A stretch of 53,763 nt of DNA from the NCBI GenBank assembly GCA_937934115.1, contig CALHAH010000039.1, positions 1 to 53,763 of the forward strand. The letters are read 5' to 3'. The notes beneath the pieces are model-generated. The model did not search any database. It had not been told where the DNA came from and saw nothing but the letters and a program-made list of their open reading frames with translations. This stretch comes from an uncultured Thermoanaerobaculum sp. (lineage in GTDB: Bacteria; Acidobacteriota; Thermoanaerobaculia; Thermoanaerobaculales; Thermoanaerobaculaceae). The translations under genes were made by a program, and so were the position numbers. Positions within the stretch are counted from its first letter, which is position 1, and every line of letters begins with the position of its first letter. Shown here piece after piece: positions 1 to 53,763 of the stretch.

Positions 1-171
1 ACCCCCGAGGCGTTATACCTCCCTCGTACCAGGAACGCATAAGGTTCGTTCCAACGCTTCTAACCGCCGGCAAGTACAAACTCGTTCAAAATCACACCCC
101 GCTCCTTCTTTGTGGCTTGCTGATACCGCCCGGCAAACGCCTTCACCAACACTTACCTTTCAGCCATGGTC
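1..171 (-). pseudogene. Decayed N-terminus of an rve-type IS transposase
   Basis: Read on the minus strand from about 171 to the window edge, a frame with two internal stops gives the pattern RYQQATKKERGVILNEFV followed by a degraded helix ending YAFLVRG. This matches the start of integrase-core (rve) transposases that begin with a segment like RYRKASKKEKxxILDEFVxLTGYNRxYAxxLL, recalled from that family rather than searched. One stop falls after the first dozen codons and another at the expected TGY position, so it cannot encode a working protein. The rest of the gene lies outside the window. It is probably a relic of an insertion next to the rpsO promoter. The two direct repeats at 222-283 lie where the upstream end of such an element would be. 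Confidence 0.5.
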
Positions 172-221
172 AGCTCCATTTCCGCTTCCCCCCTCGAGAA
201 GCAGTCTCGTCCTTCTCCTAC

Positions 222-283
222 TTTCGGGCAGATTCTTAAGTGAGGCAACCACCCCTTTTCGGGCAGATTTTTGATGAGGCAAC
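222..283. repeat. Two tandem ~28-bp direct repeats at the IS remnant end
   Basis: Copy one (222-249) and copy two (257-283) share a CGGGCAGATT core and a TGAGGCAAC end with a few mismatches, separated by about 7 bp. They lie between the decayed transposase reading frame and the rpsO promoter. Repeated short motifs at this place are typical of transposase-binding subterminal repeats, so they are probably the outer end of the same element. The exact terminal inverted repeat is not visible because the other end is outside the window. Confidence 0.5.
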
Positions 284-291
284 GCGCCGCC

Positions 292-320
292 TTGAGCAAG
301 GGGGCTTGCCATGGTAAAGT
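292..320 (+). promoter_or_regulatory. Predicted sigma-70 promoter of rpsO-pnp
   Basis: TTGAGC at 292-297 is followed after 17 bp by TAAAGT at 315-320, preceded by TGG, which gives an extended -10. The start codon of rpsO is 57 bp downstream. An almost identical TGGTAAACT box precedes rpmE at 22249-22257, which supports it as this organism's housekeeping promoter pattern. Not experimentally supported. Confidence 0.5.
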
Positions 321-376
321 AAGAGGCTTTGGGGGGGTAGCCCCGCAGGAAGAGGCTGAGGAAGAAGGAGTCGAGG

Positions 377-652
377 ATGACGGAAAGGGAATACGCGCAA
401 GCGAAAGAGCAAATCATTGCCGAGTTCCGGCGGCATGAGCACGATACCGGCTCGCCCGAGGTGCAGGTGGCGTTGCTGACCAAGCGCATCGAGTACCTTA
501 CCGAGCACTTCAAGGTCCACGTCAAGGATCACCACTCCCGGCGCGGTCTTTTGATGCTGGTAGGACAGCGGCGAAGGCTTTTGGAGTACTTGAAGCGCAA
601 GGACATCAATCGTTACCGCGCCCTTATTGAACGGTTAGGATTGCGGCGCTAA
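377..652 (+). CDS. rpsO: 30S ribosomal protein S15
   Basis: The 91-residue product matches the usual S15 length (88-91 aa). It carries the family signatures: [17 protein letters not shown] near residue 25, the HHSRRGLL loop near residue 53, and the C-terminal [10 protein letters not shown] segment. S15 binds the central domain of 16S rRNA early in assembly of the small-subunit platform. The ATG is preceded by a GGAG-containing ribosome binding site. pnp follows 37 bp downstream, the classic rpsO-pnp arrangement, which implies one transcript. No oddities in sequence or length. Confidence 0.97.
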
Positions 653-689
653 GCGCTCGGTTTTCGCGGGTTTCGAGATAAGGAGTGCC

Positions 690-2867
690 ATGGAAGTCAT
701 TGAAAGTGTCACATTAGAAGGAAGATCCCTGCAACTGGAAGTGGGGAAAGTTGCCAAGCAGGCCGATGGGGCCTGCTTGGTTCGTTACGGGGAAACGGTG
801 GTTTTGGTCACCGCCTGTTTTGCCAAGGAACCCCGCGTGGGGGTGGATTTCTTGCCCTTAACCGTGGACTACCGCGAGTACACCTACGCCGGGGGCCGCA
901 TCCCCGGTGGATGGTTCAAGCGGGAAGGGCGCCCCACCGAAAAGGAAATCCTCACGGCGCGGTTAATTGACCGTCCTCTGCGGCCCCTTTTTCCCGCAGG
1001 GTATCGGCAAGAGACACAAATTATCGGTACCGTGCTTTCTGCGGATGGCGCCAACGATCCGGATGTTTTGGCCATCAACGCCGCGTCGGCAGCGCTTATG
1101 GTTTCAGACTGTCCTTTTTCCACGCCCGTGGGGGCGGTGCGGGTAGGGCTCGTGGATGGAGGCTTTGTCATCAACCCCACCCATGACCAGCGCTCGCGCG
1201 CTCAGCTGGAAATCGTGGTGGCCGGCACCGAAGAAGCGGTGGTGATGGTGGAAGCTGGGGCGCAAGGGGTGTCCGAGGCCACCATTTTGGACGCCATTGA
1301 TTTGGCCCATCATCACATTCGGGAGCTCATCCAGGCGCAGCGGGCCTTAGCAGAAAAGGTGGGCAAGCCCAAGCCCTCTTGGGTGCCGCCCCCAGATCCT
1401 TGGCCCGCAGAGTTTGAGGCCACCATTCGGCAGCAGTTTGCCGGGGCTTTGGACGAGGCCTTGCGGGTAAAGGGAAAGCTCCAGCAAAAGAAAGCCATTG
1501 CGGCGGTGGAAGACCAGGCGAAAGCTAGCTTGCCCGAAGACGAACAAGCAGAAAAAACGCCTTGGGTCTTGGCCATTATCCACCGTATGGTTAAAGACCA
1601 GTTCCGACACGCTGTGCTTGAAAAAGGCGAGCGCTTGGATGGCCGCGCCTTTGACCAAATGCGGAAGGTCACGTGCGAGGTAGGGCTTTTGCCGCGAACC
1701 CATGGCTCGGCGCTCTTTACCCGCGGGGAAACCCAAGCGCTGGTTACCTGCACGTTGGGGACCTCCGAGGACGTGCAAATCATTGAGGCGTTGGAAGGGG
1801 AAACCCAGCAGCGCTTTATGCTGCACTACAACTTCCCGCCGTTTTCCGTGGGTGAGGTAAAACCCATGCGGGGACCCTCCCGCAGGGAAATTGGCCACGG
1901 TAACTTGGCACGGCGGGCACTGGCCCCGGTCATTCCCTCACCCGAAGCCTTCCCCTACACCCTGCGGGTGGTGTCAGACATCCTGGAGTCCAATGGCTCT
2001 TCCTCTATGGCCACGGTGTGCGGAGGCACGCTGGCCCTAATGGACGCTGGCGTCCCCGTTACCCAGCCCGTGGCTGGCATTGCCATGGGCCTGGTTTGCG
2101 ACGGTCAAAAGCACGCGGTGCTCACCGATATTGCCGGCCAAGAGGACCACTACGGGGACATGGACTTCAAGGTGGCGGGGACCCGTGACGGCATCACCGC
2201 TTTGCAAATGGACATCAAGGTTTCCGGCTTGACGCGGGAGATCCTGGAAAAGGCTTTAGAACAAGCCAAGCGGGCAAGGCTGGAGCTTCTGGATATCATG
2301 GCCGCCACCATCCCCGCACCGCGGCCGGACATTTCCCCGTACGCCCCACGCATCATTAACGTGTACATTGACCCCGACAAGATCCGCGACGTTATTGGCC
2401 CCGGTGGCAAAACCATCCGCGCCATTTGCGAGCAATCCGGCGCTCGCATCACCATCGAGGACGATGGGCGCGTGGAAATTGCTTCTCCCGACTTGGAAGC
2501 AGCTCATAAAGCACGGCAAATCATCGAAAACCTCACACGCCAAGTACAGGTAGGGGAAATCTTCGAGGGCACGGTGAAGCGCATTGAGCCTTACGGTGCC
2601 TTCATCGAGATCCTCCCCAACCAGGATGGGCTGTTGCACATTTCGGAAATTGCCCACGAGCGCATCCGCGAGGTGACCGATGTGCTCAAGTTGGGGGACA
2701 AGGTCACGGTCAAGGTCATTGGCATTGATGCTCAGGATCGCATCAAGCTCTCCCGCAAGGCGTTGCTGGCGCCGCCGCCTTCGTCCCGGGGGGAGGACAC
2801 CGTACGGGAGGAGCGACGAGGCGGTGGGCATCGTGGCAGCGGTGGTCGCCCACCGCGCCGACACTAA
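690..2867 (+). CDS. pnp: Polyribonucleotide nucleotidyltransferase (PNPase)
   Basis: A 725-residue enzyme that degrades RNA 3'-to-5' by phosphorolysis. Two RNase PH-like domains occupy roughly residues 10-220 and 315-540. The second carries the active-site stretches ESNGSSSMATVCG and GDMDFKVAGT. A KH domain follows at about 557-615, with the GPGGKTIR loop, and then an S1 domain at about 625-695, with YGAFIEILP and DGLLHISEI. The tail after the S1 domain is Arg/Gly-rich, as in many PNPases, and probably adds RNA contacts. Length is normal. It follows rpsO at 37 bp and is probably cotranscribed with it. A hairpin lies just after the stop. Confidence 0.97.
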   Translation: MEVIESVTLEGRSLQLEVGKVAKQADGACLVRYGETVVLVTACFAKEPRVGVDFLPLTVDYREYTYAGGRIPGGWFKREGRPTEKEILTARLIDRPLRPLFPAGYRQETQIIGTVLSADGANDPDVLAINAASAALMVSDCPFSTPVGAVRVGLVDGGFVINPTHDQRSRAQLEIVVAGTEEAVVMVEAGAQGVSEATILDAIDLAHHHIRELIQAQRALAEKVGKPKPSWVPPPDPWPAEFEATIRQQFAGALDEALRVKGKLQQKKAIAAVEDQAKASLPEDEQAEKTPWVLAIIHRMVKDQFRHAVLEKGERLDGRAFDQMRKVTCEVGLLPRTHGSALFTRGETQALVTCTLGTSEDVQIIEALEGETQQRFMLHYNFPPFSVGEVKPMRGPSRREIGHGNLARRALAPVIPSPEAFPYTLRVVSDILESNGSSSMATVCGGTLALMDAGVPVTQPVAGIAMGLVCDGQKHAVLTDIAGQEDHYGDMDFKVAGTRDGITALQMDIKVSGLTREILEKALEQAKRARLELLDIMAATIPAPRPDISPYAPRIINVYIDPDKIRDVIGPGGKTIRAICEQSGARITIEDDGRVEIASPDLEAAHKARQIIENLTRQVQVGEIFEGTVKRIEPYGAFIEILPNQDGLLHISEIAHERIREVTDVLKLGDKVTVKVIGIDAQDRIKLSRKALLAPPPSSRGEDTVREERRGGGHRGSGGRPPRRH

Positions 2868-2869
2868 AA

Positions 2870-2922
2870 ACGTTCGTGAGCAGGTCCTTACGGACAAGAA
2901 AACTTGCCTGCTCACAGCAACG
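2870..2922 (+). other. Imperfect stem-loop between pnp and the S46 peptidase
   Basis: GTGAGCAGG (2876-2884) pairs with CCTGCTCAC (2907-2915) across a 22-nt loop, and the flanking ACGTT/AACGT extends the stem past a small bulge. There is no T-run, so it is not a standard terminator. It could be an mRNA-stabilising or processing hairpin at the pnp 3' end. It lies about 50 bp before the S46 start codon, so an effect on that gene's leader is also possible. Confidence 0.35.
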
Positions 2923-2967
2923 TAAGCTACCCATGGCTGCCGGAGCAAACCGGCGCAAGGAGGGAAC

Positions 2968-5025
2968 ATGAAAAGGCTTTTTTTAACGGTACTGGCCTGC
3001 GGCTTGGCAAGCCTCGCTGCAGCGGAAGAGGGCATGTGGACCTTCGATAACCCCCCGGTGAAGCAACTTCAGGAAAAGTACAATTTCACCCCCACTCAGG
3101 AATGGCTGGACCACCTGCGGCTTTCCTCGGTGCGCTTCAACGATGGGGGCAGCGGCTCTTTTGTTTCCGCCACCGGCCTCGTTCTTACCAACCACCATGT
3201 GGCGTTGGGGCAGTTGCAAAAGGTTTCCTCTCCGCAAAAGGATTACGTGGCCGATGGTTTTCTCGCCCGCACCCCAGAGGAGGAGCTCCCCTGTCCTGAC
3301 CTGGAGCTCAACGTGTTGGTTTCCATGGAAAACGTCACCGAACGGGTGCTTGCTGCCGTGAAACCAGGTATGAGCGAAAAGGAAGCCAACGACGCCCGTA
3401 AGGCCGCCATGGCTGCCATTGAAAAGGAAAGCATGGAAAAGACCGGTCTCCGTTCGGACGTGGTCACCCTGTACCACGGTGGCGAGTACTGGCTTTACCG
3501 CTACAAGAAGTACACCGACGTGCGGCTCGTCTTTGCCCCTGAGCAGCAAATTGCCTTTTTTGGCGGTGATCCCGACAACTTCACCTATCCTCGCTACGAC
3601 CTGGACATGGCTCTTTTCCGGGTTTACGAGAACGGTAAGCCCGTGAAGCCCCAACACTACCTTAAGTGGAACCCGGAGGGAGCGAACGAGGGGGATCTGG
3701 TTTTCGTTTCCGGCCACCCCGGCTCCACCAACCGGCTTTACACCTTGGCGCAACTGGAAACCCTGCGGGACCTCACCTACCCCATGCGCTTGGAAGGCAT
3801 TGAGCGTCGGCTAGGGGTGGCGCGAGCGTACGCCGCTCGCGGCAAGGAACAGGCACGCCAAGCGGCAGGTCTTATTTTCGGCCTTGAAAACTCCAAGAAG
3901 GCACTTTCCGGCGAGTACAAGGGCTTAAAAGACCCCGAGCTTCTGCAAATCAAAGCCCAGGAGGAAAAGGAGCTGCGGGATAGGGTAGCCGCTAACCCCC
4001 AATGGCAAAAAGCCTACGGGGACGCTTGGCAAGCCATTGAAAAAGCCCAGGCAAGCTTCCGGGCTCGGGCAAAAGAGTACAGCTACCGAAGGCTTTCCGG
4101 GTACCGGCTCCCCGGCATTGCGCTTTCCATCGTGCAGCTCGTGGCCGAGGTGAAAAAACCCGATGGCGAGCGCTTGGACGGCTTTCACGAAAGCCAGCTT
4201 CCGTCACTGAAGTTCCGCCTCTTTTCCCCTGCGCCCGTGTACCCCGAGTTCGAAGAGGTGTTGCTTGCTGACAGCTTGCGGGAAGCCATGGAAAAGCTGG
4301 GACCCGAAGACCCCTTCGTGAAGGCTGCCCTTGCTGGCAGAACCCCGGAAGACGTGGCTCACGAAGCCATTGCCGGTAGCAAGCTGGCTGATCCTGAGTT
4401 CCGCAAGCAGCTGGTGGCGGGCGGCGAAGAAGCGGTGGCGGCCACAAGCGATCCCCTCGTTGCTTTGGCCCGTCGTTTGGACCCCATCCTGCGCCAGGAG
4501 CGCAAGTGGTACGAAGACACCATTGAGTCGGTGGTGCGCACGGCTGGGGAAAAAATTGGCAAGGCCCGTTTTGCCATTTACGGCAAAGGCATGTACCCCG
4601 ACGCCACCTTTACCTTGCGGCTGACCTACGGCACCGTTACCGGCTACCCTTACAACGGCACCGTTGCCCCAGCCAAGACCACCTTTTACGGGCTTTACGA
4701 CCGCGCCGCTTCCTTTGACTACAAGCCGCCGTTCCACCTGCCCCAGCGCTGGCTTGACAAAAGGGACACCTTAAACCTTGCCACGCCCCTCAACTTCGTT
4801 TCCACCTGCGACATCATCGGCGGCAACTCCGGATCGCCGGTGGTGAACCGCCAAGGGGAAATTGTGGGGCTCATCTTTGACGGCAACATCGAGTCCCTGG
4901 TGGGACGCTTCGTTTTCGACATCACCGCCAACCGGGCAGTGGCGGTGCATACTGCCGGCATGACTGAGGCCCTTAAAAAGCTTTACGATGCCGAGTTCTT
5001 GGTGAAGGAGCTCCTAGGTCAGTAA
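2968..5025 (+). CDS. Secreted S46 family dipeptidyl-peptidase (DPP7-like)
   Basis: This 685-residue protein starts with a signal peptide (MKRLFLTVLACGLASLAAAE) and should act in the periplasm, releasing dipeptides from peptide N-termini. The chymotrypsin-fold catalytic residues are visible: His76/77 in TNHHVALG, Asp211 or Asp213 in the RYDLDMALF stretch, and Ser621 in GGNSGSPV. In the characterised members, the residue equivalent to Gly639 here (FDGN) separates DPP7, which has Gly and prefers hydrophobic P1 residues, from DPP11, which has Arg and prefers acidic ones. DPP7-type specificity is therefore inferred. A strong AAGGAGGG ribosome binding site lies 5 bp before the ATG. A terminator follows the gene. 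Confidence 0.93.
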   Translation: MKRLFLTVLACGLASLAAAEEGMWTFDNPPVKQLQEKYNFTPTQEWLDHLRLSSVRFNDGGSGSFVSATGLVLTNHHVALGQLQKVSSPQKDYVADGFLARTPEEELPCPDLELNVLVSMENVTERVLAAVKPGMSEKEANDARKAAMAAIEKESMEKTGLRSDVVTLYHGGEYWLYRYKKYTDVRLVFAPEQQIAFFGGDPDNFTYPRYDLDMALFRVYENGKPVKPQHYLKWNPEGANEGDLVFVSGHPGSTNRLYTLAQLETLRDLTYPMRLEGIERRLGVARAYAARGKEQARQAAGLIFGLENSKKALSGEYKGLKDPELLQIKAQEEKELRDRVAANPQWQKAYGDAWQAIEKAQASFRARAKEYSYRRLSGYRLPGIALSIVQLVAEVKKPDGERLDGFHESQLPSLKFRLFSPAPVYPEFEEVLLADSLREAMEKLGPEDPFVKAALAGRTPEDVAHEAIAGSKLADPEFRKQLVAGGEEAVAATSDPLVALARRLDPILRQERKWYEDTIESVVRTAGEKIGKARFAIYGKGMYPDATFTLRLTYGTVTGYPYNGTVAPAKTTFYGLYDRAASFDYKPPFHLPQRWLDKRDTLNLATPLNFVSTCDIIGGNSGSPVVNRQGEIVGLIFDGNIESLVGRFVFDITANRAVAVHTAGMTEALKKLYDAEFLVKELLGQ

Positions 5026-5054
5026 CCCTTGGAACGGTTTTGAAAAAATCACGC

Positions 5055-5081
5055 CCCGGCTGCCGCCGGGCCGTTTTTTTT
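5055..5081. terminator. Rho-independent terminator between convergent genes
   Basis: CCCGGC (5055-5060) pairs with GCCGGG (5065-5070) around a TGCC loop, followed by CCG and eight T. On the minus strand the stem is followed by GCGTGATTTTTTC, so it may also serve the convergent TPR gene in the other direction. Confidence 0.8.
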
Positions 5082-5100
5082 AAGAATGCGAAGGGCGGCT

Positions 5101-8046
5101 TTACAGAGTACCTTCCGTAGCCACCCACTGCGGCCCCACCAGCGTACAGGCCCGGTCCACAGACGCTTCCCAGCTCCACCAGGCGAAAAGGCGGCTGTAA
5201 GCCCAGCGAAACTGATAAGAAACAAAAGGCAAGCGCTCAATGGCCACGCGGTACCAGCGCACCGCCTCGCGGCAGCGTCCCTCCCCCTGGGCTTTTAAGC
5301 CCAGGTAATAGGCAAGCTCCCCGCCATCGCGCAGAGCCATTTTGGTGCGGAGGAGCGTTTCCTTTTCGGTAGGGGTGGCAAGGTCCAGCAAGTACCGCAC
5401 CACTGTGGCCTCGGTTGGGACAGCCGGTGAGGAAAACTTTTGCAGCAGGTACTGCCGCGGTTTGCCACCGGGGTCAAAACCTTTTGCCAGGGCAGCCGCC
5501 CGCTGGACCCAAACCCTCTCCGCCCCGTCCCCCTGCGGTTCCTCGGGCAGCAGGTCCCAAAGCACCTCATAGCTTTCCGAGTCCCAACACTCGTAGGAAA
5601 CCCGATTCCAGGGTTCCACCTGCAATTTCGACGTAAGCCACTTTTGGGCTTCGTTCTTCCCTTGCAGCTGCCGGAGGTAGCGGTACGCTTCAAACACCAC
5701 ATCCGGACGTCCCGGCGGCCACAGCGCTCTTTCGGCCACTGCAAAGGCAAGGGCCACATCGCCTCGGTTGGCGCACTCGTGGGCAAGGGTCACGAGTTTT
5801 TCGCCTTCCACTTTGCGCCCCAAGGCCTTGAGGGCTGCCACCGCTTCTTGCGGGCGGCCACGAAAACGGCGGGCAAACACCGGTCCCACATCAAAACGCC
5901 AGCTTTTTGCCGAAATGGGATAGCCGTAGCGGGCAAGAGCTTGGGCCGCCGCTTGGTAGTCGCCCAAAGCCCAATAGGCATCCATGACTGCCAAAAGGGT
6001 ATAAACGGAAAACGGGTAGCGTTGCCAAGCCTTTTGCGCCCACTCCAAAGCTTCTTGCTTTTTCCCGTTAGAAAGAAGCGCTTGTACGTAGGTCACAAGC
6101 ACACCTCCCTGGTAGGAGCTGACCACTTCCTCCACGGTAGCAAGGGCTTCTTGGTTTTTCCCCATTTGCAAGAGGACTTTCGCCAAAAAAGCCCGAGCTA
6201 TGGCGTACTCAAGGCCACCACGGGGCATACGCTCGCACGCCTGCTGCAAGACGAGCACAGCTTTTTCCGGATGGCCACGGCCCACCAAAACCCGAGCCAT
6301 AGCCTCGGCCAGATTCCAGGGATCTGGGACGGCTTCCCAGAGGCTTTCGTAAGCTTCTGCCAAGGCAGGCAACGGCTGGTCCGGCATGCGGGCGAGGTAT
6401 ACAAAGGCCGTGGCCCGTACCCGTGGGGCAAGGGTAGGATCGTTTACCCACTGCCAAAGCAGCGAAGACTCACCCGCAATGCTTTTTGCAAACACGACCC
6501 ACCCTGGGAAAAGCAAACGACAGCAGCGGTAGAGTTCCTCCGCTACCTTCTCCCCCAACTCCAAATCCAAAAGCGCAGCGCGAGCCAAAAAAACCAAGAG
6601 CTCCCGGTGGGTCGGTCGGTTGTCCAGGGCCCAAAAAGCCACCCGCGCCGCTGCCAGCCGTTCGGGAACGCCGTAGGCCAGCGTTTTGTCCACTTGCTTA
6701 AAAAGCGCCATTTTTGCCTTACCTCCCAAAGCGCCAGGGGTTGCCAGGGCGCGCAGCAGGGCGCTTTGATCCTGTTTTCCGAGAAAGGTCCCTACCACGT
6801 GACCCACCCACTGCGCCACCTCTCGACCCCAAGGGGTTTTGGCGCTTCCCAGGTGTTTTTCAAGCTCCTGGGCCGTGCTTACCTCGGCGAACTGTTCCAC
6901 AGCGTAATCCACCAGGATCATAACGCCCGAAGCAAAAAGCCCTTTGGCAAAACTTTGCTGCCACGAGCGCGGAAAAAGCGCGCCTTGTGGCCAGGAGCGC
7001 GAGGCGAGAGCCTTTTCAAAAGTGCGAAGAAGCTGTTCCTGCGGGTGTTGCTCTCGTGCTCGCGGCAGCCTCCCCCGGGCCCATGCCGTTGCCGAAACCA
7101 GCGCCTGCCAACCCAGCTTCCGGGCCACCGACATTTCGTGCTGCGGCCCTAAGGCCCGAAGCCAAACCAAAGCGAAAGGGTCCTCGTTGTGCCTTTTCTG
7201 CGCCAAGGAATACGCCCGGGAAAAAAGCAAGCGCTCCCCCAGGCTTTCTGCCGCAAAAAGCACCGTCAAAGCATCTGAAGTCCGACTAACACGAGCGTCC
7301 AGCTCGTGGTTTTTGTTGTTCAAGAACAAAACCAGAGGGTGCTGGGGCTCCAGTTTCCCCAGAAGCTCATCCCCGGGCCAGTAGCCCAGGCACAAGGCAA
7401 GTACCGCTCTTTCCTGGTGGAACTCCCCGCCCAGGGCTTCAGCCAAAGCCACCAAGGCCAGCGCATGGGCGGGGACCTCATCCGCCGTTTCCAGCAAATC
7501 CAAGTGATGGGCAGCCAAAACCGTTGCCAACCGAGCGGCGCTTTCCAGGGTCTTTTGGGAAGGCTTCTTTTGCCACTGGCGAGCCAGCTCCCGCGCTTGC
7601 TCCAGGTAGTTCCCCGCAGGCTCGCGAAAGCCTGCTCGTGCTTGCCCGCCCTTAAAGGTGGCAAGCACCTTTGGTTGCAGTTTATCCGCCCAAGAGCGCA
7701 GCAGCTGCCAGTAATCGGCAAACACCGGCCACGGCGGCAGGCTGCCCACCGGGGTTGCACCGTAGTGAACAACCCAGGCGTTTTCCTGCCAAACCGCGGT
7801 GGTTTTCACCGACGCTTCTCCCAAAGCCAGTTGCGCCATGTCGCTTACGGCCAGCAGGAACCGCCGATCCGGCGGCGGCTGAAACGCGTGTTGCAGGTAA
7901 TCGCGCACCTCCAGAAGCGACGCTTGCTCTGCCACCTCCTCGCCAGCTCGCTTGACTGGCTGGGGCACGGGTTCTTTGGGACCTTGGTACCCGCAGCTCA
8001 CAAGCAAAGCCACAAGACCCACAAGCTTGGTCATGTTCCGTGGCAT
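5101..8046 (-). CDS. Large TPR-rich lipoprotein of unknown function
   Basis: I place the start at ATG 8046, not at the longest frame (8145). AGAGGAGAG precedes it at proper spacing, and only this start gives a signal peptide with a lipobox (VGLVALLVSCGYQG). The product is about 981 residues, alpha-helical, and filled with degenerate TPR-like helix pairs, clearest in the C-terminal half (for example YQAAAQALARYGYP and CREAVRWYRVAIERLPF). TPR arrays bind proteins or peptides, so a periplasmic, membrane-anchored scaffold role is inferred. No catalytic motif is visible. It is convergent with the S46 peptidase and divergent from the decayed regulator. Specific function unknown. Confidence 0.8.
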   Translation of the reverse strand: MPRNMTKLVGLVALLVSCGYQGPKEPVPQPVKRAGEEVAEQASLLEVRDYLQHAFQPPPDRRFLLAVSDMAQLALGEASVKTTAVWQENAWVVHYGATPVGSLPPWPVFADYWQLLRSWADKLQPKVLATFKGGQARAGFREPAGNYLEQARELARQWQKKPSQKTLESAARLATVLAAHHLDLLETADEVPAHALALVALAEALGGEFHQERAVLALCLGYWPGDELLGKLEPQHPLVLFLNNKNHELDARVSRTSDALTVLFAAESLGERLLFSRAYSLAQKRHNEDPFALVWLRALGPQHEMSVARKLGWQALVSATAWARGRLPRAREQHPQEQLLRTFEKALASRSWPQGALFPRSWQQSFAKGLFASGVMILVDYAVEQFAEVSTAQELEKHLGSAKTPWGREVAQWVGHVVGTFLGKQDQSALLRALATPGALGGKAKMALFKQVDKTLAYGVPERLAAARVAFWALDNRPTHRELLVFLARAALLDLELGEKVAEELYRCCRLLFPGWVVFAKSIAGESSLLWQWVNDPTLAPRVRATAFVYLARMPDQPLPALAEAYESLWEAVPDPWNLAEAMARVLVGRGHPEKAVLVLQQACERMPRGGLEYAIARAFLAKVLLQMGKNQEALATVEEVVSSYQGGVLVTYVQALLSNGKKQEALEWAQKAWQRYPFSVYTLLAVMDAYWALGDYQAAAQALARYGYPISAKSWRFDVGPVFARRFRGRPQEAVAALKALGRKVEGEKLVTLAHECANRGDVALAFAVAERALWPPGRPDVVFEAYRYLRQLQGKNEAQKWLTSKLQVEPWNRVSYECWDSESYEVLWDLLPEEPQGDGAERVWVQRAAALAKGFDPGGKPRQYLLQKFSSPAVPTEATVVRYLLDLATPTEKETLLRTKMALRDGGELAYYLGLKAQGEGRCREAVRWYRVAIERLPFVSYQFRWAYSRLFAWWSWEASVDRACTLVGPQWVATEGTL

Positions 8047-8399
8047 ACGCTCTCCTCTCGCAACCCAGATTTCCCTCCCTGGGATCGGAAAACCCCACTT
8101 TTCTGAGCCAGAGTATACCCACCACGGGGCCAGCGTCCGAAACATCAGGGATCACGGCGTCACGGATCCGGGAACAAAAGCGCTTGGCCCTTGCCATGCA
8201 CCTCACAAACCAAGAGCCCTGCCGCTGATTTCCCAGACCTCATACCTGTCCACGCCAGGCGTGGCCAGAACGTTCATTTCCTGTAGCACCCCAAAAGCCC
8301 TCCCCCGCAGGCGCGTAGGCAAGTGCTAAAGCAAGATGCACGCACCGAAAGCGCGTGCCACACGGCTACCTTTTTCCCCCGCCAGTGCAGCTATAGTGA
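8047..8399. other. 353-bp divergent intergenic region with possible gene remnant
   Basis: It separates the TPR gene (minus) from the CHASE2 pseudogene (plus). A TATACT box on the minus strand near 8113-8118 may be the TPR gene's -10. CCACGCC-A-GGCGTGG near 8250-8264 is a perfect inverted repeat with a one-base centre, suited to a dimeric DNA-binding protein. On the minus strand at 8203-8313 a stop-to-stop frame of 37 codons ends with a protein-like tail (VDRYEVWEISGRALGL), perhaps the 3' end of a lost gene. None of this is strong. Confidence 0.25.
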
Positions 8400-9416
8400 G
8401 TGACCATGGGCACGCCACGGTCGCGATCCACCAAAGACCAGCACGGCGGCAGATGGCAGCGGTTGCTCAAGCCAGAAACCAGGTTGCCGCTGGCCGCAGC
8501 AGTGGTGGTACTGGTTCTCACCGGCAGCGGCCTGGCGGACCGGTGGGAGCTTCCGTTCCGCGATCTCCTGTTGTCCTGGGCAACCCCGCGGCCACCGCGT
8601 TTTACCGTGGCGGTGGTGGTGGACGAGGCGTCCCTTGTCCGTTTTGGGCGCTTCCCTTGGCCCCGAAAGCGTTTGGCGGAAGTGGCCTCCGCCATCAGTG
8701 CGGCGGGCGCCCGGGGGTTGGTGGTGGACCTGCTTTTGGTGGAACCGGACCCCTACGATGCTTCCTTGGCCACCTCGCTGCAGCGTGTGCCCGCGGTCTT
8801 GCCAGCTGTGCCGCAACCGCAAAATCAGAGCTGGATTTTGCCAGCCCCACCCTTGGTGTCCGCGGGTACCTTAGCCCACGCCACCTACGATGCTGATCAC
8901 GACGGCGTGGTGCGCACCGTTGCCGCCAGCAAGCAGGCGGGAAACCGCGCGCTGCCGGCCCTTTCCTTGGCGGCGGCGGCGCTCGTGGATCCCCAACCGC
9001 TGCCGGTAGGGAAGAGCCTTCGCCCTGATTTTCGCAACCGCGCCCGGGACATCCCGCAAGTCTCGGTGGAAGTGCTCGCCATGCTTGCGGCCCACCCTTG
9101 GCCGGGCAATGTGCGCGAGCTGGAGCAAGTGGTGCGCCGTATGCTCATTAACACCAAGGGATTGGCCGATGCCGACGAGCTGCGGCGGCTGTGGCAAACC
9201 TCGCCTTTCCCCAACACCGCGCCAGCCGCAAGCCATGCCCTCACCTCCCTGGAGGAAGCCGAGCGCCATCACATTTTGGCGGTCCTTTCCTAGGTAGACG
9301 GCAACCGCACCCGCGCCGCCCAGCTTCTGGGCATAGACCGCAAGACCCTGACGCGAAACCTCAAGGGGTTTGGCATAAAACTTGAAAACGAGAACGGCGA
9401 GGAGGACGAGCCGTGA
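8400..9416 (+). pseudogene. Decayed CHASE2 sensor / sigma-54 activator fusion
   Basis: Residues 1-200 are a CHASE2 sensor: a membrane helix near 30-46, then RDLLLSW, VDEASLVRFGRFPWPR and DADHDGVVR. At about residue 205 the sequence jumps straight into the last part of an NtrC-type AAA+ domain (FRNRARDIPQ, then HPWPGNVRELEQ). The Walker A and B motifs and the GAFTGA loop are missing, and a second, shorter deletion follows RDIPQ. At 9291-9293 an in-frame TAG stops the frame, yet the next 40 codons are a clear Fis-type helix-turn-helix (GNRTRAAQLLGIDRKTL) ending at TGA 9414. The gene is a deletion remnant and cannot act as an activator ATPase. GTG 8400 or ATG 8406 is the start. It overlaps the fecR-like gene by GTGA. 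Confidence 0.85.
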
Positions 9417-9914
9417 GGCATTTGGCGGTTTTGGCCTTGGTGTTTGCGGCAGCCCAGGGGGATGCGCCGCTGGCATACCGCTTCGAGCAGGTCAAGGGCA
9501 AGGTGGTGGTGAGCTCTGGCCACGAGGAGCGGCGGGCCACCGTCGGCGCGGCAGCTTTTGGTGGCGAGAGGGTGCGCACCGGCCTTTTCGGTCGCGCGGT
9601 GCTGGCGGTTCCCACTCAAGCCTGTCGTTTTGAGCTTTTCCCCTTAACACGGGTAGTGCTCGCCAGTGACCAACCAGGGGTTTTGTTAGAGCTACAAAAA
9701 GGCAAGCTCTGGGAAGTTTGACGCCCTCCTCGGTAACCAGGAGCGGCTGGTAGTCACCCCGGGAGCCACCCTCGCCGTGCGCGGCACCGCGTACGGGGTG
9801 GAGGTGAGCGGCCACGGAGACACCGTGTTGGTGGTATTCGCGGGTAGCGCGGAGGTGCGTTCCCGCTTGCCCGAGGTTGCTCCGCTCCAGGTACCTGGCG
9901 GACAAATCCTCTAG
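9413..9914 (+). pseudogene. FecR-domain secreted protein, frameshifted
   Basis: The first frame (9413-9721) begins with a signal peptide (MRHLAVLALVFAAAQG) and the first half of a FecR domain, ending at TGA 9719-9721. The neighbouring frame resumes at once with FDALLGNQERLVVTPGATLA and the FecR hallmark AVRGTAYGVEV, running to TAG 9912-9914. The break lies at the GAAGTTTGAC stretch around 9711-9719 and needs a one-base loss or two-base gain to repair. FecR domains are periplasmic sensing or scaffold modules, often encoded beside CHASE2 signalling proteins, which is the arrangement here. Both genes of the pair are broken. Confidence 0.85.
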
Positions 9915-10153
9915 TCGTACCCACCGTTACCGTAGGGCGCGACCTACAGAAGCTCATGCTTCGGCCAGTAGCCGGGGCGCTTTGTGTTGGGAAAAAACTC
10001 TAATGCCCACCTTTTCCTGCCATGGCCCTGCGGGGCCTCGTACTCCCAACGGCACCCCAATCACGCCAAACCACGTTGCAAGCGAAGCGACACGTGTACC
10101 CCGCCAGCCTGAGTCGCCCAAGGCCAGGTCTGAAACTTCAGCAACGATGTCTT
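9915..10153. other. Intergenic stretch without a convincing gene
   Basis: It lies between the convergent fecR-like pseudogene and the FmdB gene. Both strands stay open for about 65-80 codons. The minus frame (9955-10170) looks mildly protein-like (WRGTRVASLATWFGVIGVPLG) but has no usable start codon or ribosome binding site. I see no terminator hairpin with a T-run. Most likely gene debris. Confidence 0.25.
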
Positions 10154-10318
10154 TCAGCTCTTGCGCGAGGTTTTAGCGTAAAAGGCGGAAAATACCCGCT
10201 CCACTTTCTCCGATTGGCAGTGGGGGCACTGCACCTTAGTTTTTTCCCGTTCTTGCAGGCTGGCACGTATCTCAAACCGCTTCTTGCAATCCTGGCAGGC
10301 GTACTCATACACGGGCAT
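10154..10318 (-). CDS. FmdB family small zinc-ribbon protein
   Basis: A 54-residue protein starting MPVYEYACQDCKKRFE, with CxxC pairs at about residues 8-11 and 31-34 (ACQDC and CPHC). This is the diagnostic zinc ribbon of the FmdB/putative regulatory protein family, whose members usually start MPxYEYxCxxCG. GGAGGT lies directly upstream of the ATG. Family members have been linked to regulation of formamidase/amidase genes, but the general role is unknown. The gene lies downstream of, and in the same direction as, the glycosylasparaginase, and could share its transcript across 85 bp that contain a 7-bp hairpin (GGTCGGT/ACCGACC). Confidence 0.85.
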   Translation of the reverse strand: MPVYEYACQDCKKRFEIRASLQEREKTKVQCPHCQSEKVERVFSAFYAKTSRKS

Positions 10319-10403
10319 AGACACCTCCCGGTCGGTGCACCTACCGACCTTCCTTTAATTACGATGGTCAAGCGTCAAAAAATTTGCAAGTACCCCAGGA
10401 CCC

Positions 10404-11480
10404 CTACGGTGTCCGTTGCGGGCGTTGGAAAAGGTAAGCACAGGCGCGCAGTTCCGGGGCCTGGCCGGTGCGACACACCGCAAACTGACTCCCAGACCAA
10501 AGGCTCGCCGCCCCCACTTCACCCCGCACGTTGACCGCGTAAAGGGTGAGGTTGTTCTTAGGCCTCCCTTGCGCGTCTTTGAGGTACACCTCCCGGGTAT
10601 TGCGCACCACCCGCTGCAGGGTGGAAAGACACGCCTCTTCGGGGCTTTTCCCCTGGCGCATGAACTCCACCACCGTGTGCGCGCCCACCACGATGATGTT
10701 GGATTCCCCGTGACCGGTGGCACCGGCGGAACCCACCTCCGCATCGCAGTAAAGCCCGCAGCCGATAAGCGGTGAATCCCCCACTCGACCTGGTAGCTTG
10801 AAAAACAAACCGGAAGTGGTGGTGCAGCACCCCACCCGGCCCTGGCCATCCACCGCCGAAAGGTGAATGGTGCCTTGGGGACGGAAGTACGCATCGCCAA
10901 ACCTTTCCACAAACCAGCGGATGTCCGGATCCTCCAGCTCCTTGGGATCCGGCAGCCAGTCATCGGAAGGCGCGGCGTTTTCCTTCCAATAAAGCCAAAT
11001 TTTTCGTGCCCGTTCGGTGAGGAGGTTTTCCTCTGTGAAGCCGTGCGCCCGCGCAAACTTCTTGGCCCCTTCCCCCACCAGAAGAACCCGCGTGGTACGG
11101 CGCATCACAGCCAACGCCACCTGTGACGGGTGCTTGATACCCTCCAAGGCCGCCACCGCCCCCGCGCGCATGGTGGTGCCGTCCATCACCGCCGCATCCA
11201 GCTGCACCACCCCTTCTTCGTTGGGGAGACCTCCGTAGCCAACGGTCACGTCGTCGGGATCGGCTTCCAGCAAACTCACGCCCGCCACCGCCGCATCCAC
11301 CGGCGGCAAACCCTGCTCCATGCGCTTGACGGCTTCCGCCACTGCCCGCAGACCGTTACTGGAAGCCACAGCCACGGGCAGCGGCTGCGATGGACCCCCA
11401 AGTTTTATGGCTTGCGCTGCTGCCACCGCTGGAACTGCTGCCAGTACTTCCCTGCGGTTCAAGCCCTTGGCCGGTCTCAT
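10404..11480 (-). CDS. Exported N4-(beta-N-acetylglucosaminyl)-L-asparaginase (Ntn hydrolase)
   Basis: The 358-residue product starts at ATG 11480, just after GGAGGTGACC. Longer upstream frames lack a ribosome binding site. The N-terminus has a twin-arginine signal (LNRREVLAAVPAVAAAQA), so export by Tat is likely. The asparaginase type-2 Ntn-hydrolase fold is marked by GTI at Gly203-Thr204, where autocleavage would free the catalytic Thr, then CCTTTSGLFFKLPGRVGDSPLIG and GATGHGE. The family cleaves the GlcNAc-Asn bond of glycopeptides, and some members hydrolyse beta-aspartyl peptides. The nearby secreted peptidases suggest use of glycopeptides or isoaspartyl peptides. Divergent from the amidohydrolase gene. 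Confidence 0.9.
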   Translation of the reverse strand: MRPAKGLNRREVLAAVPAVAAAQAIKLGGPSQPLPVAVASSNGLRAVAEAVKRMEQGLPPVDAAVAGVSLLEADPDDVTVGYGGLPNEEGVVQLDAAVMDGTTMRAGAVAALEGIKHPSQVALAVMRRTTRVLLVGEGAKKFARAHGFTEENLLTERARKIWLYWKENAAPSDDWLPDPKELEDPDIRWFVERFGDAYFRPQGTIHLSAVDGQGRVGCCTTTSGLFFKLPGRVGDSPLIGCGLYCDAEVGSAGATGHGESNIIVVGAHTVVEFMRQGKSPEEACLSTLQRVVRNTREVYLKDAQGRPKNNLTLYAVNVRGEVGAASLWSGSQFAVCRTGQAPELRACAYLFQRPQRTP

Positions 11481-11508
11481 GGTCACCTCCCAAAGAAAGC
11501 TTAGGGGT

Positions 11509-11537
11509 TTGCAAGCGCCGAGGGCAAGGGGTACAGT
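11509..11537 (+). promoter_or_regulatory. Predicted promoter of the amidohydrolase gene
   Basis: TTGCAA (11509-11514), 17 bp, then TACAGT (11532-11537). The expected transcription start falls at about 11544, which is the GTG start codon itself, so the message could be leaderless. Confidence 0.4.
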
Positions 11538-11543
11538 GAAGGC

Positions 11544-13193
11544 GTGCGTGCTCTTGGTGGGGTGTTTATGTTCCTGGTCATGACCGCCTGCGGAGGCCCT
11601 CCCCCCGTGGATCGTCTTTTGGTGGGCGGTAACGTCCACCTCCCCAACGTTACCCGACGCCTGGAAATAGCCGTAAAAGACGGCAAAATCGTGGCTTTAG
11701 TGCCACCGGGGCAAGCGCCGCGCTGGCAAAAGAAGGCCAAAGAGGTGGTGGACCTTTCCGGCGCCCACGTGTACCCGGGTTTTACCGAAAGCCACGGCCA
11801 TCTTACGGGTTTTGGCTTGGTCCTTGAAACCGTGGATCTCAGGGCAACCGCGAGCTTCCAAGAGGTGGTAAAGCTTTTAGCCGCAAGAGCTGCCCAACTG
11901 CCTCCAGAAAGCTGGGTGTTGGCTTGGGGTTGGGATCAAAACCTTTGGCCGGACAAAAGTTTTCCCCACCATCAAGAGCTTTCCCAAGCCGTACCCCACC
12001 ACCCCGTGGTCGCCAGGCGCGTGGATGGGCACGCCATCTTGGTCAACCGAAGGGCGTTGCAGCTGGCCGGCATTACCGCCGCTACTCCCGATCCTCCAGG
12101 TGGCCAGATCCTCCGGGACGGGAAGGGCGAACCCACGGGTGTGCTGTTAGATGCTGCCGCTGACCTGGTGCAGCGGGTTCTTCCCCCCCCAAGCCTGCAC
12201 GACCTCAACCGAAGACAGCTTCGTGCGGCTGAGAAGCTGGCAGCGTTGGGCTTTACCGCCATTCACGACGCTGGCACCGATGCCCAAGAGCTGGAGTCGC
12301 TCCGGCAGTTGGTGGGCAAAGGCAGTCTCCCCATTCGCGTTTACGTGATGCTGGACGGGAGCAACCCGCAGCTTTTATCCCACGAGTTCGCCAAGGGTGT
12401 GCAGCGGGACCAGCAGGGGATGCTCACGGTGCGCGCTGTCAAGCTTTACGCCGACGGTGCCCTTGGCTCCCGGGGGGCGTGGTTGTCCCAGCCTTACAGT
12501 GATTCCCCTGGGCACTCCGGGCTTGCGGTAACACCGCTTTCTCGCCTCCGCGAGGTGGTGGCGCAAGCTGCTTCCGCCGGTTTCCAGCCGTGTATTCACG
12601 CCATTGGCGATGAGGCTGTGCACCAGGTTTTAAACGTGTACCAGCAGATACTGGAAGGAAGGGGCCGCCACCTCCGGGCCCGCATTGAACACGCGCAAGT
12701 GGTGCGTCCGGAGGACGTGCCCCGCTTTGCCCAGCTGGGGGTCATTGCCTCCGTGCAACCCACACACTGCACTTCCGACATGCCTTGGGCCCCCGCGCGC
12801 TTGGGTGCTGAGCGCATCCTTTGGGCGTACCGCTGGCGGTCATTGCTGAGCACCGGCGCTCGTTTGTGTCTGGGCTCCGATGTTCCGGTGGAAAACCCCG
12901 ACCCCCGTTTGGGGATGTGGGCAGCTATGACCCGCAAGACCCCGGAAAATCAGCCCCCAGGGGGATGGAACCCCCAGGAGCGCATGACGCTTTCCGAGGC
13001 TCTTTCCGGGTACACCACGTGGGCAGCCTACGCTGCCTTTGAGGAAAACCAGCGGGGTCGCATTGCCCCGGGATTCTTCGCCGATTTCACGGTTTTTGAT
13101 CGGGCCTTGGAGGAGGATGCGGTGTTGTCGGCCCAAGTGGTGCGGACCGTGGTGGCAGGGGCCGACGTTTTCGTGGCCAGAGGTGGGCCGTGA
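11544..13193 (+). CDS. Lipoprotein amidohydrolase, YtcJ-like (amidohydrolase 3 family)
   Basis: A 549-residue metal-dependent hydrolase. The N-terminus has a short signal with a lipobox (FLVMTACGG), so it should be anchored in the cell envelope. Metal-site motifs are visible: SHGHLTGFG (HxH) near residue 82, HAIGDEA near residue 352, and the late Asp in LGSDVPVENPDPR near residue 452. YtcJ-type enzymes hydrolyse amide or carbamate-like bonds, but substrates are mostly unknown. GTG 11544 is needed for a complete signal sequence; ATG 11568 would leave almost none. The stop overlaps the start of the PCMT gene (GTGA), so the two are translationally coupled. Confidence 0.85.
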   Translation: MRALGGVFMFLVMTACGGPPPVDRLLVGGNVHLPNVTRRLEIAVKDGKIVALVPPGQAPRWQKKAKEVVDLSGAHVYPGFTESHGHLTGFGLVLETVDLRATASFQEVVKLLAARAAQLPPESWVLAWGWDQNLWPDKSFPHHQELSQAVPHHPVVARRVDGHAILVNRRALQLAGITAATPDPPGGQILRDGKGEPTGVLLDAAADLVQRVLPPPSLHDLNRRQLRAAEKLAALGFTAIHDAGTDAQELESLRQLVGKGSLPIRVYVMLDGSNPQLLSHEFAKGVQRDQQGMLTVRAVKLYADGALGSRGAWLSQPYSDSPGHSGLAVTPLSRLREVVAQAASAGFQPCIHAIGDEAVHQVLNVYQQILEGRGRHLRARIEHAQVVRPEDVPRFAQLGVIASVQPTHCTSDMPWAPARLGAERILWAYRWRSLLSTGARLCLGSDVPVENPDPRLGMWAAMTRKTPENQPPGGWNPQERMTLSEALSGYTTWAAYAAFEENQRGRIAPGFFADFTVFDRALEEDAVLSAQVVRTVVAGADVFVARGGP

Positions 13194-13915
13194 GGAGGAT
13201 GTGGGTGATTTGGCCTTTGGCTTTGTTGGGCATCTTTGGCAGCTGCGGCAACGACGGCAGAAAGCCCCAAGACGATACCCGATGGGCCGCGGTGCGGGCG
13301 GCCATGGTGCAAACGCAAATTGCCGCTCGGGGAGTGAAGGACGAGCGGGTACTTTCAGCCCTGCGAGAAGTGCCCAGACACCTCTTCGTTCCTGAGGAAT
13401 TTCGCGAGCAAGCCTATGAGGATCACCCACTTCCCATTGGCGAAGGGCAAACCATTTCCCAACCCTACATCGTGGGCCTCATGACCGAGCTCCTGCAAGT
13501 GAAGCCTGGGGACAAGGTCTTAGAAGTGGGCACCGGCTCCGGCTATCAAGCGGCCGTTCTAGCCGCTATGGGCTGCCAGGTGTTTACCATTGAAATACGC
13601 CCCACCCTGGCGGCGCAGGCAGCTGAGAGGTTAAAGCGTTTGGGATACGCCAACGTCCACGTGCGCGTCGGTGATGGCTACAGGGGTTGGCCGGAAGAAG
13701 CACCTTTTGCCGGCATCATCGTTACCGCTGCTCCAGAGAAGATCCCCGAGCCTCTGCTCCAGCAGCTGACAACGGGGGGAAGGCTCGTGATACCAGTGGG
13801 TTCTTTTTACCAGCAGCTCAAGGTCATCACCCGGGAAGCCGAAGGCTACAGCGAAAAGGACGTGATCCCGGTGCGCTTTGTACCCATGGCCGGGGAAGTG
13901 GAACGCACCCCTTGA
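13190..13915 (+). CDS. pcm: Protein-L-isoaspartate O-methyltransferase with lipoprotein-type signal
   Basis: The core is a normal PCMT. QTISQPYIVGLMTELL and the SAM-binding EVGTGSGYQAAVLAAMG identify it, and it ends near the GGRLVIPVG strand. PCMT methylates isoaspartyl residues in damaged proteins so they can revert to aspartate. The unusual part is the first 20 residues: a hydrophobic segment ending in a lipobox-like GIFGSCGN, predicting export and lipid anchoring. SAM is cytoplasmic, so how an exported enzyme would be supplied is unclear; retention as a membrane-tethered cytoplasmic protein is also possible. The start is GTG 13190 or ATG 13199. It overlaps the upstream amidohydrolase gene by 4 bp. 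Confidence 0.9.
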   Translation: MRRMWVIWPLALLGIFGSCGNDGRKPQDDTRWAAVRAAMVQTQIAARGVKDERVLSALREVPRHLFVPEEFREQAYEDHPLPIGEGQTISQPYIVGLMTELLQVKPGDKVLEVGTGSGYQAAVLAAMGCQVFTIEIRPTLAAQAAERLKRLGYANVHVRVGDGYRGWPEEAPFAGIIVTAAPEKIPEPLLQQLTTGGRLVIPVGSFYQQLKVITREAEGYSEKDVIPVRFVPMAGEVERTP

Positions 13916-13940
13916 GCTCCCGCCACCACTTCCGTGAATC

Positions 13941-15605
13941 GTGCCGATTATGCTCAGACTAACCGTAACCCTGCCCAACGGCGCCAGCGACGAGCGCACA
14001 TTTCTCAAAGGACCAGTTACTGTGGGGCGTGCTGAGGACGTAACGCTTTCCTTATGGGAGCCTTCCCTTTCTCGCCGGCATGCCCTCTTGGAGCCCGGGC
14101 CTTTCGGCTGGACCGTCCAGGACCTGGGCTCCCGTAACGGCACATTTGTTAACGGTCGCCCGGTGACAGCACCTCAAACCCTGCGTGTGGGGGACACCCT
14201 GCAGCTTGGCCAAGTGCGCATCAAAGTGCTGGAGTGCGGCGCACCTGCGGAAGTCGCCGATGGCGCCGTAGGAGAAACCACGCTTTTGACGCCCGTAGCC
14301 AAGGTATTAGAGGACAGCGGCGTGGACGCCTTGCCGGTAGCTGCTGACGCCTCCAAAAAAACCCTACGTCGGAACGCCCAAAGGCTTTCCCTTTTGGCCA
14401 AAGCCCATGAGGCCCTAGCTTCGCAAGTCACCGAAGAAGGCCTATTGACCTTGGTTCTGGACCAAGTTTTTTCCCAGCTGGGTCCGGACCAAGCGGCCAT
14501 TTTCCTCAAGGAGGAAGGAGGCTCTTTCGTTTGTGCCGCCAGCCGCTGCCAAAAGGACTGCTATGACCAGCTGCTTCTTTCCCGCTCGCTGGTGCGCGAG
14601 GTGGTGGACAAGAAAGCTGCGGCCTTGGTGGTAGATGCCTTCACCGATGCCCGCTTCCAGGAGGCTATGAGCTTACGGTCAGTAGGAGTGCGCAGCATCC
14701 TCGCGGTTCCCCTCCTTACCGAAGATGTGGCGCTGGGGCTTTTAGTGTGCGCCTCCCGCTTGGCAGTGCGACGCTTCACCCAAGAAGATTTGGAGTTCGT
14801 CGTGCCTTTGGCCTCGGTGGCGGCCATGCGTCTGCGCAACCTGCGCCTGGCTTTGGAAGCCGCTGAAAAAAAGCAGCTGGAGCAGGAGCTGGCCCTGGCC
14901 AGGCGCATTCAGGTGGGTCTGTTCCGGGAGGAAGTCCCCCGGCTACCGGGGTACACCATCTTGGGGGGCAACGTGCCTTCCCGGGTGGTTTCCGGGGACT
15001 TTTATCAGCTCCTCCCCTCCCCTGGGGGGTGCATAGCGCTGGTGGCTGATGTGTCGGGGAAGGGCATTGGGGCAGCACTGTTGGCAGCCTCGCTGGAGGC
15101 CCTCTTTGCGGGGCCGATACACCTTAACCTTCCGCCTTCAGAGGTGTGCACTCGGGTATCCCGGCTTTTCTTTGCCCGCACCGATGCTAGCAAGTTTGCC
15201 ACCGCCTTTCTCGCCCAGCTTGACGCTCCCTCTGGGGTGGTCACCTATTGCAACGCCGGCCACTGCCCGGCCATTTTGGTGGACGCCCAAGGCAGCGCAT
15301 AAACCTTCGCCTCTACCGGTCCGCCTTTAGGAATCTTTGACGACCAGCTTTACAACCAGGAGCAGGTGGCTTTGCAACCTGGCGAAACGCTTGTCCTTTA
15401 CAGCGATGGGGTCACGGAAACCACTAACCCTCAGGGCGAAGAGTTTGGTATTGACCGTCTTGTGGAGCTCTTGGTGTTTCACCGCAAACGCCCCTTGGAC
15501 GAGCTGTGGGAGGAGGTCGAAAGGGAACTCACGCGTTACTCCCAAAGCGCTGTTCCCAGCGATGATCGAACGCTGGTCATTATTCAAAGAAACGCAAATG
15601 CCTAG
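13941..15605 (+). pseudogene. FHA-GAF-PP2C phosphatase interrupted by in-frame TAA
   Basis: In order: an FHA domain at about residues 5-95 (VGRAEDVTLSLWEPSLSRRHA, GSRNGTFVNGR), a GAF domain at about 150-300, and a SpoIIE/RsbU-type PP2C phosphatase domain from about 310 (LARRIQVGLFRE, VVSGDFYQL, ALVADVSGKGIGAALLA). TAA at 15300-15302 ends translation at residue 453, but the same frame continues for 101 more codons with the remainder of the phosphatase: STGPPLGIFDD, LYSDGVTETTNP and SDDRTLVII. The lost part holds two of the conserved metal-binding aspartates, so the truncated product should be inactive. CAA-to-TAA would explain the stop. The start is GTG 13941 or ATG 13950. Confidence 0.85.
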
Positions 15606-15645
15606 CTGCCTTTACCGCATCCGCTTTTCCCTGGTACGTGCTCTC

Positions 15646-16383
15646 CTAGCGAGAACCGGCGGGTCGTTGAGGCCAGTGCAAAGCAGCCGCCCCGGACCGG
15701 CCATCCACTACCGAAGCCAGCAGGAAAAACAGGGCGCTGCCACTGGCCTCCATGCGCGCAGCTTCTGCCCTTTGCACACCAAAACTCAAAAGCACGTCGT
15801 CCAACGGCAAAAGCCCGCCCGGCGCCAAACCGTAGGTTTGCTCGCCGAATAGTTCACCCCGCTCCCCCCACACCCGCAGCCGCACAGTGGCCCCTTCCGG
15901 CCCCGGGCAAAACAGAACCACGTTGGTACGAAACTGAGCGCTGCGCCGAAGACCGGTGAGGTGCACCAGCTCGCCCCGGCGCACCGCTTGCTCGCGGGAG
16001 AGAGCCGGGAGCACCTGCGCCGAAGACACCCGACCCGAGGCGTTGTAAATCCGAGCCCCCACCACCACACCCGGCGAAACCACAAAGCGCAACGCCCCCA
16101 ACCCCCCTTGCGGCACCAAATCGGCTCGCACCGTGGAAGCCAAGCCCGCAAGCTCTTCGACGCGCTCAGGCTCCTGCCGCAACAGATCTCCGTTGGCTTG
16201 GCCCGCTGGCAAAAACACTACCCCCCAACGGGCCAAGGAGCTGGTGGTGTTGACCACCCAAACCTCGGTGTTCCACCAAGCCCCCTCCTGCCCCTGCTTT
16301 TGCACCGCCACCGGCACAAAGAGCTCTTCACCGGCCAGCGCCGATGCCAAAAACGCGAAAAGCAGGGAAGTGATTCGCATCAC
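15646..16383 (-). CDS. Secreted protein of unknown function
   Basis: A 245-residue protein with a clear signal peptide (MMRITSLLFAFLASALAGEE). The mature part looks all-beta: short strands with WWNTEVWVVN, GVVVGARIYN and TVRLRVWGERGELFG. A similar layout (xVPVAxxxG..GxxWxTxVxxxN) occurs in secreted repeat proteins of Acidobacteriota-like bacteria, so it may be one isolated unit of an Ig-like or cohesin-like domain. No catalytic motif is visible. It is convergent with the broken FHA-GAF-PP2C gene, and its upstream region is the palindrome-rich stretch starting near 16451. Confidence 0.6.
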   Translation of the reverse strand: MMRITSLLFAFLASALAGEELFVPVAVQKQGQEGAWWNTEVWVVNTTSSLARWGVVFLPAGQANGDLLRQEPERVEELAGLASTVRADLVPQGGLGALRFVVSPGVVVGARIYNASGRVSSAQVLPALSREQAVRRGELVHLTGLRRSAQFRTNVVLFCPGPEGATVRLRVWGERGELFGEQTYGLAPGGLLPLDDVLLSFGVQRAEAARMEASGSALFFLLASVVDGRSGAAALHWPQRPAGSR

Positions 16384-16450
16384 TTTTCATGTTAAGGCCT
16401 TCCCGGAACCAATGCAAGGACCCGCGTTGCGTCACCACAAAACGGCACAG

Positions 16451-16564
16451 GTCCTGCAAAAAACACGAATAGCCGCCGCGGAGCGGCGGCCCCACATTTG
16501 TTGTGCATCTGCTGCCCACAAGGAAAAAATGTGGGACCCGCGCTCCGCGCGGGTTTTGCAGGAC
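16451..16564. repeat. MITE/REP-like imperfect inverted repeat
   Basis: The left arm (16451-16498) runs GTCCTGCAAAA, a spacer, a GC palindrome CCGCCGCGGAGCGGCGG, then CCACATTT. The right arm (16528-16564) is its near-reverse complement: AATGTGGGA, palindrome CCGCGCTCCGCGCGG, TTTTGCAGGAC. The arms enclose about 29 bp. Each arm thus contains its own small hairpin. Fragments of the same motifs recur at 16770-16830: two GCGGCCCCACATTTCT units and GTCCTGCAAAAAG. The structure resembles a small non-autonomous element or REP pair. No coding content. Confidence 0.6.
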
Positions 16565-16586
16565 AGTGTCCAGAGCATGCCAGCGA

Positions 16587-16830
16587 GGCCCAGCTTTGCT
16601 GGGCCAAGCGTTAGGGTGCGGGGGGCCAAGCCGGCCACGGGTGGGTGGAGCGCGCATCCGGCTTTGCCGGTGCGCGCGTTGGGGGCGCGGGGGGCCTCAG
16701 GGCGGGTGGGCGTGGCGGGTGCCCCCCGCGTCAGGGAGCTCGTGGCCGTGCCCCCCGCGGCAGATAACCGGCGGCCCCACATTTCTCCGCGGCGGCCCCA
16801 CATTTCTCCACGGCGGTCCTGCAAAAAGGG
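16587..16830. repeat. GC-rich hairpins and direct repeats, possibly attC- or REP-like
   Basis: Two TTT-looped hairpins are visible: GGCCCAGC-TTT-GCTGGGCC (16587-16605), and a longer one centred on CCGGC-TTT-GCCGG flanked by CGCGCA/TGCGCG (about 16648-16676). Each is followed by a similar block, GCGTTAGGGTGCGGGGGGCC or GCGTTGGGGGCGCGGGGGGCC, making imperfect direct repeats of about 65 bp spacing. GTGCCCCCCGCG then occurs twice in opposite orientation near 16719 and 16750. The part after the first hairpin (AAGCGTTAGG) recalls the 3' end of integron attC sites, but no paired upstream core is clear. I see no gene in 16384-16993. Confidence 0.45.
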
Positions 16831-16993
16831 TGAAAGCTTTGGAGCTGTGCCAAGCAGGCTACCTTTGCCAAAACCACCTTGCCGCAGCTTTTAGATCGAG
16901 CCTACGCCTTGGCTTGCAGCGTGGAAAAGGCCCACGTCCCCCTTGGCGTTTGAGTTTTACGCCCACCGCAGCCGGCGGCGGGCAGCTTACCCG

Positions 16994-17434
16994 TTAGTCT
17001 GGCACCACGTAAAAGCGCACGCGAACCTTACGGGCGTGCCGCAAGCCATACTGCGCGGTGGGGAACACCGCGTGCACCAGCGCGTGAACCTTGCCATCAT
17101 CCAGCTCCAACACCCCGCGGAAACCGTCAATAACCGCGTTTTGGGCGTCCAGAAGCTCCAGAAGGTAATGGAGGTTGTAATCCTTACCGGTGGGGTTGGA
17201 AAACTCCACCTGAAAGAACAAAAGTTGATGGTAGCTGGGGTCAAAGTACCAATCCTTCTTTGGCACGGGGCCTGGGTACTTGTTCAAAAGCCAGCGGTGC
17301 AGAGTAATGGGCGCCTCGGAAGCCTCCAGCGTCACCCAAGAACCCAATTTCAACGGGACCTCCTTTCGTGTCTCCCCAGAGACAACGCCCCCATAGGTGA
17401 GAAAAAACGCAAGGCACAGAGCCAAAAAACGCAT
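16994..17434 (-). CDS. Small secreted protein of unknown function
   Basis: A 146-residue product. ATG 17434 is chosen because AAGGAGG lies just upstream and it gives a signal peptide (MRFLALCLAFFLTYGGVVSG). Longer frames have neither. The mature domain is beta-rich, with YHQLLFFQVEFSNPTGKDYN and a late ELDDGKVHALVHAVFP. The pattern suggests an immunoglobulin-like fold with a 'stabilised by partner' look, but I do not recognise a family. It is divergent from the M28 peptidase across 175 bp. Confidence 0.6.
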   Translation of the reverse strand: MRFLALCLAFFLTYGGVVSGETRKEVPLKLGSWVTLEASEAPITLHRWLLNKYPGPVPKKDWYFDPSYHQLLFFQVEFSNPTGKDYNLHYLLELLDAQNAVIDGFRGVLELDDGKVHALVHAVFPTAQYGLRHARKVRVRFYVVPD

Positions 17435-17609
17435 AGAAACCTCCTTTTTGCATAGCGTAGCAAATAATCGGCTTATAACAAGAGGCGGAGACGGGCGCAA
17501 GAACCACAAAGCGCACGCCAAAAAGGGAAAGCCGGGACCAAAAAGGCCGCGGCAGACCGCAGCCACCCCGCGCCTTGCCGGTGGTTTACACTTCCACAGT
17601 GGAGGGGTC

Positions 17610-19382
17610 ATGAAAAGGCATCTCCTGCTAGCGGTTGTTTTCGCAACAACGACGCTCCACGCAGCCGATGTCGCCCGCCTTCGCCAAGACGTGTACTTTT
17701 TGGCTTCCTCTGGCTTGGAGGGACGGCGGGCTGGAACGGTAGGGGCGCAGGTGGCGGCCGCCTACGTCGCGCAGCGCTTTGCGACTTTGGGGCTTTTGCC
17801 GGCGGGAGATAATGGGAGCTACTTCCAAGACTTTAGCTTTGTAGCCAACGTCACCCCTGGCACCCAGAGCGTCCTGCGCTTTTCTGGGGCCGTAACCTAC
17901 CAAGCGCCTCCCCAGGATTTCTCCCCGGTGCCGTTCTCAGCTGCAGGGGAAGCCGAGGGGGAGGTGGTGTTCGTGGGTTATGGGATTTCGGCCCCCGATG
18001 CTGGCTACGACGAGTACCAAGGGGTTGATGTGAAAGGGAAGGTGGTACTCCTTTTGCGGTTTTCACCAGCGGGTGACGACCCCTCCTCCCCCTTTGCGCC
18101 TTACCTGCCGCTACGGCGCAAAGTTTCCGACGCTGTGGCCAAGGGTGCCGCCGCGGTTCTCATTGCCACAGGTCCTGCGTCCCAGGAGTCTGGCGAGCCC
18201 GTGAAGGTGCCCTTTGACTACTCCTTTGCCGATGCCGGCGTGCCGGTCATGGCCATTGCCACGAGCCTTGCGGAAAAGTTATTTGCCGACCAGGGGTTTT
18301 CCCTGCGGGAACTGCAAGAGCGCATGGACACCCGGCGCGAGCCGGCGTCCCGGCCCTTAGCTGTTTTAGCCCACATTCGCGCCGACCTCCAACCGGAGCG
18401 GCGAAAAACGGCCAACGTTCTGGCCATTCTGCCCGGAAGCGACCCCCAGCTGGGTCATGAGCTTGTAGTGGTGGGCGCTCATTACGATCACTTGGGCTTT
18501 GGTGGCCCGGGCAGCAACTCCCTTGCTCCTGAGGTGCGCGCCGTGCACAACGGCGCGGACGACAACGCCTCAGGCGTGGCAGCGCTTTTGGAAATCGCCC
18601 GCCAATTGGCGGCAAAACCACCCAAGCGTTCAGTGCTGTTTGTGGCTTTTGGCGCCGAAGAAATGGGCCTTTTAGGCTCCTCGTACCTTATTCAAAACTT
18701 TCCGCTGCCCAAAGATTGGGTGGTAGCCATGGTGAACCTGGATATGGTGGGAAGACCCAAGAAAGGGCCAAGCCTAATCTTAGGTGGCTACGGTACCGCC
18801 CAGGAGTGGGCCGAGCTCATCCCCAGGCTCAACCGCAAGCACCGCCTTAAACTTACCACGTCCGCCGGCGGTTACGGTGCCTCTGACCATTCTAGCTTCT
18901 ACAGTGCTGGCATTCCGGTGCTCTTCTTTTTCACAGGAGCCCACGAGGACTACCACAAGCCCAGCGACGATGCGGAAAAGCTCAACTACCCAGGCTTTGC
19001 CAAAGTGGTCCAGTTCGCCACCGATACCGTCCGGGCAGTGGCCAACCTCCCCCAACGCCCCACCTACCAAAAGGTCGCCCAGGAAGAAGGCCCCCGCCGG
19101 AGTTTTAAGGTACGCACCGGGTTAATTCCCGAATACGGCTTCGAAGGGCGAGGGGTGAAGGTGTCCGGCGTGCGGGGGGGATCGGCAGCGGAAGCCGCGG
19201 GGCTCATGGCCGGTGATGTGGTCCTCAAGGTGGGGGAGCGGGTGGTGCACAACATTTACGACTACATGTACGCCTTAGGCGATCACCAACCCGGAGAAAC
19301 CGTGCCGTTCACCGTTCAGCGCGGCGAGCAAATTCTCCTTTTGCAGGTTACCTTCGAGGCTGGGGGGGGAGGCAAGAGCTGA
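17610..19382 (+). CDS. Secreted M28 aminopeptidase with PA and PDZ domains
   Basis: A 590-residue zinc peptidase starting at ATG 17610, behind GGAGGGG. It has a signal peptide (MKRHLLLAVVFATTTLHAAD), a protease-associated (PA) domain at about 110-260, and the M28 catalytic domain at about 270-490. Two-zinc ligands are visible: His and Asp in GAHYDHLGF and NGADDNASG, the catalytic Glu pair in FGAEEMGLLGSS, NLDMVGR, and HEDYHKPSD. A C-terminal PDZ domain (about 505-590; GGSAAEAAGLMAGDVVLKVG) should bind substrates or partners. It removes N-terminal residues from peptides outside the cytoplasm. Its stop overlaps the aroC start (TGATG). Confidence 0.92.
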   Translation: MKRHLLLAVVFATTTLHAADVARLRQDVYFLASSGLEGRRAGTVGAQVAAAYVAQRFATLGLLPAGDNGSYFQDFSFVANVTPGTQSVLRFSGAVTYQAPPQDFSPVPFSAAGEAEGEVVFVGYGISAPDAGYDEYQGVDVKGKVVLLLRFSPAGDDPSSPFAPYLPLRRKVSDAVAKGAAAVLIATGPASQESGEPVKVPFDYSFADAGVPVMAIATSLAEKLFADQGFSLRELQERMDTRREPASRPLAVLAHIRADLQPERRKTANVLAILPGSDPQLGHELVVVGAHYDHLGFGGPGSNSLAPEVRAVHNGADDNASGVAALLEIARQLAAKPPKRSVLFVAFGAEEMGLLGSSYLIQNFPLPKDWVVAMVNLDMVGRPKKGPSLILGGYGTAQEWAELIPRLNRKHRLKLTTSAGGYGASDHSSFYSAGIPVLFFFTGAHEDYHKPSDDAEKLNYPGFAKVVQFATDTVRAVANLPQRPTYQKVAQEEGPRRSFKVRTGLIPEYGFEGRGVKVSGVRGGSAAEAAGLMAGDVVLKVGERVVHNIYDYMYALGDHQPGETVPFTVQRGEQILLLQVTFEAGGGGKS

Positions 19383-20578
19383 TGCTTTCCCTACTCACCG
19401 CCGGAGAGTCCCACGGTCCCGAGCTTTGCGCGGTGCTTTCCGGCTTGCCCGCCGGTTTGCGCCTTTCCCAGGAAGCCATCAACCAAGAACTGGCGCGCCG
19501 CCAACACGGCTTTGGACGAGGCGGGCGGCAGAAGATTGAAAAGGACCGGGTAGAAGTGCGGGCGGGGCTGCGGAACGGTGAAACCCTGGGTTCGCCACTG
19601 GTGCTGGCCATCCCCAACCGTGACTTTGAAAATTGGGCAAAGGTGATGGACCCCTGGGCCGTGGATGCAGCGTCCGCAGCCCGACGACGTCTCACCGCGC
19701 CACGCCCCGGGCACGCCGACCTGGCCGGTGCTTGGAAGTTCCACCAACGGAAAGACCTGCGCAACATCCTCGAGCGGGCTTCGGCGCGGGAAACCGCAGC
19801 ACGGGTGGCTGCCGGGGCGGTGTGCAAGCAGTTTTTGGGGGTTTTTGGGGTGGAGATCCGTTCCGGGGTTTTGGCCTTGGGGGAAAAGATTCTGCACCAT
19901 GGGCCCCCTTCTTTTGAGCTTTTGTCGCGCGTGCAGGACAACTCCCCCTTGCGCACGCCTTTTCCCGAAAAAGAGCCAGAACTGGTGGCCTACGTGGAAG
20001 CCGTAAAGCACCAGGGTGACACTTTGGGGGGCATCCTGGGGGTGGTGGCCCACGGCGTGCCCCCAGGCTTGGGCTCCTACACGCAGTGGGATGAGCGCTT
20101 GGATGGACAACTGGCACAAGCCGTCATGGCGGTTCAAGCGGTGAAGGCTGTGGCCCTTGGGGCGGGCTTGGAAGTGGCCTTGGGTCCTGGTTCGCAAGCC
20201 CACGACCCCATTGTGCCCGGCGCGCCAGGGTTGCGCCGTAGTTCCAACCACGCCGGCGGCTTGGAAGGCGGGGTCACCAACGGCGAGGACATTGTGCTGC
20301 GCGCCTACATGAAACCCATTGCTACCCTGCGAAAGCCCTTACCTTCCGTGGACCTGGCTACGCTTACCCCGCAACCTGCAGCCTACGAACGTGCGGATGT
20401 GACGGCCGTCCCGGCCTTGGGGGTAATTTTGGAAAACGTGGTGGCTTTCGTGCTGGCGCGGGCTTTTCTTGCCAAGTTTTCCGGCGATCACATGGACGAT
20501 GTGAGGGACGCTTTTCTCGCTTACCGCAGGCGTCTTGCCGGCTGGGGCCCGGAAGCTTTTTTGAGGTTCAGCTGTTAG
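19382..20578 (+). CDS. aroC: Chorismate synthase
   Basis: 398 residues, a usual length. It converts 5-enolpyruvylshikimate-3-phosphate to chorismate using reduced FMN. Family signatures are present: GESHGPELCAVLSGLPAG at the N-terminus, RGGRQKIEKDRVEVRAGLRNGETLGSP near residues 45-75, the RKDLRNILERASARETAAR helix, and the MKPIATL stretch. It overlaps the M28 peptidase gene by one base and ispH follows after 10 bp, so the three are probably one transcript. Chorismate also feeds the nearby pabB/pabC genes. Confidence 0.95.
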   Translation: MLSLLTAGESHGPELCAVLSGLPAGLRLSQEAINQELARRQHGFGRGGRQKIEKDRVEVRAGLRNGETLGSPLVLAIPNRDFENWAKVMDPWAVDAASAARRRLTAPRPGHADLAGAWKFHQRKDLRNILERASARETAARVAAGAVCKQFLGVFGVEIRSGVLALGEKILHHGPPSFELLSRVQDNSPLRTPFPEKEPELVAYVEAVKHQGDTLGGILGVVAHGVPPGLGSYTQWDERLDGQLAQAVMAVQAVKAVALGAGLEVALGPGSQAHDPIVPGAPGLRRSSNHAGGLEGGVTNGEDIVLRAYMKPIATLRKPLPSVDLATLTPQPAAYERADVTAVPALGVILENVVAFVLARAFLAKFSGDHMDDVRDAFLAYRRRLAGWGPEAFLRFSC

Positions 20579-20588
20579 CTGAGGCGGT

Positions 20589-21458
20589 ATGGGTGTGAAG
20601 ATTAAGCGCGCGGAAAAGTACGGCTTTTGCTCCGGGGTAAGGGTGGCCGACATCAAAGTGCGGCGCTTTGCCCAAAGCGGGGGGCGAGCCGCCATCCTGG
20701 GGCAGGTGGTGCACAACGAACGGGTAGTGGCAGATCTGGAGAAGCTGGGCGTTCGCACCGTGCAACGCATGGAAGATGCCAAAGAACCGGTCATCGTCTT
20801 TTCTGCCCATGGGGTACCGCCCTCCTACCACCAAAGGGCTCGGGAACTGGGTCTTGAAATCTTGGACACCACCTGCAAGTTCGTCTACGACATCCACAAG
20901 GAAGCCACGCGCGCCTTGGAAGCCGGCATGCACTTGGTGTTCATTGGCGAACGTCACCATCGGGAGGTCATTGGCTATACCCACGATCTGGACCCCGCTT
21001 GCTACCACGTGATTCAAAGCCTGGAGGAGGCTCGCGCCGTGGACTGGGGCCAGTTTCCAGCTATCAAGATCCTCTACCAAACCACGCTCAACGCAGAAGA
21101 CTTCGAAGAAGTCGCCCGCTTCATCGAAAGCCAAAACCCCCACACCCACCGCGCCGATACCATTTGCTACGCCACCAAAGAAAACCAAGACGCCGCCCGC
21201 AAGTTAGCCCAGGACCCAGAGGTGGACGTGGTCTTGGTCATTGGCGGCAGGAACTCTGCCAACACCAGGCATTTGTTTGAAATCTGTCAGCGCTTCAAGC
21301 CCACCTACCTCATTCAAGGCGCGGAAAACCTGCGTCCCGAGTGGTTTGCCCACGTTCACTGCGTGGGCATTACCGCTGGCGCTTCCACCCCCGATTACGT
21401 GGTGGCCGAAGTGGAGGAGGCCCTTCGCCAGCTCACGGAAACCGCAACCCTGGTCTAG
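20589..21458 (+). CDS. ispH: 4-hydroxy-3-methylbut-2-enyl diphosphate reductase
   Basis: 289 residues. The last enzyme of the MEP isoprenoid pathway, making IPP and DMAPP with a [4Fe-4S] cluster. The three cluster cysteines are visible in YGFCSGV (Cys14), LDTTCKFV, and DTICYATKENQ, along with the catalytic Glu region and GGRNSANTRHL. The GFCSGVRVA segment lacks the usual RA pair after GV but is otherwise normal. It follows aroC closely and ends convergent with sfsA, with a few bases of overlap. Confidence 0.95.
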   Translation: MGVKIKRAEKYGFCSGVRVADIKVRRFAQSGGRAAILGQVVHNERVVADLEKLGVRTVQRMEDAKEPVIVFSAHGVPPSYHQRARELGLEILDTTCKFVYDIHKEATRALEAGMHLVFIGERHHREVIGYTHDLDPACYHVIQSLEEARAVDWGQFPAIKILYQTTLNAEDFEEVARFIESQNPHTHRADTICYATKENQDAARKLAQDPEVDVVLVIGGRNSANTRHLFEICQRFKPTYLIQGAENLRPEWFAHVHCVGITAGASTPDYVVAEVEEALRQLTETATLV

Positions 21459-22162
21459 TCTCTAGGTTTCACCGCCACCGGCAACGGCCGCAGGGGCACC
21501 AGCCGGCTGGGGCTCGCTTCCACCTCCACCGCGTTGAAAACCACGCCTGCCTGTGCTGCCTCCCACGCCCTTTTGGCGTATTCTGGATCAATTTCCCCCG
21601 CGGCGCGCACCTTCTGGCTATCCGTGCGCTGCACCACGTACACCACAGCGGCGCGCTCCCCACCAGCCGTACGTGTTGCTAAAAGCCGCAAGTGTTTGGC
21701 GCCGCGAGCCGTTACCGCATCGGGGAACAAGGCTTCGCCGTCTACCACCAGCGTAACGTTCTTGACCTCTACCCAAAAAACCCCCTCACGGTCTACGAGC
21801 TGCAGGTCCAAGCGACTGCCAGGGGCGGGAACCACCTCCCGGCGCACGCTGAAAGGCCGCTGCAAACCTGGAAGGTCGAGAATGCCGGCGGCTAAGGCTT
21901 CCTCCGCCAATCGCGTGGCACGCCAGGTGTTGACCCCCACTACGGCACTTCCCACCGCCACCAGCTCCAGGCGGAAAGAAAGCCTCCCGGAAACCGTGGG
22001 CAAAAGCCAGCACTGGCGACCGGGCGAGAAGACGCCGGTAAGACGCCCGGAGTTGGGAACGTGCGCCACCACCGTCCCTGCTTTCTCCAGCTCCACCTGA
22101 GCCAAAAACCGCTGGTACCGCCGCACCAGGGTCCCCTCTACCAAAGGCCTTTCAAACCACAC
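21455..22162 (-). CDS. sfsA: SfsA family DNA/RNA nuclease-like protein
   Basis: From GTG 22162 the product is 235 residues, matching E. coli SfsA (234). The longer frame to 22294 would cover the rpmE promoter, so I prefer the shorter one, although its ribosome binding site is weak. Signatures are visible: [17 protein letters not shown] at the N-terminus, [18 protein letters not shown], and [13 protein letters not shown]. The central Asp/Glu/Lys set resembles a PD-(D/E)XK nuclease core. SfsA was first described as stimulating sugar fermentation genes; its true role is unsettled. Confidence 0.88.
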
Positions 22163-22228
22163 AGGCCAGTGTACCCCGGTGCCACGGCAAACCAGCGTTG
22201 CGGAGAGGAAAGAAAGACCTGCCGCCAT

Positions 22229-22257
22229 TTGCATCTTGGAAGCAAGGCTGGTAAACT
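22229..22257 (+). promoter_or_regulatory. Predicted promoter of rpmE
   Basis: TTGCAT (22229-22234), 17 bp, TAAACT (22252-22257) with an extended TGG before it, matching the rpsO promoter layout. The start codon is 36 bp downstream. Confidence 0.5.
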
Positions 22258-22292
22258 TTTTCCCCCACCGAGAGGTGGGACAGGAGGTTTTC

Positions 22293-22496
22293 ATGAAAGA
22301 GGGGATTCACCCACCGTACTACGAGGTGGAAGTGCACTGCGCGTGCGGCAACACCTGGAAAACCCGCTCCACAAAGAAAGAACTGCGGCTTGAGATTTGC
22401 TCGGCCTGCCACCCGTTGTTTACGGGTAAGCAAAAGTTCGTGGACTCCGCCGGCATGGTGGAGCGCTTCCAGCGCCGTTACGGCAAGAAGCAGTAA
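22293..22496 (+). CDS. rpmE: 50S ribosomal protein L31, zinc-binding type
   Basis: 67 residues from ATG 22293, behind CAGGAGG. The N-terminal [19 protein letters not shown] and later [15 protein letters not shown] contain the CxC and CxxC pairs of the zinc-binding (C+) form of L31. That form acts as a zinc reserve in bacteria that also own a C- paralogue. The next gene is prfA, as in many genomes. A terminator-like hairpin separates the two. Confidence 0.95.
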
Positions 22497-22510
22497 CGGA
22501 ACCGAAAGGG

Positions 22511-22555
22511 CGAGCGTCAGGGCCGCAGGACGACCCTGGCGCTCGTCGTGTTTTT
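22511..22555 (+). terminator. Terminator-like hairpin between rpmE and prfA
   Basis: CGAGCGTCAGGG (22511-22522) pairs with CCCTGGCGCTCG (22534-22545), one G-T mismatch, loop of 11, then TCGTG and five T (22551-22555). It ends only 4 bp before the prfA ATG, where a ribosome binding site would be expected. It is therefore likely leaky or regulatory rather than a full stop. Confidence 0.6.
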
Positions 22556-22559
22556 GGCT

Positions 22560-23648
22560 ATGGACAACCTTCTCCCTAAGTTGGCGGAAATAGAAAGGAC
22601 CTTTGCGGCCCTCCAGGAAGAGCAAGCGTCCCCTGAGGTTTTGTCGAACCCGGAGCGGCTGGCTGAGTTGTCGCGAAAGGTGGCGGAACTGGCCCCCGTG
22701 GTGGAGGCCATTCGCGCGTACCGCAGCTTGCGAGAAAGGCAGGCGCAAGCCAAAGCCATGCTGGCCGAAGAAAAGGACCCAGAGCTTTTGGCACTGGCCG
22801 AAGAGGAACTGGCCCACGTGAGCGAAGAGCTGGAGCGGGCAGAGGCCGAGCTCAAGCTCATGCTCCTCCCCGCTGATCCCCACGACAGCCGCAACGTGAT
22901 CTTGGAGGTGCGCGCCGGCACCGGTGGGCAAGAAGCGGCGCTTTTTGCCGGTGAGCTTTTACGAATGTACTTGCGTTACGCGGAAAAAAAAGGGTGGAAG
23001 GCCACGATCTCTGAGATTTCCGAGGCCGATCTGGGCGGAGTCAAAGAAGCGGTAGTGCTCATTGAGGGGCGCGGCGCGTACTCGCGGTTGAAGTACGAAT
23101 CTGGGGTGCATCGGGTGCAACGGGTACCAGTTACCGAGGCCTCCGGCCGCATCCACACCTCGGCAGCCACGGTGGCCGTGCTGCCAGAAGCTGAAGACGT
23201 GGAAATCCAAATTGACCCCAAGGAGCTGCGCATTGACACCTTTTGCTCTTCCGGCCATGGCGGCCAGTCGGTAAACACCACCTATTCTGCGGTGCGCATC
23301 ACCCACCTGCCCACAGGCATTGCCGTCTCTTGTCAAGACGAGCGCTCGCAAATCCAAAACCGTGCTAAGGCCATGCGCATTTTGAAGGCACGCCTTTTGG
23401 AAATCAAACAACGGGAACAGCAGGAGGCGATGGCGGCGCAACGGCGCTCGCAGGTGGGAAGCGGTGACCGCTCCGAGAAAATCCGCACCTACAACTTCCC
23501 CCAATCACGGGTCACCGACCACCGCATTGGCCTTACCGTTTACCGTTTGCAAGAGGTACTGGACGGGGAGCTGGACCTCATCATCGAACCGCTCATTGCC
23601 CACTTTCAAGCGGAACGTTTGCAAGAAGAACTCGCCGCCTCGGCATGA
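22560..23648 (+). CDS. prfA: Peptide chain release factor 1
   Basis: About 362 residues. It recognises UAA and UAG and triggers peptidyl-tRNA hydrolysis. The RF1-type anticodon tripeptide is PVT, in [19 protein letters not shown], and the catalytic GGQ is in [18 protein letters not shown]. The usual residue after GGQ is His and here it is Ser, a variant seen in other lineages. ATG 22560 fits the usual N-terminus; GTG 22548 is the only longer start. No ribosome binding site is obvious, as the start sits against a hairpin and T-run. It overlaps the next gene by ATGA. Confidence 0.93.
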
Positions 23649-24067
23649 AGTCCCTCAAAAACCTCCGCATCCTCCACGAAGGCAAGTTCGTTTTGGGAGC
23701 AGCCGCTGGGGGTTGCGTGGTGGGAGCTTTGGCCTCCCTCCTGGTGCCACCGCTGCCTTGGGTGACACCTCCCCTTTCGCCCCCAGTGCAAATTACCGTG
23801 CGCATCGCTCACGGCGTGGGACTGGGGTGGTGGGCAGGCTTGTTTTGGGGCGTATTCACCGTGCTTTTGGCCCGCACCCAACCCCGTCGCCCAGAGGTTG
23901 CCACCTTGCCCACCTTGGGGTTATGGGCAGCGGGTGCAAGCTTGCTGGTGCTGGGCGTTGCCGTGTTTTCCGGTTTTTCTGCCAAAGCCAGCGTGCTTTA
24001 TGGCGTGCTGGCAGGGCTTTTGGCCACCCGCTTCGGTCTTGCTTGGGTGGGGCGTGACCGTAGCTGA
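23645..24067 (+). CDS. Small membrane protein between prfA and prmC
   Basis: 140 residues with about four hydrophobic segments, around 15-38, 52-76, 88-108 and 112-132. It includes [17 protein letters not shown] and an [16 protein letters not shown] stretch. No known family is recognised. It starts within the prfA stop (ATGA) and overlaps the start of prmC by 14 bp, so it is translated together with both. The position suggests a housekeeping membrane protein, perhaps specific to this phylum. Confidence 0.6.
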
Positions 24068-24890
24068 GCTTTTGGCCCAGGCGCGCCAGCGCCTAAAACC
24101 GCGAGAGGGGATGCTTTTCCCCCAACGGGAGGCCAGGGCATTCTTGGCTTGGCTCCTGGCCAAGGACGAGGCCTTTGTCCTGGCCCACCCCGAACACCAC
24201 GTCCCAGAAGACCTCGTGAGGCGCTTTTGGGATGCGGTGGCGCGGCGCCAAAAGGGGGAACCCTTCCATTACATTGCTGGCTTCTGCCCCTTTTTTGGCC
24301 GGACTTTTGCGGTGGCGCCCGGGGTCCTCATCCCGCGTCCGGAAACCGAGCTTCTGGTAAGCACATGCTTAGCTTTGCCGTTGCCGCCTCGCCCCCGCAT
24401 CCTCGATGTGGGTACCGGTTCTGGTGTTTTAGCCATCACCCTGAAACGGGAGCTGCCCACTGCCCAGGTGGTGGCCAGCGACGTTGCCCCCCGCGCGCTG
24501 GCGCTTGCCCGCCGCAACGCCGGCGGACACCGAGCGGCGATTGGCTTCGCTTTGGCGCACCTGGCAAATTGCTGGCGGGGGCCTTTTGACCTGGTGGTCG
24601 CCAATCTGCCTTACCTGCCCGAAACCTGGCGCCCCCAGGTGCCCCCGGAACTCGCCTTCGAGGACCCCGGAGCCCTCTTTGCCGGCACGGACGGACTGGC
24701 GTTGGTGCGGCCTTTGGTTGCAGATTTGCCTCGGCTTTTGGCCGCCGGCGGCTTTGCAGCCCTGGAGTTAGGAGAGGGGCAAGCCTCGCAGGTGGTTTGC
24801 CAACTGCCCCCGGGACTGGAGCCGTACCGCGTTGCCTCCGACCTTCACGGCGTAGAACGGGTGTTGGTGCTGCGGTTTAAAGGACGATGA
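24054..24890 (+). CDS. prmC: Release factor glutamine N5-methyltransferase
   Basis: 278 residues from GTG 24054, where [15 protein letters not shown] resembles the usual HemK/PrmC N-terminus. It methylates the GGQ glutamine of RF1/RF2. The SAM-binding motif DVGTGSGVLAI and the family's LIPRPETE are present. The substrate-glutamine motif, usually NPPY, is NLPY here (VVANLPYLPE), a known natural variant. The RF1 substrate is encoded two genes upstream, the classic prfA-prmC pairing. It ends 6 bp from the convergent pabC stop. Confidence 0.93.
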   Translation: MTVAELLAQARQRLKPREGMLFPQREARAFLAWLLAKDEAFVLAHPEHHVPEDLVRRFWDAVARRQKGEPFHYIAGFCPFFGRTFAVAPGVLIPRPETELLVSTCLALPLPPRPRILDVGTGSGVLAITLKRELPTAQVVASDVAPRALALARRNAGGHRAAIGFALAHLANCWRGPFDLVVANLPYLPETWRPQVPPELAFEDPGALFAGTDGLALVRPLVADLPRLLAAGGFAALELGEGQASQVVCQLPPGLEPYRVASDLHGVERVLVLRFKGR

Positions 24891-24896
24891 CGGGCG

Positions 24897-25697
24897 CTAG
24901 CCATACCCAGGCGCCGGGATACCTCCCCCGTGCAAAACCTCCAGCAGCTCGGAAGGCAAAGGCAAAGGCCTGTGGTCAATGGCCCGCACCGGCACAACCC
25001 CCGAAAGCGAAGAGGTGCAAAAAGCCCCATCCCCAGCCCAAAGCCTCGTCAGCGGCCAGGGAGCCTCCCCCACGTCCCACCCCAACTCCCGCAAAGAGGA
25101 AAGACACCAAGCGCGAACAACCCCAGGAAGGGCCAAGGGCGGGGCTGGAGGTGTGAGCACCTCCTTGCCAAAAACGGCAAAGATGTTGGCCGTAGCCGTT
25201 TCCCGCACCTGCCCTTGGTGGTCGTAAAACAAAACCCCATCAAACCCAGCCGCCAGCGCCCGGCGGTGCAAAAGCTGAGCGGGCCCAGCGCTGGTGGTCT
25301 TATGCCCGGTTACGGGGTTTGCCGGTAAAAAGGCCGTGGTCAGCCAAGCACCTTTTTCCCGTAGCGTTCGCGGCACCCGGTAGCGTGCGGCCCAAACCAC
25401 AGCTGCCCTTCGCGGGTAAAACCACACCACCCGCAAAGCTGCCGGGCCTTGGGCCAAGCCACAGGCCAAGAGAAGCCGCCGCAGTGCCCTCTCATCCGGC
25501 AGGGTGGGACGCCAGCCAAACAGCTCACGGGCGGAACCAAGAAAACGGGCTGCGTGGCCGTCCCACAGAAGCGGCTTGCCATCTTGGCAACCCACGGTCT
25601 CGTAAAGGCCAAGCCCCTGGTACACCTCCTGCGGGCGAAAGTGGGCCAGGGCAACGTTTGCCGGCCACAGACGGCTGCCTACCAAAACGAAGCTCAC
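24897..25697 (-). CDS. pabC: Aminodeoxychorismate lyase (PLP fold type IV)
   Basis: 266 residues of the branched-chain aminotransferase/lyase family. GHKTTS carries the PLP lysine, and ETATANIFAV is the fold-type IV signature that holds the cofactor's phosphate and ring. N-terminal GLGLYETVG is also typical. PabC splits 4-amino-4-deoxychorismate to p-aminobenzoate and pyruvate for folate. The assignment over a D-amino-acid or branched-chain aminotransferase rests on pabB directly upstream, with ATGA overlap. No pabA glutaminase is nearby; it may be shared with trpG elsewhere. Confidence 0.85.
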   Translation of the reverse strand: MSFVLVGSRLWPANVALAHFRPQEVYQGLGLYETVGCQDGKPLLWDGHAARFLGSARELFGWRPTLPDERALRRLLLACGLAQGPAALRVVWFYPRRAAVVWAARYRVPRTLREKGAWLTTAFLPANPVTGHKTTSAGPAQLLHRRALAAGFDGVLFYDHQGQVRETATANIFAVFGKEVLTPPAPPLALPGVVRAWCLSSLRELGWDVGEAPWPLTRLWAGDGAFCTSSLSGVVPVRAIDHRPLPLPSELLEVLHGGGIPAPGYG

Positions 25698-26827
25698 GGT
25701 GCCACCCCTAGCGTTTGAAACCAGCTCCGCACCTTTTCCCGGGTTTCCTGCTCTTCCTTCTGGGGATCCGAATCGCCAACGATGCCAGCGCCACTGTGAA
25801 AGTAAAGCTTCCCGTTGTTCACATACCCCGTACGAATGGGCATGGCCAACGTGAAGTCGCCGTTGCCCTGCACCACCCCCAAGGCGCCACAGTACACGCT
25901 GCGCGGCACCGGCTCCAGGCGGGAAATAAACTCACACGCCGCCAATTTGGGGGCACCAGTGACGCTCCCTCCCGGGAAGGTTGCCGCCAAAAGCCTTGGC
26001 AAGCTTGTGGCTGGTTGGAGCCTGCCGCGCACCACTGCCTCTCGGTGGCGCACATCCGCCGTCACCACCGGTCGGGAAGCCACGCTTACCTCCACGCTTC
26101 CCACCTCACACACCTTTCCTAAATCGTTGCGCACCAAATCCACGATCATGGCCAGTTCAGCCTGCTCCTTTTCCCCCACCTCCAACCCTCCCTTCCCCCA
26201 CCAGGTCCCCTTGATCGGCCAGCTTTCCACCTTGTTTCCGCGCTTGGCAAGGAAAAGCTCTGGGGAAAGGCTCACGATGGCCCAACCTTGGTCAAGGTCT
26301 TGGAGAAAAAAAGAAAAACGGGGAACATACCCTTGGCACATGCGTCGGAAGAGGCCAGCCGGATCCCCGGAAAAGCCCACCTCCCATCGGCGGGTGAGGT
26401 TGACTTGGTATACCAACCCCGCACCAATGGCGTCCCGGATAACCTCCACCCCATGGCAAAACTCCTGAGAGCTCAAAGAGCAGCCCCGCCGGTAATCGGC
26501 AGCAAAAAAGCCAGGCTCATCCCCTTGGGCTTGGCCCAGGTCTAAAAAAGCCCACCACGCCAAAGGCAGCGGTGAAGGCGTGCCGCACACCGCCACCAGG
26601 GGATCGAGGTAGGCGGCAGCCTCGTACGCAAAAAAACCAACGACCACCTGGTTTTCGCCGCGGAGCTTTCCTTCCACAGCGGAAATGAGGTCCGGCACCG
26701 CCGTTGGCGCGCCACCTGCCTCGTACATCGCCTGCCCATGGTGCATGTACAGCACCGCGAAAGGCTCAGCCCGAAACACCCGCCCGTCACCCCCAAACCC
26801 CGGCCCCAGGGAAAAACGTACGCGCAT
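25694..26827 (-). CDS. pabB: Aminodeoxychorismate synthase component I
   Basis: 377 residues of the chorismate-binding family. PIKGT carries the lysine that marks PabB and allows amination at C4; the anthranilate synthase TrpE has Ala at that place. Other signatures are VDLVRNDLGKVCEVGSV, FPGGSVTGAPKLAA and IRTGYV. It is shorter than E. coli PabB because the N-terminal domain is reduced. The start ATG 26827 has GAGAGGA upstream. It overlaps pabC, forming a two-gene folate operon that consumes chorismate from the nearby aroC. Confidence 0.92.
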   Translation of the reverse strand: MRVRFSLGPGFGGDGRVFRAEPFAVLYMHHGQAMYEAGGAPTAVPDLISAVEGKLRGENQVVVGFFAYEAAAYLDPLVAVCGTPSPLPLAWWAFLDLGQAQGDEPGFFAADYRRGCSLSSQEFCHGVEVIRDAIGAGLVYQVNLTRRWEVGFSGDPAGLFRRMCQGYVPRFSFFLQDLDQGWAIVSLSPELFLAKRGNKVESWPIKGTWWGKGGLEVGEKEQAELAMIVDLVRNDLGKVCEVGSVEVSVASRPVVTADVRHREAVVRGRLQPATSLPRLLAATFPGGSVTGAPKLAACEFISRLEPVPRSVYCGALGVVQGNGDFTLAMPIRTGYVNNGKLYFHSGAGIVGDSDPQKEEQETREKVRSWFQTLGVAP

Positions 26828-26961
26828 GGACCAATCCTCTCACACCGGCAACCATGCGCGCTTCTCGCGCAGGCCCAGCCAGGGCTGGCCAGGGCAAGCG
26901 CTGGCACGCCGCCAGCTCGGGCAAGGCGCGCAACGCCTAGATGACGCTTGCTTCCCGCGGG

Positions 26962-26989
26962 TTGACAAAAAAAAAGCTTACCTTAACGT
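26962..26989 (+). promoter_or_regulatory. Predicted promoter of peptide cassette 1
   Basis: A perfect TTGACA at 26962-26967 is followed by an A8 run and, after 16 bp, TAACGT (26984-26989). An upstream-facing A-tract within the spacer may bend the DNA. The small peptide start is 44 bp downstream with AAAGGAGGGG before it. Confidence 0.55.
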
Positions 26990-27032
26990 TAGAGGTCCGG
27001 ACCCGGAACCGCTAGGAAAGGAGGGGTGAACG

Positions 27033-27231
27033 ATGATCGCAAAGACAAATCTTCAAGAAAGGATTAGTTGTAGGTGTCTTGCTCGTGGGCTTGCTGACTG
27101 CGACGCCAGCGCATGCCATCTCCGGCTACTGCATCACCACCGATGACGGCTGCAACTGGTCCATTTTTTGCCATTGGGATATTGATGACAATCTCAGCGT
27201 CGAAGTTCGCTTGGAGGGCTACAGGTGCTAA
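27033..27231 (+). pseudogene. Small Cys-rich secreted peptide, one-base frameshift
   Basis: ATG 27033 follows AAAGGAGGGG, but its frame drifts into a short, unlikely product. From 27055 another frame reads KKGLVVGVLLVGLLTATPAHA, a textbook signal peptide, then a 37-residue mature part with four Cys (ISGYC...GCNWSIFCHW...GYRC) ending at TAA 27229-27231. That frame has no start codon of its own. Removing one T from CTTC at 27051-27054 joins the two frames into a 65-residue precursor cleaved at Ala28|Ile29. It resembles the intact peptide at 36282, with the same cleavage place, mature Ile, and FCHW core. It may be a true mutation or a sequencing error. Confidence 0.65.
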
Positions 27232-27236
27232 AGTTC

Positions 27237-27264
27237 GGGGCGGGACGCCCGGCAGTCCCGCCCC
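27237..27264 (+). other. Perfect 10-bp stem-loop between peptide and partner gene
   Basis: GGGGCGGGAC (27237-27246) pairs perfectly with GTCCCGCCCC (27255-27264) around an 8-nt loop. No T-run follows; CATTCTTTGG leads to the partner's ribosome binding site. A stem in this place could protect an abundant peptide mRNA or reduce readthrough into the partner, as in some bacteriocin operons. Confidence 0.55.
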
Positions 27265-27281
27265 CATTCTTTGGAGGAATT

Positions 27282-28526
27282 ATGGTTTTTAAAGCCTTCA
27301 TTGGCCTTGCTGCGGTGCTTACGGCACCAGCACAGGAAAGCGGGGACATCCGCGTGGTCCACGCACCCTCGCCAGCCGCAGCTTTTCGTAAGCAGTTTCA
27401 GGAACCCCCCCGCTGCCTTGCCGTGCCCAAGGGCCTCTTTCATCCCCTTCCCCCTGACCTGGCGGCGCTTTTTTCTGGGGACGTTCGCCTTGCCGGGGCG
27501 GGGGAAAGCCTGGGGGTGCTGCGTCGTGAAAAAGATGACCACCTCCACTTGCTGATACTTCGTGGCGAGCGCGTAGCGCAAGAGTGGTACCTCAAACCGC
27601 CAGCCCCGTGGCAAGAAGCCAAGCTCCCGAAGTTGCAGCTCAGCGAAAACGGCCAATGGGTGGTCCTTATGACCTCCAAAGGTTTTGCGGTGTACGCCGG
27701 AAGCGAGCTGGTGCGGGTTTTGCAAGAGCCGGAACACGCCTTCGCCACCAGCGTTGCCGTTATGGGCGAGCAGGTCATCTGGTGCACAAAGCCACCCCAG
27801 GTCCCCAAGGACAACGAGCCCCCAACCCTTTGCTTCCAGCAAAGCTTGACCGCAGCCAAGCCCGAGCCCTTTTTGCAGGCCAACGCCCAAGTTTGGCAAG
27901 CCTTGATCAGGCAAGCCAAAGGTAACGTAGATCGTTTGGTCCTGTCTGAGCTACAAGTGCTCCTCACCCCCCGCCGCGATCGCAAGTTTTGGGCTTTGGG
28001 CCTACACACGGGCGAGCTCTTCCTTCTTGCCCGCAGCGGCACGGTGGCCAAACATTGGATTCTCCCTTGGGCCATAAAAGGGCTAGGCGAAAACCGGGAT
28101 CTTGTCAGCTGGGGCGAAGAGCAAATGCGGGCCAAGGTAGCTGAACATTTGGGGTCCAAGCTTTTTGACGCCACGAAGCCGCAGGCGGTAACGCCCGCAT
28201 CCCTTGCAGTTGCGAACTCCATCTTTTCGGCAGCCTTTTCCCGAGACAACGACTTGGTGGCCATGACCCACCCTGCCGCAGACCCCGCCAACGCTTTGTT
28301 TTGGATTGAAAACGATCCTCTAACCTCTCGCTGTTTTTTGCTCAAGGATTTTGAAGCGCAAATGACAGACCTGCCATTTTTGCAAGCTTTGCGAGTGGCC
28401 GTCACCCGCGACCGTCTCTGGTTGGCATCTCCTGCTGGCTACTTGGTTTGGGATGAACTATTGTCGTACTGGGAAGAAAGGCAAAAGTCTTCAGAAAAAA
28501 ATCCGGAGCATACCCAGTCCCGTTAA
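27282..28526 (+). CDS. Secreted partner protein of peptide cassette 1
   Basis: 414 residues from ATG 27282, with GGAGG 5 bp upstream. The signal peptide MVFKAFIGLAAVLTAPAQE predicts export. The mature protein is beta-rich with repeated short strands and turns (SENGQWVVLMTSKGFAVYAG, KFWALGLHTGELFLLARSG, DRLWLASPAGYLVW) of the kind seen in propeller blades, but no standard repeat could be fixed by eye. The closest structural guess is a 6-bladed propeller. It lies 50 bp after the small Cys-rich peptide gene. The gene at 36512 has the same position in a second cassette, with little obvious sequence identity. Function unknown. Confidence 0.65.
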   Translation: MVFKAFIGLAAVLTAPAQESGDIRVVHAPSPAAAFRKQFQEPPRCLAVPKGLFHPLPPDLAALFSGDVRLAGAGESLGVLRREKDDHLHLLILRGERVAQEWYLKPPAPWQEAKLPKLQLSENGQWVVLMTSKGFAVYAGSELVRVLQEPEHAFATSVAVMGEQVIWCTKPPQVPKDNEPPTLCFQQSLTAAKPEPFLQANAQVWQALIRQAKGNVDRLVLSELQVLLTPRRDRKFWALGLHTGELFLLARSGTVAKHWILPWAIKGLGENRDLVSWGEEQMRAKVAEHLGSKLFDATKPQAVTPASLAVANSIFSAAFSRDNDLVAMTHPAADPANALFWIENDPLTSRCFLLKDFEAQMTDLPFLQALRVAVTRDRLWLASPAGYLVWDELLSYWEERQKSSEKNPEHTQSR

Positions 28527-28559
28527 CTGGCATGCTGCTTTCGCCCTGAAAGAACGAAA

Positions 28560-28597
28560 ACGGGCGCGCACGGAATCCGGCGCCCGTACACTTTTTT
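28560..28597 (+). terminator. Rho-independent terminator after cassette 1
   Basis: ACGGGCGC (28560-28567) pairs with GCGCCCGT (28580-28587), then ACAC and six T. It separates the cassette from the convergent efflux operon. Confidence 0.75.
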
Positions 28598-28653
28598 CCC
28601 GGGGAAACCCTCGCCGCCATCCAGGGGCTTTCCTCCGCCTCCCCGGCAACGTC

Positions 28654-29885
28654 TCACCCCCGCATGGCGGCCACGGGGCTTACGCGGGAGGCTTGGCGGG
28701 CCGGCCAGAGGCCTGAGAAAAAGCCCACGGCCACCGCAAAAGCAAAGGCCAAGCCCGAAGGCGATGGGGGCAACCCCGCCTCGAAGGCACCGCTTGCTTG
28801 CTGCGTCACCAGCAAACCCAAAGCCACACCCTCCACCCCTCCCAAAAGCGAAAGCGACGTGGACTCGGCGAGCACCTGGAGGAGGATGGCCTGGTCTGAA
28901 GCCCCAATGGCCTTGCGCAAGCCAATTTCGTAAAGCCTTTCCGCCAAGGAAATGCGCAACACCGAGTAGATGCCCACGCCACCCACCAACAGCGAAATGC
29001 CCGCAATAGCTGCCAAAACAACGGTCCAGTTGCGGAGGATCACGCGTATTTCCTTTTCCGCCCGCAGCATTTCATCGGCCACATTTTCCACTTCGAATTC
29101 CTCAATGCCCTTGTGGGTGCGGCGAATGATCCTTTCGATTTCCGCTTTTACCGCCGCCAAGTTCTCCGTGTTATGGGTACGCACGGAAATCAAGTGTATG
29201 TTGTGGCCGCCGGAAAGGTGGGCACGGAACGCGGAAAGCGGCAGCAAAATCCCCTCCATTTCCCGCCGGGTCCAGCCGGAATTGGCAAAACGGTTTCCCA
29301 GGCGCTCTTCCACTCCAATCACTTGCAACGGCACATCACCCACCGTAACCATTTTGCCCACGGGGTTTTCATCGCCAAATAAAGCTGCGGCCAGCTCCGC
29401 CTTCAACACCGCCACCCGCCGTCCCGCTTCTTCGTCCCCGTCGTGGAAAAATCTGCCCTTCTGCCCCTTGCGCTCGTGCACATACACGTAGGAGGGGCTT
29501 CCCCGTACACCCGCACGCGCCTGGATACGCTTTCCGCGTGCACCACGCCATCGGTAAGCCGCACCGCCGCCACCGCCGCCAGGCTTTTACCTCCCTGCGC
29601 CAAAGCTTGGGAGTCCCTCAAGGCCAAACCCCGGCTTGGAAAGGCTTTCTTTTGTGCTAAAAGCGATTGGGGAGGCTTGCTGCTCACAAACATGACGCCA
29701 TCGAAGCCGAGACCCTTCACCCCGGACCACACCGCTTCCCGCACCCCAGCCCTGAGGGTCATGAACACCACCATGGCCGCGGTACCCAAGGTGACACCGG
29801 TTACGGTAAGCCCCGAGCGCAGCTTATGTGCCCCAATTTCCACCAACGCTGAGCGCACGCTTTCGGAAAGGGAAAGCCGCATCAT
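28654..29885 (-). pseudogene. MacB-like ABC transporter permease, frameshifted
   Basis: Start ATG 29885 overlaps the upstream permease (ATGA). The first frame holds the N-terminal membrane helix (KLRSGLTVTGVTLGTAAMVVFM) and part of the periplasmic domain. It then derails at about 29490, after VRVYGEAP, into a nonsense tail. The second frame resumes with YVYVHERKGQKGRFF and continues with the rest of the periplasmic domain and three C-terminal helices (VVLAAIAGISLLVGGVGIYSV, FtsX-type), ending near 28654. One missing T in GCCCCTCC (29490s) explains the break. The intact product would have been about 410 residues, like its neighbour. Confidence 0.8.
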
Positions 29886-31114
29886 TCGTACCTCAACGCC
29901 GCCACCGGCTGCAAACGGGCGGCCTTCCAGGCGGGGTACAAGTCAAAATTAACCGCCACGCTCACCGCACACCCCATGGCCGCGAGGACCATGGTTGGGG
30001 TGAGCACCGCCACTTGGTCCAAGAGGTAGGCCATGCCAACTACAAACCCCACACCTAAAGCTAAGCCAAAAAAACCACCAAGCCCGTTGACGATAATGGT
30101 TTCCACCAAAAACTGGATGAGAATGTGACTGCCTTTGGCCCCGATAGCTTTGCGGATGCCCACTTCCCGCATGCGCTCGGTAAATAAAGCCAGCATGATG
30201 TTGGCCACCACGATGCCTCCCACCAAAAGCGAAATGAGCCCGCAAACCAAAAAGGTGATGTCGTAAATCCGGCCTTGCTGCTCCATTTGCTCAACGCGGT
30301 CCTTGCCATCGAAAATCTGAAAATCCTCCGCCCCATGCCGGGCTAAAAGCAGGTTGCGCAGCGCCGGTAAAGCGCTGTGGTGAGCCTCAGGAGCAGCAAG
30401 CCGCAGGGCAATCTCATCGACTCGGCTGGTGCCAGCGCCTTGGTAACGGCGGGTCAGGGTAGTGGCTGGCACCAAGATAAGCTCGTTCATCCAACCCAGG
30501 GCGTTCCAGGAGTCGGCGCGGTTCCAGTAAAACTCGCGAAAGGCCAGCACCCCCACCACTATCAGCGCGTGGTCCCCAAGGCGCAAGGTCTTCCCCAGGG
30601 GATCGCCAGAGCCAAAAAACTCCCGGGCGCGGTCCGCACCTAGAACGCACACCGCCGCCGCGGTGGTGAGGTCCTCGAAAGTAATACGGCGCCCGCGGGC
30701 CAAACGCAGCTCGTTGCACTCGGCCCAACCTGGGGTCACCCCGGTGACCGTGTACCGCCGTTGCATCAACGGAGACGTCACCCAAAGGGGCCGACGAATG
30801 GCTGTTGCCACCAGATCAAACTGCGGAACCCTTAAAGCAATGGCTTGCGCATCCTCCAGGGTGAGGCCTTTGCTTGCCCTCTCCTTAGCGGAAAGGCGGG
30901 CAGCATCCGCGGGTTTGGCGTAAACCACAACCTTGAGGGTCCCCCCGGTTTCCTGCCAAAACTCCATGGACTTGGCGCGCTGCCCTGCCGAAAGGCCCAG
31001 GGTGGCCACCACCGAGGCCACACCCAAAACCACACCCACGGTTTGCAGCGCCGTGCGTGCCCCGTAGGCGCGCACATCCACCAAAGCATGCGCAAGGATC
31101 CCCAAGACGCTCAC
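29882..31114 (-). CDS. MacB/FtsX-type ABC transporter permease
   Basis: 410 residues. An N-terminal membrane helix (about 17-40) is followed by a large periplasmic MacB_PCD domain (about 45-260) and three C-terminal helices in the FtsX domain (ITFLVCGLISLLVGGIVVANI, then IREVGIRKAIGAKGSHIL). Such permeases pair with a MacB ATPase and a MacA adaptor to move peptides, lipoproteins or antibiotics across the envelope. This is the only unbroken gene of the four-gene operon. It overlaps its neighbours on both sides by 4 bp. Confidence 0.85.
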   Translation of the reverse strand: MSVLGILAHALVDVRAYGARTALQTVGVVLGVASVVATLGLSAGQRAKSMEFWQETGGTLKVVVYAKPADAARLSAKERASKGLTLEDAQAIALRVPQFDLVATAIRRPLWVTSPLMQRRYTVTGVTPGWAECNELRLARGRRITFEDLTTAAAVCVLGADRAREFFGSGDPLGKTLRLGDHALIVVGVLAFREFYWNRADSWNALGWMNELILVPATTLTRRYQGAGTSRVDEIALRLAAPEAHHSALPALRNLLLARHGAEDFQIFDGKDRVEQMEQQGRIYDITFLVCGLISLLVGGIVVANIMLALFTERMREVGIRKAIGAKGSHILIQFLVETIIVNGLGGFFGLALGVGFVVGMAYLLDQVAVLTPTMVLAAMGCAVSVAVNFDLYPAWKAARLQPVAALRYE

Positions 31115-31797
31115 GCTTGGCTCCGTTGGTCTAAGGCAATGCGCCCATCCACCAAACGCACCATGCGGCGCGCGTGGGCCGCCACCTGCGGGTCGTGAGT
31201 TACAAGAATCACCGTTTGCCCTTGGGCATTAATTTCGTCAAAAAACGCCATGACCTCTGCACCCGTGGTTTGGTCCAGGTTCCCCGTGGGCTCATCAGCC
31301 AAAAGCACCGCGGGTTACGTCACCAACGCGCGAGCAATGGCTGCCCGCTGGCGCTCGCCTCCTGAAAGCTGCGCAGGGTAGTGCTTGGCCCGGTCGGCAA
31401 GCCCCAAGCGGGCCAGGATGGCCAACGCCCTTTCCCGCCTTTCGCCCCGTGGCACGCCCGCGTAAAGTAGAGCAAGTTCCACGTTGCGCAGGATCGAGGC
31501 GCGGGGAAGCAGGTTAAACGCTTGAAAAACGAAACCCACAAAGCGGTTGCGAATTTCCGCCAAGCGACCGGGGGGGAGGTTCCCAACCTCCTCCCCCGCC
31601 AAGCGGTACGACCCGCTGGTGGGGTTGTCCAAACAACCCAAAATATGCATGAGTGTAGACTTCCCCGATCCGGAAGGCCCCATGATGGCCACGTACTCGC
31701 CGCGGTTCACTTGCAGGTCCACGCCTCGCAAGGCCTGAACTTCCACACCGCCGTTGTAAACTTTTCAAATCCCCGAAAGCTCAATGAGCGGGTCCAT
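31111..31797 (-). pseudogene. MacB-type ABC ATPase with two in-frame stops
   Basis: From ATG 31797 the frame reads MDPLIELSGI, then TGA (31765-31767), then [17 protein letters not shown]. This is the normal ATPase start with one codon, probably CGA, turned into a stop. The Walker A (GPSGSGKST), Q-loop (FQAFNLL) and signature ([16 protein letters not shown]) are intact. A second stop, TAA at 31315-31317, then precedes Walker B (PAVLLADEPTGNLD) and the H-loop His (VTHD). Both could be C-to-T changes. No fragment has all catalytic motifs, so no working transporter can come from this gene. Confidence 0.88.
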
Positions 31798-31808
31798 CTC
31801 ACCCATGA

Positions 31809-32979
31809 CTACGACTCCCTCTTCTTAGGCCGGGTGGGATCCTCCAAGGCCACCTCCTCCCCCACTTCGACACCTGAAAGCACCTGCAAAACGCGAAAGG
31901 GAAGGAATGCCGGTTGCCACCACCCGTTCCTCAAACCACGCCTTCCACGTGTCCGGGCCAGGCGTAGCCTTGGGTTTCGGCATTTTGGCTGCGGTGGTTT
32001 GTTTGCGAACGTAGACGATGTCCTTGTCGTCCTTGCGGAACACCGCTTCCACTGGCACCGTCAACACCCCAAAAGCTTTCTCACCGAAAATCTTCGCGAA
32101 AGCGGTCATACCGGTGTGCAGCTCTTTCCCTTGCGCATCCAGCACCACTTCCACGTCGTACACCTTCCCATCGCGGTCCAAACGGGCCGCCGGTGCCATG
32201 CGGGTCACCTTGCCGGTGAACTTGGCTTTGGGGAAGGCGTCCAGCGTCACTTCCACCGCAGCACCCACCGCCACCTTGCCAATGTCCACTTCGAAAACCC
32301 CAGCTTTCACGATCATGCGCGAAAGATCGGCCACCGTTGCAATGACGGTGCCGGCGTTAAAGGATCCGGCACCGGTAACCGCCTCCCCCAACGCCACAGG
32401 GCGACGGATCACCACACCATCCATAGGGGAAAGGATGTGCAGCACCTGCTGGGGGTTGGTGGCCAGGGGAACGCCGGAGGACTCCGCGATTCTTGCCTTT
32501 TCCCGTGCCGCCTCCAGCGCCTCTTTTGCTTGCATGTAACGGGTTTCCGCAGCACGGTGTACCTCGAGGGCAATCAAGCCTGCCTTGAGGAGCTGGTCTT
32601 TTGCCAAAAAGTCCTTTTCGGCATCGGCAAAGTCAATTTCGTGCTGAATCACAGCACGACGCATTGCCGCTAAATTTTGCGCTTGGTTCACCTCAGGCTC
32701 AATGGCAGCAAGGAGATCCCCTTTGCGCACGCTGTCGCCCTCGCACACGGGCAAAGCCACGACTTTGCCGGAAAGAGCCGATTTCACGTCCACCTTGACC
32801 TCAGGTTCCACCGTGCCCACCTCCACCACCTCCACCTGGACATCGGCCAGCTCCACCTTGGCCACCGGCACCGGGGGTTCGGCCGTGCCGCGGTTGTCAG
32901 CCTTGCGTGCAGCCACCACCGCGGCAAAAACCCCTACCCCCAAAATACAAACCACAATCCACGTGGCGTTCCTACCCAT
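31809..32979 (-). pseudogene. MacA-like HlyD/RND adaptor, C-terminal frameshift
   Basis: Reading from ATG 32979: an N-terminal membrane anchor (TWIVVCILGVGVFAAVVAA), a barrel-sandwich half with KSALSGKVVALPVCEGDSVRKGD, a coiled-coil hairpin at about 100-170, a second lipoyl half (SPMDGVVIRRPVALGEAV), and a beta-barrel. After VVATGIPS near 31897 the frame goes off into a Gly-rich tail. The adjacent frame supplies the expected FRVLQVLSGVEVGEEVAL ending and stops at TAG 31809-31811, 11 bp before the ATPase start. One extra C in TCCCTTT explains it. The protein may be partly functional because only about 30 terminal residues change. Confidence 0.8.
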
Positions 32980-33108
32980 GCGTCCTCCACCACCAACACC
33001 TCCCTACGCCTATACGAAACACCCGCAGCCTATGTTCTTGTGGAGCCTTAACCCTCAAGGGCTCAACTAGCGCAAAATACAAGAATCGCTATCCATAGAG
33101 ACTGAACC

Positions 33109-33138
33109 TTGACTTTTTGCAGGTGAGGCGGCTATGGT
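33109..33138 (+). promoter_or_regulatory. Predicted promoter of the cytochrome/barrel operon
   Basis: TTGACT (33109-33114), 18 bp, then TATGGT (33133-33138). The start codon lies 23 bp farther with AGGAGG before it. Confidence 0.5.
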
Positions 33139-33161
33139 AAAGGCATGCAAAGGAGGACGCC

Positions 33162-34532
33162 ATGCACCGGACCTTGCCTTGCACCGCCCTTTTGCTTGTA
33201 GTTATGGCCATAAATGCCGTCGCGCAGGAGAGACCAAAGGCTGGTGACGACGCTTTAGGCGCCTATCCTTACGAAAAGTTCGAACGCCCGCAAGCGTGCG
33301 CTTCGTGCCACGTAGACATTGCCCGCCAGCACGAACAATCCATGATGGCCCAGGCTTTTACCCATCACTGGGACGAAATTGAATACTTTGAGCTGGCCCT
33401 TCCCCACGCAGAAAAAGAACCCAAAGTCGCTGGCGTGAAAGCGGGCTGCAACGGTTGCCACGCACCCTTTTCCTTCCTGGCGGGAGACATCCCCCCCAAA
33501 CGGCCGCAGGAGAACACCAGGGCTAACGAGGGTGTGTCCTGTGATTTATGCCACACCATAACGGGCTACGCCGGCGACACACCGTTTAACTACAACTACG
33601 TCGTTTCTCCAGGCAAAGTAAAGTACGGGCCGCGCCCCGGCCTGGTGAGCCCCCACCACGAAACCAAAGAATCAGCCTTTTTGCGCTCCGCGGAATTTTG
33701 CGGTACGTGCCACAACGAAAAGAGCCCCTTTGACGTGTGGGTGAAGGCCACACATTTGGAGTGGAAGGAAAGCCCCTATGGTAAAGCTGGCATCGTTTGC
33801 CAGGACTGCCATATGCCCAAAGCCCCTGGTCGCTCAGCGCGTATGGGCGAGGAGCTGCCGGATGTGCGGCAACACCTGTTCCACGGCGCCCATGACCCTG
33901 GCAAGTTGGCCGGCGTCGTTGAAGTTCGCATCCACCCCGAGGTGCGCGAAGCGGAACCTGGAGAAACCGTGAAACTTACGGCTACGGTGGTCAACGCCAA
34001 AGCGGGGCATAAGGTTCCTTCTGGTTCAGCAGAAGAGCGCATGCTGTGGCTGCACGTGGTAGCCACCGACAGTAAGGGCAACGTGTACCACCTACCCGTG
34101 GATCGCAAGGGGTTTACCGGCGAGGAGTACACGATCGCCTCCGCCACCGCCCTCGCCTACCAGGATATCGGGGACATCAAGGGGATCCCCAACTTCCCAG
34201 GGCTTTTGCGGGATGGTAAGTACCCCCACCTGGCTCCGGGGGATCGCATCTTCCGCATGCCTTACTTTGATCCCAAGGGAAGACAAACCATTGCTCAGTG
34301 GAATACCGCTTCTTTAGGTACTGACTACCGCCTGGCGCCTCTGGCAGCAATAAACGAGACATTCACCTTTAAGCTTCCCCCAAACACCCCGCCAGGACCC
34401 GTCAAGGTTAAAGCATCCGTTTACTACTCGCGCTTGGTTTCCTCCGTGGCTGAGTTCCTCAAGGTACCGCCAGAGGAAAGTGAAGAAATCCTCATTAACA
34501 GCCACGAAACACAAATTATGGTCGTGCCGTAG
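33162..34532 (+). CDS. Secreted pentaheme c-type cytochrome
   Basis: 456 residues with a signal peptide (MHRTLPCTALLLVVMAINAVAQ). Five CXXCH heme-binding motifs lie in the first half at residues 46-50, 96-100, 127-131, 180-184 and 213-217, and several free His could be axial ligands. The spacing recalls cytochrome c554-type multiheme proteins. The second half (about 240-456) has no hemes and looks all-beta (VEVRIHPEVREAEPGETVKLTATVVNAKAGHKVPSG), a probable partner or sugar-like binding domain. It should carry electrons in the periplasm. The next gene, 22 bp away, is an outer-membrane barrel with one heme motif. Confidence 0.88.
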   Translation: MHRTLPCTALLLVVMAINAVAQERPKAGDDALGAYPYEKFERPQACASCHVDIARQHEQSMMAQAFTHHWDEIEYFELALPHAEKEPKVAGVKAGCNGCHAPFSFLAGDIPPKRPQENTRANEGVSCDLCHTITGYAGDTPFNYNYVVSPGKVKYGPRPGLVSPHHETKESAFLRSAEFCGTCHNEKSPFDVWVKATHLEWKESPYGKAGIVCQDCHMPKAPGRSARMGEELPDVRQHLFHGAHDPGKLAGVVEVRIHPEVREAEPGETVKLTATVVNAKAGHKVPSGSAEERMLWLHVVATDSKGNVYHLPVDRKGFTGEEYTIASATALAYQDIGDIKGIPNFPGLLRDGKYPHLAPGDRIFRMPYFDPKGRQTIAQWNTASLGTDYRLAPLAAINETFTFKLPPNTPPGPVKVKASVYYSRLVSSVAEFLKVPPEESEEILINSHETQIMVVP

Positions 34533-34554
34533 CGCAAGACCAAAGGAGGTCGCT

Positions 34555-35727
34555 GTGGTTGGCCCCACCCTTTGCGTTACCTTTGCAGCTGGTGTCTTGG
34601 CTCTCGCCGTCGCGGCCCCCAGCCACGCCATCCCCGCCTTCGCCCGCAAGTACCAGTTCTCCTGCTCCACCTGCCATGCCCCTTTTCCTCGCCTCAAGCC
34701 TTACGGCGAGGAGTTTGCCGCTCGCGGCTTTCGTTTGGAGGACCCCAGCCAAGAACCGAGCCGTGCCACGTACGACGTGGGGGACCCGTGGCTCCAGCTT
34801 CCCCGCGAGTTTCCCCTATCCCTGCGTCTGGACGGCTACGCCGCGCTGCTGGACTCCCGCGGCGAACCCAAAACCACCGATGTGCAGTGGCCATGGGCCG
34901 TGAAGCTGCTTTCCGGCGGGCAAATCTCCAAAAACATCTCCTACTACGCCTACGGCATTTTGGAAAAAGGCGAAACCATTAAGCTGGAGGATACCTGGGT
35001 TCAATGCAACTCGATTTTTGGCGCCCCGGTAGACGTAATGGTGGGGCAATTTCAGGTTTCCGACCCGCTTTTTAAGCGAGAACTTCGGCTCTCGCGCAAC
35101 GATTACGCCATCTTTAAGCTCAAGGTGGGGCACTCTCCCACCAACCTCACCTACGACCGCGGCTTGGTGCTCACCTGGCACGCACCAGCGGAATTTGAGG
35201 TGGTAGGGCAAATCGTCAACGGCAACGGCATTGCGGCAGCGGAGGAGAACTTCGACGACAATCGCTTTAAGTCGGCTAGCCTACGCCTCGTCCGGAGTTT
35301 TGGGCCCGTGCGCTTGGGGGTTTTCGGCTACCGCGGCCAGTCTGGACCCAACCAGGGGCCCAAGGACAGGATCACCTACCTGGGGCCCGACCTGGTGGCC
35401 GACCTGGGGGAGCGTTGGCAGCTTTCCCTTTGCTACCTCCGGCGCAGCGATGGTGACCCTTTTTTGCTGGGCCGGCATGGAGCTCCACTGGTAACCAAAG
35501 GGGGATTCCTTGAGCTCCACTTCTTCCCCCAAGGTCAGGATGGCCGTTGGGCGCTTACCTTTCTTGCCAACCGCGTCACCTCGGACGTACCAAATACCGA
35601 GGAGAAAAACACCTCCATCACTTTTAACTACCTAATGGCTCGAAACTTTCGGCTGCAAATTGAGCTGTTGCGGGATGAAGTGCGCGACCAAAACCAGCTG
35701 GCGGTGGGTTTGGTGACGGCGTTTTAA
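34555..35727 (+). CDS. Outer-membrane beta-barrel with an N-terminal c-heme motif
   Basis: 390 residues from GTG 34555, behind AAAGGAGGT. A signal peptide ends at about SHA25. CSTCH at 37-41 then lies in the pattern AFARKYQFSCSTCHAPFPRLKPYGEEFAARGF; similar openings occur in uncharacterised outer-membrane proteins of several phyla. The rest is a run of amphipathic strands with a terminal Phe (LAVGLVTAF), the usual outer-membrane insertion signal. A heme near the mouth of a barrel encoded beside a pentaheme cytochrome suggests an electron route across the outer membrane. That role is inferred, not shown. Confidence 0.8.
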   Translation: MVGPTLCVTFAAGVLALAVAAPSHAIPAFARKYQFSCSTCHAPFPRLKPYGEEFAARGFRLEDPSQEPSRATYDVGDPWLQLPREFPLSLRLDGYAALLDSRGEPKTTDVQWPWAVKLLSGGQISKNISYYAYGILEKGETIKLEDTWVQCNSIFGAPVDVMVGQFQVSDPLFKRELRLSRNDYAIFKLKVGHSPTNLTYDRGLVLTWHAPAEFEVVGQIVNGNGIAAAEENFDDNRFKSASLRLVRSFGPVRLGVFGYRGQSGPNQGPKDRITYLGPDLVADLGERWQLSLCYLRRSDGDPFLLGRHGAPLVTKGGFLELHFFPQGQDGRWALTFLANRVTSDVPNTEEKNTSITFNYLMARNFRLQIELLRDEVRDQNQLAVGLVTAF

Positions 35728-35770
35728 CCAGCGCGGTGCCTGCTGGCAACGGGGCTTGCAATCCCAAAGC

Positions 35771-36060
35771 TCAGTTGCCGCCGCGTTCCGCAAACCTCTC
35801 CAGCCGGGCTTGGCGCAAAGCTGCCAACGCCCGGCCGAGTTTTTGCTGCGGCACAAAAAGGTAAAGCCCTTGCACTGGAAAACCCCAAGCTGGGGCCGTA
35901 AGCTGGGCGGCACCGGAAAGAGCTTTCGCCAAAAGCCCAAGCCAAGCGCGCGTCGTTGTTCGTAACCTCCAGTACGGGCTTGTTGGCTTCAAAGCAAACT
36001 TGGATAAGGGCAGGCTTCGGGCATGGCGGCCATTGCCTGTTTTCAAGCATGAGGCAGCAG
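35771..36060 (-). pseudogene. Frameshifted paralogue of the 37605 gene
   Basis: On the minus strand one frame gives FEANKPVLEVTNNDARLA. After a slip near 35940 the next frame gives LLAKALSGAAQLTAPAW followed by GLYLFVPQQKLGRALAALRQ and a short end. Both parts align with the second half of the intact gene at 37605-38012 (NAPFANSELLAAASSALAEV...). The last 28 codons are identical at DNA level (84 bp), while the parts before differ strongly. The N-terminal half is unrecognisable. It is a dead or dying duplicate. Confidence 0.7.
35790..35873. repeat. 84-bp direct repeat, copy 1
   Basis: Identical, base for base, to 37627-37710 in the same orientation. It codes (minus strand) for the C-terminal end of the 37605-family protein. 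The two copies bracket the second peptide cassette (36282-37618). The identity ends abruptly on both sides, which suggests gene conversion or a recombination junction. Confidence 0.9.
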
Positions 36061-36281
36061 GTGAGGGTACAGCTCACCCTTCCACACATGTACACAGCAG
36101 GTAAGGCCAAAAGTGCGCAACATGTCCTCAACCTAAAGCTTTTCGCACTTCCAGGCCCGCGCGGTGCCGTATCCCCTTGCCCACCACAGACTCGCCGTTT
36201 CGCGGAAGGGGAGCTTGACAGGAGAGAGAGAGAATCGCCCACCAAGGGCCGATAGGTGGCTCACGAAAGGAGGATCAAAAG

Positions 36282-36515
36282 ATGAACGCCTTCGCCAAAC
36301 GCTTCATGCTAATCGTGGTTCTCGCAGCCACTCTTTCCCTGGCCGTGGTTGGGTCGGCGCAGGCCATTTGGTGCGAGATCCTCAGGCTTCCCGACATGTC
36401 CTGCGTCTTCTGCCATCGTTGGACTAAGATAGGAGCTGAAACCTGCGACCTGTGGGAGGGGTGGTGCTCGGACGGGTGGTACGACAATGGCTGGTACTGT
36501 TGGGGCCAACTATGA
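36282..36515 (+). CDS. Small Cys-rich secreted peptide, cassette 2
   Basis: A 77-residue precursor, with AAGGAGG before ATG. A strong signal peptide (residues 1-28, ending GSAQA) leaves a 49-residue mature peptide that starts with Ile and has six Cys (31, 41, 44, 55, 62, 73) and many Trp. Cys41-His45 read CVFCH, a c-heme motif, inside an FCHRW core that resembles FCHW of the broken peptide at 27033. Options are disulfide-rich peptide, small monoheme cytochrome, or a modified natural product; the sequence alone does not decide. Its stop overlaps the start of the partner gene (ATGA). A TTGACA at 36215-36220 may be its -35, but no clear -10 is visible. Confidence 0.75.
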   Translation: MNAFAKRFMLIVVLAATLSLAVVGSAQAIWCEILRLPDMSCVFCHRWTKIGAETCDLWEGWCSDGWYDNGWYCWGQL

Positions 36516-37618
36516 AACATGGGTGCCGCGCGTGTGTTGTGCTGCTCGCCATAATCAGCGGCGTGGCGTGGGGACGTGGCTTCCTCGCTGAACGCAGGTT
36601 TCCCCCCGAAACCCTTTTTGCCTCTTCGGGTCACGGTACCTTGCTCACCGTGCAAGGAAATGTTCTGGAGCTTTGGAGTGAGGCCGGTAAACTGATACGT
36701 TCATGCGAAATTACGGATCCCCGCTTGCAGGGTTCACGCAACAGCGTGGCCTTGCACGGGGATTTAGCGCTTTTGAGTTTCCTGGAGCCCGAAGCTGGAA
36801 AAGAAGAAAACCGCAAGCTTGTTTTGGTCAACCTCCAGGACTGTCGCGTCGTTTCTTCTTTTTCACTCCCGGGCGTGGTGTTGGGCGTAAGGGGCAGTCC
36901 TTTGGGGTGGCTGACGGTGAGCCGCGGCGTGGGCAGCCCATCGTATGAATTTTCTTTAGTGGATAACGACGGCCAGCTTCTGGCTTCTTACGTTTTCCCT
37001 AAGGAACTGGCCGCGAGTCTCGGTTCGCGCGGTTTACCCTTAGGCCCTGCCCACCTCGTCACCCTCCGAGATCACGTCTTCATGGTGCCCCAAACAACCT
37101 ATGAGCTTTGGGCCCCGGCGCAAAAAAGCCGCCCCGCACGCAAGCTACCCGTGCCTGAATGTCTTTACCTCGAAGGCCAGTGGCTTTCCGGCGAGGCATC
37201 AGAACGAGAACTCCGCCGGCGCATGGCCTACGCCAGCGAAGAAACCCGCCGCATCATTGAGGAATTTTTACAAAAGGGGGGATCCCACCGAGGGTTTATG
37301 GCAGCGGTCCGCGGTATTTCCCCTTATCGTCACCGCTTGGCGGTTCTCCTTCGTGACCCCACAGTGGCCAGCAGCTGCCGCCTGGATATTTGGGATTTGG
37401 TCTTAGAGGCTCCCCTGCTGATCACCACCTTTGGCGAGAATCCATGCCCCGATCGCTTTTTTGCGTTGGTTAGCGACGGCCTTTGGGTTTTCCGGGAAGA
37501 TCGCTTGGTGAAAGTTCCCCTGGCCATTGCAGAGGAGCCTCTAGCCTGCCCCTGCGAGCTTTTGCGAACGTTGCGGGGCCAAGGGAACACCAGCTGGGAA
37601 AAACCTACGAAGCCGTAA
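36512..37618 (+). CDS. Secreted partner protein of peptide cassette 2
   Basis: 368 residues from ATG 36512, overlapping the peptide's stop and so translationally coupled to it. It has a signal-like N-terminus (CRACVVLLAIISGVAWG). The mature part has short beta repeats of propeller type (GTLLTVQGNVLELWSEAGKL, RKLVLVNLQDCRVVSSFSLP, DHVFMVPQTTYELWAP, GLWVFREDRLVKVPL). Several Cys (for example CEIT, DCRV, PECL, SCRL, NPCP) might form disulfides with the peptide. I do not recognise a named family. It has the same place and size class as the partner at 27282. It ends overlapping the convergent 37605 gene by 14 bp. Confidence 0.65.
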   Translation: MKHGCRACVVLLAIISGVAWGRGFLAERRFPPETLFASSGHGTLLTVQGNVLELWSEAGKLIRSCEITDPRLQGSRNSVALHGDLALLSFLEPEAGKEENRKLVLVNLQDCRVVSSFSLPGVVLGVRGSPLGWLTVSRGVGSPSYEFSLVDNDGQLLASYVFPKELAASLGSRGLPLGPAHLVTLRDHVFMVPQTTYELWAPAQKSRPARKLPVPECLYLEGQWLSGEASERELRRRMAYASEETRRIIEEFLQKGGSHRGFMAAVRGISPYRHRLAVLLRDPTVASSCRLDIWDLVLEAPLLITTFGENPCPDRFFALVSDGLWVFREDRLVKVPLAIAEEPLACPCELLRTLRGQGNTSWEKPTKP

Positions 37619-38012
37619 CGTCCCGAGCAAACCTCTCCAGCCGGGCTTGGCGCAAAGCTGCCAACGCCCGGCCGAGTTTTTGCTGCGGCACAAAAAGGTA
37701 AAGCCCTTGCGTTCGAGACCAAGCCAAAACCGGAACCTCCACCTCTGCCAAAGCTGAACTAGCGGCGGCCAAAAGCTCGGAGTTGGCAAAGGGGGCATTT
37801 ACCGCCACCCGCCTCCAGCCGTCAGCCGCCACGGTGGCTTTTGGCGGAAGCTGGCCTACTGCTGACTGAGGGACGAGGAAGGCCCGTTCCTCCAGCGGGT
37901 AGCACCCCTGGGAGAGGAGGGCTGCCGGAAGCGTGTCGCCTTCGGTGAGGAAAACCAGCGAGTAGCTCTCCGGCGACACGAAAAGAACGTGCCCGCTGGC
38001 TGATGCAAGCAT
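37605..38012 (-). CDS. Conserved-looking protein of unknown function
   Basis: About 135 residues from ATG 38012, 20 bp after the M23 peptidase stop, behind TTGGAG at a longish spacing. A longer frame (to 38087) would overlap the peptidase. The sequence GHVLFVSPESYSLVFLTEGD and the helical end GRALAALRQARLERFARD do not fit a family I know. A frameshifted paralogue lies at 35771-36060 and shares its last 84 bp exactly. The gene probably shares a transcript with the M23 peptidase. Confidence 0.55.
   Translation of the reverse strand: MLASASGHVLFVSPESYSLVFLTEGDTLPAALLSQGCYPLEERAFLVPQSAVGQLPPKATVAADGWRRVAVNAPFANSELLAAASSALAEVEVPVLAWSRTQGLYLFVPQQKLGRALAALRQARLERFARDVTAS
37627..37710. repeat. 84-bp direct repeat, copy 2
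   Basis: Identical to 35790-35873 and in the same orientation. This copy is the 3' end of the intact 37605 gene. Confidence 0.9.
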
Positions 38013-38032
38013 TGCGAAAACTCCAAAAAAAG

Positions 38033-38911
38033 TCAGTATGCGTCGAGGATGTAATGCAGGGGGTTTTGCTTTTCCCCGTCTTTCCACACCTCGTAGTGCA
38101 GATGCGGACCCGTAGTGCGCCCGCTCATGCCCACCCGCCCGATGACCTCACCGCGCTTCACCCGTTGCCCTTCCCTCACCAACACCCGGTCCAGGTGGGC
38201 GTAAATGGTGACAAAGCCGTAACCGTGGTTCAATTTCACCACTCGGCCATACCCAGCTTCCCGATCTGCAAACACCACCAAGCCGTCCGCCGGCGCCTTG
38301 ACCGGCGTACCAAAAGCGGCAGCAATATCCAGGCCACCGTGGAAAGCGGCTTGGCGGGTAATGGGGTCAATGCGCGGACCAAAACCGTCGGTGATGACAC
38401 CCACCACCGGTGCAATGGACGGGGTATGGGACAAGAGCAGTTGCTGCTCAGAAAGGCGCTGTTCCACCGCACCCAGTTGCCTCTCAAGGCGTTCCTCCCG
38501 CTGCAAGAGGTGTTCCGGGCCGCCGGTGAGCCGATCCAGCGGCCCACCAGTGCCTACGGACGTTTTTGCTGGCAACGCGGGAGCCACCAATGCATCCGCC
38601 ACCCCTGCAGCGATGGCCAGTTGCTTGGTTCGCTGTTCAAACTGCTCTAAGCGAGCGTGAACCTCGCCCAAGGCCTCCTGAAGCCGTTGGTTGGTCCGGC
38701 GAAGTTCTTTGTTTTCCTTTTCCAGGGATCGGTACAGAGCCCGTTGGCGCACGAAATTGCCGGAACCCAAGAGCGCCACCAAGGACAAAATCACCGCAAT
38801 GACGCCCAAACCGGCGGTGATCTTCAAAAGCGTTGGCGAGAGGTGGAATTTATAGACGCGCCCAGCAGCGTGGGGGATGATGACAATGGTGCTGTGGCGC
38901 TTGTGGTTCAC
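38033..38911 (-). CDS. M23 family murein endopeptidase with coiled coil
   Basis: 292 residues from GTG 38911, with GGAGGAGG upstream. A membrane anchor at about 35-55 (LGVIAVILSLVALLGSG) is followed by a coiled coil at about 60-150 (YRSLEKENKELRRTNQRLQEAL) and a LytM/M23 domain at about 170-290. The zinc ligands are in FHGGLDIAAA and HLHYEV, all present. It should cut peptide cross-links in peptidoglycan or act as an activator of amidases. A very good promoter lies upstream. Confidence 0.93.
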   Translation of the reverse strand: MNHKRHSTIVIIPHAAGRVYKFHLSPTLLKITAGLGVIAVILSLVALLGSGNFVRQRALYRSLEKENKELRRTNQRLQEALGEVHARLEQFEQRTKQLAIAAGVADALVAPALPAKTSVGTGGPLDRLTGGPEHLLQREERLERQLGAVEQRLSEQQLLLSHTPSIAPVVGVITDGFGPRIDPITRQAAFHGGLDIAAAFGTPVKAPADGLVVFADREAGYGRVVKLNHGYGFVTIYAHLDRVLVREGQRVKRGEVIGRVGMSGRTTGPHLHYEVWKDGEKQNPLHYILDAY

Positions 38912-38967
38912 GCTCCAACCTCCTCCACACAGAAAAGCTACCACACGCAGCCGCAGCTGCAAAGGTA

Positions 38968-38996
38968 ATAATGGCAACCTCTGCCAGCGCTGTCAA
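38968..38996 (-). promoter_or_regulatory. Predicted promoter of the M23 peptidase
   Basis: On the minus strand TTGACA (38996-38991), exactly 17 bp, then CATTAT (38973-38968). The start codon follows after about 55 bp. Confidence 0.65.
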
Positions 38997-39026
38997 CCCT
39001 ACCTTAACGTGTTGTTTCTTCGAATT

Positions 39027-39947
39027 TTAATCGGCACCTTCCAGAACATCCTGGGGCTTTTGGCAACGGAGCACCAGGCTCACGCCCGCCAACACCAAAA
39101 CACCGCCCCACAGAGCCTCCGGCCCCGGCCATTCCCCCAACACCAGCCACCCCAGGGTCACCGCCACCACCGGGTTAACGTACGCCGACGTGGCAACTCG
39201 CGTTGCTGGCCACGCCCGCAGGAGGTAAAAGTAGGCCGAAAACGCCACGCAGGAGCCAAAAACCACTAAGTAAACCAGGCTCAAACCCGCTGCCAGGCGT
39301 AACTGACTGTGGACTAGTTGTTCGCCCCGCAGAACGGCTATAACGCTCAGCACCAAAGCACCAGAAACCATTTGCCACGTGGCCATTTCCAAAGGGTGGT
39401 AGTGCTGGCGCACACGCCGCACCCAGAGGGATCCCACCGCCCAAACAATCACCGAAAGCTCTACCACCAATGCCGCCATGAGGTCGTCGGGCAGGGCCTT
39501 TTGCGGGTGGAGCAGAAAGAAAGACCCTGCAAAACCCACGAAAACGCCGGTCCATCCCCGCACGCCTAACCGTCCCTCCCCGGGAAGCCATGAGCCCGCC
39601 AAAGCCGTCAGCAGTGCCGTCCACAGGGGGCTTGCGGTGATCAAGAGCGCCGTATACGAAGAATCCAGGCGCGTCTCGGCCCAAAACACCATACCGTTGC
39701 AGAGGCCGATGAACAGCACCCCTACCCCCAAGGCCGGCGCCAGGTGCCGTAGCTGGACACGGAAACGCGCACCAGAAAAGTAAGCCAAAAGCGCCATGAG
39801 GGGGGCAGCAGCTAAGTAGCGCACCGCGGCAAAGCTAAAAGGACTAAAGGATTGCAACCCCACCTTAATGGCGAGATAGGTGGAACCCCACACGAAACAC
39901 ACCGTGACGTAGGCCACAAGCTCCAAGGAGCGAGTGTTTCCCCACAC
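39027..39947 (-). CDS. EamA/DMT superfamily transporter
   Basis: 306 residues with ten predicted membrane helices in two homologous halves, as in EamA transporters (YedA/RhaT type). The opening VCFVWGSTYLAIKVGLQSFSPF and the C-terminal SAYVNPVVAVTLGWLVLGE are the conserved ends of the two repeats. Family members export or import metabolites such as amino acids, but the substrate is not readable here. The start is GTG 39947. It is divergent from tRNA-Thr. Confidence 0.9.
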   Translation of the reverse strand: MWGNTRSLELVAYVTVCFVWGSTYLAIKVGLQSFSPFSFAAVRYLAAAPLMALLAYFSGARFRVQLRHLAPALGVGVLFIGLCNGMVFWAETRLDSSYTALLITASPLWTALLTALAGSWLPGEGRLGVRGWTGVFVGFAGSFFLLHPQKALPDDLMAALVVELSVIVWAVGSLWVRRVRQHYHPLEMATWQMVSGALVLSVIAVLRGEQLVHSQLRLAAGLSLVYLVVFGSCVAFSAYFYLLRAWPATRVATSAYVNPVVAVTLGWLVLGEWPGPEALWGGVLVLAGVSLVLRCQKPQDVLEGAD

Positions 39948-40013
39948 GCCCGCATCTTAGTTCACTGGGCGTGGTCATAAACCCGGGGTCTTTTGCTAAA
40001 ATTTGCCTGGCGG

Positions 40014-40089
40014 GCCAACGTAGCTCAGCCGGTAGAGCAGCTGATTCGTAATCAGCAGGTCCAGGGTTCGAGTCCCTGCGTTGGCTCCA
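40014..40089 (+). tRNA. tRNA-Thr (anticodon CGT)
   Basis: A 76-nt cloverleaf: acceptor GCCAACG/CGTTGGC, D-arm GCTCAGCCGGTAGAGC, anticodon stem GCTGA/TCAGC with loop TTCGTAA, T-arm CAGGG-TTCGAGT-CCCTG, discriminator T and encoded CCA. Anticodon CGT reads ACG threonine codons. A TGCTAAAAT extended -10 lies at 39994-40002. It is isolated, not in a tRNA cluster. Confidence 0.97.
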
Positions 40090-40197
40090 GATGCAGCATA
40101 CGCGCCGTAAGACCCGCAAACGCTAGCTTTTGCCTTGTTGCCATAGGGCTTTTATCCACGGTCCGCTGGTTTGTAGTTCGCTTAAGACAAGGCCAGC

Positions 40198-40791
40198 TCA
40201 CGTATTTTCCCCAGCTGCGCTGTGACCTCTGTCCCAAAGCCCCGCCTCCACAAGCAACTGCACCACTTCCGCTCGTTGCAACTCCCGCAGGTGACCCGGT
40301 GGCAAATCGCCCAAGGTCACCGGCCCCACCGCCACCCGTTGCAGCCGCCGCACCCGGTGTCCCAGGGCGTGAAAGCAGCGGCGGATTTGCCGATTGATAC
40401 CTTCGTGGAGAACCACTTCCACGCGAGTGCCACCCCTGGGCGCTTTTCCCAGCCTACGCACCGCTGCCGGCCGCGTCTTGCGGCCGTTGAGGACCATCCC
40501 CCCTGCTCGCAAAAGATCCAGCGCAGCTTCGCTGGGCAAGCCCCGCACCGTGACCACGTAGGTCTTGGGCAGGACCCCAGGATCCATGAGTCGTTGGGCA
40601 ACGCGGGAGTCGTCGCACAGGAGGATAAGGCCTTCCGAATCCTTGTCCAAGCGCCCCACGGCGAAGAACCCGCGAAACGTCTCCGGGAGGAGCGCAAAAA
40701 GCGTGGGAGCACCCCCTTGGCTCACGCGTGAAACCACCACGCCTCGGGGTTTGTGAAAGGCCACGACCTGGGGGAGCCGATCCTTGCCCAT
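40198..40791 (-). CDS. RluB/RluE/RsuA-type 23S or 16S rRNA pseudouridine synthase
   Basis: From ATG 40791 about 197 residues. The catalytic Asp is in GRLDKDSEGLILL. AFHKPRGVVVS near the start and EGINRQIRRCFHALGHRVRRLQRVAVGP near the end are other RsuA-family motifs. The S4 domain seen in RsuA and RluB is missing, which fits the short RluE form. Which rRNA site is modified cannot be told. The longer frame to 40869 adds residues unlike the family. It is divergent from the YfcC gene. Confidence 0.88.
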   Translation of the reverse strand: MGKDRLPQVVAFHKPRGVVVSRVSQGGAPTLFALLPETFRGFFAVGRLDKDSEGLILLCDDSRVAQRLMDPGVLPKTYVVTVRGLPSEAALDLLRAGGMVLNGRKTRPAAVRRLGKAPRGGTRVEVVLHEGINRQIRRCFHALGHRVRRLQRVAVGPVTLGDLPPGHLRELQRAEVVQLLVEAGLWDRGHSAAGENT

Positions 40792-40994
40792 ACCCCGAGG
40801 ATAGCTAAGCTGAGAGCAGCAACGCCGTAAGGCTTGCGTCCGTCGCACGCTCACTTTCTGCGTCGCCACACCCCTGGTAAAGACGCAAACATTGGGGGTG
40901 CCGAGCTTTCAACCCTGGGCCGGGGTCCCTAGCCACCACGAAAGGCCCGCCAGATGCCGGGAAAAGCTCACGCCCGCACTGGCCACAAACCCCG

Positions 40995-41022
40995 TTGTCG
41001 CACAGGACTCGTGTAGCATAAT
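40995..41022 (+). promoter_or_regulatory. Predicted promoter of the YfcC-like transporter
   Basis: TTGTCG (40995-41000), 16 bp, CATAAT (41017-41022). The start codon is only 15 bp downstream, so the 5' leader would be about 8 nt, just including the GCGAGG ribosome binding site. Confidence 0.4.
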
Positions 41023-41036
41023 CCGGCGAGGTTTTT

Positions 41037-42422
41037 ATGCGCAAAGCACCCAACGTCTTCGTCATTGTTTTTTGCCTTCTCTTGCTTACTGCAGCTGCCA
41101 CGTTTTTGGTGCCGGGTGGGGAGTACCAACGACAGGCGGTGGCGGTGGATGGAGGTACGCGGGAGCTGGTGGTACCCGACTCGTTCCGCTCCGTGGAGGC
41201 TGTCCCCCAGTGGTGGCAGGTGTTCACGGCACCGATCCACGGCTTTGGCAAGCTTTGGCACATCATTGTGTTTATCTTCGTCGTTGGAGGCTCGTTTGCA
41301 ATTCTCAACGAGACCAAAAGCTTGGCGGCGGCTATTGCTGTTCTGGTAAAAAAACTCAAAAACCGGGAGTTTTTGGTCATACCCATCGTCATGCTTGCCT
41401 TTGCCTTTTTTGGGGCCGCCTTTGGCATGTGTGAAGAGGCCATCCCCTTTGTCCTCATCTTTGTGCCCTTAAGCCTCGCGCTTGGCTACGATTCCATTGT
41501 GGGTTTGTGCCTTTCTTTCTTGGCGGCAGGGGTTGGCTTCGCCGCTGCTTTCTTAAACCCGTTCACGTTGCAAATTGCCCAAGGTATTGCCGGAGTTCCG
41601 CTTCTTTCCGGCATGGGTTTTCGCCTTATCATTTTTGCCGCAGCTACAAGTCTCACCATCGCTTGGGTCATGGTGTACGCTGCCCGTATTCGCAAGAACC
41701 CAACGCTAAGCCCCACCTACGACCTGGACGCGCCGCGCCGAGAAAAGCTGGTGCTTGACCTGCAAGGGGACCCCCCCATGACCAAGGCGCAGCTGCTGGT
41801 GCTCGTTTTGCTTTTTGCCACTATAGGCCTTACGGTTTGGGGCGCCATTGCCAAGGGGTGGTTCATTGTGGAGTTGGGGGGCCTGTTCTTTGCCCTGGGG
41901 GTCATTGCCGGTTTCGTTGCGGGTTTTTCCCCCAACCGCATCGCTGAGGTCTTCCTGCAAGGCGTTAAAGACATGAGCGGCGCAGCTCTGGTGGTGGCCT
42001 TTGCCGGCGGCATCCTGGTGCTTTTGGAGCAAAGCCGCATCCTCGACAGCATTCTCCACGCCATGGCCGGTCTTACCGGCAGCTTGCACCCAGTGTGGGC
42101 GGCATGGACCATGTACCTTGTGCAGTTTGCCCTCAACATTGCCATCCCTTCAGGCTCCACGAAAGCGGCCCTCACCATGCCTCTCATGGCACCCCTGGCT
42201 GATCTTTCCGGGATCACCCGCCAGGTTGCAGTTCTGGCATACCAGTTCGGAGACGGTTTCACCAACATGATCATTCCCACCTCCGGGGTTACCGTGGCCA
42301 CCTTGGAGCTGGCCGGCGTGCCCTTTTCCCGCTGGTTCCGTTGGCTCCTCCCCCTGGAGGTTGTCTTCGTGGTTTTTTCCCTGCTTTTCCTGGCCGTAGC
42401 TGTAGCTCTCCGCTGGCAATAG
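41037..42422 (+). CDS. YfcC family membrane transporter
   Basis: 461 residues with about 12 membrane helices. It belongs to the YfcC/ArgD-like carriers of the ion transporter superfamily, marked by FLVPGGEYQR near residue 23, FGMCEEAIPFVLIFVPLSLALGYD, FLNPFTLQIAQGIAG, and SGSTKAALTMPLMAPL near the end. Members are thought to be amino-acid or carboxylate carriers or exchangers; several lie beside peptidases. The downstream GntR gene, TonB receptor and peptidases suggest uptake of amino acids released from peptides. Confidence 0.88.
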   Translation: MRKAPNVFVIVFCLLLLTAAATFLVPGGEYQRQAVAVDGGTRELVVPDSFRSVEAVPQWWQVFTAPIHGFGKLWHIIVFIFVVGGSFAILNETKSLAAAIAVLVKKLKNREFLVIPIVMLAFAFFGAAFGMCEEAIPFVLIFVPLSLALGYDSIVGLCLSFLAAGVGFAAAFLNPFTLQIAQGIAGVPLLSGMGFRLIIFAAATSLTIAWVMVYAARIRKNPTLSPTYDLDAPRREKLVLDLQGDPPMTKAQLLVLVLLFATIGLTVWGAIAKGWFIVELGGLFFALGVIAGFVAGFSPNRIAEVFLQGVKDMSGAALVVAFAGGILVLLEQSRILDSILHAMAGLTGSLHPVWAAWTMYLVQFALNIAIPSGSTKAALTMPLMAPLADLSGITRQVAVLAYQFGDGFTNMIIPTSGVTVATLELAGVPFSRWFRWLLPLEVVFVVFSLLFLAVAVALRWQ

Positions 42423-42681
42423 GCGTCCCCACGGCATCCGCCACGTCCCCGCAGCTTGTAACGCCACCGGGCCACTAACCTCCCACGGGCAACCATCGCC
42501 TCCTTTCCGCCACTGCAGGTGACCTGGCGCCTCTTTTCGCGCTCCACATCACAGCTGTAAATAGCCAAGGTGCCGCGCAGAAACCCTACTCCCCTGCAAG
42601 GCATCGCAAAAGCCCAGCTTGCTTGCAGGATGCGTTCTTGTGGGAGGAACGGGCCTTCCAACCAAAAGGGTTGCGCTCTCC

Positions 42682-42714
42682 TTGACAGCAACCGGCTGGC
42701 AAATTATATATAAT
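42682..42714 (+). promoter_or_regulatory. Strong promoter with operator-like palindrome
   Basis: TTGACA (42682-42687), 17 bp, TATATA (42705-42710). The -10 lies inside the perfect 12-bp palindrome ATTATATATAAT (42703-42714). FCD-type GntR regulators often bind short AT-rich palindromes, and the gene downstream is such a regulator, so autorepression is likely. The rest of 42423-42729 holds no gene that I can see. Confidence 0.6.
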
Positions 42715-42729
42715 ATCGGAGATTCGAAA

Positions 42730-43419
42730 GTGGAAGCGCACGTCCTCCGTAACCAGCTTTCCCACCAGGTGGCGGAAATCTTGCGCCGAGAAATCCTTAA
42801 CGGCCAGCTACCGGCGGGGACCTGGCTGCGCCAGGACCACGTGGCTAAAACCCTGGGCGTAAGCCCCATCCCCGTACGGGAAGCGTTTAAAACCCTTCAC
42901 GCCCAGGGTCTTGTGGAGCACGTCCCCTACAAGGGCATCCGTGTGGTCCAGCTTTCTGCCCAAGAAGTGGAGGACCTTTACGCCGTTCGTGCCTTTGCCG
43001 AGGCGCGGGCGGCAGGCGAGGCCGCCAAGCGAATCTCGGAAAAAGAGCTGGAGGAGCTTCGGGACCTCTGCCAGGAAATGGAACTGTGCACCACACCCGA
43101 CACCCTCCCGTGCTACCGCGAGCTTAACCGTCGTTTCCACACCCGCATCGCTGCCATTTCTGGACGTAACTATTTGATTCGCCTCTTAGACCAACTATGG
43201 ACCGCCTATCCCGCGATGCTGTGGGCCAACTACCCGCAGGTGGCCGAGCACTCGCTGCCAAGCCGGGAAGCCACCGACAGTGCTGAACATGCGGAAATCT
43301 TGTCGGCATTGGCTGCTCGCGATCCGGTGGCCGCTTCAAGGGCCATGAGCACTCACGTGGAGCGGGCCGGTCAAGAGTTGGTGGCTTTTATCAAGGCCCG
43401 AGAGGAGAAAGGGCTTTGA
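42730..43419 (+). CDS. GntR family regulator with FCD domain
   Basis: 229 residues from GTG 42730, behind CGGAG. The N-terminal winged helix-turn-helix (about 10-75; HVAKTLGVSPIPVREAFKTLHAQGLVEHVPYKGIRV) is standard GntR. The FCD ligand domain (about 85-220) has the Asp/His metal-binding residues (LNRRFHTRIAAISGR, SAEHAEILSALAARD). FCD regulators sense small acids or amino-acid derivatives. It stands between the YfcC transporter and the TonB receptor and probably controls one or both, as well as itself. Confidence 0.9.
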   Translation: MEAHVLRNQLSHQVAEILRREILNGQLPAGTWLRQDHVAKTLGVSPIPVREAFKTLHAQGLVEHVPYKGIRVVQLSAQEVEDLYAVRAFAEARAAGEAAKRISEKELEELRDLCQEMELCTTPDTLPCYRELNRRFHTRIAAISGRNYLIRLLDQLWTAYPAMLWANYPQVAEHSLPSREATDSAEHAEILSALAARDPVAASRAMSTHVERAGQELVAFIKAREEKGL

Positions 43420-43639
43420 CGCTGCAGCCGATTTCTGGGGTTTTCGTACCGCAAGCCTGGGTGCACGCATGACGACTGGCAAGGTTTTCCGGCGTCTTTC
43501 TTTAGCTTTCAAAAATTTGCAAAAGGTTTGGGGTTGTCCGCGTGATTTTGGAAAAAACCCGGTTGGGGCTTCAACGTCCTGGCGCACCCCGGCGGGCTCC
43601 ATCCGCAAGGCTATAGGCCAGGAGAAAGGAGGGGTTCTT

Positions 43640-46369
43640 ATGAGGCAACGTTTTAGGTTTTATGGCGCCTTCCTGGTGGCGTGGCTGGTGGCCATGGTGG
43701 GTGCGGCCCAGGGGCCTGTTTCGGGCACCCTCGAGGGTGTCGTGAAAGACCCGGAGAGGGGTGTGCTCCCGGGCACAATGGTGGCGGTTTCCTCGGCCGT
43801 ATTGGTACAGAAAACGGCGCGCACCACCACCGATCAACGGGGAACGTTCCGCTTCCCCTCACTGCCGCCGGGGTTGTACCAACTAGAAGCGGAGCTTCCG
43901 GGCTTTAAAAAGCTCCAAATGGAAAACGTCAAGGTGAGCCTGGGGCAAACCACCCGCCTGGAGCTCACCTTGGAGCTGGCGGCTACGGCAGAAGAAGTAA
44001 CGGTTGTGGCCGAAGCTCCCTTAGTCAACGTGGCCGCCAACGACGTTGCTGCCAGTTTCGACCTTTCCTTTGTGACGCGCCAACCCGTGACCCGCAACTA
44101 CTACGCCATCATTAAAGCTGCACCTGGCGTTAACTTAGACTACATGTCGTCATCGGGCAGCGCGGTTTTAGCCTACGGCGGCACTGAAGAGCGGCAAAAC
44201 GCCTTCCATTTGGATGGGGTGAACGTGGCGGACACGGGCGGTGGCCAACACTGGGTTTTGCCGGCTATCCAGTGGATGCAGGAAATCCAAATTTCGGGGC
44301 CTGGGGCACCGGCAGAGTTTGGCGGCTTTACCGGCGGTGTCATTAACGGCGTAACACGCTCGGGAGGAAACACATTCTCCGGAGACCTGGAGCTCATTTA
44401 CCAGCCCAAAGACTGGGTTTCCGACAACGACCCCACAACCAACAACGATGAGTTCAAGTTTCTGGAGGCTGCCCTTTCGCTGGGTGGTCCTATTCGCAAG
44501 GATTCCCTATGGTTTTTTGCTTCCTACGACTACTGGAAAGAAACGACCACACCTTACGGAGCTGTGGCCAACAGCGAACGCACCATCCCGCGGTTTTTAA
44601 GCAAGTTCACGTGGCAGCCTGCTGAAAATCAACGCTTCATGCTCATGGCGGAATACGACAAGGTAAACCACGAGCGCCGCGGCATAGACGCGTACACGCT
44701 CCCGGAAGCCTCCTCCCATCAAAAGGCACCGGAAGTGAGCTTTGCCTTCCATTGGGAAGGGGTGCTGTCGCCCAATTCCTTTGTAAACCTCAAGCTCACA
44801 GGCTACGATGGCCGCGACGACTATTTGCCCTATCACGGGTTTAACACGCCTGGTCACATAGACTACGGCAACACCGGCCTGGCCTGGGGCAACCAAGACA
44901 TTCGTCAACACAACCACCGCAACTTGGTGAACCTGGATGGCAGCTACACCGCCTACGTTCCCGGTTTGCTGGGCGCGGATGAAGCCCACACCTTCAAAGT
45001 AGGTTTCCATGGAGAGCGCGGCCGGTCTTCGGATGTGTGGCTGCGTAACGGCGGCTTCACCTACTACGACGACTCCTCCTACTGCGATTCCTGGGAAGCG
45101 TACCTGGCGGATCCTTCCTGCGGCGCTGATTTCATTGAACGGGGTTACGGTGAGTACAACTCCCGACCCAAGTTTTCCGGCGTAGCGCTGTTTGCTCAAG
45201 ATTCGCTGCGCTGGCGCAATTTGACCGTCAACGCCGGTTTGCGCTGGGGTCAGTACCAGGGGGGCTGGCAAAAAGGCCACGGGCGAAGTAAGGTTTACGA
45301 CGAATCGTACCTCGACCCGCGTATTGGTTTGGTTTGGGACCCCTTTGACGATGGGCGAACAGCTGTCAAGCTCCACTGGGGTCGTTACCACGAAAAGATC
45401 TTCGGCTACCTCTTTGACCGCGAGGCCTCGGGAAACGCTGTCATCCCTGACCAAGATTGCTACTACGATTCCCGCACTGGCGGTTACACCGACTGCGATG
45501 AGCCCACGGTGAAGCTGGCCACCATGGGAAACATCAAGCACCCCTACGCCGATGAAGCGGTGTTTTCCGTGGAGCGACAACTGGGAGCCAAAATGGCCGT
45601 GGGCGTTGATTACATCAACCGCAAGTTCCGCAAGATCGTGGCCATGGTGAACGTCAACGACGACTACGAACGCCTGGTGGCCCGAGGCAACCCACTCACT
45701 GGCGGTGATTTGGTGTTTTGGAACCTGCTCTCACCCCCGGTTTTTGTGTTGCAAACCGTCGATGGCGCGTATCGCGACTATGAGTCCGTGACCTTGCGAT
45801 GGGACAAACGTTACAGCGGGGGCTTTTGGGCGCGGGCATCGGTGGTTTGGACCGACCTCAAAGGAAACTCGATGAAAAACAACTCTTACGAGTACGAGTT
45901 TGAGGACCGCAACGGCTTTATTAACGCCGAAGGTCGCCTGGACCGTTACAGCAAGTGGGAGTACAAGCTTTCCGCATCCGTGGACGTACCGCTCAACCTC
46001 ACGCTCTCAGGGTACTTCTCCTACCTCTCCGGGTGGTACTGGACGCCTTACGTGCGCATCCGCGGTCTTGATTACAACGCCTCCACCGGCAATTACATTT
46101 GGCTCACCCCGCGCGGGTCGCAAAAGCTTCCCGACCGCAAGCTGTTCGACCTGCGTTTGGCGTGGAACACTGCTTTGGCCAATACCAAACTCACGCTGGC
46201 ACTGGACGCCTTCAACGTCACCAACGAGGACACGGTCTTGCGCGTGGCCGGCCGTTGGGGCGATTACCGTATTTCCAGCGGACGGTGGAGCAAATCCTCA
46301 AGCTTTGGTCGTCCCACGCGCATTGAGCGCCCGCGGGAGGTGCGCGCTAGTATTCGGCTGACGTTTTAA
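43640..46369 (+). CDS. Oar-like TonB-dependent outer-membrane receptor
   Basis: 909 residues from ATG 43640, behind AAAGGAGGGG. A signal peptide (FLVAWLVAMVGAAQG) is followed by a carboxypeptidase-like regulatory domain (about 25-110: VSGTLEGVVKDPERGVLPG, TDQRGTFRFPSLPPGLYQLEAELPGF), a plug domain (about 120-250), and a barrel ending in Phe (ASIRLTF). Such Oar-type receptors are expanded in Acidobacteriota and take up large peptides or glycans. The peptidases downstream point to peptides. A 220-bp untranslated region before it shows no clear promoter. Confidence 0.92.
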   Translation: MRQRFRFYGAFLVAWLVAMVGAAQGPVSGTLEGVVKDPERGVLPGTMVAVSSAVLVQKTARTTTDQRGTFRFPSLPPGLYQLEAELPGFKKLQMENVKVSLGQTTRLELTLELAATAEEVTVVAEAPLVNVAANDVAASFDLSFVTRQPVTRNYYAIIKAAPGVNLDYMSSSGSAVLAYGGTEERQNAFHLDGVNVADTGGGQHWVLPAIQWMQEIQISGPGAPAEFGGFTGGVINGVTRSGGNTFSGDLELIYQPKDWVSDNDPTTNNDEFKFLEAALSLGGPIRKDSLWFFASYDYWKETTTPYGAVANSERTIPRFLSKFTWQPAENQRFMLMAEYDKVNHERRGIDAYTLPEASSHQKAPEVSFAFHWEGVLSPNSFVNLKLTGYDGRDDYLPYHGFNTPGHIDYGNTGLAWGNQDIRQHNHRNLVNLDGSYTAYVPGLLGADEAHTFKVGFHGERGRSSDVWLRNGGFTYYDDSSYCDSWEAYLADPSCGADFIERGYGEYNSRPKFSGVALFAQDSLRWRNLTVNAGLRWGQYQGGWQKGHGRSKVYDESYLDPRIGLVWDPFDDGRTAVKLHWGRYHEKIFGYLFDREASGNAVIPDQDCYYDSRTGGYTDCDEPTVKLATMGNIKHPYADEAVFSVERQLGAKMAVGVDYINRKFRKIVAMVNVNDDYERLVARGNPLTGGDLVFWNLLSPPVFVLQTVDGAYRDYESVTLRWDKRYSGGFWARASVVWTDLKGNSMKNNSYEYEFEDRNGFINAEGRLDRYSKWEYKLSASVDVPLNLTLSGYFSYLSGWYWTPYVRIRGLDYNASTGNYIWLTPRGSQKLPDRKLFDLRLAWNTALANTKLTLALDAFNVTNEDTVLRVAGRWGDYRISSGRWSKSSSFGRPTRIERPREVRASIRLTF

Positions 46370-46378
46370 AAAACGATG

Positions 46379-46411
46379 CGGGGGTGGGCGGAGCGTTCCG
46401 CTCACCCCCGA
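46379..46411 (+). other. Stem-loop between TonB receptor and S51 gene
   Basis: CGGGGGTG and CACCCCCG pair, with an inner CGGA/TCCG, around a GCGT loop. No T-run follows. It probably stabilises or processes the polycistronic message, or partly stops transcription between the abundant receptor and the enzymes. Confidence 0.45.
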
Positions 46412-46432
46412 CGCTGCCTCACGGAGGCTCCC

Positions 46433-47308
46433 ATGCGGCGAGTATTTGTCTTAAATGTACTTCTTGCGGTGGCGGCTTCCGCCCAAACCACCAAAGGCCA
46501 CCTCATCCTTATCGGCGGCGGGGAACGGCCGGTGGAAGCCATGAAAAAGTTCGTAGAGCTCGCTGGAGGACCCGCAGCGTCCATCGTGGTCTTACCCACC
46601 GCCTCCGAAGATCCAGACTACGTGCACGGCATCCTCAAGTCCTTTAAGAAAGAGTACGGTTGCCAAAACGTTACGCTCCTCAACGTCAAAATCCCACCCG
46701 ATGCGGCGCGCAGCGATTACATCCAGGCGGTCCACCAAGCGGGCGGTATTTTCTTCACCGGCGGTGATCAAACTCGCATTCTCCGAGCCCTTAAGGACAG
46801 CCCGTTGTTGGCCGCCATCCGCGAGGCTTACCAACGGGGAGCAGTGGTGGCAGGCACCTCCGCCGGTACCGCGTGCATGAGCCCCCTTATGATCACGGGC
46901 GAGGGTAACTTCGACGTGGTGCAACCAGGTGCCGTGGAACTTTGGCCAGGTTTGGGTCTCTTTCCCGGGACCATCGTGGATCAACATTTTATTGCCCGCC
47001 GCCGTTTTAACCGGCTCGTAACGGTCATCCTCGAGCACCCTCAACTTTTGGGCGTGGGCATTGACGAAGACACCGCGGTTTGGGTGCAACCGGACGGGAC
47101 ATTCCAGGTGCTCGGGGCGAGTTCAGTCCTGGTTGTAGATGCCAGCTGCGCTTCCGTCCAAACTTTATCGCCCGCAAATGGTGTCAAAGCCCGCTTTTCC
47201 GCTTCTTCGCTGGTGCTGCACGTCCTAAGTGCCGGTGACCGTTTTGACCTTGCGTCACGTCAAATCGTCAAGGCGCAAGCTTCCGCCAAAAACCCAAACT
47301 CGCCATGA
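46433..47308 (+). CDS. Secreted S51 cyanophycinase-like peptidase
   Basis: 291 residues from ATG 46433, behind CGGAGG. The signal peptide MRRVFVLNVLLAVAASAQ predicts export. The nucleophile elbow is GTSAGT (Ser143). GGDQTRIL near 111 and the downstream IVDQHFIARRRFNRL are cyanophycinase marks. Cyanophycinase splits cyanophycin into beta-Asp-Arg dipeptides; relatives cut other Asp-containing peptides. An exported version would degrade material from other organisms. It overlaps the M20 peptidase gene by ATGA. Confidence 0.88.
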   Translation: MRRVFVLNVLLAVAASAQTTKGHLILIGGGERPVEAMKKFVELAGGPAASIVVLPTASEDPDYVHGILKSFKKEYGCQNVTLLNVKIPPDAARSDYIQAVHQAGGIFFTGGDQTRILRALKDSPLLAAIREAYQRGAVVAGTSAGTACMSPLMITGEGNFDVVQPGAVELWPGLGLFPGTIVDQHFIARRRFNRLVTVILEHPQLLGVGIDEDTAVWVQPDGTFQVLGASSVLVVDASCASVQTLSPANGVKARFSASSLVLHVLSAGDRFDLASRQIVKAQASAKNPNSP

Positions 47309-48501
47309 AACGCAAGGCTCATCTGTCGTCAGCGGCAAAAGCTCATTGGGAGCAGTTATTGGCAGAGTTTTGTAGCATTTCCTCTCCCTCCGGTGACCTG
47401 GCTGGGCTGCACATCATGGCCAAGCGCTGCACCCAGGAGTTGGAAGGGTTCGGGTTTTTGGTGAGGCTCCAGGACACAGGCACGGGGCCAGTGCTGGTGG
47501 CCCTTTCACCCCACGCGCGCCCCCCGTTTACGCTGGTGGTAGGACACCTGGACACGGTTTTGCCCGCAGGCCCCGTGCGCCGCAAAGGCCGCAAGCTTTA
47601 CGCGTCCGGCGCCGTGGACATGAAAGGCGGGATCGTCACCTTTCTGGCGGCTTTGGAGCTTTTAAAAGAGCAACAGGCACCCTTGCCTCCCAACCTGGCG
47701 GTGGTGCTAGTTCCTGACGAAGAAAGCTCGGGCAGTGCCACCCGGCAAGCCATGGCGGAATGGGGTGCCCACGCCACGCTGGTACTTGTCGTGGAGCCGG
47801 GAGAAATCGTGAAAGGACAAGAAACCGTGGTGTGTGGTCGCAAGGGCATGGCCGAGTTCATGCTGCGTGTTCACGGACAGGCCGCCCACTCCGGCTTGGC
47901 CTTCCACCAAGGGCGTTCCGCTTTGGCTGCTGCCTGCCATTTTGTGCACCGAGCCGAAAGCTTGACCCAGGGAGACCTTACCCTTAACGTGTCACGCTTG
48001 GTTGCCGGCGATGGCGCCTTTCTGGACAACCTCAGTAAGCAAGCGGACCTTTTGGGTACATCCGCCCGCTTGAACGTGGTTCCTGATGCTGCGGTGTGCC
48101 AAGGAGAATTCCGCTTCTCGGAAGGCAAACAGGGGGAAGAGGCCAAAAAAGCTTTGCAAGCTTTAGCCCAAGAGGTTGCCCGCCAGCGGCACGTCAGGGT
48201 GGAGTTTGCCATCACTCACTGGGTCCCCCCCGTGGATAGCCGCGCTGGCGCGTGGCTTGCCGAACGAGCCCAGCGGCTTGCGCGCGAAGTGGGGCTGGAG
48301 CTTGCCATCGAACACAACCGTGGCGGGGTTTCACTGGCCAACTTCTTGGAGCGACCAGATCTTCCGGTCCTGGACGGGTTGGGTCCGGTGGGGGGTGGCA
48401 TGCACACCGACGAAGAATTCGTAAGCTTGGACTCCTTAGCCCGCCGGGTCCGGCTGCTCGCCCGCCTGCTTCAAGAGCTTGCGCAGGTACCTCCCCCTTA
48501 G
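47305..48501 (+). CDS. M20 family glutamate carboxypeptidase-like metallopeptidase
   Basis: 398 residues, no signal peptide, cytoplasmic. Two-zinc ligands are visible: GHLDTVLP (His, Asp), GAVDMKGG (bridging Asp), and PDEESSG (catalytic Glu and ligand). Then comes a dimerisation domain with GRKGMAEFMLRVHGQAAHSG, and a final His in GGMHTDEEF. The CPG2-like type removes C-terminal residues from peptides or N-acyl amino acids. It is coupled to the S51 gene and could finish the breakdown of imported dipeptides. Confidence 0.9.
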   Translation: MKRKAHLSSAAKAHWEQLLAEFCSISSPSGDLAGLHIMAKRCTQELEGFGFLVRLQDTGTGPVLVALSPHARPPFTLVVGHLDTVLPAGPVRRKGRKLYASGAVDMKGGIVTFLAALELLKEQQAPLPPNLAVVLVPDEESSGSATRQAMAEWGAHATLVLVVEPGEIVKGQETVVCGRKGMAEFMLRVHGQAAHSGLAFHQGRSALAAACHFVHRAESLTQGDLTLNVSRLVAGDGAFLDNLSKQADLLGTSARLNVVPDAAVCQGEFRFSEGKQGEEAKKALQALAQEVARQRHVRVEFAITHWVPPVDSRAGAWLAERAQRLAREVGLELAIEHNRGGVSLANFLERPDLPVLDGLGPVGGGMHTDEEFVSLDSLARRVRLLARLLQELAQVPPP

Positions 48502-48560
48502 GTTCTCCGCGTGGCGCCGCAAACCACTGGGGCAGGCGCAAGAGCAAAAGCTCCCGTAAA

Positions 48561-49070
48561 CTAGCTCCGCTTTGGTTCTTCCTGCCCACCCTCCCTGCGG
48601 CTTTCCGTGGGCACAAGGGCCAAAAAAGCCGTCCACAGCCGCACAAGGAATGCATAGGCCAGCGCGTACCCCTCGGGCCATTGACTGGCCCTGGGACCGG
48701 CAACGTTGAGCACCCGTGGCTTGACGGCCATCAGCCAGTCCAACGCCACCTGCAGGGCCCCTTCCTCCTGAGGGTGCACCACCAACAGGGGTTTACCGAG
48801 GCGCCGGCACCACTGCACGGTCAGCTTCGTACCACCCGAGGGCGTGTGCGGCACGAGCACCAACGTGGCATCAGCGGCTTCCACGTTGGCTTGGGTCCTC
48901 GCCGCGTACACGTAGCTTGCAAGCTCGGTAAGCGGGTAGCGCTCCGGGATCCTCCCGTCCTCCGCCCGCCTTTTTCGCGGGCAAAAACCCCCGCAGGGCA
49001 TCCCCAGGGCTTGCGCGGCATCCAACGCCGCCCGATCCACCCCCGTCTGTCCCCCGGAAATAATGCGCAC
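48561..49070 (-). CDS. Putative molybdenum carrier protein
   Basis: 169 residues. MRIISGGQTGVDRAALDAA at the start, ADATLVLVPHTPSGGTKLT in the middle and NVAGPRASQWP near the end match the family named putative molybdenum carrier (a Rossmann-like, LOG-related fold). The name comes from a plant/algal Moco carrier relation, and a nucleotide-binding role is also possible. No Moco genes are nearby. It is convergent with the M20 gene and follows the DUF4874 gene after 26 bp. Confidence 0.85.
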   Translation of the reverse strand: MRIISGGQTGVDRAALDAAQALGMPCGGFCPRKRRAEDGRIPERYPLTELASYVYAARTQANVEAADATLVLVPHTPSGGTKLTVQWCRRLGKPLLVVHPQEEGALQVALDWLMAVKPRVLNVAGPRASQWPEGYALAYAFLVRLWTAFLALVPTESRREGGQEEPKRS

Positions 49071-49096
49071 TGCCTTACCACCCCCGGTGGCGGTTT

Positions 49097-50488
49097 TTAA
49101 TGGCCGCCCGCCACGGTCACGTCACCCAAAAAGTTAATTCCGGTTTGCGGGTCCCAAACCCCCTCGTTGGCGAAGCGAATGGCGTAGCGCGCGTCCTCAC
49201 GCAAACTGTCAGCCGGGTCGGGAAGCCAAAGACCCAGTGCGCAGCTTCCCGCTGGCCAATCTTGGGGCAAAACAACCCGCGCGGTAATTGTATGCTCACC
49301 GGGCTCCCAACGCCGGGGATCGAGCTCCAAAGGCCACAAAAACCGCCGATTCTGGCTTATGAGCACCACATAGACCTTCCTGGGGAAAAGTGGTGCTGCA
49401 AACCCTTCATTTACCAGAGCCAGCCAAAGGTGCAACGTCTGTCCGGGAGCCGTGTGTTGCTCCCAGGCTCCCTGGAGCGATCGCAGCCGGTAGCCTAGCC
49501 TGTCACGGATCTCTTGGTAACAGCCTTGCCTTTTGAACCCTGCAATGACCTCCGGGTGCCAATCTTCGTTCAAAGCGGTCCAATGCAGCAAGGCCATTTC
49601 CGCGAGAGCCGTAGCACAATTGGACCGTGGCGGGTACGGCGCGCACGTTTCGCCGGCCATGGGAACAAACCGGGTCATTTGTGCTAAATACGCCTGCCAC
49701 TCCCCAATACGGTTTTGTCCTGCGAGATCAGTGTAGGTGCCCTCATCATCAGGACTTGCTAAAAAGCAGTCATTGTGGTGCCCCACGCGGGCCTGGGGAA
49801 GGGAAGAAAACGCCTCGGAGTGTAAAAGGGGCCGCGGATACCAGGCAATAATGTCTCCGGGATAGCGGAACAAAACAAAGCGATCCGACGGGAAAGAAAG
49901 CAACAGCTTATCCCTGATGAGGAGCTTGTTTTCTGGGCTGTCCAATCCGTAGGTGGAGGAGTGCCACTCCCCCCACGCACCAATAAAGCCCGCTTCCAAC
50001 CAGGCGATCACGTCTTTGTTGGTTTGCAAAATTGGCGCCAACTGCTCTATATGTCGCAAAACCCTTGGCAGGGGCGCATCGGCCTCCGGGTGGGGATAGG
50101 GTCCATCGTTGTACGCAAAGCGCAAAATTAGCTTAACTCCAAACATGCGAGCCCGCCGCAAGCTTTCCTCCAGCGCCGCAAGGAAAGAGGTGGGAACCTC
50201 GCCTTGCCGATACGCGTCCAGGCGCGCCATTACCCGCACCAACGTCTTCCCGGCAGTGATGGCCGTGAAGTCCAGAGGCTGGCCAAAGAAATCGATCTCG
50301 TGGAAAAAACCCCGCTCAGGGTTAGAAACCTCAGAGAGCTCCGCATGGAAACGTACCCGGTCCCTTGGCACGAGCCGCCGCCGGGGGTGGGGGGCTCGCC
50401 CGTCCTCGCCTGCGACATGACGCCCTTGGACTTCATAGCAAAGCACAACAAGACCCAACAGACACACCAAGCCGCAAAGTTTCTTCAT
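49097..50488 (-). CDS. Secreted DUF4874/DUF4832 protein
   Basis: 463 residues from ATG 50488 (AGAAGG upstream), with a signal peptide (KLCGLVCLLGLVVLCYEVQG). NPERGFFHE near residue 57 and the (beta/alpha)8-like run to GFIGAWGEWHSSTYG match DUF4874, a domain with glycosidase-like layout. The C-terminal part (about 200-463) is DUF4832, with SEAFSSLPQARVGHHNDCFLAS and a last beta-sandwich. A role in polysaccharide breakdown is inferred from the fold type only. ATG 50488 is chosen over 50590 because of the signal peptide. Confidence 0.82.
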   Translation of the reverse strand: MKKLCGLVCLLGLVVLCYEVQGRHVAGEDGRAPHPRRRLVPRDRVRFHAELSEVSNPERGFFHEIDFFGQPLDFTAITAGKTLVRVMARLDAYRQGEVPTSFLAALEESLRRARMFGVKLILRFAYNDGPYPHPEADAPLPRVLRHIEQLAPILQTNKDVIAWLEAGFIGAWGEWHSSTYGLDSPENKLLIRDKLLLSFPSDRFVLFRYPGDIIAWYPRPLLHSEAFSSLPQARVGHHNDCFLASPDDEGTYTDLAGQNRIGEWQAYLAQMTRFVPMAGETCAPYPPRSNCATALAEMALLHWTALNEDWHPEVIAGFKRQGCYQEIRDRLGYRLRSLQGAWEQHTAPGQTLHLWLALVNEGFAAPLFPRKVYVVLISQNRRFLWPLELDPRRWEPGEHTITARVVLPQDWPAGSCALGLWLPDPADSLREDARYAIRFANEGVWDPQTGINFLGDVTVAGGH

Positions 50489-51496
50489 GCCTTCTAGAGA
50501 ATACCGCGGTTGGTCACCCCGCGTACGAAAGCAGGTCGCAGATGCCACGGCAAGCCACCGTTTCCTACCCCGGGGTCGTCCACCCCCCAAAAAGGTCAGC
50601 TACCCCCCGCAACACCCAACCCCAAAAACCGCGGGTAAAAGGCGAGAGGCTTTGAACGCGGACTTTCCTCGCGCATTGCCACGAAGTTGACCCGGCAGTT
50701 TGTCTCGTGCTTCGTGTCTGCTTCCGCCAATGAACGACGCGGTTTGTGGCCAAATGGACCACCACAAAAAATCAGCTCATATGTTCTCGAGGAAAAGCCA
50801 ATCCATAAAGAAAAGCTTTTGCGAAAGTGCGGTGTTTGGCACGGCAAACCGCCTGCACTCAAACCGCGAGACGCTGATCAAAACGGCAGGGCTTTTGTGC
50901 TTTCGCTTTGCCAATCTGAAAGCATTACCTGCTTTCCCAAAGTGAAAAAATCACCACTTACCCGTGACTGCCGCAAGTGATGGTGAGAAGCGGCATAAGG
51001 GTAGCGCCGGCCGCTACCGAAACGCGTAGGCGGGCCATGCCGCCTTCACGCACCAATCCAAGCTCGTACCCACTGGAAATGGGGGCTCCATCGAGAGCAC
51101 ACAAACACGCCAAGGCGAGATGCAGCACGCGACGGGCCCCGTCGTGGGCACACAAGCCAGCAACTTGCGGAAGTACCCTGCCGGCTGGCCAAAACCCCAT
51201 CCATGGGAGGCTTTCCACCTACGCGGCCGCCGGCGGCCCACCCATGACACCGTGGTGCGGCGTGGGAATCAAAACCCAATGCGAAAACGCCCATAAAAAC
51301 CTGCCCATCCCCTGCGGGTACGCCCCGCCTCTAGCCCCGCATCGTTGGTTGTGACAGAGGCTAACCGTTTTTGTTTTTGAACAGCCACAACCTGTGGCGG
51401 ATGGTCAAATAGAAAATATCACCCCGAGCAAAAGCCCCGAAAAACACCCGCCGGTGTGCTAAGCAAGATGGTTTGCCACGCATCACAGGCCAAACC
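50489..51496. other. 1-kb stretch without a recognised gene
   Basis: It lies between two minus-strand genes. The longest plausible minus frame (50958-51218, 86 codons) reads VLHLALACLCALDGAPISSGYELGL, protein-like but unrecognised and without a good ribosome binding site. I see no tRNA. GCCACA-ACC-TGTGGC (51384-51398) is a small hairpin, and GGTTGTG/CACAACC (51347-51392) can form a larger alternative. AT content is higher around 50770-50960 than in nearby genes. Confidence 0.3.
51439..51457 (-). terminator. Short terminator after the VWA-like gene
   Basis: On the minus strand ACACC-GGCG-GGTGT is followed by TTTTT. The stem has only five pairs, so strength is doubtful. Confidence 0.4.
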
Positions 51497-53170
51497 TTAA
51501 GGATTCCCCTCCCCTTTCAGGTCAAGCACCGCCGCACCCCAAGCACCCGTCTGCAGCTCTTCCACCAAGATCAGCAACCTGTGGGCGTCCGCAGGGATGG
51601 AAACACCTACGCGCACGTTGGTTTCATTCGGGGGCATCATCTGCGGTGCACTTGCGATCAGTTTCTTTTGTGCGCTCCCCGAAGCCTGGCTCAGCAGAGC
51701 TACGGTAATACGCCATCGAGGCTCGAAAGCGTTGGCGATTTTGGCCGCCATCCCCGCCGCATCTACCTTTAGGTGAATAACGACCTCCGAGGATTCGGCG
51801 TCTCTGGTTTTGAACCGTTCTACATCCGCCTGCACCCTCACCTCACCCAAAGACCTTAGGCCAACATCGAACAGCTGCAGTAACTCCGGTCTTGGCTCAG
51901 GCTCAGAGCAAAACCGCACAGCTTTTGGTGCGTGCATGGGATGTCCAAGTTGCCTGTGGTAAACCTTTACAGGGCGATTGCCACATCGGATAGAGCCCTG
52001 AACCTGAAACGTAATGGCTAAGGTACTTTGCAGTCGCAAGAACGCATTCTTAAGTGAGTCTTTTGGATTAATGACGGTACCGCCGGTCATTTCTGCCATG
52101 AACCGCGGCACCCGATAGGAGTCCGGTGACAAGACGTACTCCGAGACACCCTCAGAAGGCTGCCATTCCCGGCGTGAGTCCATGAAATCTTGAAACCTTG
52201 CTGACCCGGAAAAGGCTGCACCCCAACTTGGGTACATGGAGGAGCCAAAGCCAGGGTAAAGGCTAATAGCAACCTTCCCGTCAACTGCAAGTTCCTCCGC
52301 CCAGGACTTGATTTCGAACCACTCCATGGCCTTTCTACTGTCGTCAATCGCGGTGCCTGAACTGGATTCCGTGCTGCCTTTCTTGCCCCCTTTTGTAAAA
52401 GACTTCCGCTCCCGGTCAAACTCCCGCCAAAAATCCCATGCATCCCCATCGGCTCCGTCCCAAATGAGAATCACCAAACCTGCCCCGGCGCCTGCGACTT
52501 GCAACGCGCTCGTGACGTCACGATACACCGCCTGACTGATTGCCCTCTCCTCCAAAAACCCCGCCAGAGAAGCCACACGCGGAGAACTCCCGCGAAGGTC
52601 CCGACCCCATTTACGGAGCTGCAGAATCTCGTTGACGGTTTTTTCGCGCGCAAGGCTGCTGAGGCAGGTCTTAACCTCGTCCGTTTTTTTTACCCGCGAG
52701 CATAAAAGGCGCGTACCCCGTTCCACCACCCCCACCGAGACAGGCCCGGCCGCCAGCAGTTGTTCTGCTTCTGCAAGCAACTTCGCTACCGACCGACCCA
52801 AGTTTCGCGCGTCACACATGCGAGACAGAAGAAGGACTGTGGTACCGAGATCACCCGCATCGCCGATGCGCTCGTTCCACGCCGTAACCGACGTTGTAGA
52901 CCCCGACGCCTGTGCTGACTCATCCCCTGAACGTCCCGCAATCAGCTTGCGCACTGCCAACACCCTTCCCGGTTTGTTATCCACCTCCACTACCCACGAG
53001 GCCGGGTCGAAGAGGTCCGGCACCTGTAACCATGTCTGCTCCACACGTAGGACCAAGCTTTTTGCCAGGATTTCCACATGCTCCTGCCATGTGGGCACCT
53101 GTGGATGCACACAGACAGCAGAAGTGGCAACCAAAAGTCCCACCCCCCAGACCCGTTTCATGGTTACCAT
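51497..53170 (-). CDS. Secreted VWFA-related domain protein
   Basis: 557 residues from ATG 53170, or ATG 53161 (MKRVWGVGLLVATSAVCV), both giving a signal peptide. A von Willebrand A-like domain lies at about 180-360. It shows VILIWDGADGDAWDF, SSGTAIDDSRKAMEWF and the following MTGGTVINPKDSLKNAF helix, resembling the VWFA-related domain family common in Acidobacteriota. The metal-binding DxSxS motif is not intact (DGADG). A second half (about 400-557) is beta-rich. It overlaps the upstream Cys-rich gene by 7 bp, so the two products may act together outside the cell. Confidence 0.72.
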   Translation of the reverse strand: MVTMKRVWGVGLLVATSAVCVHPQVPTWQEHVEILAKSLVLRVEQTWLQVPDLFDPASWVVEVDNKPGRVLAVRKLIAGRSGDESAQASGSTTSVTAWNERIGDAGDLGTTVLLLSRMCDARNLGRSVAKLLAEAEQLLAAGPVSVGVVERGTRLLCSRVKKTDEVKTCLSSLAREKTVNEILQLRKWGRDLRGSSPRVASLAGFLEERAISQAVYRDVTSALQVAGAGAGLVILIWDGADGDAWDFWREFDRERKSFTKGGKKGSTESSSGTAIDDSRKAMEWFEIKSWAEELAVDGKVAISLYPGFGSSMYPSWGAAFSGSARFQDFMDSRREWQPSEGVSEYVLSPDSYRVPRFMAEMTGGTVINPKDSLKNAFLRLQSTLAITFQVQGSIRCGNRPVKVYHRQLGHPMHAPKAVRFCSEPEPRPELLQLFDVGLRSLGEVRVQADVERFKTRDAESSEVVIHLKVDAAGMAAKIANAFEPRWRITVALLSQASGSAQKKLIASAPQMMPPNETNVRVGVSIPADAHRLLILVEELQTGAWGAAVLDLKGEGNP

Positions 53171-53763
53171 GGGCAGTTAGGCGGGCAAACAACGCATTCG
53201 CCCCACGCGCCAAAGTTCCATAACCTACACGGGCACGGAACGGGTTTCCAGTCGCGGCACTCGGACAGCTCTATCTTCCCGTCTCCGTTCCAGTCCCAGC
53301 AGTAATCACGTACAAAGCACTGCTGGCTGCCATCCGAAGTCGTGCACTGACGAGTTTCTTCCGTCCTGGCAAACCCATCCTGAATACCTTCGCGGCTGGT
53401 GGCGCCGTTGCAAAGACGGATGAACGAACCAACCCACTCGGTAAAATAGGGATCGGCATAAAAATCCACAATGTACTCCGAACTGGGAAGGTTGGGCTGG
53501 GCAGCCGCCAGGCCCTGGACCACCCGCTGACCTTGGGTGCACTCGCCCCCCTCATCGCTCACGAACCGCCCCTGGTACTCCCCTGGCCTCTGCCAAACTA
53601 CCAACGCACCGGAAAGCACTTCGCCCTGCAGCGCCATCTTCACCGGCACCTGCATCACCTCCCCCTGGGAAAGCGTGCGCCAATGACCCAAAAAAGCACT
53701 GGAACTGTCCGCCAAAAACCACACCTTGTCCTCTTTGCCACCCAACCTCACCACACCCGCACC
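53164..53763 (-). CDS. Cys-rich secreted protein with EF-hand, 5' end outside window
   Basis: The frame runs off the window, so the true start and signal peptide are unseen; GTG 53754 is only the first start codon inside. The visible part has a beta-rich N-terminal region (VPVKMALQGEVLSGALVVWQ), which may be an inhibitor- or Ig-like fold. Then comes DWNGDGKIELSE, a full EF-hand calcium loop, and a Cys-dense end (CRDW, PCPC, ECVVCPPNCPW). The last codons overlap the VWA-like gene. Two Cys lie in CxC and CxxC-like pairs that might bind metal rather than form disulfides. Function unknown. Confidence 0.65.
   Translation of the reverse strand, partial: GAGVVRLGGKEDKVWFLADSSSAFLGHWRTLSQGEVMQVPVKMALQGEVLSGALVVWQRPGEYQGRFVSDEGGECTQGQRVVQGLAAAQPNLPSSEYIVDFYADPYFTEWVGSFIRLCNGATSREGIQDGFARTEETRQCTTSDGSQQCFVRDYCWDWNGDGKIELSECRDWKPVPCPCRLWNFGAWGECVVCPPNCPW

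What the first reader, a model, noticed from the sequence alone, without database searches (positions are those of the whole stretch)
27033..28526. Secreted Cys-rich peptide plus secreted partner cassette, first copy
A 65-residue precursor (after undoing one base) is cleaved at Ala28|Ile29, giving a 4-Cys peptide with an FCHW core, and is followed by a 414-aa secreted partner. A second copy of the arrangement at 36282-37618 has the same cleavage position, mature Ile, FCH(R)W core, and a partner of similar size and strand pattern. Bacteroidetes NVEALA peptides beside 6-bladed-propeller proteins are the nearest known layout. I know of no described equivalent in this phylum, so this is the best candidate for a new system: a peptide with a dedicated outer partner, perhaps a signal, toxin, or modified product with its carrier.
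Basis: partly seen in the sequence, partly recalled or inferred. Interest (0 to 1): 0.75.

Follow-up and report, generated by a model that had tools for sequence, protein, structure and literature searches.

The report
Secreted cysteine-rich peptide–partner cassettes
This bacterium carries about eleven small genes for secreted cysteine-rich peptides, most followed by a gene for a dedicated secreted partner protein and most switched on from a promoter containing a mutation-prone run of A or GA; this looks like an undescribed family of rapidly changing, possibly switchable, extracellular peptides.

Summary
The pair is real and belongs to a larger family. Peptide 1 (27033-27231) needs a frame change inside its signal sequence. 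Peptide 2 (36282-36515) is intact. Both partners (414 and 368 aa) are predicted six-bladed NHL-type beta-propellers. They fall in two families not joined by BLASTP, so pair 2 is not a copy of pair 1, and the shared "FCH(R)W" core is not conserved. Further pairs occur in G001, G003, G005 and G007.

Nine of ten peptide genes first examined had TTGACA (one TTGAAA) upstream, mostly followed by an A- or GA-tract. Scanning 2.24 Mb (93%) of the genome for TTGACA plus such a tract gave 11 sites. Nine precede secreted Cys-rich peptide genes, six of them not used to frame the pattern. Fisher p=7e-12; out of sample p=4e-9. This raises the genome's count to 11 peptide genes, ten with a secreted partner. 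Peptide type goes with partner type. Near-identical promoter headers carry tracts A8, A9 and A10 above unrelated cargo. Cassettes are missing, replaced or strongly diverged at syntenic sites in the same genus.

Best reading: accessory peptide-plus-scaffold cassettes with slippage-prone promoters. Binding, switching and function are inferred. NVEALA membership was not supported.

The parts
26962..26975 (+). promoter element of pair 1: TTGACA running into a 9-A tract
26982..27032 (+). leader of pair 1 with a G+C-rich stem and Shine-Dalgarno-like AGGAAAGGAGG; part of a leader family that carries a hairpin in most copies
27033..27231 (+). peptide 1: signal peptide plus mature ISGYC...YRC (4 Cys); reading frame broken in the signal-peptide region in this contig
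27237..27264 (+). G+C-rich hairpin between peptide 1 and partner 1 (possible partial terminator giving more peptide than partner)
   Evidence: a similar hairpin follows the C15 peptide
27282..28526 (+). partner 1: 414 aa, signal-peptide-like N-terminus, predicted six-bladed beta-propeller (type I)
36215..36233 (+). promoter element of pair 2: TTGACAG followed by (GA)6; one of only two (GA)5+ runs in 2.24 Mb
36282..36515 (+). peptide 2: 77 aa precursor, mature IWCEIL...GWYCWGQL with 6 Cys (type II)
36512..37618 (+). partner 2: 368 aa, predicted six-bladed beta-propeller (type II); start overlaps the peptide 2 stop
35790..35873 (.). 84-bp direct repeat, copy 1, flanking pair 2
37627..37710 (.). 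84-bp direct repeat, copy 2 (100% identical), overlapping the 3' end of the minus-strand gene 37605-38087

Best explanation
The two window pairs are members of an accessory family of two-gene cassettes. Each typically has a promoter with a perfect or near -35 box (TTGACA) running into a slippage-prone A- or GA-tract, a leader that usually carries a G+C-rich hairpin, a Sec-exported disulfide-rich peptide, and a dedicated secreted partner. For types I and II the partner is a six-bladed beta-propeller. The most likely mechanism is that the peptide is exported, folds with disulfide bonds and is held outside the cytoplasm by its cognate partner, which acts as a binding scaffold; the promoter tract tunes or switches each cassette by changing the -35/-10 spacing; and gain, loss and header recombination keep the repertoire changing. 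Such a repertoire suits an extracellular ligand or antagonistic peptide under diversifying selection. Shown: the cassette family, the fold prediction, peptide-partner co-segregation, the shared tract promoter, and turnover between close relatives. Inferred: disulfide formation, binding, promoter switching, role.
For: Pairs: four propeller pairs in the genome and further pairs in G001, G003, G005 and G007. Co-segregation: 'CITT'-like peptides go with A4-type propellers, 'LWEGWCSDGW' peptides with A8-type propellers, and the C7 and C36-alpha pairs are related in both peptide (47-52%) and partner (41%). Fold: partner 1 pLDDT 74.5, Z 17.9 to Brat NHL and about 16 to designed six-bladed Pizza6; partner 2 pLDDT 86.8, Z 18.5 to Brat NHL; the partner-2 profile hits NHL/WD40 propellers in the PDB at E down to 1e-8. 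Promoter: 9 of 11 TTGACA+tract sites in 2.24 Mb precede secreted Cys-rich peptide genes, Fisher p=7e-12 on intact ORFs, out of sample 4e-9. Tract lengths differ (A8, A9, A10) between headers 95-98% identical over 55 nt. In C40 the tract fills an 18-nt TTGACA/TATGCT spacer. Four of the 13 A runs of 9 or more are these promoters. Turnover: empty, replaced or strongly diverged sites in same-genus genomes.
Against: No binding, secretion, expression or switching data exist. The genome is a draft assembly of unnamed origin; indels and tract lengths could partly be assembly errors. Conserved FtsX and ATPase genes next to pair 1 are also split in the window but intact in G001 and G002. A clear -10 box is seen only in C40. 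Some partners occur without a peptide (G007:C8, G000:C50) and one peptide (C30) without a partner. The C7 and G003 cassettes have TTGACA without a simple tract and G007:C248 has no TTGACA. Cys numbers after residue 28 are not always even.
Confidence: 0.55

Rival explanations
1. Bacteriocin-like antagonism: the peptide is a secreted Cys-rich toxin against close relatives and the downstream secreted protein is its immunity or neutralising protein.
For: Small, Cys-rich, exported, diverse even at a shared site (peptides about 34%, partners 25% identical while flanks are 82% at DNA level), accessory, and each peptide type has its own partner type.
Against: Partners are five to ten times larger than the peptides and exported, unlike most bacteriocin immunity proteins; no toxin, immunity or defence model matches; orphan partners and an orphan peptide exist.
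Confidence: 0.25
2. Surface or matrix display: peptide and partner are structural or adhesive components, the propellers and carboxypeptidase-regulatory-like proteins being scaffolds, as in switchable surface antigens.
For: Partners are propellers and CarboxypepD_reg proteins, common in extracellular binding and stalk proteins (general knowledge); tract promoters recall the (TA)n and A-tract promoters of Haemophilus pilin genes (PMC2651432).
Against: No lipobox, sortase or C-terminal sorting signal was seen by eye; no transport gene is consistently adjacent.
Confidence: 0.3
3. Member or analogue of the Bacteroidota NVEALA peptide plus six-bladed propeller arrangement, a peptide signal or modified product with its carrier.
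For: Same layout of a small exported Cys-containing peptide before a six-bladed propeller protein; the partner 1 model also aligns to a Bacteroides DUF4221 propeller (3s9j, Z 15.6).
Against: No NVEALA or other confident Pfam/NCBIfam match up to E 10; cleavage regions read TPAHA/SAQA, not NVEALA; no modifying enzyme was recognised beside the pairs; other cassettes use non-propeller partners.
Confidence: 0.1
4. The tracts are static spacers or the product of recent header duplication, with no switching; the cassettes are ordinary secreted gene pairs.
For: The C36 headers are recent duplicates (182 nt at 92%); C15, C7, G003 and G007 lack a typical tract; A5/A6 in the nspA promoter alters expression but was not found to phase-vary (PMC6389960).
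Against: Two unrelated tract types (A and GA) at the same place, in two genera; four of the 13 longest A runs and one of two (GA)5+ runs of the scanned genome sit here; tract length differs while flanking bases hardly do.
Confidence: 0.4
5. Haem or redox peptide: the CVFCH of peptide 2 is a c-type haem site.
For: Peptide 2 contains CVFCH and multihaem-like ORFs lie at 33162-35727 by eye.
Against: The closest relative has CAFCYH; none of the other cassette peptides examined has CXXCH.
Confidence: 0.02

Closest known systems
Bacteroidota NVEALA-type peptides beside six-bladed beta-propeller proteins
   Same: small exported Cys-containing peptide directly before a six-bladed propeller protein; partner 1 model aligns to DUF4221 propeller 3s9j (Z 15.6)
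   Different: no family-model match and no NVEALA motif; partner families unknown to Pfam and NCBIfam; cassettes also use non-propeller partners and share tract promoters
Simple-sequence contingency promoters such as Haemophilus influenzae hifA/hifB (TA)n and A-tract pilin promoters (PMC2651432)
   Same: mono- or dinucleotide tract proposed to alter the -35/-10 spacing upstream of exported products; several loci per genome
   Different: tract is A or GA immediately after TTGACA; cargo is a Cys-rich peptide plus a secreted partner; switching not shown here
NHL-type six-bladed beta-propellers (Brat, TRIM2/3, PknD extracellular domain, Pizza6)
   Same: predicted fold, Z 15-18
   Different: about 10% sequence identity, no Pfam NHL match, exported proteins with a helical insert
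CarboxypepD_reg (PF13620) proteins
   Same: partners of C36-beta, C36-gamma and C40 match above the gathering score
   Different: here they follow a Cys-rich peptide under the shared header; the window's own pairs do not use them

Membership tests
NVEALA peptide family | match to a curated peptide family model | tested here: not met
   Pfam and NCBIfam scans to E 10 gave no such match; relatives likewise
NVEALA peptide family | NVEALA motif at the processing site | tested here: not met
   the precursors read ..TATPAHA/ISG.. and ..VGSAQA/IWC..
NVEALA peptide family | adjacent six-bladed propeller gene | tested here: met
   AlphaFold2 models and structure matches
six-bladed NHL-type beta-propeller | propeller fold with NHL-like geometry | tested here: met
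   predicted models only; Z 17.9 and 18.5 to Brat NHL
six-bladed NHL-type beta-propeller | match to a curated Pfam propeller family | tested here: not met
   no gathering-level match in any member of A4 or A8; SGL at E 0.003 in one member only
phase-variable (contingency) promoter | simple-sequence tract between the -35 and -10 boxes | tested here: inconclusive
   tract directly follows TTGACA in 9 cassettes of this genome; a clear -10 (TATGCT, 18-nt spacer) is seen only in C40
phase-variable (contingency) promoter | tract length varies between otherwise near-identical copies | tested here: met
   A8, A9, A10 in headers 95-98% identical over 55 nt, and A7 in the related C36 first pair
phase-variable (contingency) promoter | reversible switching in a population | not testable with these tools
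   no reads or expression data
toxin-immunity / bacteriocin pair | known toxin, immunity or defence domain | tested here: not met
   Pfam, NCBIfam and PADLOC gave none
toxin-immunity / bacteriocin pair | killing activity neutralised by the partner | not testable with these tools
   needs bench work
c-type cytochrome | conserved CXXCH | tested here: not met
   CVFCH in peptide 2 but CAFCYH in its closest relative

The most novel reading that the evidence does not exclude
A genome-wide, phase-variable repertoire of secreted disulfide-rich peptides, each with a cognate extracellular scaffold (propeller or beta-sandwich protein), in which one slippage-prone promoter header drives interchangeable, non-homologous peptide-partner cargo: a switchable, modular peptide arsenal or recognition system in a lineage with no described equivalent.
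Probability: 0.3. Interest if true: 0.85.

Novelty: new variant of a known kind. Interest (0 to 1): 0.66.

Why it matters
The peptides match no curated family, and neither do the propeller and the 268-337 aa partners, yet together they form an accessory repertoire with a shared promoter signature by which further members can be found. If the tracts switch expression, this would put contingency-locus biology, known mainly from host-adapted pathogens, into a lineage where no such family is on record, and would give a tractable set of natural peptide-propeller pairs for studying how bacteria bind, display or deliver disulfide-rich peptides.

Tried and rejected
Family scans of peptides and partners against Pfam, NCBIfam and PADLOC gave no family for peptides, propellers or the unclassified partners. 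The weak DUF5818 hit of peptide 1 (E 0.0099, below cut-off) was not pursued. Partner-1 profile on a phylum sample of 396 genomes: hits only in the window's order. Partner-2 profile on the same sample: four weak partial hits outside the order (E 6e-5 to 7e-4) that look like generic propeller similarity. Peptide-profile search of the order: only the five sequences used to build it score strongly. Two genome-contig scans: none for partner 1, and only the record identical to G005 for peptide 2. Plasmid and phage tblastn: no match. Viral-contig scans could not start because the alignments lack conserved blocks. Haem-peptide idea dropped. Weak tblastn hits at L158, L140 and L144 were inspected and rejected as cassettes. 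Covariation of the leader hairpin was not claimed: the stem shifts register in beta and gamma.

Full report
THE OBSERVATION. Peptide 1 (27033-27231) has a good ribosome-binding site and an ATG, but in this contig the peptide frame carries a stop overlapping that ATG, so the frame changes somewhere between 27036 and 27051. Partner 1 is 27282-28526, 414 aa. Peptide 2 (36282-36515) is intact and its stop overlaps the start of partner 2 (36512-37618, 368 aa). Other genes on the contig are split too: an FtsX-like ORF (28654-29487 / 29403-29885) and an ABC ATPase (31111-31308 / 31315-31746), both intact in two same-genus genomes. The break in peptide 1 may therefore be a contig error or real decay; I cannot tell which.

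PAIRS ELSEWHERE. Partner 1 has paralogues in the same genome at C15 (E 2.5e-34) and C36 (E 8e-5), each preceded by a signal-peptide-bearing Cys-rich peptide. Profile searches found the type in G001, G003, G005, G007, G012 and G024, all within the window's order. G001, G003 and G005 show a peptide ahead of the partner; G012 and G024 end at a contig edge; G007:C8 has tandem partners without a peptide. A sample of 396 genomes of the phylum gave no partner-1 hit outside the order. Partner 2 has relatives in G005, G007, G012 and G026. G005:C20 and G007:C248 carry a peptide before it, and G005's peptide shares C.LWEGWCSDGW.D.GWYCW with peptide 2. Peptide 2 and partner 2 change most at third codon positions between genomes, as coding DNA does.

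TWO FAMILIES, ONE FOLD. Partners 1 and 2 do not align by BLASTP and only weakly and out of register by profile. AlphaFold2 models built on the families' own alignments (pLDDT 74.5 and 86.8) both match six-bladed NHL propellers, best Brat NHL (Z 17.9, 4.3 A over 261 residues; Z 18.5, 3.6 A over 245 residues). The partner-2 profile finds NHL and WD40 propellers in the PDB by sequence. The window pairs are thus two types with one partner fold, not two copies. FCH is not conserved in either type.

A SHARED PROMOTER LED TO THE REST OF THE FAMILY. Upstream of ten peptide genes from several genomes, eight have TTGACA and one TTGAAA at -50 to -86; in most it runs straight into an A-tract or a (GA)n tract. 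I then scanned 2.24 Mb of the 2.42 Mb genome (stretches fetched, plus the window). Of 505 TTGACA sites, 11 are followed by such a tract, and nine of these precede a secreted Cys-rich peptide gene (my reading of the hits). An automatic count on intact ORFs gives 7 of 11 against 2 of 494, p = 7e-12; the two missed are peptide 1 and C36-gamma, which have broken frames. Leaving out the three sites that had suggested the pattern, it is 5 of 8, p = 4e-9. The signal-peptide and Cys criteria are a crude rule of my own. One of the two hits without a tract, C7, is itself a family member; the other looks like a haem protein.

THE REPERTOIRE. Peptide genes in this genome: C39 (two, the window), C15, C36 (four), C19, C30, C40 and C7, eleven in all; ten have a secreted partner and C30 has none. 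Partners are propellers (four), CarboxypepD_reg proteins (C36-beta, C36-gamma, C40) and unclassified secreted proteins (C36-alpha, C7, C19). C7 and C36-alpha are related in both halves: peptides 47-52%, partners 41%. Together with types I and II this says that a peptide type keeps its partner type.

HEADERS. The three array cassettes on C36 (alpha, beta, gamma) share a 55-nt block at 95-98%, and gamma and alpha share 182 nt at 92%, above different cargo. Their A runs are 10, 9 and 8; the related header of the first C36 pair has 7. C40 has 14 A, which puts TTGACA 18 nt from TATGCT, a textbook sigma-70 spacing. In the fetched sequence there are only 13 A/T runs of nine or more, four of them in these promoters, several of the rest lying beside terminator-like hairpins; there are only two (GA)5+ runs, one being that of pair 2. 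This is the pattern expected if slippage is tolerated or selected here. Haemophilus hifA promoters give a precedent for (TA)n and A-tract spacers (PMC2651432). In Neisseria nspA a 5A/6A tract alters expression, but there it was neither a -35/-10 spacer nor shown to phase-vary (PMC6389960), so switching stays a hypothesis.

TURNOVER. With G001 and G002 of the same genus, flanks match at 71-82% DNA identity. The pair-1 site holds a different secreted gene pair in G001 and a short gap in G002; the pair-2 site is empty in both (11 bp and 418 bp); the site of the first C36 pair, beside a moaA-like gene, holds a strongly diverged pair in G001 (partners 25%, peptides 34%) and nothing in G002. Pair 2 lies between 84-bp perfect direct repeats. 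Broken members are common: peptide 1, the G001 peptide and C36-gamma (both with a stop near the signal-peptide end), and the C50 partner.

MECHANISM. Shown: the cassette family, the predicted folds, co-segregation, tract promoters and turnover. Inferred: disulfide bonding (mature Cys numbers are mostly, not always, even), a peptide-partner complex, unequal expression through the hairpin between peptide 1 and partner 1, and switching. I rate a physical peptide-partner complex at about 0.5, tract-dependent expression at about 0.6 and true phase variation at about 0.45. Between surface display and antagonism the data do not decide.

LIMITS. The genome is a draft of unnamed origin, 93% of it was scanned, and the promoter scan could not be repeated in other genomes. 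Indel errors could affect tract lengths and frames. Literature searches were few and limited to the held library.

Noticed in passing
window 35790-35873 and 37627-37710: 84-bp perfect direct repeat around pair 2; the second copy overlaps the 3' end of the minus-strand gene 37605-38087 and the first looks like a truncated paralogue of that gene's end.
   Followed up: partly
L111:2238-3888 (G001, site of pair 1): A different secreted gene pair sits here: a 232-aa protein resembling a C39-like cysteine peptidase by eye, and a secreted protein of about 340 aa.
   Followed up: no
L013:669-893 and L134:10226-10504 (minus strand): Two peptide genes carry an in-frame TAA close to the signal-peptide/mature boundary, in different genomes; decay or coincidence, not explained.
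   Followed up: partly
window 28654-29885 and 31111-31746: FtsX-like permease and ABC ATPase ORFs are split by frame changes, while G001 and G002 have intact versions.
   Followed up: yes
L228:425-460 (G000:C45): TTGACA followed by a T10 tract upstream of a secreted protein with a Cys-rich N-terminus and a glycoside-hydrolase-like body, itself followed by another secreted ORF: possibly a further tract-promoter cassette missed by the A/GA scan.
   Followed up: partly
G000:C50:21921-22767 (L005, L018-L020): Frame-broken relative of partner 1 with no peptide upstream, next to a purB-like gene.
   Followed up: partly
L088:2283-2606 (G005:C30): 108-aa Cys-rich exported peptide under TTGACA(AG)11, downstream of a partner-2-type fragment and followed by a large secreted ORF.
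   Followed up: partly
L035 (G007:C8) and L073 (G012:C382): Two propeller-type partner genes in tandem without a recognisable peptide gene.
   Followed up: partly
window 33162-35727: Two exported ORFs with CXXCH motifs (multihaem-like by eye) between the two pairs.
   Followed up: no

Follow-up and report, generated by a model that had tools for sequence, protein, structure and literature searches.

The window, that is, the whole stretch of 53,763 nt analysed here, encodes on its forward strand a c-type cytochrome with five heme motifs, followed by a predicted barrel protein that carries a heme motif of its own. Could two such proteins transfer electrons across the outer membrane and, if so, with which external partner and in which direction? 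The original prediction had located both open reading frames correctly, with five CXXCH motifs in the cytochrome (33162-34532) and one in the adjacent barrel. What remained was to place each protein in a family, to see how regularly their genes occur together and to weigh the functions that such a pair could have.

The barrel and its relation to Cyc2

The barrel ORF, mechanically listed as 34480-35727 (+) with one CXXCH near its start, probably begins at the GTG codon in position 34555, because this start agrees with the comparison of relatives and is preceded, five bases upstream, by a Shine-Dalgarno-like GGAGG (34545-34549). The stop codon of the cytochrome gene ends 22 nt before this GTG, and the resulting protein of 390 aa (34555-35727, +) has an N-terminus that resembles a leader. 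A scan against Pfam and NCBIfam at an E-value of 0.1 assigned the barrel to no family, and a sequence search of solved structures returned no credible match. According to the text consulted of Keffer et al. 2021 (PMC8406198), Cyc2, as in Acidithiobacillus ferrooxidans and Mariprofundus ferrooxydans PV-1, has a leader, a single CXXCH preceded by AXPXFAR[Q/K][T/Y] and followed by PXL, a minimum length of 365 aa and a porin of 16 strands, modelled on OprO/OprP. Each of these features was recognised in the window barrel. Indeed, (i) the signature AXPXFAR[Q/K][T/Y]..CXXCH..PXL is matched exactly (AIPAFARKY-QFS-CSTCH-APF-PRL-K, 34627-34698, +; heme motif 34663-34677), as it is in 73 of the 93 barrel-family members listed, a relaxed form being found in 92 of them, (ii) the 390 aa counted from GTG 34555 include the heme site, and (iii) the AlphaFold2 model (mean pLDDT 87.4) contains 16 strands by DSSP count, spanning residues 89-389 (34819-35721), with a less confidently modelled heme segment (residues 21-60, pLDDT 57-76). 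The porin matches of this model range from Z 23 to Z 26 and include Omp32 (Z 25.6; 279 aligned, rmsd 2.9), OprP (Z 24.6; 291 aligned, rmsd 3.0) and OprO (Z 24.4; 294 aligned, rmsd 3.1). The folding of the C-terminal part into a closed barrel, which had been set beforehand as a test, was thus borne out by the model. Because it joins the Cyc2 signature to 16 predicted strands nearest to those of Omp32, OprP and OprO, the protein is, as read from sequence and model, a Cyc2-like fused monoheme cytochrome-porin, a designation that does not imply Cyc2 in the narrow sense, the comparison having been made with six plasmid-borne Cyc2-like proteins.

A barrel with its own N-terminal CXXCH had initially been taken as unlike known conduits; the idea that it is unprecedented was rejected, since Cyc2 is defined by this architecture and the published motif is present. 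The original prediction had described the barrel family as not new and its function as unassigned, and it overlooked the likeness to Cyc2, the signature of which is exact. The retention of the heme motif, also predicted, was confirmed in all 17 of the close relatives that a search with the whole protein had returned and in 80 out of 80 of the pattern-found loci listed, a set that is biased towards the motif.

The six comparators come from Caballeronia, Methylocystis, Paraburkholderia, Ideonella, Acidiphilium and Polymorphobacter. By hhalign, the family profile matched theirs with 98.2% in local mode over 137 columns and with 98.9% in global mode over 327 columns. Most of this match falls within the heme segment, which is also where Cyc2 relatives in general match, according to the text consulted of He et al. 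2017 (PMC5566968). In a quick tree without bootstrap, computed from 61 rows (every second one of the 93 rows in the family alignment A3 and those without a pentaheme cytochrome, together about half of that alignment, plus seven wide and six Cyc2-like rows), three separate supported groups were obtained: the window family (SH-aLRT 98), a wider group of Acidobacteriota (97) and the Cyc2-like proteins (100). The wider group (L074-L080) shares the N-terminal motif, with a profile match over 362-374 columns, but its barrels are longer than those of the window family (450-499 aa, counted from 28 residues before the heme), and no related pentaheme cytochrome was found in the stretches examined around them.

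The genes adjoining the six comparators encode other c-type cytochromes (in one case with a HiPIP) and not a pentaheme cytochrome; for one of these cytochromes, a match to PF00034 was obtained. These partners are presumably Cyc1-like, a name for which the figure legends of PMC10654088 were also considered. No mono- or diheme Cyc1-like cytochrome or HiPIP, as in a cyc2-cyc1 operon, adjoins the window barrel, whose neighbour is the pentaheme cytochrome. In one Gemmatimonadota member of the barrel family (L117:3827-4225), an upstream monoheme cytochrome (PF13442/PF00034) takes the place of the pentaheme cytochrome.

The cytochrome and its family

The cytochrome gene (33162-34532, +) encodes a protein of 456 aa with an N-terminal leader, the heme motifs CASCH (33297-33311), CNGCH (33447-33461), CDLCH (33540-33554), CGTCH (33699-33713) and CQDCH (33798-33812), and a heme-free, Ig-like beta domain predicted at residues ~249-456 (33906-34529) from the model and its structure matches. 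This domain contains an invariant histidine (His283), which is a candidate heme ligand. The predicted model (mean pLDDT 95.8) has its best structural match in 5ze8 (Z 28.6 over 340 residues, rmsd 3.1, 24% identity; Foldseek E-value 5.5e-20), with a structural score far above those of all other rows. According to its PDB title, 5ze8 is a penta-heme cytochrome, the c552 from Thermochromatium tepidum. This c552 is water-soluble, a point on which the figure legends of PMC10654088 also bear.

A profile HMM of the cytochrome matched the PHC/c552 structure with an E-value of 7.5e-21, and its alignment profile also matched structures of the MccSep selenoprotein (1e-5). The NCBIfam ExtKL model (NF040886) scored 52.3 bits, below its curated cut-off of 250 bits, so that the protein is not a member of the curated ExtKL family but does belong to the wider PHC family, in which, according to the text consulted of PMC11976967, ExtKL, Gsu2801, c552 and cable-bacteria proteins are grouped. 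Indeed, the five c-type hemes, the C-terminal Ig-like domain and the overall fold of PHC/c552 proteins were all recognised over the whole length of the window cytochrome. In sequence and predicted fold, it is a relative of Geobacter ExtKL, that is, a pentaheme cytochrome of the c552/ExtKL kind, and the combination of five hemes with a large heme-free beta domain, which had seemed unusual, is the known architecture of these proteins. It differs from c552 and the cable-bacteria PHCs in its neighbour, as the text consulted on these proteins mentions no adjoining fused-heme porin.

The first heme motif varies within the family. Among the full-length paired cytochromes of the loci listed, 29 out of 65 have CX3CH in this position (L044, L045, L105, L109 and others, about half of the paired relatives), 35 have five CXXCH motifs and one is cut. 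The switch between the two forms corresponds to two changes on a quick cytochrome tree without bootstrap (54 rows); alignment A4 excludes L062 (masked run) and L073 (cut by the contig end), and further rows that were duplicates or fragments were omitted. The window ORF has no internal stop, and hence no in-frame TGA for selenocysteine. Five distant homologues (G095:C24, G095:C29, G026:C96, G148:C149 and G131:C100) have one in-frame TGA each and, judging from this codon, could possibly be selenoproteins of the ExtKL/MccSep type in Acidobacteriota.

Pairing and distribution of the two genes

The gene pair is flanked by a divergent gene for an HlyD-type adaptor (31825-32979, -) upstream and by a gene for a protein with no Pfam match (36452-37618, +) downstream. 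Other features were noticed in the window: an ABC-transporter-permease-like gene (28654-29885, -) split between two frames that overlap (28654-29487 and 29403-29885), which is probably a frameshift, real or created by assembly; a perfect direct repeat of 84 bp, with one copy just downstream of the barrel gene (35790-35873) and the other (37627-37710) inside the ORF 37605-38087 (-), found nowhere else in the genome assembly; and a protein of 966 aa with CarboxypepD_reg and outer-membrane beta-barrel domains (43469-46369, +).

In a sample of 297 Acidobacteriota genomes, 89 contained any match to the barrel and 18, including the window's own genome, contained a close one (E-value below 1e-79). 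In all 17 close relatives other than the window, a pentaheme gene immediately precedes the barrel gene on the same strand, at 103-149 nt from its heme codon, while the other neighbours differ between genera. Among 80 named barrel loci, taken from at least 535 relatives, a pentaheme gene lies directly upstream on the same strand within 101-395 nt in 71 (71 of the 78 assessable loci listed), lies 3.2 kb away in one, with a TonB-receptor-like gene in between, and is missing from six, the last two loci being at contig ends and not assessable. On the barrel tree, the loss of the pentaheme gene amounts to three changes. Conversely, 16 further loci (L058-L073), 15 of them assessable, contain the cytochrome gene with no adjoining barrel gene, so the cytochrome is not a dedicated partner. 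To the question of whether the two genes always adjoin, which the original prediction had raised, the answer is nearly always from the side of the barrel and often not from that of the cytochrome.

The solo occurrences, 15 for the cytochrome and 6 of 78 for the barrel, would suit an accidental co-transcription, in which the CXXCH of the barrel would be structural and no electrons would pass between the two products. The adjacency is nevertheless far beyond chance, being kept in 17/17 and 71/78 loci and across about a dozen phylum-level names while the other neighbours vary, and we consider an accident very improbable. The names under which the pair was found in the loci listed are Acidobacteriota, Aminicenantes, KSB1, Calditrichota, Krumholzibacteriota, Bacteroidota, Ignavibacteriota, Chlorobiota, Latescibacterota, Eisenbacteria, Zixiibacteriota and Neomarinimicrobiota; since nearly all carriers are metagenome bins, single names may be wrong. 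One record labelled Clostridiales (L134) bears this outer-membrane pair, and its label or bin is doubtful. At another locus (L053), the immediate upstream neighbour of the pair is a ResB/CcsA-like gene for cytochrome c assembly (L053:11696-14500, -).

No published account of the barrel-pentaheme gene pairing was found in the open-access PMC literature, a scope that leaves its absence in print unproven. Each protein belongs to a known family and, as far as the literature search shows, their conserved combination is apparently undescribed.

Proposed function and direction of electron transfer

According to the text consulted, the Geobacter proteins ExtI and ExtKL, encoded in the extHIJKL cluster (PMC6148476, PMC5877670), likewise combine a barrel with a periplasmic pentaheme cytochrome, related to that of the window, and involve no outer-surface multiheme cytochrome. 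The differences are that (i) the text consulted calls ExtI a porin and mentions no heme in it, whereas the window barrel bears a heme motif, (ii) ExtKL is a selenoprotein, and (iii) the ext cluster is much larger and also encodes a rhodanese, ExtM, ExtN and a cytochrome b, whereas the window module has two genes only. Among the scanned immediate neighbours of the barrel, there was no gene for a rhodanese-like lipoprotein. The conduits MtrAB, MtoAB and PioAB follow the same plan of a barrel with a periplasmic multiheme cytochrome, and consist of a 26-strand barrel that encloses a decaheme cytochrome. A conduit of this type was rejected for the window pair, in which the barrel has 16 predicted strands, its own heme would be the sole one inside, and the partner has five hemes.

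The function that we propose, to which we give roughly an even chance, is that of a two-gene outer-membrane redox module in which the periplasmic pentaheme cytochrome would exchange electrons with a redox ion in the pore, most often outwards. This proposal starts from the observed adjacency, motifs, folds and family distribution, and extends them to a presumed localisation, docking, substrate and direction. By analogy with Cyc2, the short N-terminal monoheme segment would form a plug at the periplasmic mouth of the 16-strand pore; the pentaheme cytochrome, as a periplasmic electron carrier, would dock below the pore and swap electrons with the plug heme; a dissolved redox species, for example chelated iron, would enter the barrel and meet the conserved loop in the porin L3 position; and electrons would mostly exit the cell to reduce an acceptor outside, opposite to their direction in classical Cyc2. 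The outside partner would be dissolved and not solid, because the pore would hold a single heme, which at the periplasmic mouth can serve only dissolved ions that enter the pore, as is argued in the text consulted of PMC8406198. The pair would plausibly be a minimal electron route across the outer membrane. The narrower reading, of a reversed Cyc2 in which a monoheme cytochrome-porin fed by an ExtKL-type pentaheme cytochrome exports electrons, is advanced more tentatively, with the balance somewhat against it.

The conservation pattern of the barrel bears on what may enter the pore. In the family, hardly any variation is seen in the long loop that joins strand 5 to strand 6 (35056-35151), with its conserved QVSDPLFKRELRL, or in several charged strand residues, as would suit a constriction holding a particular ion. 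Mean conservation is also higher for inward-facing than for outward-facing strand residues when facing is assigned by hydrophobicity (0.658 versus 0.554, p 0.008), and the conserved inward-facing residues include Arg, Lys, Asp and Glu. This inward-facing conservation, together with a fold near those of the anion-selective Omp32 and OprP, would also suit a pore that selectively imports a metal chelate or a soluble oxyanion, which the pentaheme cytochrome would reduce in the periplasm, the plug heme having a gating or secondary role. ExtI and ExtKL with selenite are a proposed precedent, and the loss of ExtI lowers the reduction of selenite and tellurite (PMC5877670, text consulted); moreover, the solo cytochrome gene at L064 adjoins a gene for a heme-free Porin_5 protein, an arrangement reminiscent of ExtI-ExtKL. 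However, no part of the barrel is more conserved than the heme motif, which is never lost in the sets of relatives examined, which is more than a mere pore would need, and the inside-outside assignment comes from hydrophobicity alone, not from coordinates. An import pore is considered improbable.

To our knowledge, all Cyc2 proteins characterised so far are Fe(II) oxidases that take electrons inwards. In a classical Fe(II) oxidase, Fe2+ would enter the pore and reduce the plug heme, and the pentaheme cytochrome would pass the electron on to an oxidase, to nitrate respiration or to reverse electron flow. The exact Cyc2 motif, the length above 365 aa and the 16-strand OprO/OprP-like porin are consistent with this function, as are the strong COX1 match in the window's own genome, the COX1 found in 39 of the 49 searched carriers from other phyla (from the 80 named loci listed) and the Cyc2 homologues earlier reported in Ignavibacteriaceae (PMC6344600, text consulted). 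Against it, the window family is separated from the six Cyc2-like comparators (SH-aLRT 100 and 98), with their other c-type cytochromes as neighbours; the partner is of the ExtKL kind; and 12 of the 18 carriers in the phylum sample have no recognised oxygen reductase, neither heme-copper nor bd. We consider Fe(II) oxidation unlikely, at somewhat over a quarter, and electron export about one half.

Export of electrons by the module is suggested by the behaviour of related systems. With extHIJKL as the sole conduit cluster, Geobacter reduced Fe(III) oxide at up to 50% and Mn(IV) oxide at up to 75% of the wild-type level (PMC6148476, text consulted). The cytochrome c552 is a low-potential cytochrome according to the title of its paper (reference list in PMC11976967), and the Cyc2 of PV-1 has a potential of +208 mV (PMC8406198, text consulted), so that, by analogy with those proteins, the downhill sense would be outward. 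COX1 is absent from 13 of the 18 carriers of the phylum sample, compared with 53 of the 297 genomes overall (Fisher p 2e-7, ignoring relatedness), the oxidase-poor carriers being clustered in a few families. Of these carriers, 12/18 have no recognised oxygen reductase, but 39/49 of those elsewhere have one, so that aerobic electron uptake would be possible in most lineages, and the idea that the pair generally marks anaerobes was ruled out, as it applies to some lineages only. The module evidently needs no oxygen reductase, yet is not confined to anaerobes. Matches to PF03264 (NapC/NrfH) were found in 18/18 carriers, but they are mostly the pentaheme cytochrome itself and are uninformative on a quinol oxidase.

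Cyc2 serves as a marker of iron oxidation in genomes and metagenomes, and the authors of PMC8406198, in the text consulted, ask what the many Cyc2 homologues in other bacteria do. With a Cyc2 motif, a fixed partner of the metal-reduction type and carriers that have no oxygen reductase, the window family makes the question of whether Cyc2 always means iron oxidation testable with a two-gene construct. The pair also provides a named, countable electron-transfer module for Aminicenantia, Ignavibacteria, Calditrichota, Krumholzibacteriota, KSB1 and their relatives. If a reversed Cyc2 is indeed involved, it would be among the smallest outer-membrane electron outlets, present in about a dozen groups of phylum level, among them bacteria that have no oxygen reductase, and the Cyc2 motif would mislabel its carriers as iron oxidisers.
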